NCBI RefSeq assembly: GCF_030010215.1
Contig: NZ_JASCRR010000001.1
Span: 186,001-250,000, forward strand
Direction: 5' to 3'
Length of the DNA stretch: 64,000 nucleotides
DNA from: Tianweitania sp. UT-5YL-CI-8
GTDB lineage: Bacteria; Pseudomonadota; Alphaproteobacteria; Rhizobiales; Rhizobiaceae
Position 1 is the first letter of the stretch. Each line of letters opens with the position of its first letter. The position numbers and the translations under genes are program-made. Positions 1-64,000 of the stretch are shown in pieces. The notes below the pieces were generated by a model. It ran no database searches, was not told the origin of the DNA, and saw nothing but the letters and a program-made list of their open reading frames with translations.

Positions 1-495
1 CCCTGCAACAAGGACGAGCTCTATCTCGGCCTGATGGCGCCCGCAGCCGATCCGCGCGGCTCAGCGGTTCCGATCGACCTCGAAGTCTGGGTCGAGATGT
101 TCCCTTTCCTGGAGCCGTGCCTGATCGAGGCGGCAAAGCTGAAAACTGCCCGCTACGATAAATATGAGACGACCAAGCTGGACAACTGGACGCGCGGCAA
201 GGTTGCTCTTGTCGGCGATGCGGCCCATGCCATGTGCCCGGCGCTCGCGCAGGGCGCCGGCTGCTCCATGGTCAATGCCTTCAGCCTGTCTCAGGACCTC
301 GCGGAAAACTCTTCGGTCGAGGACGCTCTGGTCGCGTGGGAGCAGCGCATCCGCCCCATCACCGATCGCTGCCAGGCCATCTCGGGCGACTACGCCGCCA
401 ACCGCTCGCTCTCGAAGGGCAACATGTTCACGCCGGCGGCTCTGGAAGCAGCGCGTTACGATCCGCTGCGCCGCGTGTTCTCATGGCCGCAGTGA
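1..495 (+). CDS. 2-methyl-3-hydroxypyridine-5-carboxylate oxygenase, C-terminal part (cut by window edge)
   Basis: This is the C-terminal ~164 residues of an FAD-dependent aromatic hydroxylase; the open frame runs in from base 1, so the start lies outside the window. The second FAD-binding motif, GDAAHAMCPALAQGAG, is intact. The segment matches my memory of Mesorhizobium loti MHPC oxygenase almost residue for residue, including the SPCN..ELYLGLMAPAADPRG region and the C-terminus RVFSWPQ. The M. loti enzyme uses NAD(P)H and O2 to hydroxylate and open the pyridine ring in vitamin B6 catabolism. The neighbours are other enzymes of that pathway, which strongly supports the call. The Rossmann/FAD N-terminus is not visible here. 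Confidence 0.9.
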   Translation, partial: PCNKDELYLGLMAPAADPRGSAVPIDLEVWVEMFPFLEPCLIEAAKLKTARYDKYETTKLDNWTRGKVALVGDAAHAMCPALAQGAGCSMVNAFSLSQDLAENSSVEDALVAWEQRIRPITDRCQAISGDYAANRSLSKGNMFTPAALEAARYDPLRRVFSWPQ

Positions 496-562
496 ATTCC
501 GGCGATCTGGTAAGCAACTCAACAAGCGCGCAAGCAAGCCGCGCTCTCCTTGGGAGATAAGC

Positions 563-1153
563 ATGGATTACTCGGCCGAAGTCGAAAAACACTATAAGGT
601 GCGTGGCTGGTATTCCGCCGTCCACGAAATACAGCATGACGGCGGCAAGCCGGGTGGCATACTCGTCAAGGCGGCGGTGGGTGTGATCATCCGCAATCCA
701 TTCGCTGGAAAGTTCGTGGAGGACTTATCCGAACTGACGAAGCCGAGTGCGGCCATCGGCCATGCGCTTGGCGCGCGCGCAGCGGCCCTTCTCGGCGGCA
801 GGCCGGTCGAAAGCTACGGCAAGGGCGGCATCGCCGGAACCTCCGGCGAACAGGAACATGTTGTGGCGTGCGTTACGACCGTGTTCGGAGACCCGCTGCG
901 GGAGCAGGTGGGCGGCGGAGAAGCCTGGATTTCATCGGCCAGCAAGGTCGCGTCTGCCGGTACGTCGATCGACATCCCGCTTGCTCACAAGGACGAACTC
1001 TACATCCGCTCCCACTATGATGCGGTCACCTTCTGCGTGCCGGATGGGCCGCGCCCCGACGAACTGCTGATCTGCGTCGGCGTCGCCTCGGGCGGTCGCG
1101 TGCATCAGCGCGTCGGTGGCAAGACCGTGGCCGACCTTAAGTCGGCCAGCTAG
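563..1153 (+). CDS. amino acid synthesis family protein (PF06684-like), function unknown
   Basis: A 196-residue soluble protein starting MDYSAEVEKHYKVRGWY. It resembles the family that databases call 'amino acid synthesis family' (DUF1185 type), judged from the EIQHDGGKP start, the NPFAGKFVEDLSEL segment and the GIAGTSGEQEH stretch. No enzymatic activity is firmly assigned to the family as far as I know. The gene lies 67 bp after the ring-opening oxygenase and 30 bp before a PEBP gene, inside the B6 degradation operon, so a role in processing or tolerating a ring-cleavage intermediate is possible but is inference. The ATG at 563 follows a GGGAGATAAGC ribosome-binding site. In-frame codons upstream overlap the oxygenase and look non-coding. 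Confidence 0.75.
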   Translation: MDYSAEVEKHYKVRGWYSAVHEIQHDGGKPGGILVKAAVGVIIRNPFAGKFVEDLSELTKPSAAIGHALGARAAALLGGRPVESYGKGGIAGTSGEQEHVVACVTTVFGDPLREQVGGGEAWISSASKVASAGTSIDIPLAHKDELYIRSHYDAVTFCVPDGPRPDELLICVGVASGGRVHQRVGGKTVADLKSAS

Positions 1154-1183
1154 TTCGACCGAGATTCTGAAAGGACTGATTAC

Positions 1184-1642
1184 ATGCCCCTGAACATCAA
1201 AGACCTCAAGATTTCCTCTGCGGATTTCGAGCCGCTTGGAAGGCTGCGTGACGAACATGCCGGCGATAAGGGCAACGTCTTGCCCAAGCTGACGGTCAGC
1301 GGCGTTCCTGCCGAAGCGAAGGAACTGGCGGTCATCTGCCACGATCCCGATGCTCCCCTCGCCAACGGCTTTACGCATTGGACCGTCTACGGCATCGATC
1401 CTAAGACGACCGATCTGTCCGATGCGCAGGAGAAATTCCGCGTCGGTCCCAATGGCGCCGGCGGCATGCAGTATTACGGACCTCAGCCGCCCGCTGGCCA
1501 TGGCGATCATCACTATTATTTCTGGGTCTATGCGCTCGACACGAATGTCGAGGGAACGCCTACCCGCGAGGAATTTCTCGAAAAATATGCCGGCAACATC
1601 ATCGAGCAGAACCGGATAGTCGGCATCTACGAGAACAAGTGA
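1184..1642 (+). CDS. YbhB/YbcL-type phosphatidylethanolamine-binding protein (PEBP)
   Basis: A 152-residue cytosolic protein (no signal peptide) of the Raf-kinase-inhibitor-like PEBP family. The family signatures are clear: the ligand-pocket motif CHDPDAP followed by FTHWTVYGIDP, then a glycine-rich GPNGAGGMQYYG segment and the GDHHYYFWVYALD motif. The ATG at 1184 comes 30 bp after the previous stop, with AAGGA ten bases upstream. Bacterial PEBPs have an anion-binding pocket but mostly unknown ligands. Its position among vitamin B6 catabolic genes hints that it may bind a pathway intermediate (pyridine carboxylates are anionic), but that is inference. It is one of two passenger genes between the oxygenase and the decarboxylase. 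Confidence 0.85.
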   Translation: MPLNIKDLKISSADFEPLGRLRDEHAGDKGNVLPKLTVSGVPAEAKELAVICHDPDAPLANGFTHWTVYGIDPKTTDLSDAQEKFRVGPNGAGGMQYYGPQPPAGHGDHHYYFWVYALDTNVEGTPTREEFLEKYAGNIIEQNRIVGIYENK

Positions 1643-1710
1643 AAGCCAGCGTTGGCGATCGATAACAAAAACAAAGACGATCGCCTTCGCCACTTAATGG
1701 GAGAATTGAA

Positions 1711-2433
1711 GTGACAGAGAACAGTTCCATCCGTCAGACGGTCTTCGACGAACTGGCGACAGCCACGAAGATACTGCTGAACGAAGGCATTCTGGATACG
1801 TTCGGGCACATCAGTGCGCGCGATCCGGAGGATCCCAGCAGCTTTTTCCTGGCCCAGAAGCTCGCGCCGGCCCTGATCACGGCCGACGATATGGTGCGTT
1901 TCAATCTGGACGGTGAGACGACGGACAACCGGCCGTCCTATCTGGAACGCTACATCCACAGCGAAATCTACAAGGCGCGGCCGGACGTGCAGTGCGTGCT
2001 GCACAGCCATTCGCCTGCGGTGCTGCCTTATTGCTTCACCGATACGCCGCTGCGCCCGGTCACGCACATGGGGGCGTTCATGGGCGAGGCAGTTCCCGTC
2101 TACGAGATTCGCGACAAGCTGGGCGACGATACCGATCTTTTCGGCGGCAGCCCCAGCGTCTGCGCCGATATCGCCGAAAGCCTGGGCGACCAGACCGTCG
2201 TCCTCATGGCGCGCCATGGCGTGGTGAATGTCGGCAGTTCCGTCCGCGAGGTGGTGTTCCGGGCTTTCTATCTTGAGCAGGAAGCCAAGGCGCTGACGGC
2301 GGGCCTGCAGATCGGCAAGGTCAATTACCTGTCTCCGGGCGAAGTTAAGACGGCGGGGCAGCTCGTTGGCAAGCAGATCGACCGGGGATGGGATCACTGG
2401 TCCCAGCGGCTCCGGCAGGCCGGACTGGCCTAG
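1711..2433 (+). CDS. 3-hydroxy-2-methylpyridine-4,5-dicarboxylate 4-decarboxylase (class II aldolase fold)
   Basis: A 240-residue class II aldolase/adducin-fold protein. The metal-binding histidines are visible in VLHSHSP (H98, H100) and ARHGVV (H169), and the acidic residue of HSEIY is E85. In the M. loti B6 pathway a metal-dependent enzyme of this fold removes the 4-carboxylate of the pyridine dicarboxylate before ring opening. Length and context (next to 4-pyridoxic acid dehydrogenase) fit that enzyme rather than a sugar-phosphate aldolase. The start is a GTG at 1711 preceded by GGGAGAATTGAA. The alternative is a generic class II aldolase with an uncharacterised substrate; the operon makes this unlikely. 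Confidence 0.85.
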
Positions 2434-2523
2434 TGCCTGCCGATTGGTGACGTCTACCGGGATATCCGGTCGTTTCCGGGTTCCCAGCTTGAATCTCAAT
2501 GGTCCCAGGCGCTCCGGCGTCGG

Positions 2524-4170
2524 GTGAAAGCGACGAAACGTATCATGCCGCATGCGGAAAGTTACGACTACGTCATCGTTGGGGCCGGATCGGCCGGTTG
2601 CGTGCTGGCCAACCGGCTGAGCGCCGATCCGCGCTGTTCGGTGCTTCTGCTCGAGGCTGGCGGCTGGGATCGCGATCCGATGATCCACATCCCCCTTGGC
2701 TGGGGCAAAATCCTTACGGAGCGCCGCCACGACTGGATGTATTTCTGCGAGCCTGAAGACAATGTCGGTGGACGCAGCGTCGAGTGCGCGCGCGGCAAGG
2801 TCATTGGCGGATCGTCATCGACCAACGCAATGGCCTATGTCCGGGGCAATCGCGGCGATTATGACCGATGGGCCGCTAACGGCCTGAACGACTGGTCGTA
2901 TGAGAAGGTGCTGCCCTATTTCCGCAAACAGGAAAGCTGGGAAGGCGGCGAGAGCCACTATCGGGGCGGCTCCGGTCCGGTCGGCACCCAGTTCTGCCGC
3001 TATAAGGACAAGCTGATCGATGCGTTTGCCGAAGCCAGCAGGCAGGCAGGCTATGCGCAGACGGACGATTACAATGGCGATCGACAGGAAGGTTTCGGTC
3101 GTCTTCAGATGACGATCTCGAAAGGTCGCCGTTCATCGGCAGCCTCGGCCTATCTGCGGCCTGCGCTGAAGCGGCCAAACCTGACCGTTCTGACCGAAGC
3201 GATGGCAACGAAGATCGTAATGGAGGGCGCGCGTGCCACCGGTGTCACCATCAATCATCGCGGAGGCGAACGCACTGTCACCGCCCGCCGGGAAGTGTTG
3301 CTGGCCGGCGGCGTGATCAACACACCGCAACTGCTGATGCTGTCGGGCGTCGGCGCGCCGGACGAACTGGCCGCGCACGGCATCCAGACGCGGGTCGGCC
3401 TGCCGGCCGTCGGCAAGAACCTTCAGGACCATGTCTCGGTGATCCTGATGTATCGCCGCCGCGAGGCGGGGCCGTTCCTGCGGATGATGCGAGCGGACCG
3501 GATCGGGCTCGATTTCGCAAAGACCTATCTCACCGGAAAGGGCTTTTCCGGCGACGTGCCCGGCGGCGTGGTCGCCTTTCTCAAAAGTGATCCGGAGCGT
3601 CCGCTGCCGGATGTGCAGATTCTGTTCACGGCGGCGCCGCTAGCGGCATGGCCATATTTCGAGCCGTTCAAAGCGCCGTTCAAGGATGGTTTTGCGACCA
3701 GGATCGTGGCGACCCAGCCGGAAAGCCGCGGGTCGGTAAAGCTGGCATCGGCAGACCCTGTTGCCGCGCCGCTGATCCACCAGAATTTCCTGGCATCGCC
3801 CAAGGATTGGGAATCGCTGCGCGCAGGCTTCCGTGTCGCGCGAGATTTGGCCTCGCAGACCGCGATGCAGCCTTTCATCGAGGCGGAGTTCTTTCCTGGC
3901 CCGCAATGCCAGAGTGACGATGAGATCGACGAGCATATCCGCCGAACCTCGATCACGGTGCATCACCCCGCCGGCACTTGCCGGATGGGCAGCGACGATG
4001 CCTCGGTCGTCGATCCGGAACTGCGGGTTCGCGGCGTCGCCGGCCTGCGGGTGGTCGATGCCTCCGTCATGCCCGATCTTGTCTGCGGCAACATCAACGC
4101 GGCGGTCATCATGATCGCCGAGAAGGCCGCCGACCTGATCGTACTATCCAGAAGGAGCCAAGCAGCGTGA
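2524..4170 (+). CDS. 4-pyridoxic acid dehydrogenase (GMC flavoprotein)
   Basis: A 548-residue glucose-methanol-choline oxidoreductase. The FAD-binding [13 protein letters not shown] motif is near the N-terminus, the [14 protein letters not shown] signature follows, and the C-terminal active-site region has [10 protein letters not shown] and the [15 protein letters not shown] helix. In M. loti a GMC enzyme oxidises the 5-hydroxymethyl group of 4-pyridoxic acid to the 5-aldehyde. The next gene encodes the enzyme that uses that aldehyde. The GTG start at 2524 is shown; an ATG at 2545 ([13 protein letters not shown]) is an equally reasonable start and would remove seven residues. A generic GMC alcohol dehydrogenase would look similar, so the substrate rests on the cluster. 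Confidence 0.85.
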
Positions 4171-5099
4171 TGATCCAGCGCATCGCCATTATCGGTATGG
4201 GTACGATGGGCCCCGGCATGGCTGCCCGGCTTGCCAGGGGCGGCATGCAGGTCAACGCCTACGACGTCGCCCCGGCTGCAATCGAGCGCGCCCGATCCAT
4301 GCTGGGCATGGCCGAGACCGTTCTCGACTCCCTCGGCATTGCGGCGCCATCGACGGGCAGTGGGACGGTTCGCTTCACCAACGACATCGCCGAGGCGATC
4401 TCGGGAGCCGACCTCGTCATCGAGAACGTTCCCGAAAACATCTCGGTTAAATCAGAAGTCTATCGCCTGATCGACGGTCTCGTTGACCCGGACACGATCG
4501 TTGCCTCCGACACCTCGGGCATTCCGATCACGCAGTTGCAGGCGCATATCTCCAACCCCGCGCGCTTCGTCGGGATGCACTGGTCGAACCCGCCGCATAT
4601 CATTCCGATGATCGAGGTCATCGCCGGCGAGCAGACCGCCGATGAGACGGTCCAGACCATCCGCGACCTCATCCGTTCGCTTGGGCTCCTGCCCGTTGTA
4701 GTCAAGAAGGACGTTCCGGGTTTTGTCGAGAACCGGGTGCTCTACGCGCTGCTGCGCGAGGTCGTTGACCTCGTGGAGCGCGGCGTCATCGAGCCCGAGG
4801 ATATCGACACCTGCGTGTCCTGGGGCATCGGGTACAAGCTCGCCGTCGTCGGGCCGATGGCGCTCCTCGATATGGCCGGGCTCGACATCTACAACTCGGT
4901 CTCGACCTTCCTGAATTCGGACTTGGCGGACCGCAAGGATGTTGCCCCGATGGTCGGCAAGAAGATCGCAGCAGGCACCCTCGGCATCAAGTCGGGCGAG
5001 GGCATCTACTCCTATACGCCTGAGCGCATCGCCGAGCTCCAACGCGAACGCGCCCGCAAGCTGGTCGCTATCCGGCGTATCCTCGAAGGGGCCGATTGA
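4170..5099 (+). CDS. 5-formyl-3-hydroxy-2-methylpyridine-4-carboxylate 5-dehydrogenase
   Basis: A 309-residue member of the 3-hydroxyacyl-CoA dehydrogenase fold. It has an N-terminal NAD-binding motif (IIGMGTMGPGMA) and the catalytic histidine in GMHWSNPP, which is H137 and, as I recall, the same number as in the M. loti enzyme. That protein is an NAD-dependent aldehyde dehydrogenase/dismutase giving 3-hydroxy-2-methylpyridine-4,5-dicarboxylate, the substrate of the decarboxylase encoded upstream. The ATG overlaps the TGA of the GMC gene (TGATG), implying translational coupling. A GTG three bases earlier is a possible alternative start. GAAGGAGCC at 4151 is the ribosome-binding site. Confidence 0.88.
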   Translation: MIQRIAIIGMGTMGPGMAARLARGGMQVNAYDVAPAAIERARSMLGMAETVLDSLGIAAPSTGSGTVRFTNDIAEAISGADLVIENVPENISVKSEVYRLIDGLVDPDTIVASDTSGIPITQLQAHISNPARFVGMHWSNPPHIIPMIEVIAGEQTADETVQTIRDLIRSLGLLPVVVKKDVPGFVENRVLYALLREVVDLVERGVIEPEDIDTCVSWGIGYKLAVVGPMALLDMAGLDIYNSVSTFLNSDLADRKDVAPMVGKKIAAGTLGIKSGEGIYSYTPERIAELQRERARKLVAIRRILEGAD

Positions 5100-5103
5100 G
5101 ATC

Positions 5104-5658
5104 ATGCCGACGACTGAAAGCCGAACGATGAAACAGCCTGAGCGTGAACCTGTTCGATCAGGTTTGGCAGGCTCAGCAATGGGTGCGCTGCACACCTTGC
5201 TGGGTGTCACGTTGCTGTTCGTCGTGGTGGTCAATGTGGTCAATGCGGTCAGCCGCTACCTCTTCGGCATCTCCCCGGTCGGGGCCGACGAACTGATGGT
5301 CTATGTGGTGATCTGGGCGGTGATGGTCTCGACAATCGTTTCGCTCATCCTTCGCTCCCATATCAACGTCAACCTGTTGCCGTTGTACACGAAGGGGCGG
5401 GTCCGCTACGTCCTGTACATCATTCACGATGTCGCCGCCGTCGTTGCCTGTGGTTACGCCACCTACGCATCCTGGCTGTTCATCGGACGGATTTCGAAGC
5501 TCGGCGTCACCAGCATGGGACTGGGTGTTCCCATGTCGGTCCCGCATGCGGCCTTGCTGGTCGGCTTTGCCGGGCTGACCGTTACAGCAACCGTTATGCT
5601 CGTCCGCGACGTTCTCGCCCTTGTCCGCAATGCCCCGCATGCGGAGGTGCATCCATGA
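5104..5658 (+). CDS. TRAP transporter small permease (DctQ type)
   Basis: A 184-residue membrane protein with four hydrophobic segments: GALHTLLGVTLLFVVVVNVV, then LMVYVVIWAVMVSTIVSLIL, a segment around IIHDVAAVVACGYATYASW, and a C-terminal segment near ALLVGFAGLTVTATVML. This is the architecture of the Q subunit of tripartite ATP-independent periplasmic transporters. It begins 4 bp after the FHMPC dehydrogenase stop and its TGA overlaps the ATG of the large permease (ATGA). The transporter is therefore co-transcribed with the B6 catabolic enzymes and probably brings in a vitamer or pathway acid. A downstream ATG (MKQPEREP) is an alternative start. Confidence 0.88.
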   Translation: MPTTESRTMKQPEREPVRSGLAGSAMGALHTLLGVTLLFVVVVNVVNAVSRYLFGISPVGADELMVYVVIWAVMVSTIVSLILRSHINVNLLPLYTKGRVRYVLYIIHDVAAVVACGYATYASWLFIGRISKLGVTSMGLGVPMSVPHAALLVGFAGLTVTATVMLVRDVLALVRNAPHAEVHP

Positions 5659-6926
5659 TCTGGTCGCTCGCTGTTTTGCCGCTGTTGCTGCTGGCCGCCG
5701 GAACGCCCGTGTTTCTGGTGTTTCTCACGGCTGTAGTGGTTACGATGATGTTCGTCATGCCCCTGCCGCCGGTTGCCTTGCAGCAGGTCCTCTTCGGCGG
5801 GCTGGACAATTATGCACTGCTGGCGATCCCTTTCTTCGTCTTTGCCGGAGAACTGATGAGCACCAGCGGCATCGCCCACCGGTTGATCAATTGGGCTATG
5901 GCGATGGTCGGTCGCGTGCCGGGTAGCCTTGGTGTGGCGACCGTTGCCGCCTCGACGGCGATCGGCGCCATCAGCGGATCGAGCGTGGCCGCGGTCGCCG
6001 CTCTCGGCAAGACGCTCTATCCGAAGCTGGTGGCCTCGGGCTATGGCAAGGAGCGCGCCGGCGGCCTGCTTGCTTCCAGTGGAGCAATCGACATCGTCAT
6101 CCCGCCCAGCATCGCCATGATCCTCTACGGGCTTGCGGCGGAACAATCGATTCCCAAACTGTTCATGGCCGGCATGCTGCCGGGGCTGCTGATGGCTGCT
6201 ATGATGGCGGGTTTCGTCATCATCGTTGCAATGCGTAACAAAATCCCGAGCGAGGGCCGTTTCGAGCCGAGGCTTGCCTGGCAAGCGACGAAAGAGGCCT
6301 TCTGGGCACTGTTGATGCCGATTTTCGTCCTCGGCGGGATCTATAACGGTCTGTTCTCGCCAACTGAGGCGGGTGGGTTCGCCTGCGTCTATGCCATCGC
6401 CGTTGCGCTGTTCGTCTATCGCACGATGTCGGTGCGCGACGTCATTCGCGCCGCTGGCAGCGCGGCCATCCTGTCCGGCCAGATCATGATCATTGTCGCC
6501 GCGGCCAGTGTCATCACTTGGATGCTGACCACCCAGGGTGTGCCGCAGGCGATCATCGCCTGGATCAATGCGCTTCAACTCAGTGCGCTGACCTTCCTTC
6601 TCGCCGTCAACGTCGTGCTTCTGGTGATCGGCTGCTTCCTCGACCCGACCTCTGCCATTTTGGTCTTTGCGCCGCTTCTGGTGCCCATGGCAATCGCGCT
6701 GGGGATCGACCCTGTCCATTTCGGCATCGTCATGACGGTCAACCTTGCCATCGGCATGTTCACGCCGCCCTTCGGCCTGAATATCTTCGTGGCGCAGTCG
6801 GTCACCGGGCTACCCGCACACTCACTCTATCGCGGAGTAGCGCCCTTCGTTGTCGTCCTCGTGCTGGCGCTGCTCATCATCACCTACGTCCCGGCGTTGT
6901 CGCTCGTGCTTGGTTCAAATCTTTAA
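5655..6926 (+). CDS. TRAP transporter large permease (DctM type)
   Basis: A 423-residue polytopic inner-membrane protein. It shows the DctM hallmarks: an LDNYALLAIPFFVFAGELM segment near residue 50, AISGSSVAAVAALGK near 110, IDIVIPPSIAMILYG near 150, and the C-terminal FLDPTSAILVFAPLL and NLAIGMFTPPFGLN repeats. It forms the Na+-coupled channel together with the small permease just upstream; its ATG overlaps that gene's stop. The substrate cannot be read from the permease itself. The operon suggests a vitamin B6 compound. Confidence 0.92.
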   Translation: MIWSLAVLPLLLLAAGTPVFLVFLTAVVVTMMFVMPLPPVALQQVLFGGLDNYALLAIPFFVFAGELMSTSGIAHRLINWAMAMVGRVPGSLGVATVAASTAIGAISGSSVAAVAALGKTLYPKLVASGYGKERAGGLLASSGAIDIVIPPSIAMILYGLAAEQSIPKLFMAGMLPGLLMAAMMAGFVIIVAMRNKIPSEGRFEPRLAWQATKEAFWALLMPIFVLGGIYNGLFSPTEAGGFACVYAIAVALFVYRTMSVRDVIRAAGSAAILSGQIMIIVAAASVITWMLTTQGVPQAIIAWINALQLSALTFLLAVNVVLLVIGCFLDPTSAILVFAPLLVPMAIALGIDPVHFGIVMTVNLAIGMFTPPFGLNIFVAQSVTGLPAHSLYRGVAPFVVVLVLALLIITYVPALSLVLGSNL

Positions 6927-6940
6927 AAAAGGGGAATTCG

Positions 6941-7948
6941 ATGCTTTTGAAACTTCTCAAAGCCGCCGCTCTGACCACCGCAATAGCGTTGACGCCGCTT
7001 GCCGCTGCGCAGGCGCAAACAACGATGAAGCTCGCCTCGGCCACCATCAACGACGTCCAGCACGAATGGCAGAAAGTCTTTGCGAAAGAACTCGAGGCGC
7101 GTGTCGGCGGTGCTGTAAAGACCGAAATCTATCCGGCGAGCCAGCTCGGCGCGATCCCGCGCATGGCGGAGGGCGTGCTGCTGGGCACCATCGAGGCTTT
7201 TACGACGCCGACCTCTTTCATGACCAATGTCGACCCGCGCTTCCAGGCCTTCGACGTTCCCGGTCTCTTCAAGACGCCTGAAGACGTCCACACCGCGATT
7301 CATAATCCGGAATATCGCAAGCATCTGGAGGAAATGTTTCTCGACAAGGGGCTTCGAGTGATCGGAGCGATCTACAACAGCCCCACCGTCGTCTTCACCA
7401 TGAAGGACGTGACCACGCTTGACGGTCTGCGCGGTCTCAAAATCCGTACCTTCGCCTCGCCGCTGCAGATCAAGCCCATGGAACTCTTGGGCGCCACGCC
7501 GGTGCCCCTGGCGCTGACCGAGGTGATACCACAGCTCGAATCCGGCGGCCTCGACGGGATGCTGGTGGGCATGCCGATCCTGACGGCCTTCAAATATTAC
7601 GATGTCGGCAAGAACATTCTCGATCTGCGCTTTGCGGAAATCGTTTCCGTGACCGTCGTCAATGAGGATTGGTTCCAGGCACAAACCGACGAGGTCAAGG
7701 CTGCCATTGTCGAGGCTGGTCGCGCCGCCGAGGAGCAGGTTTTCCCGTGGGGCGTCGAGAATGTCGAGAAGACCTACAAGGTCTGGTCCGACAATGGCGG
7801 CAAGGTCAACGAACTGTCGCCGGAGGACCAGGCCAAGATGGAAGCTGATTTCTCGAAGCTCGCAGCTGAGTTGCTGACCGCTGACCCGGCCGTCCAGGCA
7901 GAGTACGATCGGCTGCGCGCTCTCGTCGACGCAAAGGCAAAGCAGTGA
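6941..7948 (+). CDS. TRAP transporter substrate-binding protein (DctP type)
   Basis: A 335-residue periplasmic protein with a Sec signal peptide (MLLKLLKAAALTTAIALTPL, cleavage near AQAQ) and a DctP-type mature domain. The family's ligand-anchoring arginine lies in LRGLKIRTFASP, followed by the usual GATPVPLALTEV...LESGGLDGM region. In TRAP binding proteins this arginine normally salt-bridges a substrate carboxylate, so a carboxylated vitamer such as 4-pyridoxate is more plausible than neutral pyridoxine; that is inference. The gene lies 14 bp after the large permease, with AAAAAGGGGAATTCG as ribosome-binding site. Confidence 0.92.
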   Translation: MLLKLLKAAALTTAIALTPLAAAQAQTTMKLASATINDVQHEWQKVFAKELEARVGGAVKTEIYPASQLGAIPRMAEGVLLGTIEAFTTPTSFMTNVDPRFQAFDVPGLFKTPEDVHTAIHNPEYRKHLEEMFLDKGLRVIGAIYNSPTVVFTMKDVTTLDGLRGLKIRTFASPLQIKPMELLGATPVPLALTEVIPQLESGGLDGMLVGMPILTAFKYYDVGKNILDLRFAEIVSVTVVNEDWFQAQTDEVKAAIVEAGRAAEEQVFPWGVENVEKTYKVWSDNGGKVNELSPEDQAKMEADFSKLAAELLTADPAVQAEYDRLRALVDAKAKQ

Positions 7949-7968
7949 TCGTGCTCACCTGCCCCGGT

Positions 7969-8376
7969 TCAGCGGCAGTCCAGCCCCGTTTCCTCGGCGC
8001 GGCAGTCGAGCTGTTGAGCCATCGGGCGGGTGCGTGCAAGGCTGAGGTCCCAACGCGTTTCGTAGGTGCGGCCTTCCACGCCGCACCACGCACGCTCCAG
8101 CGGAAGCGCTTCGCCCTGCGCATTCATCGCTGCCCAGGTTCCGCTCCGCAGGTTGAAGCGCAGGTCGAGCTTGGCGCTCTCACCGGGTGCTATTCTGGCC
8201 AGATCCGTAGAGAACCAATGGGCGATCTCCGCCTGACACAGAATGGGCGCGGCCCCGGAATTGCGAATTTCAACCGGCACGGCGGACAGACCGTCGAGGT
8301 CGACGGTCTTCCCGGCAATCGCAGGGGCGGTAAGCGCAAGGACCAGGACAGCAGGCCAAAGGAGGGAAGATCTCAT
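7969..8376 (-). CDS. small secreted protein of unknown function
   Basis: A 135-residue protein with a clear Sec signal peptide (MRSSLLWPAVLVLALTAPAIA) and a short mature domain containing four cysteines (in ILCQAE, RAWCGV, LDCRAE and LDCR) that could form disulfides. I do not recognise the family. It lies on the opposite strand between the TRAP binding protein and the BMP binding protein, divergent from the latter across a ~90-bp AT-rich gap. The ATG at 8376 is chosen because the signal peptide begins there; the frame extends further upstream but runs through the AT-rich promoter region. No strong Shine-Dalgarno is visible, so expression is less certain than for its neighbours. Confidence 0.65.
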   Translation of the reverse strand: MRSSLLWPAVLVLALTAPAIAGKTVDLDGLSAVPVEIRNSGAAPILCQAEIAHWFSTDLARIAPGESAKLDLRFNLRSGTWAAMNAQGEALPLERAWCGVEGRTYETRWDLSLARTRPMAQQLDCRAEETGLDCR

Positions 8377-8467
8377 AGAAAATGAATCCAATGATAGTTC
8401 GAGCTGAATAATAATACAGTATATATTTGATCTTCTATCGGGAACAGTCAAGTAACGGGAGAATAAA

Positions 8468-9505
8468 ATGACAGGTTTGATTAAACGAAGCATGCTCGCC
8501 GCGCTCGCGGCAACGTTCATGGCGGGAGCCGCGCTCTCAGCCGAAGTAAAGTCGATCGCCATCATGACACCTGAGGAAGGCACCGACTTCGGCTGGAACC
8601 AGCAGGGCGTCGATGCGGCCAAGGCCGCGGCGGCGGCTGCCGGCATAGAGGTCATCGTCGCCTCCGGCCTCGGCTACGGCGATGTACGCCCGGCGCTGCG
8701 CGAGATCGCAGCCGATGGCGCCAGCTTGATCATCGCGCATGCCAGCGGCTACGCGACCTCCGCGCCGGAGATTGCCGAAGAGACGAAGGTGCCGGTCGCT
8801 ATCGTCGATTCACCCCAGGCGTTAAAAGCCGGCCTCGTCGCCGACTATACGCTGAGCGGCCATGAAGGCGCCTATCTCGCAGGGCGTCTGGCGGCCAAAA
8901 TGAGCCGCTCCAAGCATGTCGGCATCGTCGTATCTGGTGAGCCGCCCTCGTGGAACTCGCAGTCGGCCGGCTTCGCCCAAGGGGTCAAGGCCGAAAACCC
9001 CGAAGTGAAGATCACTTATGCGGTGATCGGACCCGCCGCATACAGCGACGCGGCTGGTGGTCGACGCGTCACCGAAAGCGTCATCGGCGCAGGCGCCGAC
9101 ATCATCTTCGGCCAGGGCAACGGCTCGAGCTTCGGCATGTTGCAGGCGGTCGAAACCGCCAAGGCAGCCGATGGCGGGAAAGTCCTTTTCATCGATGTGA
9201 TCGGCGACAAGACCTCGGTCGGCAAGGGCTTCCTTTTGAGCTCCGTCGTCTGGGATATTACTCCGGTCTACACGGCCATGATCAAGGATCTGAAGGACGA
9301 TACCTTCGGCACCAAGCGTTACGCCATCGGCCTCGCCGACGACTCGGTGAAGCTTCTGAAGACCGACCAGATTCCGGACAATGTCTGGGGCGAGGTGCAG
9401 AAGGTTCGCGATCAGATGATCTCGGGTGAGATCAAGGTCGAGCCGGTCTTCGAGGCCACCGCCGTCCGCGCGCTGATGACCGACGTCTCCGACGCGCCAA
9501 AGTAA
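8468..9505 (+). CDS. BMP-family ABC transporter substrate-binding protein
   Basis: A 345-residue periplasmic binding protein of the basic-membrane-protein (PnrA-like) family. It has a signal peptide (KRSMLAALAATFMAGAALSA) without a lipobox cysteine, then the family-typical TDFGWNQQGVDAAK start and a FGQGNGSSFGMLQA segment. Characterised members bind nucleosides or similar planar N-heterocycles. The gene heads an ABC operon (8468-13145) that runs directly into 4-pyridoxolactonase, so a pyridoxine- or pyridoxal-type ligand is an attractive inference. GGGAGAATAAA precedes the ATG, and the upstream 90 bp is AT-rich and likely holds the promoter. Confidence 0.9.
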   Translation: MTGLIKRSMLAALAATFMAGAALSAEVKSIAIMTPEEGTDFGWNQQGVDAAKAAAAAAGIEVIVASGLGYGDVRPALREIAADGASLIIAHASGYATSAPEIAEETKVPVAIVDSPQALKAGLVADYTLSGHEGAYLAGRLAAKMSRSKHVGIVVSGEPPSWNSQSAGFAQGVKAENPEVKITYAVIGPAAYSDAAGGRRVTESVIGAGADIIFGQGNGSSFGMLQAVETAKAADGGKVLFIDVIGDKTSVGKGFLLSSVVWDITPVYTAMIKDLKDDTFGTKRYAIGLADDSVKLLKTDQIPDNVWGEVQKVRDQMISGEIKVEPVFEATAVRALMTDVSDAPK

Positions 9506-9567
9506 GTATGGGGACGTGGCGAAGGGGACCGTCCAGCCCCCTTCGCAGCTCGACGCAGTTGAAAACT

Positions 9568-11130
9568 ATGATGGAATCCATGATGGAGCAGACGCAGGCA
9601 GGGCCGGCTATCGTGTCTCTCGAAGGCGTGACGAAGCGCTTTCCCGGCATTGTCGCCAATGACCGGGTCGATCTCGACATCCGCGCAGGCGAGGTCCACG
9701 TCCTGCTCGGAGAGAACGGCGCCGGAAAGTCCACGCTGATCAGCATGCTGTCGGGCCTCCAACAGCCCGATGATGGCCGTATCCTTATCGACGGTGTGGA
9801 AATGCCGATCCGCTCACCCAGCCACGCTCTGTCGCTCGGCATCGGTACTGTCTTTCAGCACAACATGCTTGTGCCGACGCTGACGGTCGCGGAAAACCTC
9901 GCGCTGGGCGGCCGCTGGTGGCAACGGCCGAGGATTGCCGAACTCACCGCCCGTGTCGCTGAAATCGCCCGTCCGCTCGGAATAGACATCAATCTCGGCG
10001 CGCGGGTGTCCGAACTGTCGCTTGGCGAGCAGCAACAGGTGGAGATCGTACGTGCATTGCTGCGTGACAGCCGCCTTCTGATCCTCGACGAGGCGACCTC
10101 GATGCTGACCCCCAAGGGCATCGCAGAACTCGGCGCACTCATGCGGCGGCTGGTCGAACGCGGGCTTGCCGTCGTCTTCATCACCCACAAATTGGGCGAA
10201 GCGGCCGACTTCGGCGACCGCGTCTCGGTTCTCAAGCTCGGCCGCAAGGTCGGCGAGATCACCTCGGAGCGTCTCCGCATGCTCGAGCGCGCCGCCCTGG
10301 TCGACGAAATCGTCGCCATGATGTTCGGCCGGCAAGCTGGCGCCGACGAGATTTCCATCCCGCCACGCGCCGCAAATGACGACGCCTTGCTGGAGGTGCG
10401 CGAACTCAGCATGGCTGAGACCTCCGACGCGCCAGGGCTCGACAGGATTTCCTTTGCGATCGGGCACGGCGAAATCCTCGGCATTGCCGGTATCGACGGT
10501 AACGGCCAGAAGCAACTCGCCGAAGCGCTTGCCGGGCAGCGACCGACGGACAGCGGCAGTGTGATGCTCGCCGGACAGGCGCTCGATGGTCTGGATGTTG
10601 GGGGACGTCGCAAGCGCGGCTTGCGCTATCTCACTGATGACCGGCTCGGCGAAGGTACGGTGGGCACGTTCCCCGTCTCGATCAATTATTTCCTCAAGCA
10701 GATCGGCGAACCGCCGCTGTGGCGTTCCGGCATGGAGCGAACCCGCGAGATAGATGCGCGCGCCATCGAACTGACGCGACGCTACGATGTCCGTACGCCT
10801 GGCATTTCGACGCCGGTGGGACGGCTTTCCGGCGGCAACATTCAAAAGGTGCTGATTGCCCGCGAACTCGCGGACGGTGCTCGCGCGGTGATCTTCAACA
10901 AACCAACCTACGGCCTGGACCTCGCAAATACATTGGCGACGCGCCAGCGCGTCCGGGACATTGCCGGGCAGGGCCTCGCCGTGCTTCTGATTTCGACAGA
11001 CCTGGAAGAGTTGCTCAGCATGTGCCACCGCATAGCGGTCATTTCCCAAGGGCGCCTCGTGGGCATCGTTTCGAACGGCGATCGTGCCGGCGAACGGGTC
11101 GGCCGTCTCATGATCGGACTTGCGGCATGA
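9568..11130 (+). CDS. BMP-type ABC transporter, double ATPase subunit
   Basis: A 520-residue fusion of two nucleotide-binding domains, the layout used by BMP/sugar importers. In domain 1, Walker A is GENGAGKST (48-56), the signature LSLGEQQQ and Walker B LLILDEAT. In domain 2 the P-loop is degenerate (GIDGNGQKQ), the signature is LSGGNIQK, and the Walker B position reads VIFNKPTYGLD without the usual acidic residue. Degeneracy of the second site is normal in this family. I start at the ATG at 9568; in-frame ATGs at 9571, 9580 and 9583 are possible, and the frame stays open back to 9508. It overlaps the permease gene by 4 bp (ATGA). Confidence 0.9.
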   Translation: MMESMMEQTQAGPAIVSLEGVTKRFPGIVANDRVDLDIRAGEVHVLLGENGAGKSTLISMLSGLQQPDDGRILIDGVEMPIRSPSHALSLGIGTVFQHNMLVPTLTVAENLALGGRWWQRPRIAELTARVAEIARPLGIDINLGARVSELSLGEQQQVEIVRALLRDSRLLILDEATSMLTPKGIAELGALMRRLVERGLAVVFITHKLGEAADFGDRVSVLKLGRKVGEITSERLRMLERAALVDEIVAMMFGRQAGADEISIPPRAANDDALLEVRELSMAETSDAPGLDRISFAIGHGEILGIAGIDGNGQKQLAEALAGQRPTDSGSVMLAGQALDGLDVGGRRKRGLRYLTDDRLGEGTVGTFPVSINYFLKQIGEPPLWRSGMERTREIDARAIELTRRYDVRTPGISTPVGRLSGGNIQKVLIARELADGARAVIFNKPTYGLDLANTLATRQRVRDIAGQGLAVLLISTDLEELLSMCHRIAVISQGRLVGIVSNGDRAGERVGRLMIGLAA

Positions 11131-12206
11131 GCGCAGATGCCGCCCCCGTAAGCGCTGCAACGCCCGACGCATCGGCGGGCAAGCTCAGCCGCCGGCTCGC
11201 CATCGCGCTGGGTCCTATCATCGTCTCGCTTGCGCTTGCCGGATGCGTCCTGCTGGCAGTGGGTGTCAATCCGCTGGCCTATTACGGGTTTGTCGTGGAA
11301 CGAGGGCTTCTGTCGCCGCTCGGCCTGCAACAGACGCTGACCCGCATGGCGCCGCTTCTCTTCATAGCAGCCGGGCTCATCGTCGCTTTCCGCGCCGGCA
11401 TGTGGAATTTGGGAGGCGACGGCCAATTCCTGTTGGGTGCTGTGGCGGCGGCGGCAAGTGCGCCGCTGCTGGTCCAGACGCTACCGGGCTGGCTCGCGCT
11501 GCTTCTGGCCTTCTTGATAGCCACCGTTGTCGCCATGGTCTGGTCGCTGGTCCCGGCGCTGCTGCGCGCATACCAGGGCATCAATGAGATCATCACCACG
11601 CTGATGATGTCCTTTCTCGGCGTCTCGCTCGCCAATGTGCTGGTGAAGCTCGCATTCCTGGACCCCAGCACCACCGTGCCGCAGACGCGCACGCTGGCGG
11701 TGAGCGACCGGCTGCCAAGGCTTTTTGAAACGACAATCACCAGCGGCCTCATTTTCGGGCTGGTCGCCATCGTTGTCGTGCATCTTGTCATGACGCGCAC
11801 GGCCTTCGGCTTGAAACTGAGAACCGTCGGGGCCAATCCGCGCGCCGCGATCCATGCCGGGCTCAATGTACCTGTGCTGACCATCGCTGTTTTCGCCATT
11901 TCGGCGGGCCTGATCGGCATGGGTGGCGCGATCGACATCATCGGCATCCAGGGAAATGTTCGCGCCGACTGGAATCCGGCCTACGGCTTGGCCGTCATTC
12001 CGGTGGTCTTCCTGGCGCGCATGAACGGCTTCGCCGCCATCGGCTTCGTCTTTCTGCTGTCGGTGCTATCTATCGGCGGAGAGAGTGCAGCGCGGCGGCT
12101 CGGCGTCCCCCAGCATTTCACCCTGGTCCTCATCTCGATTGTGCTGATCACCTTGGCGGTTGCGGAATATATGGGCCATCGGCTCAATCAGGCGCGGAAG
12201 GTTTGA
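11127..12206 (+). CDS. BMP-type ABC transporter permease 1
   Basis: A 359-residue membrane protein of the BPD_transp_2 family with about nine to ten hydrophobic segments and the signature region LRAYQGINEIITTLMMS, which contacts the ATPase in this permease class. A ~20-residue polar N-terminus precedes the first helix (LAIALGPIIVSLALAGCVLL). The start ATG lies inside the ATPase stop (ATGA). With the next gene it forms the heterodimeric channel for the BMP binding protein. Confidence 0.92.
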   Translation: MSADAAPVSAATPDASAGKLSRRLAIALGPIIVSLALAGCVLLAVGVNPLAYYGFVVERGLLSPLGLQQTLTRMAPLLFIAAGLIVAFRAGMWNLGGDGQFLLGAVAAAASAPLLVQTLPGWLALLLAFLIATVVAMVWSLVPALLRAYQGINEIITTLMMSFLGVSLANVLVKLAFLDPSTTVPQTRTLAVSDRLPRLFETTITSGLIFGLVAIVVVHLVMTRTAFGLKLRTVGANPRAAIHAGLNVPVLTIAVFAISAGLIGMGGAIDIIGIQGNVRADWNPAYGLAVIPVVFLARMNGFAAIGFVFLLSVLSIGGESAARRLGVPQHFTLVLISIVLITLAVAEYMGHRLNQARKV

Positions 12207-12209
12207 GCG

Positions 12210-13145
12210 ATGGGCGGATTTTTCACCGACACCTTTTTAACCGCACTGCTCTTTGGCGCCGTGACGGCCGCGATACCGCTGCTTCTGGCCGGCCTTGGCG
12301 AGCAGATGTCTGAAAAAGCCGGTGTGCTCAACATCGGCATCGAAGGCATGATGATCACCGGCGCCTATATCGGCTTTGTAGGAGCCTACTATTCCGGGTC
12401 CTTCTGGATCGGTTTCATTGCCGGCGCCGCAGGTGGCATGGCCGTGGCTTCGCTGATGGCGCTGCTATGCGTCCGGTTCGGGCTGAACCAGATCGTGATC
12501 GGCATCGCGCTGACGCTCGGGCTGGAAGGGTTGACCTCGCTTCTGCACCATTTCCAGTTCTCGCGCAGCTATCCGCGCCTGCCAGCAGCAGAGGTGACGC
12601 CGATCCCGCTGCTGTCTGATATTCCGGTCCTGGGGCCGGCATTGTTCAGGCATCACCTGATCGTCTATCTCGCGGTCGCAATGGTCGGGGTGATGATCTG
12701 GGTCTACAAGCGCACGCAGTTCGGGTTGAACCTGCAGGCCGCAGGCGACAAGCCCGCGGCGCTCGACGTGGCTGGCATCGACGTGATCCGCACCCGCACG
12801 GTGGCTGTGCTCTTCACTGGCGGCATGGCTGGTATCGGTGGCGCCTACCTCGCCAATGTTGGCGCGGGGCTGTTCATCCCTTTCATCACCAACGGAGCGG
12901 GTTTCCTCGGCATCGTGCTGGCGATGCTGGCGCGGGGCCGTCCTGTCTGGGTGCTCGTCGGCGCGCTGATCTTTGGCGGGTGTCTCTCAATGACGACGGC
13001 CGCGCAGGTGGCGGGCATCCGCATTCCGACCGACGTTATCCAGATGCTGCCGTTTTTGGCTGTAATGGCCATGCTTGTCCTGTTCGGGCGTCGCGCCGGC
13101 CTGCCGGCAGCCCTCGGTATTCCCTATGAGCGCGGTGCGCGCTGA
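12210..13145 (+). CDS. BMP-type ABC transporter permease 2
   Basis: A 311-residue BPD_transp_2 permease. The diagnostic GEQMSEKAGVLNIGIEGMMITGAY segment occurs near residue 30, followed by FGLNQIVIGIAL in the coupling region. It starts 3 bp after permease 1. The gap to the 4-pyridoxolactonase start is 21 bp and carries an AAGGAGGCG ribosome-binding site, so importer and B6 enzyme genes sit in one transcription unit. Confidence 0.92.
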   Translation: MGGFFTDTFLTALLFGAVTAAIPLLLAGLGEQMSEKAGVLNIGIEGMMITGAYIGFVGAYYSGSFWIGFIAGAAGGMAVASLMALLCVRFGLNQIVIGIALTLGLEGLTSLLHHFQFSRSYPRLPAAEVTPIPLLSDIPVLGPALFRHHLIVYLAVAMVGVMIWVYKRTQFGLNLQAAGDKPAALDVAGIDVIRTRTVAVLFTGGMAGIGGAYLANVGAGLFIPFITNGAGFLGIVLAMLARGRPVWVLVGALIFGGCLSMTTAAQVAGIRIPTDVIQMLPFLAVMAMLVLFGRRAGLPAALGIPYERGAR

Positions 13146-13973
<828 letters not shown>

Positions 13974-13983
13974 GGGTATCATC

Positions 13984-15937
<1,954 letters not shown>

Positions 15938-16001
15938 ACGGCGTTTTTGGTAGAGGCCACCCAGATGCGATCACCGAGGCGGTCATCCAGCGATGAGGTG
16001 A

Positions 16002-17207
16002 CTAGCGGGACGGTCTGACCGATTTCGGCTCGAAGTTGATCACGTTCTTCGGAATGTGCGGCTCCAAGGCTCGGGCGTGAACGGTGAAGCCGTTCCTGCC
16101 TCGCCGTTTGGTCTCGTACAGCGCCCGATCGGCTTCTTCCATGAGGCTGCTCGGGTTCAGCGCTTCCGACGTTTCGGACGAGGCGACCCCGACACTAGCG
16201 CTAATGTCGAGAGACAGGTCGCGCCAAACAAATGGCGACGCATGCAAGGAACCGAGAGCGCGCGCGGCGAATGCGGAGGCCTCTGCCTCGCTGATGTCCG
16301 GCAGCAGGGCGCAAAATTCGTCACCGCCCAGCCGCGCAAAGACATCGGTCGGCCGAAACTGATTGCGGAGAACGTCTGCCGCATGTTTCAAAGCGGCATC
16401 TCCCGCAGCATGCCCATGGATGTCGTTGATGTCCTTGAACCGATCGAGGTCGAAAAGCATCACACTGAAGCTCTGTTGACTCGTTCGGGCACAGGCGGCG
16501 TTAAGATGGTTCATGAACAGCCGTCGGTTTGCCAAGCCTGTCAGATCGTCTTCGTTGGCGAGCCGTTCCACTTCGCGGCGCAAATAGCCGATGACGGAAA
16601 TCAGGAATCCAAAATTCCAAGTGGCCGCCGCAAAGAGGAAAGCCAGGAGATCGAGGGCCGCGGCATCGCGTAGGTTGAGGTCCGGCGCGATTCCGGCAAC
16701 GATTAAGATGTTGCCGCCTGCGATGGACAGATGCGCGATGCTGGCGACCGCCAGGGCAGCACAGGTGATGGCGGCGCCCAGGTCCCTCCCTACTCTTGGC
16801 AGCAAATAGAGCAGTGTTACGAGCAGCGGCACTGACTGCGCCAAGGTGTACACCGGATTGCGGGCGTACCAGATATGGAAGGTCGCGAGCATGGCGATGG
16901 TGCTGATAGCAAGGAATGCAGCAATCCAGGTCGGTGAGGGACGGTTTCCATGGAAAAGCCGAACCCCCATATAGTTCAGCCAGAAGCCGAGCACGATGAT
17001 CGTATTGCCACCGACCGTCGCTAGGAAAAGGCCTGTGTCGCCCTGGATTGACAGGACGAGCCCGCCGACAAAGCTCGCAATGCTTCCCCCAAGCCAGTAG
17101 CGCGCCGCGTGGAGATCGCGGTAACAATAAACGATTGCTCCCCAGATGACGCAGTTGGCTAAGCCCGAAAGCAAGACCACCAGATAGATCGTGTAGAAAT
17201 TAATCAT
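16002..17207 (-). CDS. membrane-bound diguanylate cyclase (GGDEF)
   Basis: A 401-residue protein. Residues 1-210 contain about seven hydrophobic segments forming an integral-membrane sensor (MASE-like, subtype not identified). Residues 215-375 form a GGDEF domain with an intact GGDEF motif at 294-298 and, five residues before it, the RPTD (285-288) allosteric inhibition site. DLDRFKDINDIHGH is canonical, so the enzyme should synthesise cyclic di-GMP with product feedback inhibition. It is convergent with the B6 operon and shares no operon. The ~500-bp region upstream contains no gene that I can support. Confidence 0.92.
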   Translation of the reverse strand: MINFYTIYLVVLLSGLANCVIWGAIVYCYRDLHAARYWLGGSIASFVGGLVLSIQGDTGLFLATVGGNTIIVLGFWLNYMGVRLFHGNRPSPTWIAAFLAISTIAMLATFHIWYARNPVYTLAQSVPLLVTLLYLLPRVGRDLGAAITCAALAVASIAHLSIAGGNILIVAGIAPDLNLRDAAALDLLAFLFAAATWNFGFLISVIGYLRREVERLANEDDLTGLANRRLFMNHLNAACARTSQQSFSVMLFDLDRFKDINDIHGHAAGDAALKHAADVLRNQFRPTDVFARLGGDEFCALLPDISEAEASAFAARALGSLHASPFVWRDLSLDISASVGVASSETSEALNPSSLMEEADRALYETKRRGRNGFTVHARALEPHIPKNVINFEPKSVRPSR

Positions 17208-17706
17208 CTCGGCTCCAGCGTTCTGACGGCCGCGCCAGGAATTACTGCTGCATCATGAAACACGCAATGAATTTTTCTTCTCGCATTTGATTGATTCTTG
17301 GACGTTCTGACGCTTGGTGCATAAGGCGCGCCGAAGCCTCGCGCGGCAGCAGGCATGTACCTCACCGCCTGGGTTCAAGCGGCGGTGGCGTAAACGCTTT
17401 AAAGATGCATAGCCAAGGCTGCCTGAAGCCAGCCGGTTTAACAAATGAAAGCGAGAGCTGCGAGGTTCCGCATTCGTCATGCTCCCGAGGTTACTGTCAC
17501 CGTCTCGGCGAGGACACATGGCCGTGCGCGTGGTGGTATGGCGGACTGCCTGAAGAACTGGATTCGCGCGGAAGCCGATGGGTTGCGCTCGTCACCTACA
17601 AGCAGACGGCGGATTTCCAAGTCGTCGCATTCGATAAGAACGTTAGGAACATTTTAAGTGAAAAGGCCGGTGGATGTCGGCCTTTCCGACATTTGCTTAA
17701 GTGTCC
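17208..17706. other. 499-bp intergenic region without a supported gene
   Basis: The region lies between two divergently oriented blocks. Short open frames on both strands have no recognisable domain, no good ribosome-binding site and arginine/serine-rich composition typical of out-of-frame translation. The left ~90 bp is AT-rich and probably holds the diguanylate cyclase promoter. The right end carries a hairpin described separately. A small RNA or gene remnant cannot be excluded. Confidence 0.5.
17662..17685 (-). terminator. rho-independent terminator for the minus-strand catabolic operon
   Basis: Perfect 8-bp inverted repeat AAAGGCCG (17662-17669) and CGGCCTTT (17678-17685) with an 8-nt loop. 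Read on the minus strand it comes about 20 bp after the stop of the cupin-SnoaL gene, and the strand continues TTTTCACTT, a short T-rich tail. Confidence 0.6.
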
Positions 17707-18375
17707 TTACCCTCGCGCCTTGCGATAGGAATCCTTGAGCGCGATCAGGTCGCCTGAAAAGGCGAAGATATCGCAACCGTCGACATCGACCGTTTGTCCG
17801 GACTTGCTGGTGCCCACGAAACGCCAGGATGAGAGGCCGGTGTCGCCAGTGACGACGTGACGTCCCTTTGTCCAGGCGGCCTGCGGGAAGGCTTCGAACA
17901 AAGCTGCGTAGGCAGCGCGGACAGCCTCTCGCCCGACATGCCTGCGTCCCTCGGCCTCCGGTCCGGCAGAGCTATGGAAAGCGCAATCCTCGGCCATGCA
18001 CTCCATCAACTCGTCCACGTCGCGAGCATTCCAGGCTGCGAGGAAGCGGTCGAGAACGGCAAGCCTGCGGGCGGTGCGGTCGCCGCCTTCCACCACTTCA
18101 ACCTCCAGGAAAGACAGCGGCGCTTCTCCCGCATTGATGACGTTGTGGGCAACGCCGGTGCGCCGGGAGTAGGGCACGCCCTGGGTGAGGCTTGCCTGCG
18201 ACTGCGCGCCATCCGGGCCTTCAAGGCCCAGCGTACCATTAGTCAACGGCACGATGACATAGTCATGGCCATGGATGTGCCAGCCGGTTTCTGCGCCGGC
18301 GGCGAACCGCCATTCGGTGACCCGGAAGCGGTCGTCGTCGATGTGGGTGACGGGTTCGGCCTTTGCGCGGGTCAT
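17707..18375 (-). CDS. cupin / SnoaL-like two-domain protein
   Basis: A 222-residue protein in which an N-terminal cupin barrel (about 1-100; metal-ligand histidines in GWHIHGHDYVIVP) is fused to a C-terminal NTF2/SnoaL-like domain (about 105-222, starting AVLDRFLAAWNARDVDELME and containing the conserved EDCAFHSSAG and AAYAALFEAFP segments). Either domain alone could be a small-molecule isomerase, dioxygenase or binding protein; the fusion is uncommon. The ATG at 18375 overlaps the aminotransferase stop by 4 bp, so the gene ends the minus-strand operon. The substrate is unknown, presumably an intermediate of the cluster's pathway. Confidence 0.78.
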   Translation of the reverse strand: MTRAKAEPVTHIDDDRFRVTEWRFAAGAETGWHIHGHDYVIVPLTNGTLGLEGPDGAQSQASLTQGVPYSRRTGVAHNVINAGEAPLSFLEVEVVEGGDRTARRLAVLDRFLAAWNARDVDELMECMAEDCAFHSSAGPEAEGRRHVGREAVRAAYAALFEAFPQAAWTKGRHVVTGDTGLSSWRFVGTSKSGQTVDVDGCDIFAFSGDLIALKDSYRKARG

Positions 18376-19754
18376 TCCAGTCCCTCCTGCGCCACCGCGC
18401 CTGTCAGGCGGTCGAGCGTCCGTCCCATGCGCGTCATGATCTCCTTCACATCGTCCTCGGTCGCGATCATTGGCGGGCACAATGCCAGCTGGTCGCCGAT
18501 GGAACGGAAGATCAGGCCTTCCTCATGTCCAATGACGTTGGCGATGGCGCCAGCGCGTCCGGCTTTGGCGAAAGGCCGCTTCGTTGGCTTGTCGGCCACC
18601 AGTTCCACTGCGCCGATGAGGCCGGTGCCGCGCGCTTCGCCCACCAGCGGATGGTCTGCGAAGGAGCGAATGCCCGCCTGGAACGATGCCTCGAGCCGAG
18701 CCGCATTGCCGATCAGGTCGCGTTCTTCGAAGATGGCGAGGTTTTCAAGACCCACGGCGGTTGCCACCGGGTGACCCGAGGCCGTGAAGCCATGCCCGAA
18801 ATTGCCAATCGTCGCTGTATTGTCGGCGATTGCCTGGTAGATCGCTTCCGAAAACACGACGGCGGCCAGCGGCATGTAGGATGAGGTGATCTGCTTGGAC
18901 AGCGTCATGATGTCGGGCGTGAAGCCGTATTTCTGGCAGCCGAAAGGCGTACCGAGACGACCGAACCCACAGATCACTTCATCGGCCACCAGCACGATGT
19001 CGTTTGCCCGGCAGATTTTTTCGACGCCTTCCCAATAGCCAGCCGGAGGGGGCAGGACGCCGCCGGCGGCGATCAGCGGCTCGCCGATGAAGGCGGCGAT
19101 GGTATCGGCGCCTTCCTCTGCAATGACTGCTTCCAGTTCCGCCAGCAGGCGCGCGGTGAACGCCGCTTCATCCTCGCCTTCCGCGCCGAAACGATAGAAG
19201 TGCGGGCATGTCAGGTGGCGAACGGGGATCGCGGGCAGGTCGAAGTCGCGATGGTTGATCGGAAGGCCGGTCAGACTGCCAGAGGCCACGGTGATGCCGT
19301 GATAGCCCTTTGTGCGGGAGAGGAATTTCTTCTTTTTCGGCCGGCCGAGCGCATTGTTCATGAACCACATCATCTTGACGATGGTGTCGTTGGCCTCGGA
19401 GCCCGACGAGGTGAAGAACACGCGCGTCAGGTTTTCCGGCGTCATCTCAACCAGCTTCTCGGCCAGCCGAATGGAGGGCTCATGCGCCTTGGAGGAGAAG
19501 GTGTGATAGTAAGGCAGCTTGAGCATCTGCTGGTAAGCCGCATCGGCTAAACGCTTTTCCGAAAAGCCGACCGCCACCGACCAGAGCCCGGCCAGGCCTT
19601 CGATATACTCCTTGCCATGCTCGTCATACACGCGGATACCGTCCCCACGGCTGATCACCACAGGCCCGGTCTTTTCGTGCTGACGCAGGTTTGTATAGGG
19701 GTGCATCGTGGTGGCGATGTCGGCTGCGGCGAGAGAGTTGGAAAGCGCTTCCAT
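18372..19754 (-). CDS. class III (omega) aminotransferase
   Basis: A 460-residue PLP-dependent class III aminotransferase. The PLP phosphate-binding FFTSSGSEANDT is near residue 115, the Asp that contacts the pyridine N is in VADEVICGFGR (D258), and the Schiff-base lysine is K287 in TLSKQITSSYMPL. The family transfers amino groups of omega-amino acids or amines, usually to pyruvate. It follows a PxpA-like gene and precedes the cupin-SnoaL gene, with which it overlaps by 4 bp. In context it would deaminate an amino acid freed by lactam/hydantoin ring opening; the exact substrate is unknown. Confidence 0.9.
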   Translation of the reverse strand: MEALSNSLAAADIATTMHPYTNLRQHEKTGPVVISRGDGIRVYDEHGKEYIEGLAGLWSVAVGFSEKRLADAAYQQMLKLPYYHTFSSKAHEPSIRLAEKLVEMTPENLTRVFFTSSGSEANDTIVKMMWFMNNALGRPKKKKFLSRTKGYHGITVASGSLTGLPINHRDFDLPAIPVRHLTCPHFYRFGAEGEDEAAFTARLLAELEAVIAEEGADTIAAFIGEPLIAAGGVLPPPAGYWEGVEKICRANDIVLVADEVICGFGRLGTPFGCQKYGFTPDIMTLSKQITSSYMPLAAVVFSEAIYQAIADNTATIGNFGHGFTASGHPVATAVGLENLAIFEERDLIGNAARLEASFQAGIRSFADHPLVGEARGTGLIGAVELVADKPTKRPFAKAGRAGAIANVIGHEEGLIFRSIGDQLALCPPMIATEDDVKEIMTRMGRTLDRLTGAVAQEGLE

Positions 19755-19801
19755 GAAAGTCCTCAGAGGATTGGAGTGAGACGGTCTTTGTTTTGCCGTC
19801 C

Positions 19802-20521
19802 TTAAGCGTGTTTGTCGATGATCCGTCGCATTAGCGCGGCGACGTCGCGCGCATTGGGCGGATCGGAGTGGATGCAGACGGTGCCGAACGAGACCTTGCG
19901 AACCGTGCCGTCCGTGGCAACAAATTCGTTGCGTGTCAGCGCGCGGCTGATGCGCTCTTCCGCTTGGCCGAGATCGATGGCCGATTGCACGCGGGGAATG
20001 ATCAGGCCGCCGTCAGGCGCATAGGTGAGGTCCGGAAAGAACTCGCCGACGAACTCTACGCCAAGTTCCATCGCCGCCGTCTCGTGATGCGTTCCGGCCA
20101 TGCCGAACAGCGGCACCCCGAAAGGTTTGACGGCGGCGGCAATGGCTCGGGCTGTGTCCATGTCCCGCGCGGCCATGCCGTAAACGATGCCGTGCGGCTT
20201 GACATGGGTGAGCCGGCTGCCTTCGGCCGCCAGCATGCCGGTCAGCGCACCGATCTGGTAGAGAAAGGCTGCGGTCAGTTCCTCCGGCTGCAGCTTCATT
20301 TCGCGCCGGCCGAAGCCCTCCTTGTCGGGGAGGGAGGGGTGCGCGCCGACCTTGACACCATGTGCCAGCGCCAGGCGGGCGGTCTTCAGCATGGTCCAAG
20401 GGTCCGACGCGTGAAAGCCGCAGGCGATGTTGGCGCAATCGATATGCGGCATGATGCCGGCATCGTCGCCAAAGCGCCAATTGCCGAAGCTTTCGCCCAT
20501 GTCGCAATTCAAGGTGACCAT
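19802..20521 (-). CDS. pxpA: LamB/YcsF family protein, 5-oxoprolinase subunit A (PxpA) homologue
   Basis: A 239-residue YdjC/YcsF-fold protein. The hallmarks are present: LNCDMGESFGNW at the N-terminus, CGFHASDPWTM near 40, KVGAHPSLPDKEGFGRR near 60 and VKPHGIVYG near 110. In the characterised PxpABC enzyme, PxpA opens phosphorylated 5-oxoproline produced by PxpBC. Here no pxpB or pxpC is visible in the window; instead a HyuAB pair and a molybdenum hydroxylase share the minus-strand run. It may hydrolyse a different cyclic amide. It starts 8 bp after the MoCo-subunit stop. Confidence 0.88.
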   Translation of the reverse strand: MVTLNCDMGESFGNWRFGDDAGIMPHIDCANIACGFHASDPWTMLKTARLALAHGVKVGAHPSLPDKEGFGRREMKLQPEELTAAFLYQIGALTGMLAAEGSRLTHVKPHGIVYGMAARDMDTARAIAAAVKPFGVPLFGMAGTHHETAAMELGVEFVGEFFPDLTYAPDGGLIIPRVQSAIDLGQAEERISRALTRNEFVATDGTVRKVSFGTVCIHSDPPNARDVAALMRRIIDKHA

Positions 20522-20528
20522 TATTTCC

Positions 20529-22877
20529 TCAGCCCAATGTGTTCGTCGCCCAGCCGGGCGCGATATGCGGAAAATCCGGCTGCGGTTCGCGGTCGTGCAA
20601 CAAGCGCAAAACGCGCGGCGGCGTCAGCGGCAACTGCCGCACCGGCTTGCCGATGGCACGCGAAACGGCACAGGCGATGGCGGCTCCCACTGCCAAAATC
20701 GGCACCTCGCCCGCGCCTTTAGCACCCAATGGCCCCAGCGACGGCGCGCCTTCATAGAGGTCGGCCACGACCGGAACCACGTCGCCGGCCAGCGGCAGCC
20801 GGTAGGTCTCGAAATCGTCCTGCGCGATGCGCCCGTCGGCGGTGATCGTCACCTCCTCGTGCAGGGCATAGCCCAGCCCCTGGACGACACCGCCCTGGAT
20901 CTGGCCCATGACGGCCCGGGGGTTGAGCGCGCGGCCGACATCCTGAACCACGCGGTATGCCAGAACCTCGACATGGCCGGTATCGGGATCGACCGCGACC
21001 TCAGCCTCGTGCACGACAAAGACCGGGATATCGAGCGCGTCGATGAAGTGGCCCATGGCGCATCCCGCCATGGCCGGGGTGTTCTTGGCCGTGAACGCGC
21101 CGCTGCCTGTGATCGGGCCGGTGGAGGCTTGCGCATGGGCGACCACTGCGGGGATCGTCGTACCCGAACCGGGGCGGCCCGAGATTTCCACCCTGCCGCC
21201 CTGAAGGACGAGGTCTTCCGGCCGGGTCTGCAGCATCTCGCCCGCCGCGCGCAGCAGCTTTTCCTTCACCTCGGCACAAGCCGAAATACTGGCAGCACCG
21301 ATGGAAACGGTCGTGCGGCCTCCGCCGACGCCGACATCGAGACCGGCCGCGTCGGTATCGGCCTCGCGCACGATCACCTGGTCGGGCGACAGGCCGAGTT
21401 GCCCGGCCACGATCTGGGGCAGGGACTGCATCATCGTGCCAGAACCGATTTCGACGCCGGAAGTGACCAGCGTCGCACTGCCGTCGGCATTCAGGTTGAC
21501 GGTCGCTGCCGAAGGCCCGGTGAAGACGAACCAGGTGCCGACCGTCGTCGCCATACCGTAGAGCCGCCCGTCTGCCTTCGCCTCAAGGGTACCTGTTTTG
21601 GCACGCAGCGTTTCCATGCGGTCAAGCATCGGGCCGAGCACGTCGTCCTCGAAAACCTGGCCCGTGGGACCGAGATCTCCGTCCCCTAGGACGTTCTTTT
21701 TGCGGAATTCCATGGGGTCGAAACCCAGGAAATCGCAGATTTCGTCGGTGTGCCGCTCCAAAGCGAAGGTGTTGTAGACCCCGTTGCAGGCCCTGAAAGC
21801 ACCATTTGGAGGGGTGTTCGTATAGACCGCGCGACTGACCAGACGGGTCGCGCCGACGCGGTAGTTACCGCCGAGTGTGTGCGCGGTCATCGTGGTCAGA
21901 AAAACCTGCTCGCCGCCATAGGCGCCGCAATCCATCAGAACAACCGCCTCGCGGCCGACGATCTCACCCTCGGCCGTCACGGCGGAGCGGATGCGGATCT
22001 CGGCATTCTCGCGGCACAGGCATGTCGCCATTTCCTCTTGCCGGGTATTTTCCAGCATCACCGATCGCCCGGTCATCCGCGCCAGAAGGGCGGTGATAGG
22101 CTCGATGGACGCGTCGAATTTCAGGCCGAAGCCGCCGCCGACGGGTGGCACCGTGACCCGCACACGGCCGGGCGGCAATTGCATGACGCGGCCGGTGACA
22201 TTGCGCACGGTCCAAGGCACCTGCGTCGAGGTCTGGATATGGGCGCGGCCGTCTTCCCAGGAACCGATGGCGACGCGCGGCTCGAACGGCACATGGCTTT
22301 GCCGGCCGACGCTGAAACTGCTCTCGACGATGCGGACATCCGGCCGGGCGAAAGCTGCGTCGACATCGCCACGGCTGGACTTGGCCTCCCAGGCGATGTT
22401 GCCGGTGCGCGCGCCGCCCTCGGTGATGACCTCGTAGCCGCGCCAATCTTCGTGGATCAGTCGCGCACTGGGTTCAAGCGCTTCTGCCATGGTGAGAACC
22501 GGCGCGAGCGGTTCGATCTCCAGGATAATCGCGGCCAAGGCCGAGCGTGCCTGCTCTTCTGTTTCGGCGGCTACGACGGCAATGGGTTCGCCATGGTAGC
22601 GGATCGTGTCGATGGCCAAAAGCGGATGATCCGTAATGCCGATGCCGTAGAGCCCCGGCGCGTCGGCGCCGGTTGCCACCGCGCGGACGCCGGGGCAGGC
22701 CAGCGCGGGCGAAGCGTCCAGCCTGACGATACGCCCGGCCGGAACCGTCGACCGCAGTAGCACGGCGTGCAGCATGTCGGGCCGAGCCCGGTCATTGGTG
22801 TATTTCGTCCGCCCGCGCAGCTTGTCCTGAGCATCGCGGCGGGGGAGGTTCATGACGGTGGCGGAAGCTTCAGACAC
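20529..22877 (-). CDS. molybdenum hydroxylase, molybdopterin-binding large subunit (xanthine dehydrogenase family)
   Basis: A 782-residue large subunit of the xanthine dehydrogenase/CO dehydrogenase family. Visible features are an N-terminal KLRGRTKYTNDRARPDML region, the molybdopterin-contacting PPVGGGFGLKFD near 265, GVGGGRTTVSIGAAS near 550, and GAKGAGEVPIL near the C-terminus, which supplies the glutamate that activates the Mo-bound oxygen. Such enzymes hydroxylate carbon next to nitrogen in N-heterocycles or oxidise aldehydes. I take the GTG at 22877, which overlaps the iron-sulfur subunit gene by 8 bp; an ATG at 22853 is an alternative. The substrate is unknown. Confidence 0.9.
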   Translation of the reverse strand: MSEASATVMNLPRRDAQDKLRGRTKYTNDRARPDMLHAVLLRSTVPAGRIVRLDASPALACPGVRAVATGADAPGLYGIGITDHPLLAIDTIRYHGEPIAVVAAETEEQARSALAAIILEIEPLAPVLTMAEALEPSARLIHEDWRGYEVITEGGARTGNIAWEAKSSRGDVDAAFARPDVRIVESSFSVGRQSHVPFEPRVAIGSWEDGRAHIQTSTQVPWTVRNVTGRVMQLPPGRVRVTVPPVGGGFGLKFDASIEPITALLARMTGRSVMLENTRQEEMATCLCRENAEIRIRSAVTAEGEIVGREAVVLMDCGAYGGEQVFLTTMTAHTLGGNYRVGATRLVSRAVYTNTPPNGAFRACNGVYNTFALERHTDEICDFLGFDPMEFRKKNVLGDGDLGPTGQVFEDDVLGPMLDRMETLRAKTGTLEAKADGRLYGMATTVGTWFVFTGPSAATVNLNADGSATLVTSGVEIGSGTMMQSLPQIVAGQLGLSPDQVIVREADTDAAGLDVGVGGGRTTVSIGAASISACAEVKEKLLRAAGEMLQTRPEDLVLQGGRVEISGRPGSGTTIPAVVAHAQASTGPITGSGAFTAKNTPAMAGCAMGHFIDALDIPVFVVHEAEVAVDPDTGHVEVLAYRVVQDVGRALNPRAVMGQIQGGVVQGLGYALHEEVTITADGRIAQDDFETYRLPLAGDVVPVVADLYEGAPSLGPLGAKGAGEVPILAVGAAIACAVSRAIGKPVRQLPLTPPRVLRLLHDREPQPDFPHIAPGWATNTLG

Positions 22878-23367
22878 CGGCGCCTCCCGCGACTTTTGCA
22901 GTGTGCAACTGTTGGGCCAGGCAGTCGGCAACCGTGTCGACGATGCGTTCGTAGCCTGTGCATCGGCAGATATTGCCAACCATCGCCGCTTTTATGTCGG
23001 CGCGGCTGGCATCGGGATTGTCGCGCATGAAGGCAGAAAGGCTCATGACCATGCCGGGAAAGCACATGCCGCACTGCACGGCATCCGCTGCCTCGAACGC
23101 TGCCTGCAGCGGATGCAACGCCTGGTGGCCGGCGCTCAGTCCTTCGATGGTGACGACCTCGCAGCCCTCGAGCAGCCCTACCGGTTTGAGGCAGGATGGC
23201 ACCGCTTCGGCGTCGACATGCACGGTACAGGCACCGCAAAAACCTTCGCGGCACACAGCCTTCGTTCCGGTCAGGAAGCGTTCCTGCCGCAAGATGTCGA
23301 CCAGCGGCGTCATCGGATCGTCGCGAAAGCGGTAGTCCTCGCCATTCAGCCGGAATGTCACGGTCAT
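22870..23367 (-). CDS. molybdenum hydroxylase, [2Fe-2S] subunit
   Basis: A 165-residue two-cluster ferredoxin-like subunit. Cysteines of the plant-type cluster are in CREGFCGACTVHVD and the VPSC that follows; the second cluster is in QCGMCFPGMV and ICRCTGYERI. It passes electrons from molybdopterin to the FAD subunit. The gene overlaps the FAD-subunit gene by 4 bp and the large-subunit gene by 8 bp, an M-S-L order typical of Cox-type molybdenum hydroxylases. Confidence 0.94.
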   Translation of the reverse strand: MTVTFRLNGEDYRFRDDPMTPLVDILRQERFLTGTKAVCREGFCGACTVHVDAEAVPSCLKPVGLLEGCEVVTIEGLSAGHQALHPLQAAFEAADAVQCGMCFPGMVMSLSAFMRDNPDASRADIKAAMVGNICRCTGYERIVDTVADCLAQQLHTAKVAGGAGV

Positions 23368-24218
23368 GCCAGGCCCTCCGTCGCGCGCAATGCCGCCACG
23401 CCGCGCTTGACCAGAACGGGCAGAACCTGCAGCCGATACCAGCCCTCAGCCTCAGTGCCGTCGCGGCCCTGAAAATCATTATGCTCCGCCGCAAGCGCCG
23501 CGGCGCGTTCAGCATCCCGGGGGAACCCGCCCGGCTCGCCGGCGAATGCCTGTTCAAGCGCCGTCCAGCGGCGTGCCACCGGCTCGACCGAGCCGACCGC
23601 AATGCGGCAGCATTTGTCGGCATCCAATGCCATGGAGACGATAGCGACCGGATAATCGCCGGCTTTTCGCAGCGGCAAGCGGATATGCGCACTGGCGATC
23701 AGGTCGCGGCGCAAGAGTATTTTTGTCAGGATGGCTTGCTCAAGCAAAGCCCGCCGATCGTTCAGAAAGTCTGCGATGTCGATGCGTTTCGCGCCGGAGG
23801 TCGTCTCCAGCTCAACTGCCGCCCCACAGGCGAGTAAGGCAGGGGCAAGATCGGCTTCGGCAAAGTCGATGCTGCAAAGGTTGCCGCCAATGGTGGCGAC
23901 GCGTCTGATTCCGGGGTTGGCAGCGCCTTCCGCTGCTCCGACGAGCGCCTCGAAGCCGGCGATACCGCGTAGCGCTTTGCCAAGAGCCTCGTGCGTTACT
24001 CCAGCGCCAATGACCATATGGTCGGCATCAATGATCACTTCGGACAAGAACGGTATGCGGTGGAGGGTGACTACAGCTTCGGGCAGTTCGACACCGCGCA
24101 GCGGATCGCGCATCAGCCATGTACCGCCGGCAAGCACAACAGCGCCAACCATACGTGACGCCACCGCCTCTTCGATACTGCCGGCTGCGATGAAAGACCG
24201 CTCCATGCTTTGCGCCAT
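23364..24218 (-). CDS. molybdenum hydroxylase, FAD-binding subunit
   Basis: A 284-residue CoxM-type flavoprotein subunit. The FAD pyrophosphate-binding VLAGGTWLMRD and ATIGGNLCSIDFAEAD motifs are in place, and the C-terminal CO-dehydrogenase-flavoprotein domain ends near LPVLVKRGVAAL. It is the first gene of the three-subunit set on the minus strand, and the ~300-bp gap upstream separates it from the hydantoinase genes. The ATG at 24218 gives MAQSMERSFIAAG; an internal start at M5 is possible. Confidence 0.92.
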   Translation of the reverse strand: MAQSMERSFIAAGSIEEAVASRMVGAVVLAGGTWLMRDPLRGVELPEAVVTLHRIPFLSEVIIDADHMVIGAGVTHEALGKALRGIAGFEALVGAAEGAANPGIRRVATIGGNLCSIDFAEADLAPALLACGAAVELETTSGAKRIDIADFLNDRRALLEQAILTKILLRRDLIASAHIRLPLRKAGDYPVAIVSMALDADKCCRIAVGSVEPVARRWTALEQAFAGEPGGFPRDAERAAALAAEHNDFQGRDGTEAEGWYRLQVLPVLVKRGVAALRATEGLA

Positions 24219-24360
24219 TGTTTACCCCTCGAAGGTTGCCGTCTTTTGCGGCACTGCAGCAATGTTGCTCTAACCTAAGGCATATGTGAAATAGTAGTTC
24301 TTTGTTTGTGATATCGAAAAAACAGATATCCGCATCCGCATCTTCCGCGTTTTCAGTGCT

Positions 24361-24495
24361 TTCGAACCCCCTCGTCCGGCCCTTCGGGTCCCTTCTCCCG
24401 CAGGGGAGAAGGGACGGGCGGGGCGATCGTCGCTCTCCTCTCCTCAGCGGGGAGAGAGCCGAGCGAAGCGGGTGCGCAGCACGGCGAGGGGGCAA
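24361..24495. repeat. palindromic intergenic repeat (REP-like), inside a 307-bp gene-free gap
   Basis: The gap 24219-24525 has no gene. Its right half contains a perfect 10-bp stem CCCTTCTCCC (24390-24399) / GGGAGAAGGG (24404-24413) with a GCAG loop. A second imperfect hairpin of the same flavour follows (CTCTCC at 24438-24443 with GGAGAG at 24451-24456), then GCCGAGCGAAGCGGGTGCG. Mosaics of this kind are common between genes in Hyphomicrobiales. The left, AT-rich part (24245-24340) probably carries the promoter of the molybdenum hydroxylase genes. Confidence 0.65.
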
Positions 24496-24525
24496 TTCAA
24501 AATCGCGGTCAATCCGGATCGAACA

Positions 24526-26493
24526 TCAATCCCAGTGCGCGACCGTGCGTTTTTCGAAGCTCTCGCGGAACTGTGCCGTGGTCTTGGGAAGAACCTCGCC
24601 GGTCTCCCAATCGAGAATTACCGCATAGTGGCGAACGGCATCGAGTGAATCGATCTCGCCTGACTTGTACCTCCGCGACACCTCGGTTGGGTCCATGCGC
24701 GCCCAATCCTTCCGATTGGCACGAATGTCGGCGCGGCATGCTTCCGTCGCCTCGGCATCGATCTCGTATTGGCACAGATCGCGGTCGATCTCGCGGATCA
24801 CAACGCCATAGTCGGTCTTGGCGCGGGTGAGCGAAACATAGTCGTCAATGACGTCTTCCATAACCTTGGCCGGATCGCGCTGCAGCGGATCGCCGAAGCC
24901 GCCACCGCCCGCCGTGGGACGCGCGAACTCGTCGCCGGAATGGACGGGGTAATCGGAGAACACGGAGCCGAGCCAGATGTCTGTGTCCTCGCCGGAGCGC
25001 TTCATGGTCAAGCCGTGCGGCATTGAAGGCAGACCGCCCTCTACGCCCCAGACCACTGCGCGCTCGCGGTCGCAGATGTAGGACATGACAGCGCCTTCAG
25101 CCTCAAGAAGCACAGAGGTTTTCTGAACGCCGACGCCGCCCCGCCATTTGCCGGGACCGGCCGAATCCTGCTTGATCTGGAACTCAGTGGTGCGCGTCGG
25201 GTTCACGCGCTCGTTGCCTTCGTTGGGCTGCGACATCAGGCCGGTGCCGAAGCAGGCGGTGGTGACATCCGCCCCGTCCTTGCCGTTGCGGCCGCCCCAG
25301 CCGCCCGGCAGCCATTCGTAGAACATGAAGATGGGTTTTTCCGGCTTGCGGGCGTCGCGCCCGCCCGCCAGCAGATATTCGAGGTTGAACGCGCAGGCGA
25401 TGGCGCGCTCGGGCATGATCTTCGACCACATCTCGAAGATCGAGTTCATGATCTTCTCGAACGGCATCAGGAAGCCGGTCACCGCGACTGGCCACTCGGC
25501 GCTGACGACGCTGTTCTTGGGCGCCGTCACTTCGATCATGCGGTAGAACCCGCTGTTGAGCGGCAGGTCGGGGAAGAAGGTCTTCATGCCGGCGACCACT
25601 GCAGAGAAGGTGGCGCCCGGCGCGGAATTGTACATCGATGCGATGGTGTGATGGCTTCCAGTGAAGTCGTAATGGATCTGATCACCCTTGATCGTCATCT
25701 TGATACGGATCGGGATCATGCCTTCCCCGGCGCCGAGATCACGGTCGATGTAGTCGACCGTCTCCCAGGTGCCGTCGGGCAGTTCGGAGAGACGCTTGCG
25801 CACGGCGCGCTCGACATAGTCCTGCACCTCTTCCATGCCGCGCGTGACCTGATCGCGGCCGTATTTCTTGACCAGCCGCAGCAGTTCGCGCTCGGCGGCT
25901 TGGGTTGCCTGCGCCTGGGAATGGATGTCGCCGATGATCGATGCGGGGTCGCGCGTGTTGGCGGCGATCATGTTGGCGACATCGGAGCAGAAGCGGCCGC
26001 GCTGGAACAGGCGCAACGGCGTAATGCGCAGGCCCTCGCGGAACATGTCGCGGGCGGTGACGTCGAAGGAGCCGGGGACCGAACCGCCGAGATCCGACCA
26101 GTGGCCGTTCGACTGGGAGAAGCCGATCAGTTTGTCTTCGTCGAAGATCGGCCTGACCAGCCGCACGTCGCTGAAATGCGTACCGCCGGCATAGGGGTCG
26201 TTGATGGCATAGACGTCGCCGGGGGCCATGTCGCCTTCGAAGACGCGGATCACTTCCTTGCAGGTGTTGTGCAGCGTGCCGACATGGACGGCGATGTCAT
26301 AATTGCCCTGGGCGACGGAGTTGCCGTCGGCATCGTGCAAGGCGTTGGAGAAGTCGCGGTTGTAGATGACGAAGGAGTAGCAGGTGCGCAGCATTTGCTC
26401 GGCCATCTGGTCGACCGTGGTGATGAAGGAGTTCTTTAGCACCTCAAAGGTTACCGGGTCGAGGCTCTGGCTGGTTTCGATCAGCTTGGTCAT
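24526..26493 (-). CDS. hyuB: hydantoinase B / oxoprolinase family protein
   Basis: A 655-residue HyuB-family subunit. It begins with the family-typical DPVTFEVLKNSF and has INDPYAGGTHFSDVRLVRPIF near 95, NGHWSDLGGSVPGSF, and the glycine-rich GPGKWRGGVGVQ and PTAGGGGFGDPLQRDP regions near residues 450 and 530. With HyuA it forms an ATP-dependent (or ATP-independent carboxylating) enzyme acting on cyclic amides or ketones, such as hydantoins, 5-oxoproline or acetone/acetophenone. It starts 4 bp after hyuA. Sequence alone does not identify the substrate. Confidence 0.9.
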   Translation of the reverse strand: MTKLIETSQSLDPVTFEVLKNSFITTVDQMAEQMLRTCYSFVIYNRDFSNALHDADGNSVAQGNYDIAVHVGTLHNTCKEVIRVFEGDMAPGDVYAINDPYAGGTHFSDVRLVRPIFDEDKLIGFSQSNGHWSDLGGSVPGSFDVTARDMFREGLRITPLRLFQRGRFCSDVANMIAANTRDPASIIGDIHSQAQATQAAERELLRLVKKYGRDQVTRGMEEVQDYVERAVRKRLSELPDGTWETVDYIDRDLGAGEGMIPIRIKMTIKGDQIHYDFTGSHHTIASMYNSAPGATFSAVVAGMKTFFPDLPLNSGFYRMIEVTAPKNSVVSAEWPVAVTGFLMPFEKIMNSIFEMWSKIMPERAIACAFNLEYLLAGGRDARKPEKPIFMFYEWLPGGWGGRNGKDGADVTTACFGTGLMSQPNEGNERVNPTRTTEFQIKQDSAGPGKWRGGVGVQKTSVLLEAEGAVMSYICDRERAVVWGVEGGLPSMPHGLTMKRSGEDTDIWLGSVFSDYPVHSGDEFARPTAGGGGFGDPLQRDPAKVMEDVIDDYVSLTRAKTDYGVVIREIDRDLCQYEIDAEATEACRADIRANRKDWARMDPTEVSRRYKSGEIDSLDAVRHYAVILDWETGEVLPKTTAQFRESFEKRTVAHWD

Positions 26494-26497
26494 GTCC

Positions 26498-28525
26498 TCA
26501 GCCTTTCGTCGTGATCAGAATGTTCAGGAAACCATCGACGGACGCGGCCATTCCCGGCGGCACCACGGTGGTTGAATCGAATTGCTCGACAATGGCAGGC
26601 CCCGTAAAGGAAGCCCCGGCAGTGAAGCGGTCACGCTCATAGACCGCCGCGTCATGCGAGACGCCGTCGAACCAGACGCTGCGGCGTCCCACCGGCTCGG
26701 GCTCATGCGGCGAGACCTCGTGCTTGGGTATTTCCGCCTTCGGGACGATGCCGACAGCCTTGACCGCGATGCGGAAGATCGAGACGGGCGCTTCCTCGCG
26801 ACGGTAGTTGAACTCGCGCTCATGCTCGTTGTGGAACGCCTCGATCAGCGAGCAGATACGCTCGATCTTCGCGGGCGCCGAGACGGCCAGCGAACGCCAC
26901 TGACCCTGATACATCATTTCGACCGTGCGCTGCAGCGCCATGTCTTCCTGGGCCACGCCCTCATGGGTGAGGCGTTCGACGGCCTGTTCCTCCATGCGGA
27001 CAAAGGCCGTCTGCATGTCTTCCGGCGAGACCGTCGAGGCATCGGCCATGAAGCTTTCGGAGAAATCGTGCTGGACATCGACGAGAAGGCAGCCGAGCGC
27101 GGAGGTGACGCCGGGATTGGGCGGAACGATCACGGTCGGGATCGACAACTCCCTGGCAACAGCCGCGCCATGCAAGGCACCGGCGCCGCCAAAGGCGACA
27201 AGGGCGAAGTCGCGCGGGTCGTAGCCGCGGCTGATGGAGAGCAGGCGTACCGCATTGGCCATATTGGCATTGGCGACCGCGACGATGGCTTCGGCAGCCT
27301 GATGCAGTTCCATGCCGAAGGGGGTCGCAACCGTTTCCTGCACCGCTTCGGCCGCAAGGGCAGGGTCCAGCGTGATCTTGCCGCCGGCCAGGCTGGTGCC
27401 GAGACGGCCGAGCACGACATTGGCATCGGTGTTCGTCGCCGTGCGGTTTCCATTTTTGTAGCAGGCTGGGCCTGGAAAAGCGCCGGCCGACTGCGGGCCG
27501 TTGCGCAAGCTGCCGCCCTCGTCCTGCCAGGCAAGCGACCCGCCGCCCGCGCCGATAGTCAAAACCTCGATGGAGGGGAAGCGGATGGGGTAGCCGAATT
27601 CAATGTACCAGTCCTTGGTGATGCGTGACTCGCCGTTCCAGGCAAGCGAGACGTCGGTTGACGTGCCGCCCATGTCGAAGCCGATCGAATTGGGGAAGCC
27701 GCAGAGATTGCCGATGAAGCGGCTGGCGATAGCACCCGCCGCGATACCCGATCCGGCGAGGCGGGCTGAAAAGTCCCTGACGCTCGCCGGCGTCATCACG
27801 CCACCGCCGGAATGCAGCAGAAGAAGATCGCGCTTGTAGCCGGCGGCGGATAGCTTTTCACCGAGACGCGACACGTAGTCGACCACGACCGGGGCGCATA
27901 CGGCGTTCGCCATTGTCGTCGAGAAGCGTTCATGCTCGAAAATCTCCGGCATCACCTCCGAGGAGATCGACACCGGCAGGTCCGGCATGACCTCCTTGAG
28001 GATATCGCGCATGCGGCGCTCGTTGGCGCCGTTGACGTAGGAATTCATGAAGCAAACGGCGATGGACTTGACCTCGCGCTTTTTGAGTACCTCGGCGACG
28101 CGGCGCGCATCATCCTCGTTCAGCACTTCCAGGATTGTGCCTTCCGCATCGATCCGCTCGCGGACCGTCAGCCGGTCGCGGCGCGGAATGTAGGGCTTGG
28201 CGACGTCCTTATAGGTGTCCCAAAGGTCTTCCTTGTTGGCGCGGCGGATTTCCACCACATCGCGAAACCCTTCGGTGCAGACCATGGCGGTGCGCGGCAG
28301 GCGGCGGGTGATCAGCGCATTGGTGGCGACCGTGGTGCCATGCGAGAACATGGTCACCTCAGACAGATCGATGCGGCCTTGCTCGACGCCGTTCATGATC
28401 GCCTGCATGGGATCGTCGGGCGTGGACGCGGTCTTCTCGATGCGGATCACACCGGTGTCTTCGTCCATGATGCAGATGTCGGTGAAAGTTCCTCCGACAT
28501 CGACGGCAACTCTGGTTCGGCTCAT
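26498..28525 (-). CDS. hyuA: hydantoinase A / oxoprolinase family protein
   Basis: A 675-residue HyuA-family ATPase subunit (actin-like fold). It has the N-terminal DVGGTFTDICIMDEDTG phosphate loop, the GTTVATNALI region, a second nucleotide-binding stretch SIGFDMGGTSTDVSL near 290, and the conserved ALVAFGGAGALHGAAVA near 455. It phosphorylates or activates the cyclic substrate for the HyuB partner. An AraC-type activator is encoded ~100 bp upstream in the same direction and probably controls the pair. Confidence 0.92.
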   Translation of the reverse strand: MSRTRVAVDVGGTFTDICIMDEDTGVIRIEKTASTPDDPMQAIMNGVEQGRIDLSEVTMFSHGTTVATNALITRRLPRTAMVCTEGFRDVVEIRRANKEDLWDTYKDVAKPYIPRRDRLTVRERIDAEGTILEVLNEDDARRVAEVLKKREVKSIAVCFMNSYVNGANERRMRDILKEVMPDLPVSISSEVMPEIFEHERFSTTMANAVCAPVVVDYVSRLGEKLSAAGYKRDLLLLHSGGGVMTPASVRDFSARLAGSGIAAGAIASRFIGNLCGFPNSIGFDMGGTSTDVSLAWNGESRITKDWYIEFGYPIRFPSIEVLTIGAGGGSLAWQDEGGSLRNGPQSAGAFPGPACYKNGNRTATNTDANVVLGRLGTSLAGGKITLDPALAAEAVQETVATPFGMELHQAAEAIVAVANANMANAVRLLSISRGYDPRDFALVAFGGAGALHGAAVARELSIPTVIVPPNPGVTSALGCLLVDVQHDFSESFMADASTVSPEDMQTAFVRMEEQAVERLTHEGVAQEDMALQRTVEMMYQGQWRSLAVSAPAKIERICSLIEAFHNEHEREFNYRREEAPVSIFRIAVKAVGIVPKAEIPKHEVSPHEPEPVGRRSVWFDGVSHDAAVYERDRFTAGASFTGPAIVEQFDSTTVVPPGMAASVDGFLNILITTKG

Positions 28526-28622
28526 GACATATCCTTTGCGGCGGGCACGGCCCGGCTGTCGCCGCCCCTAGCCGGAGTGGCGTTGCAACACATGGTGGAA
28601 ATCTGCCCGGATTTGACCGGGT

Positions 28623-29603
28623 CTAGTGCCGCTCTCGCGATGGAGAGGCGCGGCCCGCCCGGCTGGCGGCTTGGCGACGCGTGTCGGTCGGCGAACAGCC
28701 GAAACGCGTCCGATAGTGCTTGCAGAACTGCGACTGGTCGGCGAAGCCCCAGCGATAGGCGATCTCGGCGATGCTGCCGGTGTTGGTCACCGTCATCAAT
28801 TCTTCGGAGCAGCGTTCGAGCCTGGCATCGCGGATGAAGCCGTTGATCGACTGGTTGCTGTCCTGGAACAGGACCTGCAGGTAGCGCAAGGAAATGCCGC
28901 AGGCCTCGGCGACCGCCTGCGGGCCGAGGTCGGAACTTTTCAAATTATCGCGGATATATTGCTCGGCGCGATGCAGATGGCCCGCCCGTATCGACGAGAC
29001 GCTGCTGTCCAACACCCGGTCGTCGCTGACGATGGACAGGCACAGCATTTCGAGAATGTGCCGGCCCATCATCTCGCGGGCGGCTTCATCGATGTTGTCG
29101 ATATGGCCGATGGTGGTGCGCACCGTGTCGATGAAGAGGGCGGCAACGCCCTGCGTGGCATCGAAGCTCAGCGCGCTGAGCCGTTCGGCCGATCCGATCC
29201 GGGCGCGAACGCTTGCTGACGGCACCTTCAGCACCCAGAGCGCATTCGGCTTGCCGTGCCAGAATTCATAAGGCGCATCGCCCCGCTCCAGAAGAAAGCC
29301 GCCCGGCGCGCATTTCACGGTGCGCGAGCCTTGCGAGAAATTCACCTCCGACAGTTCGGGAATGGTGATGAGGAGGCTGGCGTCGCGCTCGTTGAGAAAG
29401 TGGCGGCGATGGCGGCGGTAGCTGACGGCATCGCACCGCATCTTCGACACGCTGACGAGACCCAGGGAAAAGATTTCCAACGCGCCGGAGAATTCCCGGC
29501 GGTTCTGGTACTCGGTGTCGAGCGGAAAATAAGCTTCTGTCACAGCGGCTTGCCAGGCATCGCCGCCTGTGGGACCGCCAATCGTATCGACGACGTACTT
29601 CAT
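28623..29603 (-). CDS. AraC-family transcriptional regulator
   Basis: A 326-residue regulator. The N-terminal ~200 residues resemble the AraC-binding-like (AraC_binding_2) ligand/oligomerisation domain found in activators of aromatic and heterocycle catabolism. The C-terminal ~100 residues contain two helix-turn-helix units (VAEACGISLRYLQVLF and IAEIAYRWGFADQSQFCKHYR). It sits at the head of the hyuAB/molybdenum hydroxylase run, in the same orientation, and is divergent from glutaminase. It probably activates one or both in response to the cluster's substrate. Confidence 0.9.
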   Translation of the reverse strand: MKYVVDTIGGPTGGDAWQAAVTEAYFPLDTEYQNRREFSGALEIFSLGLVSVSKMRCDAVSYRRHRRHFLNERDASLLITIPELSEVNFSQGSRTVKCAPGGFLLERGDAPYEFWHGKPNALWVLKVPSASVRARIGSAERLSALSFDATQGVAALFIDTVRTTIGHIDNIDEAAREMMGRHILEMLCLSIVSDDRVLDSSVSSIRAGHLHRAEQYIRDNLKSSDLGPQAVAEACGISLRYLQVLFQDSNQSINGFIRDARLERCSEELMTVTNTGSIAEIAYRWGFADQSQFCKHYRTRFGCSPTDTRRQAASRAGRASPSRERH

Positions 29604-29797
29604 TCCCCAAACCTTTCTGGTTGGCCCGGTTGTCCCGGTGTTTTTTGGGAGAGTACAGCAATTAGACAGCGCGTATTGGTCAAAAACGAATAAATTTATG
29701 TGGTCGCCCGACGCCGGGAGTGCCCTTGGCGCCCGTTGCCAACGGACGGAACGCGACTATCTGTTCGTCTGGACAAGCAGCGAAGAGCGGGACAAGC

Positions 29798-30778
29798 ATG
29801 AACGATCCGAAACGGGACGGCGGCGAATTGAAGGCTGTTCTCGACGATGTCGTGGCCGAGGTTCGCAAACGCGCGCCCAGCATCTATGACGAGGCCGTCG
29901 CAGCAGCGGAAGCGAAGGGGAAGGCCGCGCCGCGCAAGGCTGATTTCGACCAGTTCGGCATCGCGGTCTTTACGCGCGATGGCGACATGACCGCGGCCGG
30001 AAATGCCGGCATCGGCTTTCCGATCCAGTCGATTTCCAAGGTCTTCGCGCTGGAGGTCGCTCTCGAAGCGCTCGGCAATGCTCTGTGGGAACGGCTTGGG
30101 CGCGAACCATCGGGCGATCCGTTCAACTCGATCATCGACCTAGAGCGCAACAAGGGCATTCCGCGCAATCCGTTCATTAATGCCGGCGCACTGGTCATAT
30201 GCGATATACTAGTCGGCCTCGGCGGTCGGGCAGGCCCCAATAAGCATGTCGTCCGGTTTCTGGAGCGACTGATCGATGACGAGACCCTCGATCTTCATGC
30301 CGAGGTGTTGGCGAGCGACCGGACGGGCGGAGACCTCAACCGGTCGCTGATGTTTATGGCCCGGCACCACGGCAATCTGAAGCATCCGGTAGAGAAGGTG
30401 ATGGACGCCTATGTCCACCAATGCGCCATCACACTGGATTGCCGAGGTCTTGCCAAGGCGGGCCGGTTTCTGATGCATGACGATTCCGACGATGCCAGCG
30501 AGCGCTCGCTGTCGGCGGCCCGCCGGGCGCGCCGCATCCTGTCGATCATGATGCTGTGCGGGCAGTATGACGGGTCGGGCGACTTCGCCTATCGTGTCGG
30601 CCTGCCGGCAAAGTCGGGCGTCGGTGGCGGCATTTTGGCAATCGCCCCGCATCGCGCCTCGATTGCAGTCTGGTCGCCAGCGCTCGACCCCAGCGGCAAC
30701 AGCTGGCTGGGAACGCTGGGGCTCGAACTGCTGACGAGCCGGACCGACTGGTCGGTGTTCGGCAAATCGCGACGCTGA
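29798..30778 (+). CDS. glsA: glutaminase A
   Basis: A 326-residue serine-dependent glutaminase hydrolysing glutamine to glutamate and ammonia. The beta-lactamase-like active site is visible as S78-I-S-K81 in FPIQSISKVFAL, followed by NPFINAGALVICDIL near 125 and the C-terminal GLPAKSGVGGGILAI substrate loop. The ATG at 29798 begins MNDPKRDGG. The frame is open further upstream but that part is unlike glutaminases. It is divergent from the AraC regulator across a ~190-bp promoter region and convergent with the Gfo/Idh gene. Confidence 0.92.
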   Translation: MNDPKRDGGELKAVLDDVVAEVRKRAPSIYDEAVAAAEAKGKAAPRKADFDQFGIAVFTRDGDMTAAGNAGIGFPIQSISKVFALEVALEALGNALWERLGREPSGDPFNSIIDLERNKGIPRNPFINAGALVICDILVGLGGRAGPNKHVVRFLERLIDDETLDLHAEVLASDRTGGDLNRSLMFMARHHGNLKHPVEKVMDAYVHQCAITLDCRGLAKAGRFLMHDDSDDASERSLSAARRARRILSIMMLCGQYDGSGDFAYRVGLPAKSGVGGGILAIAPHRASIAVWSPALDPSGNSWLGTLGLELLTSRTDWSVFGKSRR

Positions 30779-30815
30779 CAAAGCGGCAGCGTCGCGGTCG
30801 GCTTTCGAATGTCGC

Positions 30816-31811
30816 CTATAGCGCCAGTTCCTTGCGCAGCGTCTCCAGCCGTTCCATCGCGACCACGCCATCGGCGATGCTGGGGGCAGGTGTCTGCTTG
30901 CCCATCAGGGCGGGAACCACGTCGCTGAGCAATGCATGATACCCCTTGGGGTCCTCATTGGCCGCCGCGGTGAAATTCGGCTTCCAGGTGAGCGTGTCGG
31001 CGGCCTCGTCAAGCGTCGCCCCGAGATCGTCGATCTTGAAGGGCGGGTTGCGATGCCAGCGGATTTCGATGACGTCATCGACCTCGATGCGCTGGTGGTC
31101 GCCCATCAGTTCCAGGCGCTCCACCGGCGTGCCGCGCGACTGGATCGTGCCCATGGCGATGTTGCCAATGGCGCCGCATTCGAACTCGAAGCCGACATGG
31201 AACAGGACGCGGCCGGGCGTCTTCTCGACCTTCTTCGCCGAGATGCTGCGCACCGGCGACACCAAGAAGGACACGAGGTCCATGTAGTGAACGCAGTGAT
31301 GAAGAAAGAAGCCGGTGTAGTCGACATTGCCGGTGAAATAGCCCGGCGCGGTCATGTAGTAGCCGGTCAGACCGAGCACGTCGCCGAAGCGGCCTGATTT
31401 GACGATGTTCGAGGCCATTCGATTGCCGATCGAGTACCGCTTCATGAAGCCGAGCAGCAAGGGTTTTTTCGCCTTCTCGGACGCGGCGAGAAGTTCGCGC
31501 GCGCCGGCGGCCGAACCCGAAGGCGGTTTTTCCATGAACACGGAAAGCCCACGATCGAGGGCTGCCTTGCCGAAAGCGAGATGCTGATCCGGTCCCACGG
31601 CCATGCCGACGGCATCGATGCCGGGGGTCGTCAGCAGTTCCTGCGCGTCGCTCGTCAGCCTGGTCACTCCGAACTGCCGTCCCGCATCCTTAAGCCGCTT
31701 GGGGTCGATGTCGCAGAGCGCGACGATCTCGACATCATGGCGCACGAGTTGCGGCAGCAGCATCTGGGTCGCGTGAATGCCGCAGCCGATCCAGCCGATC
31801 TTGATGGTCAT
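30816..31811 (-). CDS. Gfo/Idh/MocA family NAD(P)-dependent oxidoreductase
   Basis: A 331-residue two-domain dehydrogenase. The N-terminal Rossmann motif is IGWIGCGIHATQM, the catalytic-lysine motif is FMEKPPSG near residue 92, and the histidine-containing HHCVHYMDLVS lies near 165. Members oxidise or epimerise sugars, inositols and related polyols. The gene overlaps the TIM-barrel isomerase gene by 4 bp and is last in the GntR-headed carbohydrate operon. The substrate is not determinable from sequence. Confidence 0.9.
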   Translation of the reverse strand: MTIKIGWIGCGIHATQMLLPQLVRHDVEIVALCDIDPKRLKDAGRQFGVTRLTSDAQELLTTPGIDAVGMAVGPDQHLAFGKAALDRGLSVFMEKPPSGSAAGARELLAASEKAKKPLLLGFMKRYSIGNRMASNIVKSGRFGDVLGLTGYYMTAPGYFTGNVDYTGFFLHHCVHYMDLVSFLVSPVRSISAKKVEKTPGRVLFHVGFEFECGAIGNIAMGTIQSRGTPVERLELMGDHQRIEVDDVIEIRWHRNPPFKIDDLGATLDEAADTLTWKPNFTAAANEDPKGYHALLSDVVPALMGKQTPAPSIADGVVAMERLETLRKELAL

Positions 31812-32692
31812 CGACGATACTCCGTCAAAAGCAGATGGGATTTCATGAAAGCGCTGCTGGCCGCAAGGCGGTTGCTCTCGTCTTCGTGGGGCGCGCGCCA
31901 CTGCGCGAACGGCACACCGAAGCGGTCGTCGACACGGCGGAACGGTTCAAGCGAAATCGGGCCTTTATAGCCGACCTCGTGAAGCGCGCGGCAAACCGCC
32001 ACCCAGTCCGTCGATCCTGTGCCGGGAAAACCGCGATGGTTTTCATTGGCCTGGAAATGCGCCAACCGGCTGCCGCCCAGGCGGATCGCTTCGGCCAGCG
32101 AGCTTTCCTCCATATGCATGTGGAAGGTGTCCAGCATCAGCTGCACGGCGGGATGATCGACGGCGTCGAGCAGTTCCATGGCCTGCTGGGTCGTGCACAA
32201 CACGTCGCTTTCAAAGCGGTTCAGCGGCTCGACGGCAAGCACGACATTGGCATCGGCGGCAAAGTCGCCCGCCTCGCGCAAGCCCGACACGCAGCGCTCC
32301 TTGCGCGCCAGGCGTTCGGTTTCCTCCACCGGCTGCGGCGCACGGCCGGCGAAGACCAGCGGGTTGCCGGTCAAGGGACCGCCGACGATGCTGGCTCCCA
32401 GGCCGACGGCGCAGTCGACCGTGTATTTGAGATATTCGATGCCTGCCTTATGTGCCTCGCTGTCCGCAGATGCGAGATTGCGCTGCAGGTTCACGCGCGC
32501 GGCAAGCACGACGCCGAGGCCGGCATCGTCCAGCGCACGCTTGGTCTCTGTAAGATCCAGCTCGCCCGGCTCAGGCACAAGGAGCTCAACGAAATCAAAG
32601 CCGTGCTCGCGCATTTTCTTGAACAACGGAAAGTGCTCGGCCGTGAACGGCCTGGCATATTGCATCGAAATCAACCCTATAGGGTTCATCAT
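31808..32692 (-). CDS. sugar phosphate isomerase/epimerase family (TIM barrel), ketose-3-epimerase-like
   Basis: A 294-residue AP-endonuclease-2-type TIM barrel. The candidate metal ligands of the ketose 3-epimerase group are visible: Glu in AVEPLNRFE, Asp in LMLDTFHMHMEE, His in HFQANENHRG and Glu in SLEPFRR. Such enzymes epimerise free or modified ketoses. In this operon it likely supplies the Gfo/Idh enzyme, as in rare-sugar or inositol-like catabolism. The first of two adjacent ATGs (32692) is shown. Confidence 0.85.
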   Translation of the reverse strand: MMNPIGLISMQYARPFTAEHFPLFKKMREHGFDFVELLVPEPGELDLTETKRALDDAGLGVVLAARVNLQRNLASADSEAHKAGIEYLKYTVDCAVGLGASIVGGPLTGNPLVFAGRAPQPVEETERLARKERCVSGLREAGDFAADANVVLAVEPLNRFESDVLCTTQQAMELLDAVDHPAVQLMLDTFHMHMEESSLAEAIRLGGSRLAHFQANENHRGFPGTGSTDWVAVCRALHEVGYKGPISLEPFRRVDDRFGVPFAQWRAPHEDESNRLAASSAFMKSHLLLTEYRR

Positions 32693-32741
32693 CAGTCCTC
32701 GTTTGGGAGCCGCGACGGGCCGGGCTCGGATTGGTCGAAAT

Positions 32742-33575
32742 TCAGCCTTTTACCGCACCCTGGGTGAGGCCGCCGATCAAGCGGCGCTGCACGAGCAGGA
32801 ACAGCACGGTTGCGGGAAGGGCACCCACCACGGCACCTGCGGCCAGCAGTCCCCATTCGATCTGGTACTCGCCGATCAGCGTCTGGATGGCCACCGTCAC
32901 GGGGCGCACATTCCGCCCGCCCAGCGTCAGGGCGTAGAGATACTCGTTCCAGGCGGTGATGAAGATGTAGATGCCGGTGGAGATGATGCCGGGCATGGTG
33001 AGCGGCAGCACCACCCGCCACAGGGCCGCAAGACGCGAGCAACCGTCGGTCATGGCGGCTTCGTCCAGGCTTTTGGGTATGGCGCCGATATAGCTCGTCA
33101 GCATCCAGATAGCGAAGGGGATCGCCACCGTCGCATTGGCGAGGATGAGGGCGAAATGCGTATCGAGAATGTTGAACTTCCGCATCAGCACGAACAGCGG
33201 CAGGATCAGCAGCACGACCGGGAACATGTTGATCAACAGGAACTGCAGCATCAAAGGCTTTCGGCCGGCGAAGCGAAACCGCGAGAAGGCATAGGCGGCG
33301 GTCACCGCAACCAGCAGGCCGAGCACGACGGTGCCGCCAGCGATGATGAGGCTGTCGAGCATGTTGCGCAGGAAGGACGTCTGCTCGATCAACCGGATAT
33401 AGTTGTCGAGGCTCCAGCCGGCGGGCGAGAGCGACACCCCGCTTGCGCTCAAGGCGGCGGTCGGGGTCAACGATGTCAGCACCATCCAGGCGAAGGGCGC
33501 CATGGCGAACAGGACGATGAACAGGACGGGAATGTCCGTGGTCAGGATGCGGCGAAGCTTGGTCGGCTTGATCAT
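32742..33575 (-). CDS. carbohydrate ABC transporter permease 2 (MalG type)
   Basis: A 277-residue inner-membrane protein with six hydrophobic segments. The ATPase-coupling EAA loop reads [20 protein letters not shown]. It pairs with the MalF-type permease encoded just upstream, with which it overlaps by 4 bp. The system belongs to the CUT1 carbohydrate import class together with the binding protein at 34560-35756 and probably the divergent ATPase at 37540. Confidence 0.93.
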
Positions 33576-34504
33576 CTTTCAACCTCGCGCATGGTGCGTG
33601 CCAGATAGAGGGCGACGAAGGCGCCGAGAAGCAGCGTGAACGTCACCGCGATGGCGGTGCCATAACCGAAGTCGAGGTTCTGGCGTGCCTTGATGAAGGC
33701 GTAGAGCGGCAGGGTGTGCGTGGCGTAGCCCGGACCGCCGCCTGTCATGACGAAGATGACATCCATGGAGTTGGCCACCCAGATGACGCGCAGCAATCCG
33801 GCCGTTGCGAGGATCGGCGCGATGCCTGGAAGGGTGATGTGGACGAACTGGCGCCAGGTCGAGGCCCCGTCGATGGAAGCGGCTTCGTACTGGCTCCTGG
33901 GGATGCCCTGGAGGCCGGCGAGGATCATCACCGCGAAGAAGGGAAAACCCTGCCAGGTGAGCGTGGCGATGATGGCGTAGAGTGCTACGTTCGGATCGGC
34001 CAGCCAGGGCACCGCGGTCTGGACGATGGTTAGATAGATCAGGATGTCGTTGAGCACGCCGGTGTTGGGGTCATAGATCCAGCGCCACATCAAGGCGATG
34101 ACGACGCTGGGCAAGGCCCAGGGAATGATGATGAGCGCGCGAGCAAGCCCGCGCCAGGGAAACTCCCGGTTGAGAAGAAGCGCGGCCGTCAGCCCGAGCG
34201 CCATCTGCAGCGGAACCGTCAGCCCGATCCAGATCACCGTGTTCCACAAAGCCGTCCAGAACACTGGGTCGTTGAACAGCTTGATGTAGTTGCCGAAACC
34301 GACGAAGCGGCTGGCATTGGGCCTGAACAGCACGAGATCGTAGAAGCTGGTGATGACGGCCTGCACCATGGGCAGGAAGACGATCACGACCGTGACCACG
34401 ACGGCCGGTGCGAGCAGCCAGTAGGGCAGCAACTGATCCTGGCGAAAGCCCGAGAACAGCCGGGCGCGGGCGTGCGACGAAGGTGCGATCGACATGTCCA
34501 TCAT
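33572..34504 (-). CDS. carbohydrate ABC transporter permease 1 (MalF type)
   Basis: A 310-residue CUT1 permease with six hydrophobic segments and an EAA loop GIPRSQYEAASIDGASTW. I start at the ATG at 34504; ATGs at 34501 and 34495 are close alternatives, and the frame is open back to 34534. It comes 55 bp after the binding-protein gene and overlaps the second permease. Confidence 0.92.
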   Translation of the reverse strand: MMDMSIAPSSHARARLFSGFRQDQLLPYWLLAPAVVVTVVIVFLPMVQAVITSFYDLVLFRPNASRFVGFGNYIKLFNDPVFWTALWNTVIWIGLTVPLQMALGLTAALLLNREFPWRGLARALIIIPWALPSVVIALMWRWIYDPNTGVLNDILIYLTIVQTAVPWLADPNVALYAIIATLTWQGFPFFAVMILAGLQGIPRSQYEAASIDGASTWRQFVHITLPGIAPILATAGLLRVIWVANSMDVIFVMTGGGPGYATHTLPLYAFIKARQNLDFGYGTAIAVTFTLLLGAFVALYLARTMREVER

Positions 34505-34559
34505 CCTGCGGTCGGGGGAGGGAGGTCCCGGCAATCGATGCCGGGACCGGTGCGGTGGA

Positions 34560-35756
34560 CTACTGCGCGAACAGCGTCTGCAGTTGTTCCATCATCTGCT
34601 GCGAGGTGATCTGACCGGTCAGCGCCTGCTGCATGTTGGTCTGCCAGGCGGTATTGACGAATTCGGACGTCGCCGAGTTCTGCGGCAGCACCTTGGCGAA
34701 GGGCAGCGAGTTGACGGTGGCGTCGACGAAGCGGCGCTCATGCAGCTTCCAATCGGCCGCGCCGCTCTTGGTGACGGTCATCTGCCCCGTCGCACTGTTG
34801 AACGATACGTTGTTCTCGCCTTCGGCCAGGAAGGAAATCCACTTCCATGCAGCGTCCTTCACCGACGAAGAGGAGAAGACGGCGAGCGACTCGTCGCCAT
34901 AAGACGTCCACTGACCGTTGCCGCAATTCGGCACTGGAACCGCCGAGACCTTGTCGCCAAGGGCCGCGACCAGATCCTTGGACGAACCGATATGGTGGAT
35001 GGTCATGGCCGTCTTGCCGGATTTGAAAGCCGCGATGATCTCCTGGAAGCCGTCATTGGGTGCGGAAGGTGGGATGACCTTGTCCTTCTGGAACAGGTCG
35101 ATGACCCATTGGTTCGCTGCAACCGCTTCCGGCGAGGTCAGGCCGTCGGGCTTCAATTCAGCACCCTGGGAGAACACGAAGGTGCCCCACTGGTCCCAGC
35201 CGCCCTTGCCGCCGCGCAGTCCGAAGCCGTAGGTCTCTGGCGCCTTGGTCAGCTTGATGGCCGCGTCGCGGAATTCCTCGCAGGTCTTGGGAGGCTGTAG
35301 GCCGGCAGTCTGGAACAGGTCGGCGCGGTAATAGAGGTAGAGCACGACATACTGGATGGGCAGGTAATATTGCTGGCCGTCGGATGCCTTGTTCAGCTCC
35401 AACAGATTGTCGAGAAGATCGGCCTTGCCCGGCCATGCGTCGATGCGGTCGCCGATCGGCTCCAGCGCGCCCATCTCGGTCAGGCGGGGCTGGGCGAACA
35501 GCTTCACCATCGCGGCGTCCGGCGCATTGCCACCGACCACCGAGGTGTAGAGATTATCGTAGTAGCTGTTCCACGGCACGTTCTCGGCTTCGATGGTGAT
35601 GCCCGGATTGGCCGCTTCGAATTTTTTGACCAGATCGGCCATCGGATTGGCCGGATTGTCGAAATGATACCAGAACCGAACGGTTTCGGCCTGGGCCGAA
35701 AAGGCGAGGCTGGTGGCCATCGCTGCTCCGAGAGCGAGCGTCTTCAGGAATTTCAT
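34560..35756 (-). CDS. ABC transporter sugar-binding protein
   Basis: A 398-residue extracellular solute-binding protein (family 1) with a signal peptide (LKTLALGAAMATSLAFSAQA) and a mature start VRFWYHFDNPANPM, typical of UgpB/sugar-binding proteins. It feeds the two permeases encoded downstream. A strong GGAGGAGAA ribosome-binding site precedes the ATG, and two copies of TCGATAA lie just upstream in the 25-bp gap to the hydrolase gene. The exact sugar is unknown; an ester, lactone or rare ketose is suggested by the neighbouring hydrolase and epimerase. Confidence 0.92.
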   Translation of the reverse strand: MKFLKTLALGAAMATSLAFSAQAETVRFWYHFDNPANPMADLVKKFEAANPGITIEAENVPWNSYYDNLYTSVVGGNAPDAAMVKLFAQPRLTEMGALEPIGDRIDAWPGKADLLDNLLELNKASDGQQYYLPIQYVVLYLYYRADLFQTAGLQPPKTCEEFRDAAIKLTKAPETYGFGLRGGKGGWDQWGTFVFSQGAELKPDGLTSPEAVAANQWVIDLFQKDKVIPPSAPNDGFQEIIAAFKSGKTAMTIHHIGSSKDLVAALGDKVSAVPVPNCGNGQWTSYGDESLAVFSSSSVKDAAWKWISFLAEGENNVSFNSATGQMTVTKSGAADWKLHERRFVDATVNSLPFAKVLPQNSATSEFVNTAWQTNMQQALTGQITSQQMMEQLQTLFAQ

Positions 35757-35772
35757 GGTTTTCTCCTCCGTT

Positions 35773-35787
35773 GATTATCGATTATCG
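35773..35787. promoter_or_regulatory. direct repeat resembling the GntR operator half-site
   Basis: The plus strand reads GATTATCGATTATCG, a direct repeat of ATTATCG between the hydrolase stop and the binding-protein start. Each copy matches the outer arm of the 24-bp palindrome at 37478-37501 (ATTATCGAT). It could be a second, internal binding site for the GntR regulator, but it also overlaps the end of the hydrolase gene. Confidence 0.35.
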
Positions 35788-36765
35788 ACGTTTCGTGATG
35801 CGTTTCGCTGCCAGACCCGCGGCGGCGAGAACCTCCCTGGCTGCCGCAAGCTCGTTGGTGTTCTGCAGGAAGCCGTGGGTCACGCCGGACACCACGGAAA
35901 GCTCGTCGGCTCGCCCGATCGCCTGAAGCCGTTCGTGCAGCCGCAGTGTGTCCGATAGAAGCGGATCGACGGCGGCCGCCGCGAGATACAGCGGCGGGAG
36001 GCCCGCCAACTGTTCGTCGGATGCGGCCAAAGGGCAAGCAAGCGGGTCGTCGGCAACCGCCTGGCCGGCCAGATACCAAGCCCAGTAACGCTGCATCTTG
36101 CCCAGCGTCAGGCCGGGCCCATCGGCGAAGCGCTGGTAGGAAGGACTGTCGAAGACATGAGCGTAGTTGCCGTAAAACAGCAGCGCGCCGTCCGGCAGGG
36201 TTTTGGATGCGGCCTGTTCGTGCAGCATGGCGGCAAGCGCCAGATTGGCGCCGGCGGAATCGCCGGAAACAAGCAGCGGACCCTTGGTCACGCCGACTGA
36301 GGCGGACGCATCGAACGCCGCCCTGAGAGCTGCGACGACATCCTTCAGGCCTGCGGGGAAGGGGTGTTCGGGTGCGAGCCGGTAATCCGGCATAAGCACC
36401 GGCAAGCCGGTTTCGACAGCCAGAACACGCGCACAGCGCTCATGGGTTTCGGGCGAGCAAAATGCAAAGCCGCCGCCGTGAACGAACAGCACGGCGCCAT
36501 CGGATGCGTTGTGCGGCACGAGAACCCTGACGCGGCATCGGGCAGAACCCAAAGTATCGTCGGCCTCGACCCAAACCTCGCTCTCGCGCTGCATCGGCGG
36601 CAGATTGACGTTCCAGCGCAGATTGGCTTGGGCGGTTTGCGCCCGGCCGACAGCCGGCGGCAAGGTGGTCGGATCGGGAAGCGGGCCGGTCTCGAGCGCC
36701 ACGCGATCCATCAGACCAGCCATTTCGGCAGACAGCGTTCCATCCAGTTCGTGGGGCGCATTCAT
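35782..36765 (-). CDS. alpha/beta hydrolase, hormone-sensitive-lipase-like esterase
   Basis: A 327-residue esterase/lactonase of the HSL group. The oxyanion-hole HGGG motif is at 96-99 (LFVHGGGFAFCSP), the nucleophile is S170 in SGDSAGANLALA, and the catalytic histidine is in SGVTHGFLQ near the C-terminus. It lies between the GntR gene (4-bp overlap) and the transporter genes, so it probably de-esterifies or delactonises the imported compound in the cytoplasm; no signal peptide is visible. Confidence 0.88.
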   Translation of the reverse strand: MNAPHELDGTLSAEMAGLMDRVALETGPLPDPTTLPPAVGRAQTAQANLRWNVNLPPMQRESEVWVEADDTLGSARCRVRVLVPHNASDGAVLFVHGGGFAFCSPETHERCARVLAVETGLPVLMPDYRLAPEHPFPAGLKDVVAALRAAFDASASVGVTKGPLLVSGDSAGANLALAAMLHEQAASKTLPDGALLFYGNYAHVFDSPSYQRFADGPGLTLGKMQRYWAWYLAGQAVADDPLACPLAASDEQLAGLPPLYLAAAAVDPLLSDTLRLHERLQAIGRADELSVVSGVTHGFLQNTNELAAAREVLAAAGLAAKRITKRR

Positions 36766-37439
36766 TGATTGAGGTCCGGAAACACTTCGGGACCGAAGTC
36801 GACGATGGTGGCGATGTGGCGATACATCGAGGCTGCCGCCTTTGCCGCATCGCGCTCGGAAATGGCGTCGATAATGCCGCGATGACGCAAGGCGGTCGCC
36901 CTCAGATCCCGCGCCATCGGGCTGCGCGATATCTTGAAACGATGGTTATGGACCAGGCACCGATGCAGGATCGGATCGAGCGCTGGAAGCTGCGCGTCCT
37001 CAAAGATGCGGCGGTGAAAGTCTCGGTCGAAGGCCGCGAGCTGCAATTCGTCGTCGGCCTCGGCTGCGACCAGCATCTCTTCGAGCAGCGCATTAAGGTC
37101 GGCGATAAGGCCCCGGCTCGGCGCGCGCATGACCCTGACGATACCGCTCGCCTCGATCTGCTGCCGAAGCCTGAACATCTCAACGGCTTCATCCTCGGTG
37201 CACTCGGACACCTGAGTGCCGCGATGGCCCTGGCGGCGGACAAGGCCTTCTTCCTGCAGCTGCAGCAGAGCCTCGCGCACTGTGCCCTGGCTGCACTGGA
37301 AATGCGCGGCGAGTTCGAGCTCGATAAGGCTCGTGCCAGGCGCAAGCGTGCCCAGCATGATGTCACGCTTGAGAGCGTTGAAGGCAGTCGTTGCCTTGGC
37401 GGGCTTCGGAGTGCCGGGCCGGACGGAAAAATATGCCAT
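36762..37439 (-). CDS. GntR-family transcriptional regulator (FadR/FCD subgroup)
   Basis: A 225-residue regulator. The N-terminal winged helix (ALKRDIMLGTLAPGTSLIE, then CSQGTVREALLQLQEEGLV) is followed by an all-helical FCD ligand-binding domain whose metal-site residues are visible in DRDFHRRIFEDA, RHRGIIDAI and MYRHIATI. It is the first gene of the carbohydrate operon and divergent from the ATPase gene. The perfect palindrome 40 bp upstream of its start is its likely operator, giving autoregulated control of both directions. Confidence 0.92.
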   Translation of the reverse strand: MAYFSVRPGTPKPAKATTAFNALKRDIMLGTLAPGTSLIELELAAHFQCSQGTVREALLQLQEEGLVRRQGHRGTQVSECTEDEAVEMFRLRQQIEASGIVRVMRAPSRGLIADLNALLEEMLVAAEADDELQLAAFDRDFHRRIFEDAQLPALDPILHRCLVHNHRFKISRSPMARDLRATALRHRGIIDAISERDAAKAAASMYRHIATIVDFGPEVFPDLNQ

Positions 37440-37477
37440 CGCAATCGCTCGCAGAGTTGCTAATCGATGCAGTTATC

Positions 37478-37501
37478 ATTATCGATATTGATATCGATAA
37501 T
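37478..37501. promoter_or_regulatory. 24-bp perfect palindrome, candidate GntR operator
   Basis: ATTATCGATAT (37478-37488), TG spacer, ATATCGATAAT (37491-37501): an 11-bp perfect inverted repeat in the 100-bp gap between the divergent GntR and ATPase genes. Symmetry, AT-rich core and position fit an operator that represses both promoters. Confidence 0.6.
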
Positions 37502-37539
37502 TGTCGTCAAGCGTGAAATGCGTTGCTCAGGAGGAAAAC

Positions 37540-38610
37540 TTGGCCGGCATTCAGTTGAAACAAATCCAAAAATCCTACGGCGCGACACGGGTCATCCACG
37601 ATGTCGACATCGAGATCGAGAGCGGGGAATTTCTGGTCCTGGTCGGACCGTCTGGGTGCGGAAAATCGACGCTCCTGCGCATGATCGCAGGCCTTGAGGA
37701 GATTTCTGGCGGGACGCTCGATATAGACGGCCGCACGGTTAACCTGCTCGCCCCCGCCGAGCGCAACGTCGCGATGGTGTTTCAGGACTACGCGCTTTAT
37801 CCGCATATGAGCGTGCGCGAGAACATGTCGTTCGGCCTGAAGATGCGGGGCGGTAGCGAAAGCGAAATCGAAAAGCGTGTCGCCCATGCCGCCGACGTTC
37901 TGAAAATCCGGGATTTCCTGGATCGGCGACCGGCCCAGCTTTCCGGCGGGCAGAGGCAGCGCGTGGCTATGGGACGCGCTATCGTGCGCGAGCCGGCGGC
38001 CTTCCTGTTCGACGAGCCGCTTTCAAACCTCGATGCCGCGCTGCGTGTCGAGATGCGCCTGGAAATCGCCAAGCTGCACAACCGCATGAAGGCAACGACG
38101 GTTTATGTCACGCACGACCAGGTCGAGGCGATGACGCTTGCCGACCGGATCGTCGTCATGAACAGCGGCGTCGTCGAGCAGATCGGCAAACCGCTCGATC
38201 TCTATCACAAGCCGGCCAGCCTGTTCGTGGCACGCTTCATCGGCAGCCCGACGATGAACACCTTGCCTGCTGAGGTTAGCGGCGAAGGGGCTGGGCTCGA
38301 CATTCTCGGAAGGACAATTTCACTTCCGGCCGGCACTGATGTGCCGGGTAGCGGCAGCATCACCTTCGGCATCAGGCCGGAGGATCTGAAGCGGTGCGCG
38401 CCCGAGGACGCCTGGTTCAGCGGCGAATTGGTGGTGGCCGAACGGCTCGGCAGTCAGACATATGGCTATGTCGAGGTTGGGCACAGCCGGATGCTGACGG
38501 TGGAATTTCCGCGCGACGAACCGATCTCGGTTGGAGACGCGATCCACGTTCGCGGTGATCCGGCTCGGATACACCTGTTCGACGGCAGCACAGGGAAGCG
38601 CCTGAACTAA
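37540..38610 (+). CDS. sugar ABC transporter ATPase (UgpC/MsmX type)
   Basis: A 356-residue ATPase. Walker A is GPSGCGKST (36-43), the signature LSGGQRQRVAMGRAI, Walker B AFLFDEPLSNLD, and a C-terminal TOBE regulatory domain follows (FGIRPEDLK). I choose the TTG at 37540 because AGGAGG lies seven bases upstream and the protein then begins AGIQLKQIQKSYG as in homologues. GTG at 37513 and TTG at 37501 are in frame but lack such a site. It is transcribed away from the permease/binding-protein operon and ends at a strong terminator. Confidence 0.9.
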   Translation: MAGIQLKQIQKSYGATRVIHDVDIEIESGEFLVLVGPSGCGKSTLLRMIAGLEEISGGTLDIDGRTVNLLAPAERNVAMVFQDYALYPHMSVRENMSFGLKMRGGSESEIEKRVAHAADVLKIRDFLDRRPAQLSGGQRQRVAMGRAIVREPAAFLFDEPLSNLDAALRVEMRLEIAKLHNRMKATTVYVTHDQVEAMTLADRIVVMNSGVVEQIGKPLDLYHKPASLFVARFIGSPTMNTLPAEVSGEGAGLDILGRTISLPAGTDVPGSGSITFGIRPEDLKRCAPEDAWFSGELVVAERLGSQTYGYVEVGHSRMLTVEFPRDEPISVGDAIHVRGDPARIHLFDGSTGKRLN

Positions 38611-38630
38611 GCGTGGTTTGACGTCATGAA

Positions 38631-38670
38631 GTAAAGAGGCGGGACGACGGCCCCGCCTCTTTACGTTTTT
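38631..38670 (+). terminator. strong rho-independent terminator between convergent genes
   Basis: A perfect 13-bp stem GTAAAGAGGCGGG (38631-38643) / CCCGCCTCTTTAC (38652-38664) with an 8-nt loop, followed by GTTTTT. It ends the sugar ATPase transcript; its T-tract touches the stop codon of the convergent PotD-like gene. The reverse strand has only a weak T-tail, so it mainly serves the plus strand. Confidence 0.85.
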
Positions 38671-39703
38671 ACTTATTGATGTCGGTCCAGATGCGGGTGT
38701 AGAGCGCGCTGGTCTCAGGCGAACAGGTGGTCAGGAACTGGCCGGCCTTCTCGAACTCCGCAGGAACGGTAAGTTCGGGAGCGTCTTTCATGTCGGCGGG
38801 CAGGAAGGCGTCGGAGCCCTTGATGCCGTTCGAATATTTGGCAAAGGCCGAGATAAGCGCAGCGTTCTCCGGATCCATGATGAAGTTCATAAACAGTTTG
38901 GCGTTTTCGGGGTTCTTGGCGTCCTTGAGGATCGCCACGCTGTCCATGAAGATCGGATAGCCTTCCTTGGGATAGCCGAACTTGATATCGGGATTCTTGA
39001 TGCGCGAGCGCAGGATGGCACCGTTCCAATAATAGACGGCGGCGTAATCGCCTGCCGGTAGCTTTTCGGTCACGCTATAGTCCATGGCCAACCACTTCGG
39101 CTTTGCCTCGACCAGCTTGTCGCGCACCTTTTTCAGCAATTCCTTGTCTTCCGTGCACCATTCGCCGCCAAAATATTTGATCGTCGCGAAGAGCACGTCG
39201 GTCATTTCGGGCTCGACGTTGATCTTGCCGACCAATTCGGCCGGAGGGTCTAGGAAGATGGCGGAGGTGTTGATGTCACCGCCATAAACCTTGCTGTTCA
39301 CGCCAATGCCCGAAAGGCCCCACTGCCACGGCACGGTGTAATGACGGCCTTCATCCCAATGAACGTTGACCCAACGCTCATCGACATTCTTGAAGTTTTC
39401 CATCTGGTCAGGCCGCGCCTCAAGCAAAAGTCCCTCTTTTACCCAGATCGGCACGTAGTTGGCGGACGGCACGACGATGTCGAAGCCATGTCCCCCGGCG
39501 CGCACCTTGGCGAGCGCCGTGTCGTTGGAATCGTAGTCGGTCACCGTGACCTTGACGTTGTGGGCGGCCTCGAACTTCTTGATCAGTTCCGGGTTGGTGT
39601 AGTCGCCCCAGTTGAAGATGTTGAGCTCGCCCTCGGCAGCGGCGCTGCCGGTGAATGCCAGAATGGCCATGGCTGCGGTCGCAGCTCCAGTCTTCCAATT
39701 CAT
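38669..39703 (-). CDS. PotD-type ABC transporter substrate-binding protein
   Basis: A 344-residue periplasmic protein with a signal peptide (AATAAMAILAFTGSAAAEG). Its mature start LNIFNWGDYTNPELIKKFE and following YDSNDTALAKVRAGGHGFD are typical of spermidine/putrescine-binding proteins. It is the last gene of the four-gene PotABCD-type operon. Homologues of this class also import other amines or amino-acid derivatives, and the amidohydrolase/amidase neighbours suggest an amide-containing ligand. Confidence 0.9.
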   Translation of the reverse strand: MNWKTGAATAAMAILAFTGSAAAEGELNIFNWGDYTNPELIKKFEAAHNVKVTVTDYDSNDTALAKVRAGGHGFDIVVPSANYVPIWVKEGLLLEARPDQMENFKNVDERWVNVHWDEGRHYTVPWQWGLSGIGVNSKVYGGDINTSAIFLDPPAELVGKINVEPEMTDVLFATIKYFGGEWCTEDKELLKKVRDKLVEAKPKWLAMDYSVTEKLPAGDYAAVYYWNGAILRSRIKNPDIKFGYPKEGYPIFMDSVAILKDAKNPENAKLFMNFIMDPENAALISAFAKYSNGIKGSDAFLPADMKDAPELTVPAEFEKAGQFLTTCSPETSALYTRIWTDINK

Positions 39704-39736
39704 GTTCCGTCTCCGTTGGTTTTTATGATTTATGAT

Positions 39737-40540
39737 TCAGGTCTTTTGGCGATTGATGAAGAAGAATGCGGTAACCAGCACCACCGATAGAGCCAGGAAC
39801 GCCGTAGCGATGGCATTGACCTCGGGCGTGACGGTGCGGCGGATCTGTCCCAGCATGTAGGTCGGCAAGGTGTCCTGGCCACCGGACTTGACGAACTCGG
39901 TGATGACCACGTCGTCCAGCGAAATGACGAAGGCGAGCATGAAGCCGGCGATGATGCCGGGGCGGAGCAAAGGCAGCGTCACACGGCGAAACGTCATCCA
40001 CGGCGTGGCGTAAAGATCGGCTGCCGCGCGCTCCAGCGTCAGATCCATGCTTTCCAGCCGCGCGCGGATCGGCAGATAGGCGAAGGGGATGCAAAAGGCG
40101 GTGTGGGCAAGGATGAGGTATCCGAGCCCGGAATAGCCCGTCCACACCTTGAGGCGGGAAAACACGATCAGCAAGGCCACCGCCGTGACGATTTCGGGCA
40201 CCATCAACGGCTGGTTGATGAAGGCATATTTGAAGCCGAGACCGCGGTAGGGTTCCGTGCGAGTCGTCGCTATCGCGGCCATTGTCGCTGCGCTGGTGGC
40301 AATGGCGGCGGCAAAGAAAGCAATGACCAGCGAGCGCCATGCGGCATCCTGCACGGCGGAGTTGTTCCACGCCTCCACGAACCATTTCAGCGAAAACCCG
40401 CCCCAGATGGAAACGGAATCGCTGGCGTTGAAGGCGTAGACGACCAACGTCGCGATCGGCAGATAGAGGACTGCGAAGGTCAATATGGCCAGAAAGGCAA
40501 AGCCGGGCTGCGCCTTGATGTCGAAATGACGCTTAGCCAT
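39737..40540 (-). CDS. PotC-type ABC transporter permease
   Basis: A 267-residue permease with six hydrophobic segments. The coupling loop reads LESMDLTLERAAADLYATPW. It overlaps the PotB-type gene by 8 bp and is followed after 33 bp by the binding-protein gene. Confidence 0.92.
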   Translation of the reverse strand: MAKRHFDIKAQPGFAFLAILTFAVLYLPIATLVVYAFNASDSVSIWGGFSLKWFVEAWNNSAVQDAAWRSLVIAFFAAAIATSAATMAAIATTRTEPYRGLGFKYAFINQPLMVPEIVTAVALLIVFSRLKVWTGYSGLGYLILAHTAFCIPFAYLPIRARLESMDLTLERAAADLYATPWMTFRRVTLPLLRPGIIAGFMLAFVISLDDVVITEFVKSGGQDTLPTYMLGQIRRTVTPEVNAIATAFLALSVVLVTAFFFINRQKT

Positions 40541-41456
40541 GCTGTGCCCCCGATTTGGAAGCGTTGCGGACGTAGAACAGCAGGGCGACCATTACCAAGA
40601 CCATCAGAGTGATGGAGATCGCAGCACCCAAGGGCCAGTTTCGACCAGACCCGAATTGCATTTCGATCAGATTGCCCAGCATCAAATTCTTGCCGCCACC
40701 CAACACGCGCGGAATGACATAGGCGCCGAGCGAGGGAATAAAGACAAGGATCGAGCCGGCAATTACGCCTGGCTTCACTAGTGGAATAACGATGCGCCAC
40801 AGAACGCTGAGCCGGCCGGCGTAGAGGTCGTAGCCGGCCTCGATCAAGCGGAAATCGAGCTTTTCCATGCTGGCGTAAAGCGGCAGAACCATCAGCGGCA
40901 GATAGACATAGACCATGCCGAAGAGGATCGCCCAGTCGGTATACATGATCTGCAGCGGCTGATCGATGATGCCCAGGGCGCGCAACAACGTGTTGATGAC
41001 GCCTTCGTTACGGATAACCTGCTGCATGGCGAAGGTGCGGATCAGAAGATTGGTCCAGAACGGGATGGTGACGAGAAACACCCAGATTTCGCGGGTGTGG
41101 CGCGGACGGGTTGCGATGAAATAGGCCGTGGGAAAGCCCAGGATCACGGTCAGCACCGTCGTGATCAGCGATAGCCGCAGCGAGCGCCAGAGGATCGACA
41201 GATGCGCCTCGGCGAGCGTGACGGTATCGTCGAAGACATCGCGCTGAAAGAAGACGGAAAACCAACCGTCGAGCGAGAACTGGCCGAACTTGACATCGCC
41301 ATAGTCGCCCCGGGCCATGAAGGAATAGGCCAGCATGACGAAAAGCGGACCGACGGCGGCGACGAAGATGATGATCAGCGCGGGCGCCGACAGCAGCCAG
41401 CGGCGGCGGATCGTTTCGGTCTCTCCCTGCCTGGCGGTCTCTGCAGCGGTTGCCAT
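40533..41456 (-). CDS. PotB-type ABC transporter permease
   Basis: A 307-residue permease. A polar N-terminus (MATAAETARQGETETIRRR) precedes six hydrophobic segments, and the coupling loop is EKLDFRLIEAGYDLYAGR. The ATG at 41456 is two bases after the ATPase stop. The frame is open far upstream, but that part is the shadow of the ATPase gene. Confidence 0.92.
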   Translation of the reverse strand: MATAAETARQGETETIRRRWLLSAPALIIIFVAAVGPLFVMLAYSFMARGDYGDVKFGQFSLDGWFSVFFQRDVFDDTVTLAEAHLSILWRSLRLSLITTVLTVILGFPTAYFIATRPRHTREIWVFLVTIPFWTNLLIRTFAMQQVIRNEGVINTLLRALGIIDQPLQIMYTDWAILFGMVYVYLPLMVLPLYASMEKLDFRLIEAGYDLYAGRLSVLWRIVIPLVKPGVIAGSILVFIPSLGAYVIPRVLGGGKNLMLGNLIEMQFGSGRNWPLGAAISITLMVLVMVALLFYVRNASKSGAQHG

Positions 41457-41458
41457 GG

Positions 41459-42565
41459 TCAGTCCCGCAGAACTTGCGCAGCGTCGGGCGCGATTTCGAT
41501 GCCGGCGCGGTCGCCGACCTTGAAGCCGCAGGACTGAGTACGGGAATTCTGCTGCCGCACGGTGAAGAGTTCGCCGCCGTCGAGCTTGATGTGGATATGC
41601 GTGTCGGTGCCGAAATAGACGACGTTTTCGACACTGCCGGAGAGTTGCCCGCCCTGCTGCACGGCTCGCGCGTGTTCCGGCCTGACGACCACCGTAACAT
41701 TGTCCCGCGGTTGGAAGCCTTCGGCTATGGTTGCCGCGATCTCTGTGCCCGATGCCAGCTTCACCCGAGCCACGCCATTGTCGATGCTGACCACGGAAGC
41801 CTTGAGGAAATTCGTCTCGCCGATGAAATCGGCCACGAAGCGGTCGGCCGGCTTGTCGTAGATGTCCCAAGGCGAGCCGACCTGCAGCACCTTGCCCTTG
41901 GACATCACAGCGATTCGGTCGGACATGGTCAGCGCTTCTTCCTGATCGTGCGTCACGAAGACGAAGGTGATGCCCGTCTCGTTCTGCATGCGCTTCAGCT
42001 CGATCTGCATCTCTTTGCGCAGCTTGTAGTCCAGCGCCGAGAGCGGTTCGTCGAGCAGCAGCACCTTCGGACTAGGCGCCAGCGCCCGAGCCAGAGCGAC
42101 GCGCTGAGCCTGACCGCCGGAAATCTGGTCAGTGCGGCGTTGGGCGAGTTCTTCCATATGCACCAGCTTGAGCATAACAGCGACGCGGGCTTCGATCTCC
42201 TGCTTTGGCTTGCCCAACATCTGCAGCCCAAAGGCGACGTTCTCCCACACCGTCAGATGCGGGAAGAGGGCATAGCTCTGGAACACGGTGTTGATCGGCC
42301 GTTTGAAGGGCGGCAGGCCGGCAATATCGTCGCCATGAAGCAGGATAGCGCCTTCGGTAGGATATTCGAAGCCTGCGATCAGCCGCAGCAGCGTGGTTTT
42401 GCCGCAACCCGACGGCCCGAGCAGGGTAAAGAACTCATTTTCCCTGATCGACACCGAGACGTTGTCGAGCGCCCGAAGAGCGCTTGGCCCCTGGCCGAAG
42501 GCTTTGACGATTCCCCTTGCCTCGATTGCGATGCGTTTATCGTCTGCACCGGTAGGCTCCGGCAT
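41459..42565 (-). CDS. PotA-type ABC transporter ATPase
   Basis: A 368-residue ATPase from the chosen ATG. Walker A is GPSGCGKTT (50-57), the signature [15 protein letters not shown], Walker [13 protein letters not shown], and a TOBE_2 domain follows with VVRPEHARA. In-frame starts at 42607 and 42613 (ATG) and 42649 (TTG) would add up to 28 residues; none has a clear ribosome-binding site. The gene is first in the minus-strand transporter operon and divergent from the amidohydrolase gene. Confidence 0.9.
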
Positions 42566-42687
42566 GCGCTGCACCCATATGCTCGTCTGCGGCGACCCCA
42601 GCCGCATTCTCATTACGGATAGCGTATTTGACAGCTTGGCTTCCGGCAAGGCGGCTGGCTATGAATAAAGCCTAAAGGGGAATTTCC

Positions 42688-44355
42688 ATGCAGACAGCCG
42701 ACCTCGTCATCGAAAATGCTCGTGTCATCACAATGGACCCGGGCCGGCCGCGTGCGGAAGCCGTGGCGCTCAAGGATGGAAACATCCTTGCTGTCGGCAG
42801 TCGCGCCGATGTTTCGGCTTATGCATCTGCGCAGACCCGCCGCATCGACGCCTGCGGTGCATCCGTCCTGCCCGGCTTCATCGAAAGCCATATTCATCTT
42901 TTTACGGGCGGGGCGCAGCTGAGGAGCCTGTCGCTCGCTGGTCTGACCGGATTCGATTCCATAGCTGCCGCAGTCCGCGAACGGGCGATGCAGGAGCCGG
43001 AGACGAAAGTGCTGATCGCCGAACAAGCAGCCTATTTCATGTTCGGCGACAACGAGCCGATTACTCGTCACATCCTCGACCGCATCCTGCCCGATCGTGC
43101 GCTGGCTTTCTTTGCCAGCGACCACCACACCATGTGGGCCAATACGGCTGCGTTGAAGGCGGCAGGCGTCCTGCATGGCTACAAAACGCCCCCCGGCAGC
43201 GAGGTGGTGATGGGGCCTGATGGACTAGCAACGGGCGAACTGATCGAGTTCGAAGGCTTCGCGCCGATCACCGCGCTGACGCCGACGGGCGGTCGCGAAA
43301 TGCTCGGCCTGCTGGGTGCCGAGCCCGCGACGCCACCGACGGCCGCGCAGCGCGCGATCGACAAGGAGATCATCAAGCACGGCCTGGCCTATTGCGCCTC
43401 GCTCGGCATCACCAGCTTCCACAATATGGATGGCAATTTCTACCAGCTCGAGCTGTTGGGCGAAATCGAGCAGGCGGGCGACCTCATCGTTCGCGGCCGC
43501 GTGCCGTTCCGCATGCTGCCTGGCCTGCCGCTGGCGGACCTCCAAAAGGCGGTAGAGATGCGGCGGCGCTGGCAATCCGACCGGCTGAAGGCTGATTTCG
43601 TCAAGATATTCATGGATGGCGTGATCGAATCCAAATCGGCTCATATGTTTCAGGATTTCATCGGCTCGCCAGGCGAGCGCGGCTGGTCCTTCTTCGAGCA
43701 AAGCGAGTTCGACGCAATCTGCATCGAGGCTGACCGGCTTGGCCTTCAGATAGCCGTGCATGCGATCGGCGATGCCGCCGTCAACCGGACGCTCAACGGC
43801 TATGAGGCGGCGCAGCGCGCCAATGGCCACCGCGACAGCCGCCACCGCGTCGAGCATATCGAGGTGCTGGCGCCATCGGACCTGCCCCGTTTTGCCGAAC
43901 TGGGCGTCATCGCCTCTGTCCAGCCTACCCATGCGCCGGGCGGCGCCTATCCAGTTGAACCGATCCTGTCGATGATCGGCCATGAGCGCCTGCAGCTTGG
44001 CTATGCCTGGCAGACCATCCGCCGGACGGGCGCAAGGCTGGTCTTCGCCAGCGACTGGCCGGTCGCGCCGCTCGATCCGCTGCTCGGCATCAAGACTGCC
44101 ATGACGCGTCTTCCAATCTTCGACGGCGCGCCCGACGAACGCCAGAGCCTGGAGGATGCGATTGCCGGCTTCACCGTCGACGGCGCCTATGCCGAGTTCG
44201 CGGATGACCGTAAAGGCGTGCTCAAGCCCGGAGCCTTGGCCGACCTCGTCATTCTGTCGGGCGACATCGAATCCACCCCGCCCCGCGAGATCGACAGGCT
44301 CAAGGTTGCAGCCACCATTTGCGGCGGCCGGATCACCTATGAACGCGGGGCGTAA
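42688..44355 (+). CDS. amidohydrolase family protein (YtcJ-like, Amidohydro_3)
   Basis: A 555-residue metal-dependent hydrolase. The small N-terminal beta domain (LVIENARVITMD) leads into the TIM barrel with metal ligands H68 and H70 in ESHIHLF, later AVHAIGDAAVN and HRVEHIE, and the terminal Asp in FASDWPV. Substrates are cyclic or linear amides, formamides or similar; not predictable here. It is divergent from the PotABCD-type operon (shared ~120-bp control region). Its last 19 bases overlap the convergent amidase gene. Confidence 0.9.
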   Translation: MQTADLVIENARVITMDPGRPRAEAVALKDGNILAVGSRADVSAYASAQTRRIDACGASVLPGFIESHIHLFTGGAQLRSLSLAGLTGFDSIAAAVRERAMQEPETKVLIAEQAAYFMFGDNEPITRHILDRILPDRALAFFASDHHTMWANTAALKAAGVLHGYKTPPGSEVVMGPDGLATGELIEFEGFAPITALTPTGGREMLGLLGAEPATPPTAAQRAIDKEIIKHGLAYCASLGITSFHNMDGNFYQLELLGEIEQAGDLIVRGRVPFRMLPGLPLADLQKAVEMRRRWQSDRLKADFVKIFMDGVIESKSAHMFQDFIGSPGERGWSFFEQSEFDAICIEADRLGLQIAVHAIGDAAVNRTLNGYEAAQRANGHRDSRHRVEHIEVLAPSDLPRFAELGVIASVQPTHAPGGAYPVEPILSMIGHERLQLGYAWQTIRRTGARLVFASDWPVAPLDPLLGIKTAMTRLPIFDGAPDERQSLEDAIAGFTVDGAYAEFADDRKGVLKPGALADLVILSGDIESTPPREIDRLKVAATICGGRITYERGA

Positions 44356-45794
44356 CGCAACGGCGGCCGCCGGCCGAACCAGGGCTGCGCCTCTTCCAGC
44401 CGCGCGCACAAGCCCATCAGCAATTCGTCGTTACCGAAGGCAGCGGCGAGATGGATGCCGACCGGCAGTCCATCAGGGGTCCAGTGCAGGGGCAGCGACG
44501 CCGCGGGCTGTCCCGAGGCGTTGAACGCAGCGGTAAAAGGCGAGTAGGCGAAGACACGGCCCGGCCCCATGCGGTAGTCGACATAGTCTTCGGGCTTGTG
44601 GTCGAAACGGCCGATTTCAGCCGGCGGCTCGGCCAGCGTTGCGGTCAAGAGAACATCGAAGCCGTCGAAGAACGCGGCCATTTCGCGGCCATAGGCATGC
44701 ACCTTGTTGATCGCCTCAAGATAGTCAGCGCCGCTGATGGTGCGCGCATAGGCGATGGCGCCGCGCGCGATGCCTTCTATGTCGTCCGCAGCCAGCGGAC
44801 GATGGCGTTTGCGTATGGCGCCATCGACAGAAAGGGCCGTGCCGCAGGCGACGATCTTGGTCCAGGCGGCCATCATGCCCGATGTGTCGGCCTGCGGACG
44901 CGCTTCCACGAGATCATGGCCCATGCTCTCCAGCAACCGGGCTGTGTGTTCGACCGCAATGCGACATTCCGGCTCGATGGCCTCGCCGGTCAGCGACGTC
45001 GTCGCGAAACCGATGCGAAGAGGCTTGTCGTGCCGGTCTAACGCCTTGCGGAAGCTCGCCTGAAGGGGCGGTGCGACATAGGGAGCGCCGAGATCGGCGC
45101 CTTGCGTGGCGTCGAGCAGAACCGCCGTGTCACGCACCGACCGGGTCAGAAATCCGTCGATGGCCATGCCAGCCCAGCCTTCGCCGACATAAGGACCGTC
45201 CGGCAGCCGCGCGCGCGTCGCCTTGAAGCCGAACAAACCGCAGCTGGATGCTGGAATACGCACCGATCCGCCGCCGTCCGACCCATGTGCCGCCGGCACG
45301 ATGCCCGCGGAAACCGCCGCACCGGCACCGCCCGAAGAGCCGCCGGGAGTATGGTCCAGGTTCCACGGATTGCGTGTCGGCCCGCCATAGACAGCGGATT
45401 CGGTCACCGGGCCGACCCCGCCTTCGGGTGCCGTGGTGCGGCCGAAGGTGACGAGACCGGCGGCCTTCAGGCGCGCATAGATCGCCGAATCCCGAGCGTA
45501 GTGCGTGTCGGCAAACAGGCGCGAGCCGTTGTTGCTGGGAAAGTCGATAGCTTCCGCACCCAAATCCTTGAGAAGGAAAGGTACTCCCGTAAGCGGCCCG
45601 TCCGGCAAACCATCGGCGATGGAGCGACGAGCTACCTCTTCCCGCAACATGGTAACGGCGTTCAAGTCGGAATTAAGCGCGTCTACGCGCCTGAGCGCTT
45701 CGTCCAGAAGCTCGTCTGGGCTGACCTGGCCGTCTCTTACAAGATCGGCCAACCCAACTGCGTCATAGGTCTCGTAAAGTTTTTCGATATCCAA
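44337..45794 (-). CDS. amidase (amidase-signature family)
   Basis: A 485-residue amidase with the complete Ser-cisSer-Lys triad: K76 in VPFLLKDLG, S153 in PGGSSGGAG and S177 in DGGGSVRIPAS. It hydrolyses a C-N amide bond in the cytoplasm, without a signal peptide. The start is a TTG at 45794 with GAGG eight bases upstream and no nearer ATG. It is convergent with the amidohydrolase (19-bp overlap). Together with the PotABCD-type importer these two hydrolases suggest uptake and breakdown of an amide. Confidence 0.92.
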   Translation of the reverse strand: MDIEKLYETYDAVGLADLVRDGQVSPDELLDEALRRVDALNSDLNAVTMLREEVARRSIADGLPDGPLTGVPFLLKDLGAEAIDFPSNNGSRLFADTHYARDSAIYARLKAAGLVTFGRTTAPEGGVGPVTESAVYGGPTRNPWNLDHTPGGSSGGAGAAVSAGIVPAAHGSDGGGSVRIPASSCGLFGFKATRARLPDGPYVGEGWAGMAIDGFLTRSVRDTAVLLDATQGADLGAPYVAPPLQASFRKALDRHDKPLRIGFATTSLTGEAIEPECRIAVEHTARLLESMGHDLVEARPQADTSGMMAAWTKIVACGTALSVDGAIRKRHRPLAADDIEGIARGAIAYARTISGADYLEAINKVHAYGREMAAFFDGFDVLLTATLAEPPAEIGRFDHKPEDYVDYRMGPGRVFAYSPFTAAFNASGQPAASLPLHWTPDGLPVGIHLAAAFGNDELLMGLCARLEEAQPWFGRRPPLRYAPRS

Positions 45795-46105
45795 TGAAAT
45801 ATCCTCGCGATAGTCGTGGCGCTATCCCTAGCCTCGTTACACCGCTTACGAAAAGCGGATCGTCAAGGTTGATGCATGTTGGCCGCATCGGATTATAGAG
45901 TTGAGGTCCGAGTTTTGTCTTGCAAATTACCAAGCTTAAAGCGCTTTATGATCTGGACCCGAGTGCACAGAAAATGCGACAAAACAAGACAGCGCTATGA
46001 GCAGGCAGATCACGTTAAAATCTTGGGCTCACAACCTGGAGTTTATACATGAAAGCTACTGTAATGGTTTCCGATACGTAGCAATTTTTTCGGAGAAAAA
46101 CATGC
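45795..46105. other. 311-bp intergenic region
   Basis: This is the divergent gap between the amidase and the GAF-GGDEF-EAL gene. I see no gene. A 12-bp perfect palindrome TAAAGCGCTTTA lies at 45937-45948 and could be a regulator site. GGAGA at 46092-46096 is the ribosome-binding site of the downstream GTG start. Confidence 0.5.
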
Positions 46106-48034
46106 GTGTCCGTTGCACGAGTATCGCCAATGCCAACCACGGTATCTAACGAACGTATACGCAATGTTCTGTGGATCTTGCAAAATACGGTCATCCGGAT
46201 GATCGGTGCCGAGTCCACATTGGAAGCAATTGCCGAGCTTATATGCCGCCAAGTCGAATTGCTGGCAAGCGATGACGTCGCATGCTCGATCCTGACTCTG
46301 GACGACAATCGGAAACTTCACACGCTCGCCGCACCCCACCTGCCGGTTGAATATTCACAGGCGCTGGATGGGATTGAGATCGGAAACGATGTGGGTTCGT
46401 GCGGAACGGCTGCCTATCTTGGCGAAGACATCGTAACACTTGACCTGAGCACCGACAGGAGATGGGCAAATTATTCCCATTTAACGGCGCTTCTGCCGAT
46501 GAAAGCCTGCTGGTCCAGCCCGATTTGCGCCGGCACCGGTGCTGTAATCGGCACATTCGCGTTCTACTTCAAAAACAGCCGGGGTCCGTCCGGCTACGAA
46601 CGTGAACTGGTCGCATGCTGCACACAGCTTTGCGCGATCGCCATCGAATACGCACAGACACGCGAGCGGTTGGTGTCGCTTGGCTATGTCGATCCGCTCA
46701 CCAAGCTCCAGAATCGGGCTGCGTTTCACAGAGACATCGAACAGCTATGCCAAGGGACTGCGCCTTTTACGCTTCTCCTTCTCGATCTGAACAACCTGAA
46801 GGGCACGAACGACACTCTCAGCCACACGGCGGGAGATGCGCTGATCTGCGCGGTCGGTGAGCGGCTGAAAGGGCTGGGACCCTCTCTTTCGCCGTACAGA
46901 CTTGGCGGCGACGAATTTGGCGTGCTCGCTCCGAAATGCGACAATGACGAAGACATGGCAAAATGCGCGTCAACCATCCTGGAGGCGGTCAACCGACCGG
47001 TCGATTTCCACGGCCACACGCTGAGCTGCTATGTGACTGTCGGCGGCGTGTGCAGTCAGCCGCCAATCAGCGCGGAGATGGTTTCGCAGAACGCCGATTT
47101 CGCGCTTTATCATGGCAAGGCGACCCGCCGTGGCGGCTTCGTCCGTTTCGAAGCCGGCATGCGCACTGCCATCACGCGACGGCTGAGTACGATAGCGCTT
47201 GTCGATGAGGCACTCCGAGACGGGCGTGTGCTTCCGTTCTATCAGCCGATGGTAAAGTTGGAGACCGCGGAGATCGTCGGTCTCGAAGCGCTTGCCCGGG
47301 TTCGAAATGCCGACGGCAGCATCATGGCCGCAGCCGATTTTCACGAGGCATTTGGGGAACCGCGTGTCGCGCAGATGCTGACCGATGTGATGCTGAACAG
47401 TGTCGCGGCGGATTTGCGAATCTGGCTTGACCGTGGCATCCCGTTCCAACATGTCGGTTTGAACGTGACCACCGCCGACTTTAATCGCGGCGATCTCGAT
47501 ACCCGCATCGCAGCAGCCTTCGGCAAGCAAAACGTTCCGCTCAAGCACATCGTGCTCGAAGTCAACGAGGCTGTCTTCATGGGCGGCACCGGCGACAACA
47601 CGGTGGCCACATATGTCGAGAACCTGCGTGAAAAAGGCATCATTGTCGCTTTGGACGACTTTGGAACCGGTTATGCGTCATTGACCCATCTTTTGGAGTT
47701 TCCCGTTGATCTCATCAAGATCGACAAGAGTTTCGTCCAGAAACTGCGTGACGATCGCGGCAGCCAGGCCATCGTCAACGCCCTCATCGACATCGCTGCG
47801 AAGCTGGGCATGAAAATTGTCGCCGAAGGCATAGATTCTGGGGTTCAGGTCGAGCAATTGCTCGCCATGGGCTGTAAGCTGGGGCAGGGTTATCACTATT
47901 CTCCGCCGGCGCCATTTGCCATTGTCACAGAACTTCTCGATCTGTTCAGTCAAGGCGTGAAACGGGGCGCACGGACGACCGAGGACGAAAAGCACAATTG
48001 GCCTGACCGGACCGGGATTCCATTACGGTTGTAA
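46106..48034 (+). CDS. GAF-GGDEF-EAL cyclic di-GMP phosphodiesterase
   Basis: A 642-residue cytosolic protein: GAF domain about 25-185 (with GSCGTAAYLGEDIV), GGDEF about 190-345, EAL about 365-615. The GGDEF motif itself is intact (267-271), but the upstream metal motif reads DLNNLKGTNDTLSH instead of DxD...GH, and no RxxD inhibition site is present, so cyclase activity is doubtful. EAL residues look complete: EALAR, the asparagine in GLNVT, LEVNE, DDFGTGYASL, KIDKSF, EGI and GQGYH. It is therefore probably a phosphodiesterase tuned by GAF ligand and GTP. The start is a GTG with GGAGA nine bases upstream. Confidence 0.92.
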   Translation: MSVARVSPMPTTVSNERIRNVLWILQNTVIRMIGAESTLEAIAELICRQVELLASDDVACSILTLDDNRKLHTLAAPHLPVEYSQALDGIEIGNDVGSCGTAAYLGEDIVTLDLSTDRRWANYSHLTALLPMKACWSSPICAGTGAVIGTFAFYFKNSRGPSGYERELVACCTQLCAIAIEYAQTRERLVSLGYVDPLTKLQNRAAFHRDIEQLCQGTAPFTLLLLDLNNLKGTNDTLSHTAGDALICAVGERLKGLGPSLSPYRLGGDEFGVLAPKCDNDEDMAKCASTILEAVNRPVDFHGHTLSCYVTVGGVCSQPPISAEMVSQNADFALYHGKATRRGGFVRFEAGMRTAITRRLSTIALVDEALRDGRVLPFYQPMVKLETAEIVGLEALARVRNADGSIMAAADFHEAFGEPRVAQMLTDVMLNSVAADLRIWLDRGIPFQHVGLNVTTADFNRGDLDTRIAAAFGKQNVPLKHIVLEVNEAVFMGGTGDNTVATYVENLREKGIIVALDDFGTGYASLTHLLEFPVDLIKIDKSFVQKLRDDRGSQAIVNALIDIAAKLGMKIVAEGIDSGVQVEQLLAMGCKLGQGYHYSPPAPFAIVTELLDLFSQGVKRGARTTEDEKHNWPDRTGIPLRL

Positions 48035-48075
48035 CTTTGCTGCATGGCAAAGGCGATACAACTGCTCGCGAAAGC

Positions 48076-49698
48076 CTACTGTTTAGCGAGCAAATCGATC
48101 AGCAGGGCAAACATATCCGACATCGGCCGCGCGCGGGTCTCGCGCAGAGGCAGCATTCCGGCGTTGAAGCCGTTTGCCTGAAAACGCTCGATCAGTGTGC
48201 GGTCATTGCTAACGAGATGAATGGGCACATCGCGAGAGGCGTTCGGCCCGGTGATGATCGAAGCGGGCTGGTGATCGCCGACGAGGATGAACAACGCATC
48301 ACCGCCGAAGCGGGCGATATAGTCGCCGAGCGTGAGTAATGAATAATCGATCGTCGCGATATAGTGCTCACGGACCTGCTCCGGGTCGGACCATACGACA
48401 GCGGGCGGATCGCCGGCGACCGCCTGCGCATTGAAAATCGTGCCGTCCCCAACATCTTCCCAGCCGACAGGTTTTGGGACCGGCGTCCACGGCGCATGGC
48501 TGGAAATCAAGGCTATCTCGGCCATGAGGGGTTTTCCCGACGCGCGACTTGGCGACCGCGCCAAGCGCTCGAAAGTCGCGAGTGTGTATTGATCCGGCAT
48601 CGTCACCCAATTGAAAGGCAGTCCTCGATAGCCCAGATCCGCAGCCGCAAGAATCCGGTCATAGCCGTAATAGGCCGCCTCCGGCCACGCCATGGTGATA
48701 GCGGGCATAACGGCGATGCTTTCCCAGCCGGCCTCTGAAAACAGCCGGTTGAGGCTCGGACGCTTGCTTCGCATCAGGAGATCGTAGCGGGCCTGGTTGT
48801 CGATCCACAGGCCGGACAGGAAGGTGCCATGCGCCAGCCAGCTCAACCCGCCCACGGTCGGAGATCCCAGCCAACCGCTCGCCGCATGCAGTCCGGTTTC
48901 GGTCAGTCGCTGCTCGATGGAGTGAAGACGCGGCAGGGTGGTCTTGGCATAGCGCGGGTCCTCGACCGCGCTCCTGCCATAGGATTCAATGAAGATCAGG
49001 ATGACGTCATGTCCGGCGACCGCATTAAACAGCCCTTGGCCATCGGCAGGGCCTGTCTCCTTTGCTAGCTCTTCCTCGAATGCCCTGATGTCGGCGATGG
49101 ATCGCGAAATGAGATCGAGCCGCGTCGACACATAATTCACCGACCGCGCGTCCACCCAATCTGCAAACGAAAACCCGGCGATGATGATGACGCTACCAAC
49201 TGTAGCGACCAAACCGGACAGCGCCTGCAGTTTTCGCCGTGCGGGCGGCGGGATCAAGGCCAGGATGCGGAGTGACCAGAACAACCCCGTGGTCACCATC
49301 GCGACGAGCGATAAGGTCAAGCCAAGCGTTAGCCCGGCCTGGACAGCCCCCATGCTGCCGGAAAGAACGTTCCACCCGTCGGTTGCCATCTTGACATCGA
49401 GATAGGGATTGAACGGTCTCTGAAAAGCAGCCTGGGTAGCGATATCGGCGACCTTGAGGATGAGGATCAGCAGAAGGACGGCGCTCAAAATCGCCGCAAC
49501 CAGCGCGGCCAACTGCCGGGGCATCAAAAGCAGGACAAAAACGATCAGCGGAAGCTCGAGCGGCAATCGTAGAAAAGCGCCGGGGGTTATTGCATCTGGA
49601 TGATCCGGCAGGGCCAGCGTCAGAAGACCCAGCACCAGGAAGAGGATAAGTGCTGGCCAGGTCTGCCGGGAGGCTGTTGAAGCGGTCTTGTCAGGCAT
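48076..49698 (-). CDS. membrane sulfatase/alkaline-phosphatase-superfamily enzyme (LtaS/EptA-like)
   Basis: A 540-residue protein: four to five N-terminal membrane segments (to about residue 185) followed by a periplasmic sulfatase-fold catalytic domain. Metal-site and nucleophile regions are visible as LIFIESYGRSA, LSWLAHGTFLSG and LVGDHQPAS. Relatives transfer phosphoethanolamine or phosphoglycerol from phospholipids to surface glycolipids, or hydrolyse phosphate esters. Its neighbours are a flippase-like protein and a CDP-alcohol phosphatidyltransferase, so a lipid or envelope role is likely. Substrate and direction of reaction are unknown. Confidence 0.85.
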   Translation of the reverse strand: MPDKTASTASRQTWPALILFLVLGLLTLALPDHPDAITPGAFLRLPLELPLIVFVLLLMPRQLAALVAAILSAVLLLILILKVADIATQAAFQRPFNPYLDVKMATDGWNVLSGSMGAVQAGLTLGLTLSLVAMVTTGLFWSLRILALIPPPARRKLQALSGLVATVGSVIIIAGFSFADWVDARSVNYVSTRLDLISRSIADIRAFEEELAKETGPADGQGLFNAVAGHDVILIFIESYGRSAVEDPRYAKTTLPRLHSIEQRLTETGLHAASGWLGSPTVGGLSWLAHGTFLSGLWIDNQARYDLLMRSKRPSLNRLFSEAGWESIAVMPAITMAWPEAAYYGYDRILAAADLGYRGLPFNWVTMPDQYTLATFERLARSPSRASGKPLMAEIALISSHAPWTPVPKPVGWEDVGDGTIFNAQAVAGDPPAVVWSDPEQVREHYIATIDYSLLTLGDYIARFGGDALFILVGDHQPASIITGPNASRDVPIHLVSNDRTLIERFQANGFNAGMLPLRETRARPMSDMFALLIDLLAKQ

Positions 49699-49750
49699 AT
49701 GGTTTCACGGCACGGACGCAGACCATGCGAAGGCATGCGGACACTCTTAG

Positions 49751-50683
49751 GTGAAAGTCGCCATATTGCCTGCGCTCAGAATCATCACCGCCGTCATTTC
49801 CATCGCTGTATTGATAGGCTTGGTGCTCTTCATCGAGCCTGGCAAACTGTTTGAAGCCTTCCAAAGCGTGTCGGCGGGCCATGTCGTTCTTGGCCTCGGG
49901 TTGGTTCAAGTGCAGATTGTGTTGTCGGCGGTTCGCTGGCGCTTCACCGCGGCGCGGCTTGGCCAGACGATGCCGCTCACTCTCGCGATCCGCGAATATT
50001 ATGTTGCAAGCCTGCTCAACCAGACGCTGCCGGGCGGCATGGCGGGCGATGCGCTGCGTGCTTATCGCGGCCGAAGCGAAGCGGAAGGCGGCTGGAAGCG
50101 ACCGGCGCAGGCAGTCGTTCTCGAGCGGCTGTCCGGCCAGTTTGCCTTTTTCGCGCTGACCGGTATCGGCCTGCTCGCCTGGCCCTTGCTTCTCTCGTCT
50201 GAAATGCCCGATGGTTTCGGTGCCGTTGCTGGTGTGGCTGTCATGGTCTTGATGGCGCTTGCGCTGGTCTGGTTGTGGCGCGGCGCGCTGCCGGAGCGTT
50301 TCGCGGGGTTGAAACCCGATTTCGCTGTTGTCTTCTGGCAAGACGGCGCTGCCTTTGTCCAGATCGGACTGAGCGTGGTGGTCGTCGCCAGCTATGTCGC
50401 AACGTTTTTCATCGCCTCCGATGCCGTCGGCGCGCCATTGCCGTGGGTCGCCGCCGTCACGGCGGTGCCGCTGTGCCTGTTGGCGATGCTGGTGCCTTCC
50501 GCGATCGGCGGTTGGGGAACTCGTGAGGCCGCCGCTGCGGCGATGTGGCCCCTGCTCGGCTTTTCGCCAGGGCAAGGGCTTTCGGCCAGTCTGCTCTATG
50601 GCGGCATATCGCTTGCCGGCGCGTTGCCCGGACTCGGCGACTTGGCAGTTGCGGCATGGCGAGGCCGTATCGGCAGGGCGTGA
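49751..50683 (+). CDS. flippase-like integral membrane protein (lysylphosphatidylglycerol synthase TM family)
   Basis: A 310-residue protein with about eight hydrophobic segments, matching the LPG_synthase_TM (UPF0104) family without the catalytic aminoacyl-transferase domain. Family markers include SAVRWRFTAARLGQ near residue 60, YVASLLNQTLPGGMAGD near 90 and the PSAIGGWGTREAAA segment near 260. Such proteins are thought to flip or handle lipids. GTG start at 49751. It is divergent from the sulfatase-type enzyme and convergent with the CDP-alcohol phosphatidyltransferase. Confidence 0.88.
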   Translation: MKVAILPALRIITAVISIAVLIGLVLFIEPGKLFEAFQSVSAGHVVLGLGLVQVQIVLSAVRWRFTAARLGQTMPLTLAIREYYVASLLNQTLPGGMAGDALRAYRGRSEAEGGWKRPAQAVVLERLSGQFAFFALTGIGLLAWPLLLSSEMPDGFGAVAGVAVMVLMALALVWLWRGALPERFAGLKPDFAVVFWQDGAAFVQIGLSVVVVASYVATFFIASDAVGAPLPWVAAVTAVPLCLLAMLVPSAIGGWGTREAAAAAMWPLLGFSPGQGLSASLLYGGISLAGALPGLGDLAVAAWRGRIGRA

Positions 50684-50688
50684 ACGGC

Positions 50689-51459
50689 TCATCGCTTTTT
50701 TCCTGGCCGCTGCATCAGGAAATGAACGTCCATTGCGAAAGAATACGTCAGCGCAGCCAAGGCGACGCCCGCCAGCAGACTCGCAAGCGGCTGATATATC
50801 CATGGAGCGAGGATGAGGCAAAGAACGCCCATCTGGACAACGCAGACCAGCTTTCGTCCGAAAGAAGGCAACAAATCGCCGCGCAGGTCCGAAAAAAAAT
50901 GCTGCGCGACAACGAATATGTATCGCATCAACCCGATCAGCAGCACCCACCAGCCGGCCTTTTGCAGGATAAGTGCTGCTGCGGAGAGGATCAGGATGAG
51001 GAGCGCGTCGATCTCCATATCGAAGCGCGCGCCAAACGCTGTCTCCTCGTCAAATCTGCGCGCGAGATAGCCGTCTATGCCATCGAGAGCGACGGCGACC
51101 GAAGCCACGAGCACCAGGATCCATGCAAGCTGGCCACTTCCACCCAGACCATCGGCGAAAAAAACGACCGCTCCGACGAAGCAGACCATCGCGGTGCGCA
51201 ATGCCGTGATCGTATTGGCGTATCCGAAGCTGCCCTGCGCACCGCGGGGCAGGGCCTTCAGAACCACCCCATAGATAAATGCTAGAGATATCGCGGCTGC
51301 GATGCCGACACTGGGCTTTAAAGGCAAGAAAAGGCCGGCGACAAGGAACGCCAAAATGAGGAGGATGTAGATAACCGTCAACGTCCGTGCCGCACTGGCG
51401 CGCAGCATCGACCCGGGCGGTCTTCGCGACGTGCCCCATCCACCCGGTTCGACGACCAT
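50689..51459 (-). CDS. CDP-alcohol phosphatidyltransferase family protein
   Basis: A 256-residue membrane enzyme with the complete CDP-OH-P motif DG-x2-AR-x8-G-x3-D-x3-D: D129 and G130 in DGYLAR, G143, D147 and D151. It transfers a phosphatidyl group from CDP-diacylglycerol (or an analogous CDP-linked donor) to an alcohol. At 256 residues with six to seven hydrophobic segments it is longer than PgsA; the acceptor is unknown. The ATG at 51459 has AGAGGGA seven bases upstream; a TTG at 51477 is a weaker alternative. It is divergent from the pterin-like gene set. Confidence 0.88.
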   Translation of the reverse strand: MVVEPGGWGTSRRPPGSMLRASAARTLTVIYILLILAFLVAGLFLPLKPSVGIAAAISLAFIYGVVLKALPRGAQGSFGYANTITALRTAMVCFVGAVVFFADGLGGSGQLAWILVLVASVAVALDGIDGYLARRFDEETAFGARFDMEIDALLILILSAAALILQKAGWWVLLIGLMRYIFVVAQHFFSDLRGDLLPSFGRKLVCVVQMGVLCLILAPWIYQPLASLLAGVALAALTYSFAMDVHFLMQRPGKKR

Positions 51460-51683
51460 GCCGATTCCCTCTTGCAACGGCTGAACTTATTGCGCTGCCT
51501 CGGCTTTTTCGAGTTCGATCACGGAGTTGTGCGCAGGATTTCATTGGGGGAAAGTGACGCGGGCGCTCCGCCCAGCAGGTCCCACGCAACAACTATATTG
51601 GAGAAGGCGAAGGCATCAGCCATTCCAATTGGGTCGCGTGCGCCTAGATTGGTGGCAACGGGACGAACGTGTTGGAGATAGCT

Positions 51684-52676
51684 TTGCCGGCAGAGCCACG
51701 GAGCAGGGATGGGATATCCGCGCAGGCGCTGTGGTTTTCGGCGGCAGGCTCGTGCGAGTTGCGCACAGAGCGACTGCCGGAGCCTTCGGCGAATGAGGTC
51801 GTTGTAAGGACGCTGTTCAGCGGCATCAGCCGTGGTACCGAGGGGCTCGTCTTTGCTGGACAAGTCCCCGATAGCGAGGTCGAGCGGATGCGCGGTCCCA
51901 ATATGGGCGGAAGTTTCTCCTTTCCGGTCAAATACGGCTATTCTGCCGTCGGTACTATCGAGGCGGGGCCGGCTGATCTCATCGGCAAGACAGTCTTTTG
52001 CCTGCATCCGCATCAGGACCTTTTCGTGGTCTCCGCCGAGATGGTGACGCCTTTGCCACCTGAGGTTCCAGCCGCTCGCGCCGTTCTCGCCGCCAATATG
52101 GAAACCGCCCTTAACATCGTGTGGGATGCCGGCGTCCTGCCGGGCGACAGGATAGCCGTTTTTGGCGCGGGCGTCGTCGGCGCGCTCGTTGCCTATATTG
52201 TCGCCCGCATCCCGGGGACCGATACAATCCTGGTGGACAGGCAAGCGACAAGGAAAGACTTGGCAACCGGCCTGGATATTGCTTTCGCACACCCAGAAGC
52301 GCTCGAAGGCGAATTCGACGTGCTGATCAACGCCACCGCTTCAGCCGAGGCGCTTGCCATGGCCCTTTCCTATGCCGGCCAGGAGGCGCGTATCGTCGAG
52401 GCCAGTTGGTATGGTGACGGTTCGGTCTCGATCCCCTTGGGAGGGGCGTTCCACGCGCGCAGGCTGTCGATCGTCAGTTCGCAGGTGGGCTCCATCCCGC
52501 CCGCACGGCGAGCCCGTTGGAACTTTTCCCGACGGTTGGCCAAGGCGCTCGACCTGCTGGCCGATACGAGGCTCGATGCGCTGATCTCCGGCGAGACGCC
52601 TTTCGCCGATCTTGAGCGCGACTATCCTCACATTCTCGCCGGCGCGGATACATTGTGCCACCGCATCCGCTATTAA
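51684..52676 (+). CDS. medium-chain dehydrogenase lacking the catalytic zinc ligands
   Basis: A 330-residue MDR-family protein. The usual catalytic-zinc Cys is replaced (TLFSGISRGTE, Ser at 46) and the GHE motif is replaced by GYSAVG (85-90), as in BchC-like dehydrogenases. The cofactor motif FGAGVVGALVA (160-170) is intact. It is thus probably a zinc-independent NAD(P)-dependent reductase of a small carbonyl or alcohol. I choose the TTG at 51684, six bases after GGAG; GTG at 51669 is an alternative. It begins a tight four-gene set with a QueD-like protein, a glycosyltransferase and a methyltransferase. Confidence 0.82.
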   Translation: MPAEPRSRDGISAQALWFSAAGSCELRTERLPEPSANEVVVRTLFSGISRGTEGLVFAGQVPDSEVERMRGPNMGGSFSFPVKYGYSAVGTIEAGPADLIGKTVFCLHPHQDLFVVSAEMVTPLPPEVPAARAVLAANMETALNIVWDAGVLPGDRIAVFGAGVVGALVAYIVARIPGTDTILVDRQATRKDLATGLDIAFAHPEALEGEFDVLINATASAEALAMALSYAGQEARIVEASWYGDGSVSIPLGGAFHARRLSIVSSQVGSIPPARRARWNFSRRLAKALDLLADTRLDALISGETPFADLERDYPHILAGADTLCHRIRY

Positions 52677-52695
52677 AGGCGCCAAAGGAGATTTT

Positions 52696-53094
52696 ATGTT
52701 TGCCGTCGAAGTCCGCGATCACATCATGATCGCACACAGCCTGCCACGCCCCGTCTTCGGCCCCGCCCAAGGCATGCACGGTGCGACCTTCGTCGTCGAC
52801 GCCGCGTTTTTCACGAAGGACCTGGACGATGACGGTCTGGCCGTCGATATCGGTCTTGCGACGTCGGTGCTATCCAGCGTTTTGAAGCCGCTCAACTACC
52901 AGAACCTTGACGAAGTGGCTGTCTTTACTGGCAAAGTCACGACGACCGAAGTGGTCGCAAAGCACATTTTCAATGAACTTGCTCGCGCCGTTGAGGAAAA
53001 GCAGCTCGGCGCGGGAAGCGACCGTATCTGCAGGATCAAGGTGATGCTGCATGAATCTCACGCCGCACGTGGCTGGTATGAGGCCGACCTTTGA
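52696..53094 (+). CDS. 6-carboxytetrahydropterin synthase (QueD/PTPS) homologue with altered active site
   Basis: A 132-residue T-fold protein alignable to QueD/PTPS along its length. H14 (IMIAHSL) and H28 of the zinc site are kept, but the second histidine of HGH is A30 (MHGATF), the catalytic Cys position is A24, and the Asp-His pair of LDH..LN is N67-Y68 (LNYQNLDE). E85 (TTTE) and the pterin-anchoring E120 (MLHESHAARGW) are retained. It may therefore bind a pterin but catalyse a different reaction. AAAGGAGATTTT precedes the ATG. It lies 19 bp after the dehydrogenase and overlaps the glycosyltransferase gene (TTGA). Confidence 0.82.
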   Translation: MFAVEVRDHIMIAHSLPRPVFGPAQGMHGATFVVDAAFFTKDLDDDGLAVDIGLATSVLSSVLKPLNYQNLDEVAVFTGKVTTTEVVAKHIFNELARAVEEKQLGAGSDRICRIKVMLHESHAARGWYEADL

Positions 53095-54134
53095 ACCGCA
53101 GCCTCATCTTCGCTTATCCGGGCAGGCTCGATCTGAACACCGGCGGTTATGCCTATGACCGCAAGGTGATCGGCGGTCTCGAGAGCCTGGGCTGGACGGT
53201 AACGCCGCTTAGCCTCGGCGATGGGTTTCCGGCGCCATTACCTGGCGTACGGGCCGACGCCGAAGCGCAGCTTTCGGCACTGGAGGACGGCAGCCTCGTC
53301 GTCATCGACGGGTTGGCCTTCGGTGTGCTGGACGACTGGGCTATTCGAGAGGCAGAAAGGCTGAAGATCGTTGCCCTTGTGCATCACCCTCTGGCGCTGG
53401 AAACAGGCCTGTCCCAGGTTGTACAAGCCGATCTGAGGGCGCGAGAGAAGCGGGCCCTGCGGGCCCCGCGGCTGGTGGTCGTGACATCTCCGATGACGGC
53501 GCGCGAACTCACCGCGCATTATGCCGTCCCTCCAGAAACCATAGCGGTAGCTGTCCCGGGCACCGAGCCGGCACCCCGCGCTTCCGCTACCGGCACCCCG
53601 CCGCAAATCCTCTCGATCGGTACGCTTATTCCCCGCAAGGGCCACGACGTGCTGCTGGACGCGCTCAAGCTGATCCAAGATATCGAATGGAATGCCCGCA
53701 TCGTCGGCAGTCGCGACCTTGACCCGGCAACTGCGGATGCGCTGGAGGCGAAGGTGAGGGCGCACGGCCTGCAAAATCGGGTTGAACTGACGGGAGAATC
53801 CACCGACACACGAGCTGCCCTGGCATCCGCCGACATCTTCGCGCTGGCGTCCCGCTACGAAGGGTTCGGCATGGTCTTTGCGGAAGCCCTGTCGCAAGGT
53901 GTTCCGATTGTAGCCTGCGCCGCAGGCGCGGTGCCCGAGGTGGTACCCGCCGAAGCTGGGTTCTTGGTGCCGGTCGATGATGCCGAGGCTTTTGCCGGCG
54001 CACTCCGGCGGCTGCTGACCGACCCCGAAGAACACCGCCGATGCGCCGATGCGGCATTCGAGGCCGGCGCCCGCTTGCCGCGCTGGCACGACACGGCCCA
54101 GATTATCGCCTCCAGGCTGGCGAATATTGCATGA
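53091..54134 (+). CDS. family 4 glycosyltransferase
   Basis: A 347-residue GT-B glycosyltransferase. The C-terminal domain begins ILSIGTLIPRKGHDVLLDAL (near 170) and contains the retaining-GT motif SRYEGFGMVFAEALSQG with both glutamates (about 260-275), then AGAVPEVV. No membrane segment is visible. The start is a TTG within the TTGA overlap with the QueD-like gene; its stop overlaps the methyltransferase ATG. Translational coupling implies a common pathway, plausibly glycosylation of the product of the preceding enzymes. Confidence 0.9.
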   Translation: MNRSLIFAYPGRLDLNTGGYAYDRKVIGGLESLGWTVTPLSLGDGFPAPLPGVRADAEAQLSALEDGSLVVIDGLAFGVLDDWAIREAERLKIVALVHHPLALETGLSQVVQADLRAREKRALRAPRLVVVTSPMTARELTAHYAVPPETIAVAVPGTEPAPRASATGTPPQILSIGTLIPRKGHDVLLDALKLIQDIEWNARIVGSRDLDPATADALEAKVRAHGLQNRVELTGESTDTRAALASADIFALASRYEGFGMVFAEALSQGVPIVACAAGAVPEVVPAEAGFLVPVDDAEAFAGALRRLLTDPEEHRRCADAAFEAGARLPRWHDTAQIIASRLANIA

Positions 54135-54928
54135 GCGGTTTCGACAAGGGCTGGCTGACGCTGCGCGAACCGGTCGACCAAGCGGCACGCAGCCCGACGC
54201 TTCTCTCGGCGCTTTCGTATCATCTAGCAGCCGTCAAAAGCCCGCGAGCACTTCTCGACATCGGCTGCGGGACCGGGTCTACCTGGCGGAGCCTTCACGC
54301 ATTTTTGCCTAAGGATATCGAATGGCGACTTCTCGACTATGATCCTGAACTGCTGGCCGAGGCCAAGCGTCGGATCGGCGCCCAGGCGCGTGTGCGGTTT
54401 CATCGCCACGATCTCAACGATCTAGACGGCCTGCCGCTTGACGGCATCGCTGTCGTGACAGCGTCGGCCTTCTTCGATCTCTGCTCGGAAAGCTTCTGTC
54501 GGCGGCTCGTCGCGCGGCTACGGGATGTGCGGTCTGGGCTCTACGCCGCGCTGACCTATGACGGACATATGCAATGGTCCGTTCCGCACCTGCTCGATCC
54601 GATGGCGGTCGAGGATTTCAACCTGCATCAGCGCTCGGACAAAGGGCTTGGCGCCGCCCTCGGACCCGATGCGACCGCAACGCTGCGCAGCCTGTTCGAG
54701 GAAGCCGGCTTTCGTATCCAGATCGCTGAAAGCCCGTGGCGGATGGGGCAGGGGTATGCACCTATGCAGGAGGCCTTTCTGCAAGGCTTCGTTCAGCCTC
54801 TTACGGAGATTGGAAGACTGTCGGAAGCCGAGATCAAAGAGTGGTTGGCCTTCCGCATCGACGCTATCGCGAAGCCCGAAAGCTCATGCGTGGTCGGCCA
54901 TCTCGATTTGCTCGCTCTGCCCGGCTGA
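54131..54928 (+). CDS. class I SAM-dependent methyltransferase
   Basis: A 265-residue Rossmann-fold methyltransferase. SAM-binding motif I is LLDIGCGTGS (41-50), motif II LLDYDPELL, and a motif IV region lies at VVTASAFFDL. It overlaps the glycosyltransferase by 4 bp and its 3' end overlaps the convergent RibD-type gene by 45 bp. Acceptor unknown; it could be O- or N-methylation of the pterin-like or glycosylated product. Confidence 0.87.
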   Translation: MSGFDKGWLTLREPVDQAARSPTLLSALSYHLAAVKSPRALLDIGCGTGSTWRSLHAFLPKDIEWRLLDYDPELLAEAKRRIGAQARVRFHRHDLNDLDGLPLDGIAVVTASAFFDLCSESFCRRLVARLRDVRSGLYAALTYDGHMQWSVPHLLDPMAVEDFNLHQRSDKGLGAALGPDATATLRSLFEEAGFRIQIAESPWRMGQGYAPMQEAFLQGFVQPLTEIGRLSEAEIKEWLAFRIDAIAKPESSCVVGHLDLLALPG

Positions 54929-55690
54929 GCGCTTTTGCAGACCGAAACGGCAATCGAACAAAACATCGCTGCCAAGCATGTAGACATCAGTCTTGGGCCG
55001 ATAGGCCGAGGACAGACTTTCGATGGGCGATAGCGAGATGCCTTGTGGCCCGGAGCCGATGATAAGAGGCGCGATGGATACATGAAGCCTGTCCAACAGG
55101 CCGAAATCGACAAAACGGGCGATCGTGCGCGCACCCCCCTCCACCAGAATTCTAGACAGTCCACGCTGTTCGAGAGCGTCCAACATTTCATGAGGATTCA
55201 AACCGCAGTCGCGCTGGGGCAGGCGGATCACCTCGGATGCCGGATAATTTTTGCGCGGCGCCTCGCAGCTTTGGATGAGGATGACAGGCGCACCGCCGTC
55301 CCGAAACAGGCCTTCATCGCCGGAAAGCTCGGCCTTGCAGTCGACCACGACCCTTACAGGGTCTGGTCCAACTGCCTTTCTGACGGAAAGCCTGGGATCG
55401 TCCGTCTTGACAGTGCCAACACCGACGATGACTGCCTCGACAAGCGCGCGACATCGATGCAGATGAGCAAGACCCTCGGGACCTGAAATGTCCCGCGCAT
55501 CGCCTTCCGGCGTCGCGACCCGTCCATCGAGAGACTGCCCGACCTGCGCAAGCACAAACCGGCCTTGCGCCGAGGCAATAGGGCCGTAGAGAGACAGTAT
55601 GGCATCGTCGATGTCGTTTTCGATAGGTCGACCGCTGCGCAGCCTCATCAGCTGCTCCCAGGTCGCTTCGGTCATCTCGATTGTGCGCAT
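54884..55690 (-). CDS. RibD C-terminal domain reductase (dihydrofolate-reductase-like)
   Basis: A 268-residue protein with the reductase half of RibD and no deaminase domain. After a ~40-residue extension comes FVLAQVGQSLDGRVAT, then VIVGVGTVKTDDPRLSVR (NADPH/substrate loop), and ILVEGGARTIARFVD near the C-terminus. These enzymes reduce the ribosyl or a pteridine/pyrimidine ring with NADPH. Placed beside a QueD-like protein it probably acts on a pterin-related compound rather than in riboflavin synthesis. The ATG at 55690 has AGGA eight bases upstream; M6 (55675) is possible. Confidence 0.87.
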   Translation of the reverse strand: MRTIEMTEATWEQLMRLRSGRPIENDIDDAILSLYGPIASAQGRFVLAQVGQSLDGRVATPEGDARDISGPEGLAHLHRCRALVEAVIVGVGTVKTDDPRLSVRKAVGPDPVRVVVDCKAELSGDEGLFRDGGAPVILIQSCEAPRKNYPASEVIRLPQRDCGLNPHEMLDALEQRGLSRILVEGGARTIARFVDFGLLDRLHVSIAPLIIGSGPQGISLSPIESLSSAYRPKTDVYMLGSDVLFDCRFGLQKRSAGQSEQIEMADHA

Positions 55691-55697
55691 CGCGGTC

Positions 55698-56225
55698 CTA
55701 GAGGATTCGATAAAGCGTATCGTCGCGCCGCATGGCATGGTGCATCACGGCGGCTCCGACATGCAACGCGACCAGTGCCAGAACGATCCATGCGCTCCAC
55801 TCGTGAATTGCCGAAAGTGTCCAGGCGATGTCCGGACTTTTGCCGATAGGGCTCCAAACCTCCGCCAGTCCGAACCAGACAAGCGGAAAACCATGCGCAT
55901 TGGTGGCGAGGAACCCAGTGACCGGCATCAGGATCAGAAAGACATAGAGCAAGCCGTGGACCGTATGCGCCGCGAGGCGTTCTATCGGCGGTCCTTTGAT
56001 CAGAGGCGCCTTGCTGGTCAGCCGCGCGCCGACGCGCAACAGCATCAGCCAGAGGACGAGGAAGCCGAGCGATTCATGGACGAGATAGAAATCAAGCTTC
56101 ACATCGTCTTTGACGAACCCGATCATCAGGCCGAGTGGCCAGATCGCCAGAACCAGAGCGGCAATCAGCCAATGAAGCAGCTTGAGCAGTGGCGAGTAAC
56201 CGCGTTTCGCACCACCGGCATCCAT
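55698..56225 (-). CDS. cytochrome b561-type diheme membrane protein
   Basis: A 175-residue protein with four hydrophobic helices and the heme-ligand histidines of the b561/b6 group: LLKLLHWL, YLVHESLGF, AAHTVHGLLY and VALHVGAAVMHH. It carries electrons across the inner membrane. It is 7 bp upstream of the RibD-type gene in the same direction, which suggests co-transcription and possibly a redox link to that cluster. Confidence 0.9.
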   Translation of the reverse strand: MDAGGAKRGYSPLLKLLHWLIAALVLAIWPLGLMIGFVKDDVKLDFYLVHESLGFLVLWLMLLRVGARLTSKAPLIKGPPIERLAAHTVHGLLYVFLILMPVTGFLATNAHGFPLVWFGLAEVWSPIGKSPDIAWTLSAIHEWSAWIVLALVALHVGAAVMHHAMRRDDTLYRIL

Positions 56226-56472
56226 CCATCACCTCCATGCCGGCAGTTCAGGAAAACCATGCCGTCTGCGAAGGGATTCTACAGCATAAAAACGTCTGGC
56301 ATTCCATCCTCATGAGAGATCGGTGCGCTCATCGCCTTCCTTGCATTTGAAAGTGGAACCTACCCTACTAAACAAGACAATCACATAAGATATGTTATGG
56401 AACTTTCACGATAATAAACTAATCAGATAGATAGCGGCAGCGGTACACAATCCACTGCGACTTGATATAGGA
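56226..56472. other. 247-bp intergenic region
   Basis: AT-rich gap upstream of the cytochrome b561 gene and downstream of otsB. It likely contains the promoter of the cytochrome/RibD-type pair. I see no gene and no clear terminator. Confidence 0.4.
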
Positions 56473-57207
56473 TTATCGCGCCAATAGTTCGCCGATGAAC
56501 CGGCGTGCGGCCGCGACATTTTCTATCGTATGCTGCGCAGCTGTCGGGCCTTCCGGGCGTACGCGGATCGACACGCCGCCAAGCTCGTTGACGAACTCGA
56601 AGCCGGTTTCATCTGCCGTATCGTCGCCGAGGAAAACCGGACGCCGGCCTGCAAATGTCGGAAGGTCCATGAAGCGCCGAATGGCAGCGCTTTTGAGCGC
56701 GTCGAGCGGCAGAAACTCCACGCCGGCATGACCGGCCAGAAGCCGGTATTTCTCACCCAGCTTCTTGAGAGCGCGTTCCGACGCGGCCTTGACCTGCGGC
56801 AACGAATGCGGCGCCGCCCGCGTGTGAATGGCCAGCACAGCACCCTTGCGCTCGAAATAGATGCCGCGCGTGGTGTGGAATTCCTCCTGCAACTGATCTG
56901 CGACCGCTGTCAGGTCTTCAGGCTCACCCGCTGTCGTCACCGGGCCGTGCTTTTCCAGCCTGTGTTCCAGGCCGTACAGGCCGGCTGTCGGCAACTCCAT
57001 GTCGCCGAACAGCCGGTCGACCATGGCGATGGATCGTCCCGTAACCAGCGCGACGGCACCGTTGAGGCGTTTGTCCGCTTCCAGCATCAAAGCACGCAGC
57101 TCTTCGTCCATCACCACGCCTTCGGGGTGCGGCTGGTGTTCGAGAAGCGTGCCATCGATGTCGAGAAAAAGAGCGACGTCGCCGGATTTCAGATCAAGCA
57201 ATTCCAT
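56473..57207 (-). CDS. otsB: trehalose-6-phosphate phosphatase
   Basis: A 244-residue HAD-superfamily phosphatase. The nucleophile motif is FLDIDGTLLEHQPHP, motif II ALVTGRS, and motif IV FLGDDTADETGFEF. The trehalose-phosphatase cap residues (YGLEHR) are present. It completes trehalose synthesis after the GT20 synthase encoded 78 bp upstream on the same strand. Trehalose is an osmo- and desiccation protectant in rhizobia. Confidence 0.92.
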   Translation of the reverse strand: MELLDLKSGDVALFLDIDGTLLEHQPHPEGVVMDEELRALMLEADKRLNGAVALVTGRSIAMVDRLFGDMELPTAGLYGLEHRLEKHGPVTTAGEPEDLTAVADQLQEEFHTTRGIYFERKGAVLAIHTRAAPHSLPQVKAASERALKKLGEKYRLLAGHAGVEFLPLDALKSAAIRRFMDLPTFAGRRPVFLGDDTADETGFEFVNELGGVSIRVRPEGPTAAQHTIENVAAARRFIGELLAR

Positions 57208-57284
57208 GAGTCCTTCCAGATATATAGGGCGAGCGGCACCGCCTTAACGAAGGTGCAGCTTGGTTTTCAGCGATGCGGTGCTGC

Positions 57285-59006
57285 TCAAGCGATGACGCTG
57301 AAGCGGTTGTTCTGCCTGTGCTTATCGCTGGCCGAGGTCAACCCCGCACGCTTGCGCAGGCGCGCTGCGTCGACCAGCATCGAGCCGGCCCAACGGAACA
57401 CGTTGTTATTGCGCACCACCTCTCGCATCCGCTGCATCCGCTCGCGCATTTCGCCTTCCGGCATGGTCAGCGCGTGGAAAAACGCCTCGCCCATTGACGA
57501 TGGATCGAACGGATTGACGATCAGCGCCTCGAGCAGTTCGCGCGAGGCGCCGGCAAAGGTCGAGAGGATCAGCACTCCGCGCTCGTCGTCGCGCGATGCG
57601 ACGAACTCCTTGGCGACAAGGTTCATGCCGTCATGCAGGCTCGACACGACGCAGATGTCTGCGGCGCGATAGAGCTCGGCAAGCTCCTCCTGCGTATGGT
57701 GCTCATCCAGCAGGATGATTGGCTGATAGCCATCGCTGCCGTAGCGGTCGTTGATCTCTGCCACCAACGCCAGGCATTCCTCGTGCAGCTGCTTGTAAGC
57801 CGGAAGGTCGGAGCGGCTGGGTGCTGCGATCTGCAGAAAGACCAAGCGGCCGATCCAGTCGGAATGCTGGGTGAAAAACTCATCCAACGCATGGAAGCGG
57901 TCGAGCACGCCCTTGGTGTAGTCGAGCCGCTCGACGCCAATGGCAATCTTAACGTCGTCGGGAATCCCGTGCCGGTCACGCAATGTCCTGCCTGGGTCGG
58001 CAGTGATGAATTTCGGCTTCTTCGGCCACTCGATCGAGATCGGATAGGCGTGAACCAGCGTGGTGCCGCCCTTGTACGAGACAGCCGCCCCTTCCCTGTC
58101 GATGCGGGATTCGAGAAAGCGATCAACACTTTCGGTAAAATTGTTACAGTGAAGCTGAATGTGGAAGCCGAGGATCGAACTGCCCAGCAAGCCGTCCAGA
58201 ATTTGTTCACGCCACGGGCAGATGCTGAACACCTCGGCATTCGGCCACGGTATATGCCAGAAAGTGATGATGATCGCGTTGGGCAGCCGCTCGCGGATCA
58301 GTCTCGGCAAAAGCGCAAAGTGATAATCTTGCACCAGCACGATTGGCCGGTCGCTCTTGGCTTCGGCGATGACGGCGTCTGCGAATTTACGGTTTACCGC
58401 CTGATAGGCGTCCCAGTCGGCCGCGCGGAAGATCGGCCGCGTAAACGCGATATGGCAAAGTGGCCACATGCCCTCATTGGCAAAGCCGAGATAGTAGCCC
58501 TTCAGCTCTTCCTCGCTGAGCCAGATCCGGCGAAGCGTATAGGTCGGATCGTCGGGCGGCACAGCCACATGGTCTCGCTGGTCAACGGTTTCGCGGTCGG
58601 CCGAACCGCCGCCATGGGCTATCCAGGTTCCACCGCAGGTGCGAGTGATCGGCTCCAGCGCCGACACCAGCCCGCTTGCCGGCTTGCGCAGAACGACCCC
58701 CTTCGCCGTCTTTTCGTGGATGTAGGGTTCGCGATTTGAGACGACGATGACTTCCGTGTCGGGCAACTCGTCGGCGAGAATTTTTTGAAGCGTCTCCGGT
58801 CCCCAATCCACCAGCATATCGTTGACGTCGCGTCCGTTCTTTTCACTTTCACGCATCACAGGCTGGTAGTCGATGACTGGCATGGGTTGCGGGCCGACGC
58901 GCTTTCGCCACATCAGAATTGTGCTACCCACAGCTAAAGTTGATAGAAGAATGCTGACGGTCAAGACCGTCCACACAAGCGCATAGTCACTCAGTTGCGT
59001 ATTCAT
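57285..59006 (-). CDS. otsA: trehalose-6-phosphate synthase-type GT20 enzyme with N-terminal membrane anchor
   Basis: A 573-residue protein. Residues ~8-35 form one transmembrane segment, followed by a ~60-residue linker and the GT20 domain (about 95-560). The conserved VSNREPY start, HIPWPNAEVFSICPWREQIL acceptor region, VERLDYTKG donor-phosphate motif and SSLHDGMNLVAKEFVA are present. Soluble OtsA proteins (about 460-480 residues) lack such an anchor, so this belongs to a divergent subfamily. Trehalose-6-phosphate synthesis is likely because otsB follows, but a related glucosyl-phosphate product is possible. I use the ATG at 59006; the frame is open further upstream without homology. Confidence 0.85.
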   Translation of the reverse strand: MNTQLSDYALVWTVLTVSILLSTLAVGSTILMWRKRVGPQPMPVIDYQPVMRESEKNGRDVNDMLVDWGPETLQKILADELPDTEVIVVSNREPYIHEKTAKGVVLRKPASGLVSALEPITRTCGGTWIAHGGGSADRETVDQRDHVAVPPDDPTYTLRRIWLSEEELKGYYLGFANEGMWPLCHIAFTRPIFRAADWDAYQAVNRKFADAVIAEAKSDRPIVLVQDYHFALLPRLIRERLPNAIIITFWHIPWPNAEVFSICPWREQILDGLLGSSILGFHIQLHCNNFTESVDRFLESRIDREGAAVSYKGGTTLVHAYPISIEWPKKPKFITADPGRTLRDRHGIPDDVKIAIGVERLDYTKGVLDRFHALDEFFTQHSDWIGRLVFLQIAAPSRSDLPAYKQLHEECLALVAEINDRYGSDGYQPIILLDEHHTQEELAELYRAADICVVSSLHDGMNLVAKEFVASRDDERGVLILSTFAGASRELLEALIVNPFDPSSMGEAFFHALTMPEGEMRERMQRMREVVRNNNVFRWAGSMLVDAARLRKRAGLTSASDKHRQNNRFSVIA

Positions 59007-59094
59007 ACTCCATCCGGTCCCTCGGTTGCGGCGCCGCAAACGGCATGGCCACCGCCGCGAAAATCCCGCGAGGGAATTGTGGCCATAAAGTGCA

Positions 59095-59119
59095 AACCCT
59101 CCAGGCCGGAAACGGTTCC
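59095..59119 (-). promoter_or_regulatory. EcfG/RpoE2-type promoter for trehalose genes
   Basis: On the minus strand the sequence reads GGAAC (59119-59115), 16 bp, GGTT (59098-59095). The alphaproteobacterial general-stress consensus is GGAAC-N16/17-(C/G)GTT. The -10 element is about 90 bp upstream of the GT20 start. Trehalose synthesis is a known output of the general stress response in rhizobia, so the match is plausible. Confidence 0.5.
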
Positions 59120-59397
59120 GAATATTTTTGCTGCACTGCGGAACTTTTCTCACAGATGCGTTGCGCCTACTCCGCGGTGCCCGTCCGCCGCGTGCACGGC
59201 AGCGACGCCGGAGCCTAGGCTGGCAGATAAGCATACGTCCTCGCCATCGACGCGCTACGCGATTGGGCAGGAAAAGGTTGGCGCGTTGCAGATCGAGAAG
59301 TGTGTCCTCACAAGTCGGGACCAGCGACATGGTGAAGCCATGCGCTTTGCCCGCTGACCAAACCCGATGTAATATGCCGGCACATACAGTTGCTAGT

Positions 59398-59443
59398 TTG
59401 CAAAAGTCCTGATTTGGACTATATTCCGTTCTGGACGAACGGA
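59398..59443 (+). promoter_or_regulatory. promoter with two inverted repeats upstream of the antitoxin gene
   Basis: TTGCAA (59398-59403) and TATATT (59420-59425), spaced 16 bp, form a housekeeping-like promoter. AGTCC-N6-GGACT (59405-59420) lies between them, and TCCGTTC-N5-GAACGGA (59425-59443) runs from the -10 to the ribosome-binding site. This placement is typical of antitoxin autorepression. Confidence 0.5.
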
Positions 59444-59451
59444 GCGAACTT

Positions 59452-59985
59452 ATGCCGGCGAGACAAGCAGCATTGCTGGAAAGCGGCCCTCCACCCGAGG
59501 GCAAGGCGATTCTCGATGCCGCGCGCTTTTCCGCCGTCAATCGGCGTCGTCTGAGCGCCCCTGCCCTGCGTACCTTCCTTGCCATTGCCGATCTGTGGGG
59601 ACTGGACGAACAGCAGCGCCTGCTTATTCTCGGCCTGCCATCTCGTTCGACCTATTACAATTGGGTCAAGGCTGTGCGCGAACATCGTGACGTCACGCTC
59701 GATGTCGACGTTCTGCTACGCATTTCGGCTGTCTTCGGCATTCATCAGGCGCTGGGCGTACTGCACCCGACCGAAGCCGCGGCCGTGAGCTGGCTGAAGA
59801 CACGGCACGATGCCACAGTTTTTGGCGGACAGCCGCCTTTGCGCCTGATCACTTCCGGTACGCAGGACGGGCTGATGTCCGTTCGGCGATTCCTCGATGC
59901 TGCGCGCGGCGGACTCTACATGCCGCCCAACGAAGCCGATGACGGTTTCACGCCTTACACCGATACGGATTTGATCGTCTCTTGA
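59452..59985 (+). CDS. antitoxin, MbcA/ParS/Xre family (DUF2384)
   Basis: A 177-residue antitoxin: N-terminal Xre-like helix-turn-helix (about 40-85, including LPSRSTYYNWVKAVREH) and a C-terminal DUF2384 toxin-binding domain (about 85-165, with RISAVFGIHQALGVLHP, the AVSWLKT helix and GLMSVRRFLDAARGG). It is followed with a 4-bp TTGA overlap by a RES-domain toxin, the standard partner. It should neutralise the toxin and repress the operon. Confidence 0.9.
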   Translation: MPARQAALLESGPPPEGKAILDAARFSAVNRRRLSAPALRTFLAIADLWGLDEQQRLLILGLPSRSTYYNWVKAVREHRDVTLDVDVLLRISAVFGIHQALGVLHPTEAAAVSWLKTRHDATVFGGQPPLRLITSGTQDGLMSVRRFLDAARGGLYMPPNEADDGFTPYTDTDLIVS

Positions 59986-60644
59986 AGCTGTCGCCTGCCC
60001 CGCAGCCGACCTACCGGCTGATCCCGTCGCGCTTTCCGCCCATCGGCCTGTTCGATTCGGTTGCCACCGCAGCCGACCTGCAAGCCGTCATGGAACTTGC
60101 CGGCTGGACCAACGACCGGCTCGTCTCCGAACGGATCCATCGGCTGCCGCACAGCGAATGGGTGTACGGCCGGCCCAATTCGAGCATCGTCATGGCGACC
60201 TTCCTGCATGTTGCCCCCGGTGGAAGCCGCTTCAACGGGCCTGAACTTGGCGCTTGGTATGCGGCTGCGACCATAAAGACGGCGATGGTCGAGGTCGCTC
60301 ACCACATGCGGCGGGAAGCGGTCGCCACGGGCATCGCCGAGTTGTCGCGCACCTTCCGCACCTACACCGCCACGCTGCATGGGCGTTTTGTCGACATCTG
60401 CGGCGCTGAGATGCCCGATGTCTACGACCCGACCGACTACGCTGCGTCGCAACGCTTCGGCGAAGCCGTACGTGCCAATGGCGACGACGGCATCCTGTTC
60501 GACAGCATCCGGTTGGCCGGCGGCGTCAATGTGGCGGCCTACCGGCCGAGCAATATCCTCGACGTGCTGCAGGCCGATCATTACGAGATCACCGTGCAAG
60601 CCGCGTCCAAGCAGATTCGCGCCCGGCTGCTGGAGACACCCTAA
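59982..60644 (+). CDS. RES-domain toxin (NAD+-degrading)
   Basis: A 220-residue RES-family protein. Family residues are visible as the arginine in TYRLIPSRFPP, GSRFNGPELGAWYAA and TAMVEVAHHMRRE, followed by the conserved serine region near AASQRFGEAVR. Characterised homologues such as MbcT are NAD+ phosphorylases that deplete NAD+. The start is a TTG overlapping the antitoxin stop, a weak start that would keep toxin below antitoxin. A terminator follows directly. Confidence 0.9.
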   Translation: MKLSPAPQPTYRLIPSRFPPIGLFDSVATAADLQAVMELAGWTNDRLVSERIHRLPHSEWVYGRPNSSIVMATFLHVAPGGSRFNGPELGAWYAAATIKTAMVEVAHHMRREAVATGIAELSRTFRTYTATLHGRFVDICGAEMPDVYDPTDYAASQRFGEAVRANGDDGILFDSIRLAGGVNVAAYRPSNILDVLQADHYEITVQAASKQIRARLLETP

Positions 60645-60646
60645 AG

Positions 60647-60680
60647 TGTCGCCGCACTACGAATGAAGGGGCGACATTTT
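60647..60680 (+). terminator. rho-independent terminator after the RES toxin
   Basis: TGTCGCC (60647-60653) and GGCGACA (60670-60676) form a 7-bp stem with a 16-nt loop, followed by TTTT (60677-60680), three bases after the toxin stop codon. Confidence 0.65.
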
Positions 60681-60736
60681 CAATAGAGATGTATGGTGGG
60701 GTCTGAACTCCATTTTACACGGCTGGGACATCCATC

Positions 60737-61939
60737 ATGCCTGACAGACCAGAAGAACGCCTTGATCGCCGCGATTTCTTGATCGCCTCTATTGCAACGG
60801 TGGCCGGATCGGCTGCTCTCGTGGGAAATGCTGGTTCTGCGAATGCGCAGGACACGGCGGCTTCGTCGACCACAGCGCCGGGTGCGCCTTCAAAAACGAT
60901 CTATACCGGCGATACGATCCAGGGGAAGAAGGTAGTCAGCGCGCTCGACGTCAACGATCTGGAGGCCGGACAGAAGCACTTTTTGTATTTTCAGGGCGTG
61001 GAGATGCCCACGGGGCAGCATTGGTACGTGTCCGTGACGGTTGCCAAAGGGGCAAAGCCGGGCAAGCGTGTCGTGTTGACAAGCGGTGTGCATGGAGACG
61101 AGATGAGTTCCATCCATACGGTCCAGTCCGTGATGAACCAACTCGATCCGGCGCAGATGTCGGGCACCGTGATGGCGGTCACCGACATCGCCCGCCCGGC
61201 CATCGAAGGCATGCAGCGCAGATGGCCCAATCTGGGCAGAGGCGTCGATCTGATCGACATGAATCGGGAATGGCCCGGGAACGAGAACGGCCTTACCGCG
61301 CCCAACCGACACGCCGGGCTGCTGTTCAACCGGCTGCTGCGGCCGAACGCCGACGCCGCGATCGATTTCCACACCGGGACAACCGGATTTGAGGTCACGG
61401 CATTCAATATTGGCGGCATGGATGTGCCCGAGGTCAAGGCGATGATGGAGCTTTACCCGGTAGGCCAGATTTACGACAACCATGTTTATCCCGGTGTCCT
61501 GCACAACGCGTTCATGGACGTAGGCATCCCTTCCTTCACGCCGGAGATCGGCGCCGCTCGTGTGCTGGACCTCGAAATGATCGCGCAGTTCGTGGAAGGC
61601 ACGATGAACGTGCTCAAGCATCACGGCATCGTGGCCGGACCGATGGGCCGTACAGGCAAGGATGTCGGTGTGTTTGTCGGCAACAGCGCGTTCCCGATCC
61701 TGGCAACCGAAGGCGGGATCGTCGAGCATCTGGTCAAGCTCAACGACAAGGTCGAGCCGGGACAGAAGGTAGCCATCCAGCGCAACAGTTTCGGCGAGGT
61801 GGTCGCGGAATATACGAGTGCGGTATCTGGAGAAGTGACGGGCCAGCGCAGCGACGCCATGTCCGAGCCCGGCAACCCCTTGCTATTCATCCTTTTCCAC
61901 AAGACGCCGCTGAATGGCGATGAGACTTATCCTGAGTGA
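60737..61939 (+). CDS. Tat-exported succinylglutamate desuccinylase/aspartoacylase family protein (M14-like)
   Basis: A 400-residue zinc amidohydrolase. The N-terminus carries a twin-arginine signal (LDRRDFLIASIATVAGSAAL, cleavage near ANAQ). The zinc ligands are in SGVHGDEMSS (H119, E122) with a third histidine in IDFHTGTTG, and the substrate arginine is in DMNREWPG. Family members deacylate N-acyl amino acids or related compounds. Most family members I know lack a Tat signal, so this one works in the periplasm on an unknown substrate. It is not clearly in an operon with its neighbours. Confidence 0.88.
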   Translation: MPDRPEERLDRRDFLIASIATVAGSAALVGNAGSANAQDTAASSTTAPGAPSKTIYTGDTIQGKKVVSALDVNDLEAGQKHFLYFQGVEMPTGQHWYVSVTVAKGAKPGKRVVLTSGVHGDEMSSIHTVQSVMNQLDPAQMSGTVMAVTDIARPAIEGMQRRWPNLGRGVDLIDMNREWPGNENGLTAPNRHAGLLFNRLLRPNADAAIDFHTGTTGFEVTAFNIGGMDVPEVKAMMELYPVGQIYDNHVYPGVLHNAFMDVGIPSFTPEIGAARVLDLEMIAQFVEGTMNVLKHHGIVAGPMGRTGKDVGVFVGNSAFPILATEGGIVEHLVKLNDKVEPGQKVAIQRNSFGEVVAEYTSAVSGEVTGQRSDAMSEPGNPLLFILFHKTPLNGDETYPE

Positions 61940-62129
61940 CCAGAGTTAGGACCTGACATTTTGTTGCCCGCGACATGCGAGCGATGATTTCAATACGCCG
62001 TGGCCGCGCACGCCGAAGTCTCTGTCGCGGGTGCCGTGACGCGTCTTTCTTCGGAAAAGGGCTGTTGCGGGTGGCCAAGCGTTTTTGCGATGTGATATCG
62101 GCACCCGCGACACCGGAGTGACATCGCCC

Positions 62130-63842
62130 ATGCCAGACAGCAGCCCCCAAGCGCGCCTCATCGCGGAAAGCCGGCTGGTGGAAGAAAACCTGCCAGGCGG
62201 CGCGGTGGTCTGGCGCAACGCCATTGCCTTGCCGGACAAACGCCCCGACATCTTCGACAGGCTCATTGAGTGGGCGGCCACAGTGCCCGACCGCGCGCTG
62301 CTGACGGAGCCATCGGCCGATGGGCGACGCTCGCTGAGCTATGGCGACGCGCTGGCAGGTGCGCGCAGGCTGCGGTGCGTTCTCGAAGAGGCCCACGGCC
62401 TGCGCAAGGGCGATGCCGTCGCGAGCCTCGTGCCTGCGGGCATCGATGCGCTGCTGCTCAAGCTGGCCTGCCTTGCCGGCGGCTTCGTGCATATCGCGCT
62501 GCCGCCGTTTCCATTCCGCGATGGCGGGGACAACGAGGCCGCGCAGTCTCTGCTGGATGCGCTGCCGCCAAAATTGCTTGTCGCGCCGCAAGGTCATGCC
62601 GCGCTCGACACGCTTTCCGCCACCGGCATTTCCGATCTTCTGGCAAATGATGCCAATGAGCGTGGCGAGGACATTTCGCAAGCTGCCGATGATTGGGCAG
62701 CGGTGTTCTTCACCTCGGGCAGCACAGGTGCTCCCAAGGGCGTGCCGATCACGCGGGGCATGATCTCTTCCAACCAAGCGGCGATCGCCGCCCTGTGGCC
62801 GTTCTTGACCGACACGCCGCCGGTTCTGGTCGACTGGCTGCCCTGGCATCACGTTTTCGGCGGGCTGGACAACATCTTCAAGATCGTCTGGAACGGCGGC
62901 ACGATGCATGTCGATGCGGCGCCCGGCCCCAACACCATGGCGGAGAGCGTCGCGCTGATGCAGGAGGTCGCGCCGACGCTGCATATCGGCGTTCCGCTTG
63001 GCCTGCGCCTGCTGCTCGACCGGCTGGAAACCGACAGTGAGGCCGCGCAGGCATTCACCAGAAAGCTGCGGGCGATCTTCTTTGCCGGTGCCGGCATCGA
63101 CTCGGAGCTGTGGCGAAGGCTGGCAGCGTTCCGCGATACTCAGGGCGCGTTTGAAATCCTGTCAGGCTATGGCGCGACCGAGGCTGCATCGACCATCTGC
63201 CTGTCGCCCGCGCCGTTGCAGCAGCCCGGCGAACTCGGCCATCCCCTCCCCGGCCATCGCATCCGGCTCGCCGAGATTGACGGTCGCACGGAGCTCCGCG
63301 TGGCCGGGCCAAACATTGCGCCCTGCTATCTGATCGGCGGAAAACGGGTGGCGCTGCCCGTCGACGAGGACGGTTTCTACCGCACGGGCGACGCTGCAAT
63401 CCTGCGCCCACGCGCAGACGGCATACCCGTTTTCGCCTTTGACGGGCGGCTGGCAGAAGACTTCAAACTGTCCAGTGGCGTCAAGGTCCGCACAGGGCCG
63501 TTGCGTGCCGGTCTTCTGGCTCAGTGCGCTCCGTTGGCCGACGACATCGTCGTGGCGGGCGAAAACTGCGAGCGGCTGGTCGCCTTGGTATTTCCGTCCC
63601 GACAGGGCACGGACACAGCTGACCTTTTGGAAAAACTGGCCGAGTGCATCGGCCTGTGGAATGCGGCGAACGGCACGAGTTCGACACGCATCGCCCGCTT
63701 CGATCTCGCGACAGAGAAGGCGGACCGGGCGCGCGGCGAACTCTCCGACAAAGGCCAGATCGTGCAGTCGCGCTATTTGCGCAACCACCAGCAGCGCTTC
63801 GAGGGGCTGCAAGCGGGTGAAGGCCACGCACCGACGAAATAA
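62130..63842 (+). CDS. feruloyl-CoA synthase-like AMP-dependent ligase
   Basis: A 570-residue ANL-superfamily enzyme. The phosphate-binding A3 motif is FFTSGSTGAPKGVPIT (near 205), YGATEAAST is in the A5 position, and DGFYRTGDAAI is near the hinge. The C-terminus ends GELSDKGQIVQSR, the variant ending typical of feruloyl-CoA synthases rather than the usual GK motif. It should activate an aromatic (hydroxycinnamate) acid with CoA and ATP. I start at the ATG at 62130; an in-frame TTG at 62085 is less likely. The operator pair 90-145 bp downstream may control further genes of the same pathway. Confidence 0.87.
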   Translation: MPDSSPQARLIAESRLVEENLPGGAVVWRNAIALPDKRPDIFDRLIEWAATVPDRALLTEPSADGRRSLSYGDALAGARRLRCVLEEAHGLRKGDAVASLVPAGIDALLLKLACLAGGFVHIALPPFPFRDGGDNEAAQSLLDALPPKLLVAPQGHAALDTLSATGISDLLANDANERGEDISQAADDWAAVFFTSGSTGAPKGVPITRGMISSNQAAIAALWPFLTDTPPVLVDWLPWHHVFGGLDNIFKIVWNGGTMHVDAAPGPNTMAESVALMQEVAPTLHIGVPLGLRLLLDRLETDSEAAQAFTRKLRAIFFAGAGIDSELWRRLAAFRDTQGAFEILSGYGATEAASTICLSPAPLQQPGELGHPLPGHRIRLAEIDGRTELRVAGPNIAPCYLIGGKRVALPVDEDGFYRTGDAAILRPRADGIPVFAFDGRLAEDFKLSSGVKVRTGPLRAGLLAQCAPLADDIVVAGENCERLVALVFPSRQGTDTADLLEKLAECIGLWNAANGTSSTRIARFDLATEKADRARGELSDKGQIVQSRYLRNHQQRFEGLQAGEGHAPTK

Positions 63843-63931
63843 ACCCGATCATAAAAGCATTTGACATCAATCATTTAGGCTTCTCGTGGGTGGATATCCG
63901 CTTTCCCTTCCGTGCGGCCATCGGAAGAAAT

Positions 63932-63947
63932 TAAACCGAACGGTTTA
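63932..63947. promoter_or_regulatory. TetR-type operator, copy 1
   Basis: TAAACCGAACGGTTTA: a perfect 7-bp inverted repeat (TAAACCG / CGGTTTA) with an AA spacer, in the gap after the feruloyl-CoA synthase-like gene. It resembles TetR-family operators of the AACCGNNCGGTT type. Confidence 0.55.
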
Positions 63948-63970
63948 CAATAGCAGAATTCCAGCTATAT

Positions 63971-63986
63971 TAAACCACATGGTTGA
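63971..63986. promoter_or_regulatory. TetR-type operator, copy 2
   Basis: TAAACCACATGGTTGA: the same 16-bp layout (TAAACCA / TGGTTGA, one mismatch) 39 bp after copy 1. Two sites in a row point to a regulated promoter for a gene beyond the right edge. Confidence 0.45.
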
Positions 63987-64000
63987 ACAACCCGCACATC

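Follow-up and report, generated by a model that had tools for sequence, protein, structure and literature searches.

The described protein closest to the T-fold protein considered here is SCO6650 of Streptomyces coelicolor, which reportedly holds no zinc and has no PTPS activity, and SCO6655 is said to make the formyl intermediate. Reductases of the RIB7/ArfC type act on 2,5-diamino-6-ribosylamino-pyrimidinone 5'-phosphate (DARoPP) and have no Lys at the specificity site equivalent to Lys151 of RibG; in excerpts of PMC3631187, this site is described as Thr in fungal RIB7 (Thr35 in yeast, where T35K moves the preference to the deaminated substrate) and as Asn in the archaeal reductases. Formation of DARoPP has been proven for a formamidase of the creatininase family, and BrbF of Sinorhizobium meliloti, a member of this family that acts on a GTP-derived formylaminopyrimidine, serves riboflavin (PMC9478397, in excerpt). 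Chlorobium and cyanobacteria are known to contain glycosides of pterins (PMC5683033, in excerpt), and a 2'-O-methylated pterin is reported in Agrobacterium (PMC13259868, in excerpt).

The window, i.e., the whole 64,000-nucleotide stretch of DNA analysed, carries on its forward strand a run of four genes that encode a medium-chain, zinc-less and BchC-like dehydrogenase (51669 (GTG) or 51684 (TTG) to 52676; TIGR01202, weak PF00107), a SCO6650-type T-fold protein of the PTPS/QueD fold with an altered active site (52696-53094; PF01242, 68.8 bits against a cut-off of 22.4), a GT4 glycosyltransferase (53091-54134; PF00534, 122 bits) and a class I SAM methyltransferase (54131-54928; PF13649, 41 bits), with 4-base overlaps at the second (TTGA) and third (ATGA) junctions. 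On the reverse strand, a RibD_C reductase gene (54884-55738, start probably at 55690; PF01872, 131 bits) converges on the methyltransferase gene with an overlap of 45 bases and adjoins a cytochrome b561 gene (55698-56225; PF01292, 99 bits). The earlier note had placed these six genes in the interval 51684-55690, with the RibD-type gene facing the four-gene run; all six were found at the positions given and the facing arrangement is borne out, but the conserved unit is larger. It also includes a CDP-alcohol phosphotransferase divergent from the dehydrogenase (50689-51477, reverse strand; PF01066, 67.5 bits), a flippase-like LPG_synthase_TM membrane protein (49751-50683, forward strand; PF03706, 134 bits) and an AlkP-superfamily membrane protein (48076-49698, reverse strand; PF00884, 20 bits, below the cut-off). 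In many genomes apart from that of the window, it extends to GTP cyclohydrolase II (RibA) as well. The enzyme set first proposed was present, but it had left out the membrane module. The dehydrogenase scores 64.9 bits against TIGR01202, far under the family's cut-off of 291 bits, and in an alignment of 154 dehydrogenases none of the Cys positions reaches 93% conservation, which agrees at the sequence level with its earlier description as zinc-less. Searches for relatives of solved structure gave weak ones for the dehydrogenase and the methyltransferase and nothing for the CDP-alcohol enzyme.

Loci were chosen by their T-fold gene and partners were scored within 9 kb (n = 158). Set A is made up of the 80 best relatives out of at least 507 and consequently favours close kin; of 20 plasmid matches, 12 were taken in, and the same species may recur among sets that come from different collections. 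Three Streptomyces loci with the T-fold gene alone (L086, L092 and L097) are within the 158, but outside the tree and the co-occurrence count of 155 loci. The dehydrogenase is found in 153/158 loci, GT4 in 152 and the methyltransferase in 149, where it is separate in 143 and fused to GT4 in six. Among the 153 loci with both T-fold and dehydrogenase genes, the latter immediately precedes the T-fold gene on the same strand in 148, and GT4 lies downstream in 147. In the 26 phylum-sample loci, also selected by T-fold, the dehydrogenase is present in all 26, GT4 in 25, the methyltransferase in 24 (18 separate and six GT4-fused) and RibD_C in 22; a first count had missed the methyltransferase in eight of the 26, six of which are the GT4 fusions. 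Because GT4 and methyltransferase form one polypeptide in six loci, they probably act on one target molecule. The T-fold gene is present in 119 of 397 genomes sampled from the order of the window and 27 of 398 from its phylum; related clusters occur in Thiodictyon (Chromatiales) and on plasmids of two Actinobacteria, and RibD_C is also found within the Microbacterium and Thiodictyon clusters. The gene set is thus common to bacteria of at least two phyla and tightly linked, and in the 26 phylum-sample loci the linkage is beyond chance. These genes are clearly conserved together, and the refuting condition named in the earlier note, that they would not be, fails. When the unassigned neighbouring open reading frames were clustered, no further constant partner appeared among the 25 clusters listed, many of which are antisense artefacts. 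The remark that no classical pathway uses this set also holds, as the conserved multi-enzyme unit matched no named pathway in our searches, and no paper treating the cluster as a pathway was found among openly licensed PMC papers, as far as the excerpts extend. We propose, with a probability of about 0.5, that the cluster may make a conjugate, processed at the membrane, of a 2-amino-4-oxo-pyrimidine or pterin derived from GTP, which would be a new metabolite and points to a new metabolite family in many bacteria.

Comparison with solved structures places the T-fold protein closest to 3d7j, the structure of SCO6650 (hmmsearch E of 5e-45, the next entry being 5e-4; Foldseek identity of 52% and Z of 18.1, against at most 14.2, with QueD and PTPS structures at about 12-14), and by these measures it is an orthologue of SCO6650 and not QueD. 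It has in common with QueD/PTPS the fold, the size and the substrate Glu, which is kept in 20/20 rows. However, in all 20 A2 rows the catalytic Cys before LHGH is replaced by Ala, the zinc-binding HGH by HGA (the other two zinc His are kept) and the His of the catalytic Asp-His pair by Tyr, while the Asp is mostly Asn, otherwise T, A, R or D. The Ala aligns to the Cys of three canonical homologues picked by a C..HGH filter, which three of six controls passed. The label QueD-like therefore stands for the PF01242 fold but not for function, and the results suggest that the database name 6-carboxytetrahydropterin synthase is wrong for the SCO6650-type family. Plain riboflavin or queuosine metabolism, in which the T-fold protein would be QueD and RibA and RibD_C housekeeping copies, agrees with the database names and with two of 11 genomes (G297 and G047) in which no intact cyclohydrolase II other than the cluster RibA was seen, but we regard it as very improbable: the QueD catalytic residues are gone, QueC gives three weak and partial matches in the window genome (up to 26.9 bits, this one covering positions 127-208 of 210), a separate full RibD occurs in 26/27 genomes, and GT4, the methyltransferase and the membrane module would be left unexplained. 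A queuosine pathway in particular was thought unlikely on the T-fold residues and the QueC matches.

The window RibD_C protein is without the N-terminal deaminase domain, since TIGR00326 is matched at positions 139-342 only. When 117 cluster proteins are aligned, 116, the window protein among them, show Gln at the site of RibG Lys151 and one (L089) shows His, while each of the 26 canonical RibDs from the phylum sample has Lys there; both the deaminase domain and this Lys of bifunctional RibD are thus absent from the window protein. The phosphate Arg, the DDP Asp and the VEGG Glu are kept in 117/117 and the second Arg in 115/117, and the closest solved structures to the window protein are 6p8c and 2azn. 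By these sequence features, RibD_C looks like a reductase of the RIB7/ArfC type that keeps the 2-amino group, with Gln where the fungal and archaeal enzymes have other residues, although, unlike RIB7/ArfC, it sits among glycosyl- and methyltransferases. The role of pterin reductase first assigned to it gives way to that of a ribosylaminopyrimidine-phosphate reductase, which is more probable given its kinship to 6p8c and 2azn and its Gln site. Gln-for-Lys is a sequence signature of reductases expected to retain the 2-amino group, and the first committed steps are therefore assayable in vitro at once. In 24 genomes of the phylum and order samples without RibD_C within 9 kb, a cluster-like copy lies elsewhere in 11 (at 44-51% identity; one copy is interrupted by two in-frame stops) and canonical RibD only is found in 13; RibD_C is thus not universal, which counts against the conjugate proposed above.

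RibA joins 82/158 loci and is thus absent from about half of them, an observation that also counts against this conjugate, as does the window genome, where no intact cyclohydrolase II was seen, only a degenerate one fused to RibB. Across 155 loci, RibA and RibD_C are both present in 73, RibA only in nine, RibD_C only in 43 and neither in 30. All the zinc Cys are kept in 11/11 cluster RibA copies, and nine of these 11 genomes have another intact copy; the second copies of G354, G174, G070, G383 and G086, genomes that carry no RibA in the cluster, were left out. The window genome has FolE, which would permit a pterin made by cyclohydrolase I, reduced by the RibD-type protein as a member of the DHFR superfamily and then glycosylated and methylated. 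T-folds bind pterins and that of the cluster retains its Glu, the glycosylated and methylated pterins mentioned above are precedents, and both the want of an intact cyclohydrolase II and the 13 of 24 genomes lacking the special reductase fit this route. Yet we consider it unlikely, as no cyclohydrolase I was found in any of the 158 loci (E of 1e-6, the query being FolE of the window genome) against cyclohydrolase II in 82, and the reductase retains ribosyl-phosphate residues and is nearest to the DARoPP reductases. The cluster resembles the pterin glycosides and the pteridine glycosyltransferase of Chlorobium and cyanobacteria in concept, a pterin that bears a sugar (PMC5683033, in excerpt), whereas it differs in its cyclohydrolase II, reductase and membrane enzymes. 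A pterin is a possible product; from the original pterin-pathway reading, the unit and its links to GTP-derived pterin/flavin chemistry survive. QueD function finds no support, and a pterin reductase is less probable than a ribosylaminopyrimidine-phosphate reductase.

A creatininase is encoded in 8/158 loci, and two of these proteins match the BrbF family, although BrbF serves riboflavin and the cluster enzyme is limited to those few loci. A plasmid of Streptomyces fungicidicus carries a close SCO6650 homologue with the CDP-alcohol enzyme, dehydrogenase, GT4, methyltransferase, LPG_synthase_TM protein, creatininase and cyclohydrolase II, where the creatininase adjoins a cyclohydrolase whose switch site is Met; most proteobacterial loci, in contrast, have a Tyr-type cyclohydrolase or none. 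Creatininase was rejected as a marker of the Met type, for it fits S. fungicidicus but five of six loci with both genes, all five proteobacterial, are Tyr, and this failed prediction likewise weighs against the conjugate.

The CDP-alcohol phosphotransferase, whose catalytic motif is conserved, is found in 95/158 loci, the LPG_synthase_TM protein in 79, always with the CDP-alcohol enzyme, and the AlkP-superfamily protein, a frequent neighbour of the CDP-alcohol form, in 80. In other clades, an MdoH-type glycosyltransferase takes the place of the CDP-alcohol/LPG module: 93 loci have the CDP-alcohol enzyme only, 40 MdoH only, two both and 23 neither. In one locus with both (L136), MdoH falls in NF003958, a different subfamily from the NF003963 that two cluster MdoHs match; in the other (L151), its subfamily was left unclassified. 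The alternation was set aside as a functional replacement and is regarded as mostly clade-level because a quick tree of 93 loci, in which every fifth locus of set A and four more were kept, needs only three changes; that it rests on about three swaps is a further point against the conjugate, as is the neglect of relatedness in the Fisher p-values. These membrane proteins, no less constant than RibA, would suit a glycolipid or periplasmic-glycan pathway in which T-fold protein, dehydrogenase, GT4, methyltransferase and membrane module act on a lipid or glycan and RibA and RibD_C serve elsewhere, as would the genomes with canonical RibD only. We hold this to be unlikely, as one unusual residue recurs in nearly all RibD_C proteins, RibD_C co-occurs with RibA and is found in the Microbacterium and Thiodictyon clusters too, and the T-fold protein retains its ring-binding Glu.

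Based on the observed gene content, gene order and residue patterns, the conjugate of a 2-amino-4-oxo-pyrimidine or pterin could be made in five steps, the first two of which have fair support where the genes exist. Cluster GTP cyclohydrolase II would convert GTP to DARoPP, a step that in Streptomyces would be taken by a formyl-retaining cyclohydrolase and a creatininase-family formamidase; RibD_C would then reduce the ribosyl chain as RIB7/ArfC do, with no prior deamination, so that the 2-amino group stays. For the later steps, we infer that the Glu of the T-fold protein may hold the 2-amino-4-oxo ring and that this protein, together with a zinc-less dehydrogenase that works on the side chain, may remodel the ring compound, perhaps closing a pterin ring. 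A sugar would come from GT4 and a methyl group from the methyltransferase, and the CDP-alcohol phosphotransferase and LPG-synthase-type protein, or the MdoH-type protein in other clades, would attach the product to a lipid or a glycan and carry it across the membrane. A testable pathway is thereby offered for SCO6650/3d7j, an orphan crystal structure.

A bolder version, which taken as a whole we think quite improbable, is a pterin route independent of cyclohydrolase I. Cyclohydrolase I arrives at a C2' ketone intermediate by Amadori rearrangement; here DARoPP would come from cyclohydrolase II and a ribityl chain from the RIB7-like reductase, the zinc-less dehydrogenase would re-oxidise C2' to the ketone and the SCO6650-type T-fold protein would close the dihydropterin ring. 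After glycosylation and methylation of this pterin, the CDP-alcohol enzyme would anchor it to a phospholipid, and flipping would yield a membrane redox pterin-lipid. If so, the pterin-lipid could exchange electrons with the adjoining cytochrome b561, which is a frequent neighbour of the T-fold gene (91/158 loci).

The six genes that the earlier note had described around 51684-55690 of the window and read as a pathway to a glycosylated and methylated pterin, namely a zinc-less dehydrogenase, a T-fold protein, a GT4 glycosyltransferase, a methyltransferase, a RibD_C reductase and a cytochrome b561, were all recovered at their positions by ORF and profile checks of the window, which spans 186001-250000 of contig C1 in a 5.2-Mb genome, and the T-fold gene is the single PF01242 match in a profile search of this genome. 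A scan with the T-fold protein returned at least 507 confirmed relatives. The survey combined the best 80 of these loci, mostly from Rhizobiales (set A), with 26 loci from a phylum sample of 398 genomes, of which 27 were positive including the window's own (set B), 40 loci drawn from 39 genomes out of the 119 that proved T-fold-positive in an order sample of 397 (set C) and 12 of 20 plasmid matches (set P). Sets B, C and P were chosen by the T-fold alone, and partner genes were sought within 9 kb of the T-fold gene in all 158 loci.

Within this distance the dehydrogenase is found in 153 and GT4 in 152 of the 158 loci, while the methyltransferase is a separate gene in 143 and fused to GT4 in six more (149 together). 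Other partners are RibD_C (116), a CDP-alcohol phosphotransferase (95), b561 (91), GTP cyclohydrolase II (RibA, 82), an AlkP-type protein (80), an LPG_synthase_TM protein (LPG_TM, 79), an FkbM methyltransferase (72), an MdoH-type glycosyltransferase (42) and a creatininase (8). Of the 153 loci holding both T-fold and dehydrogenase, 148 have the dehydrogenase upstream of the T-fold and in the same orientation; GT4 and the methyltransferase lie downstream in 147 and 142, respectively, and RibD_C lies downstream in 116, on the opposite strand in 113. The GT4-methyltransferase fusions (L136, L140, L142, L143, L146 and L147) span 656-662 residues in one frame, which suggests that the sugar and the methyl group are added to one molecule. 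Plasmids carry the cluster or its core in Microbacterium, S. fungicidicus, Thiodictyon, Methylosinus and Neorhizobium, the last plasmid being conjugative. Three Streptomyces plasmids (L086, L092 and L097) carry the T-fold gene without the rest of the cluster, close to cupin, MBL-fold and BTAD-regulator genes. Genome G545 has two T-fold copies (L193 and L194), one in a full cluster and the other with a PfkB-type gene as its only neighbour among the families searched.

We propose, with a probability of about one half, that the cluster product is a GTP-derived 2-amino-4-oxo-pyrimidine or pterin glycoconjugate that is finished at the membrane. A housekeeping role of the cluster is very improbable. 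The nearest solved relatives of the cluster RibD_C in a structure-database search are 6p8c and 2azn. According to one study, Thr35 of yeast RIB7, Asn of archaeal enzymes and Lys of bacterial RibD occupy one shared site, where Lys favours the deaminated substrate and T35K shifts the preference (PMC3631187). We aligned 117 cluster reductases (116 loci and the window) with 26 canonical RibDs, one each from 26 of the 27 positive phylum-sample genomes, the window's counted among them. At this site the cluster reductases have Gln in 116 of 117 and His in one (L089), counts that are not independent events because the aligned rows are related, although the rows span two phyla; the canonical RibDs have Lys in 26 of 26. 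Only 23 of the 117 (22 from set B and the window) come from the same 27 genomes as the controls, and all 23 have Gln. Both groups retain the phosphate Arg, the Asp of DDP and the Glu of VEGG. We infer from these residues that the cluster reductase would act on the 2-amino form. Most but not all clusters come with this reductase, a gap that weakens the full pathway scheme: among 24 genomes of sets B and C with no RibD_C within 9 kb (including G086, whose cluster is near a contig end), 11 hold a cluster-like copy elsewhere (44-51% identity) and 13 have canonical RibD only (at most 36% identity). The cluster-like copy of G545 has two in-frame stops. In G047, no canonical bifunctional RibD scored above the cut-off, the best match being a cluster-type RibD_C.

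With the window genome's own cyclohydrolase I as query, none was found in the 158 loci at E 1e-6, and classical pterin decoration starting from that enzyme is unlikely. Cluster copies of cyclohydrolase II have complete zinc Cys in all 11 phylum-sample genomes that hold one; nine of these have a further intact enzyme outside the cluster, and in G297 and G047 only a degenerate RibB-fused form was found beyond the cluster copy. The cluster enzyme of S. fungicidicus carries Met in the position of E. coli Tyr105, and a creatininase adjoins it. SCO6655, with Met at the same site, reportedly makes the formyl intermediate (work attributed to Spoonamore, 2006, a paper cited in PMC3509567). In S. meliloti, this intermediate is deformylated by a creatininase-family enzyme, and the enzyme making it is described as not yet known (PMC9478397). 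All five proteobacterial loci with both creatininase and cyclohydrolase II have a Tyr-type cyclohydrolase, which counts against a route through Met-type cyclohydrolase and creatininase. The sole PF00925 protein of the window's genome (contig C34, locus L152, 9509-10672, minus strand) joins a RibB part to a cyclohydrolase half from which the zinc Cys are absent; no intact cyclohydrolase II was found in this assembly of 62 contigs, in which the gene may be missed, nor in G265, G392, G262 and G095, which look alike in this respect. This agrees with the S. meliloti study, where the first step to riboflavin is described as unknown (PMC9478397).

The closest solved structure to the T-fold in a profile search is SCO6650 (3d7j, E 5e-45; runner-up 5e-4), and an AlphaFold2 model of the T-fold (pLDDT 84) has a Z score of 18.1 to 3d7j versus about 12-14 to PTPS/QueD. 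Aligned with canonical homologues of the sampled genomes, the cluster T-fold shares Glu120 but has Ala for Cys, HGA for HGH and xY for Asp-His. The site is altered yet conserved, since 28 residues, including R7, H9, H14, S15, Q25, H28, T31, D51, Y68, N70, D72, T84, E85 and E120, are invariant across 20 rows from Proteobacteria and Actinobacteria. The 3d7j paper is said to report no zinc and no PTPS activity. A narrower form of the membrane-finished glycoconjugate reading, pterin synthesis independent of cyclohydrolase I in which the T-fold would close the ring, is decidedly improbable. A solved structure for the T-fold family was already known, and its authors reportedly noticed the Streptomyces cluster; searches of openly licensed PMC articles turned up no account of the gene set shared across phyla, of its membrane module or of the residue signature of the reductase.

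In the membrane module, LPG_TM accompanies the CDP-alcohol enzyme in 79 loci and occurs in none of 60 loci without that enzyme. Among the residues conserved in the CDP-alcohol enzyme is its catalytic motif. Across the 158 loci, 93 have the CDP-alcohol enzyme only, 40 MdoH only, 23 neither and only two both, but a tree of 93 loci needs only three changes between the two states. The best subfamily match is NF003963 for two cluster MdoHs and NF003958 for that of L136. The cluster could instead make a glycolipid or glycan and have riboflavin-type genes as unrelated neighbours, a somewhat unlikely reading; RibA and RibD_C are associated, occurring together in 73 of 155 loci, with RibA only in nine, RibD_C only in 43 and neither in 30 (Fisher p 2e-5, relatedness of loci ignored). 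In the GTP-derived glycoconjugate reading, the module would finally move the product onto a lipid or glycan, followed by export. Seven loci (L142, L146, L147, L180, L192, L214 and L218) have, at most 9 kb from the T-fold, an ORF that by eye resembles UTP-glucose-1-phosphate uridylyltransferase.

Close to the cluster, the window encodes a GAF-GGDEF-EAL protein (46106-48034, plus strand), likely a cyclic-di-GMP enzyme; an Agrobacterium study describes an enzyme of this kind under pterin control (PMC13259868). At 56473-59585 (minus strand), a trehalose-phosphatase gene adjoins a long ORF that by eye resembles trehalose-6-phosphate synthase, and at 59452-60644 (plus strand) an Xre/MbcA/ParS-type antitoxin gene is followed, with a four-base overlap, by one for a RES-domain protein, likely a toxin-antitoxin pair.
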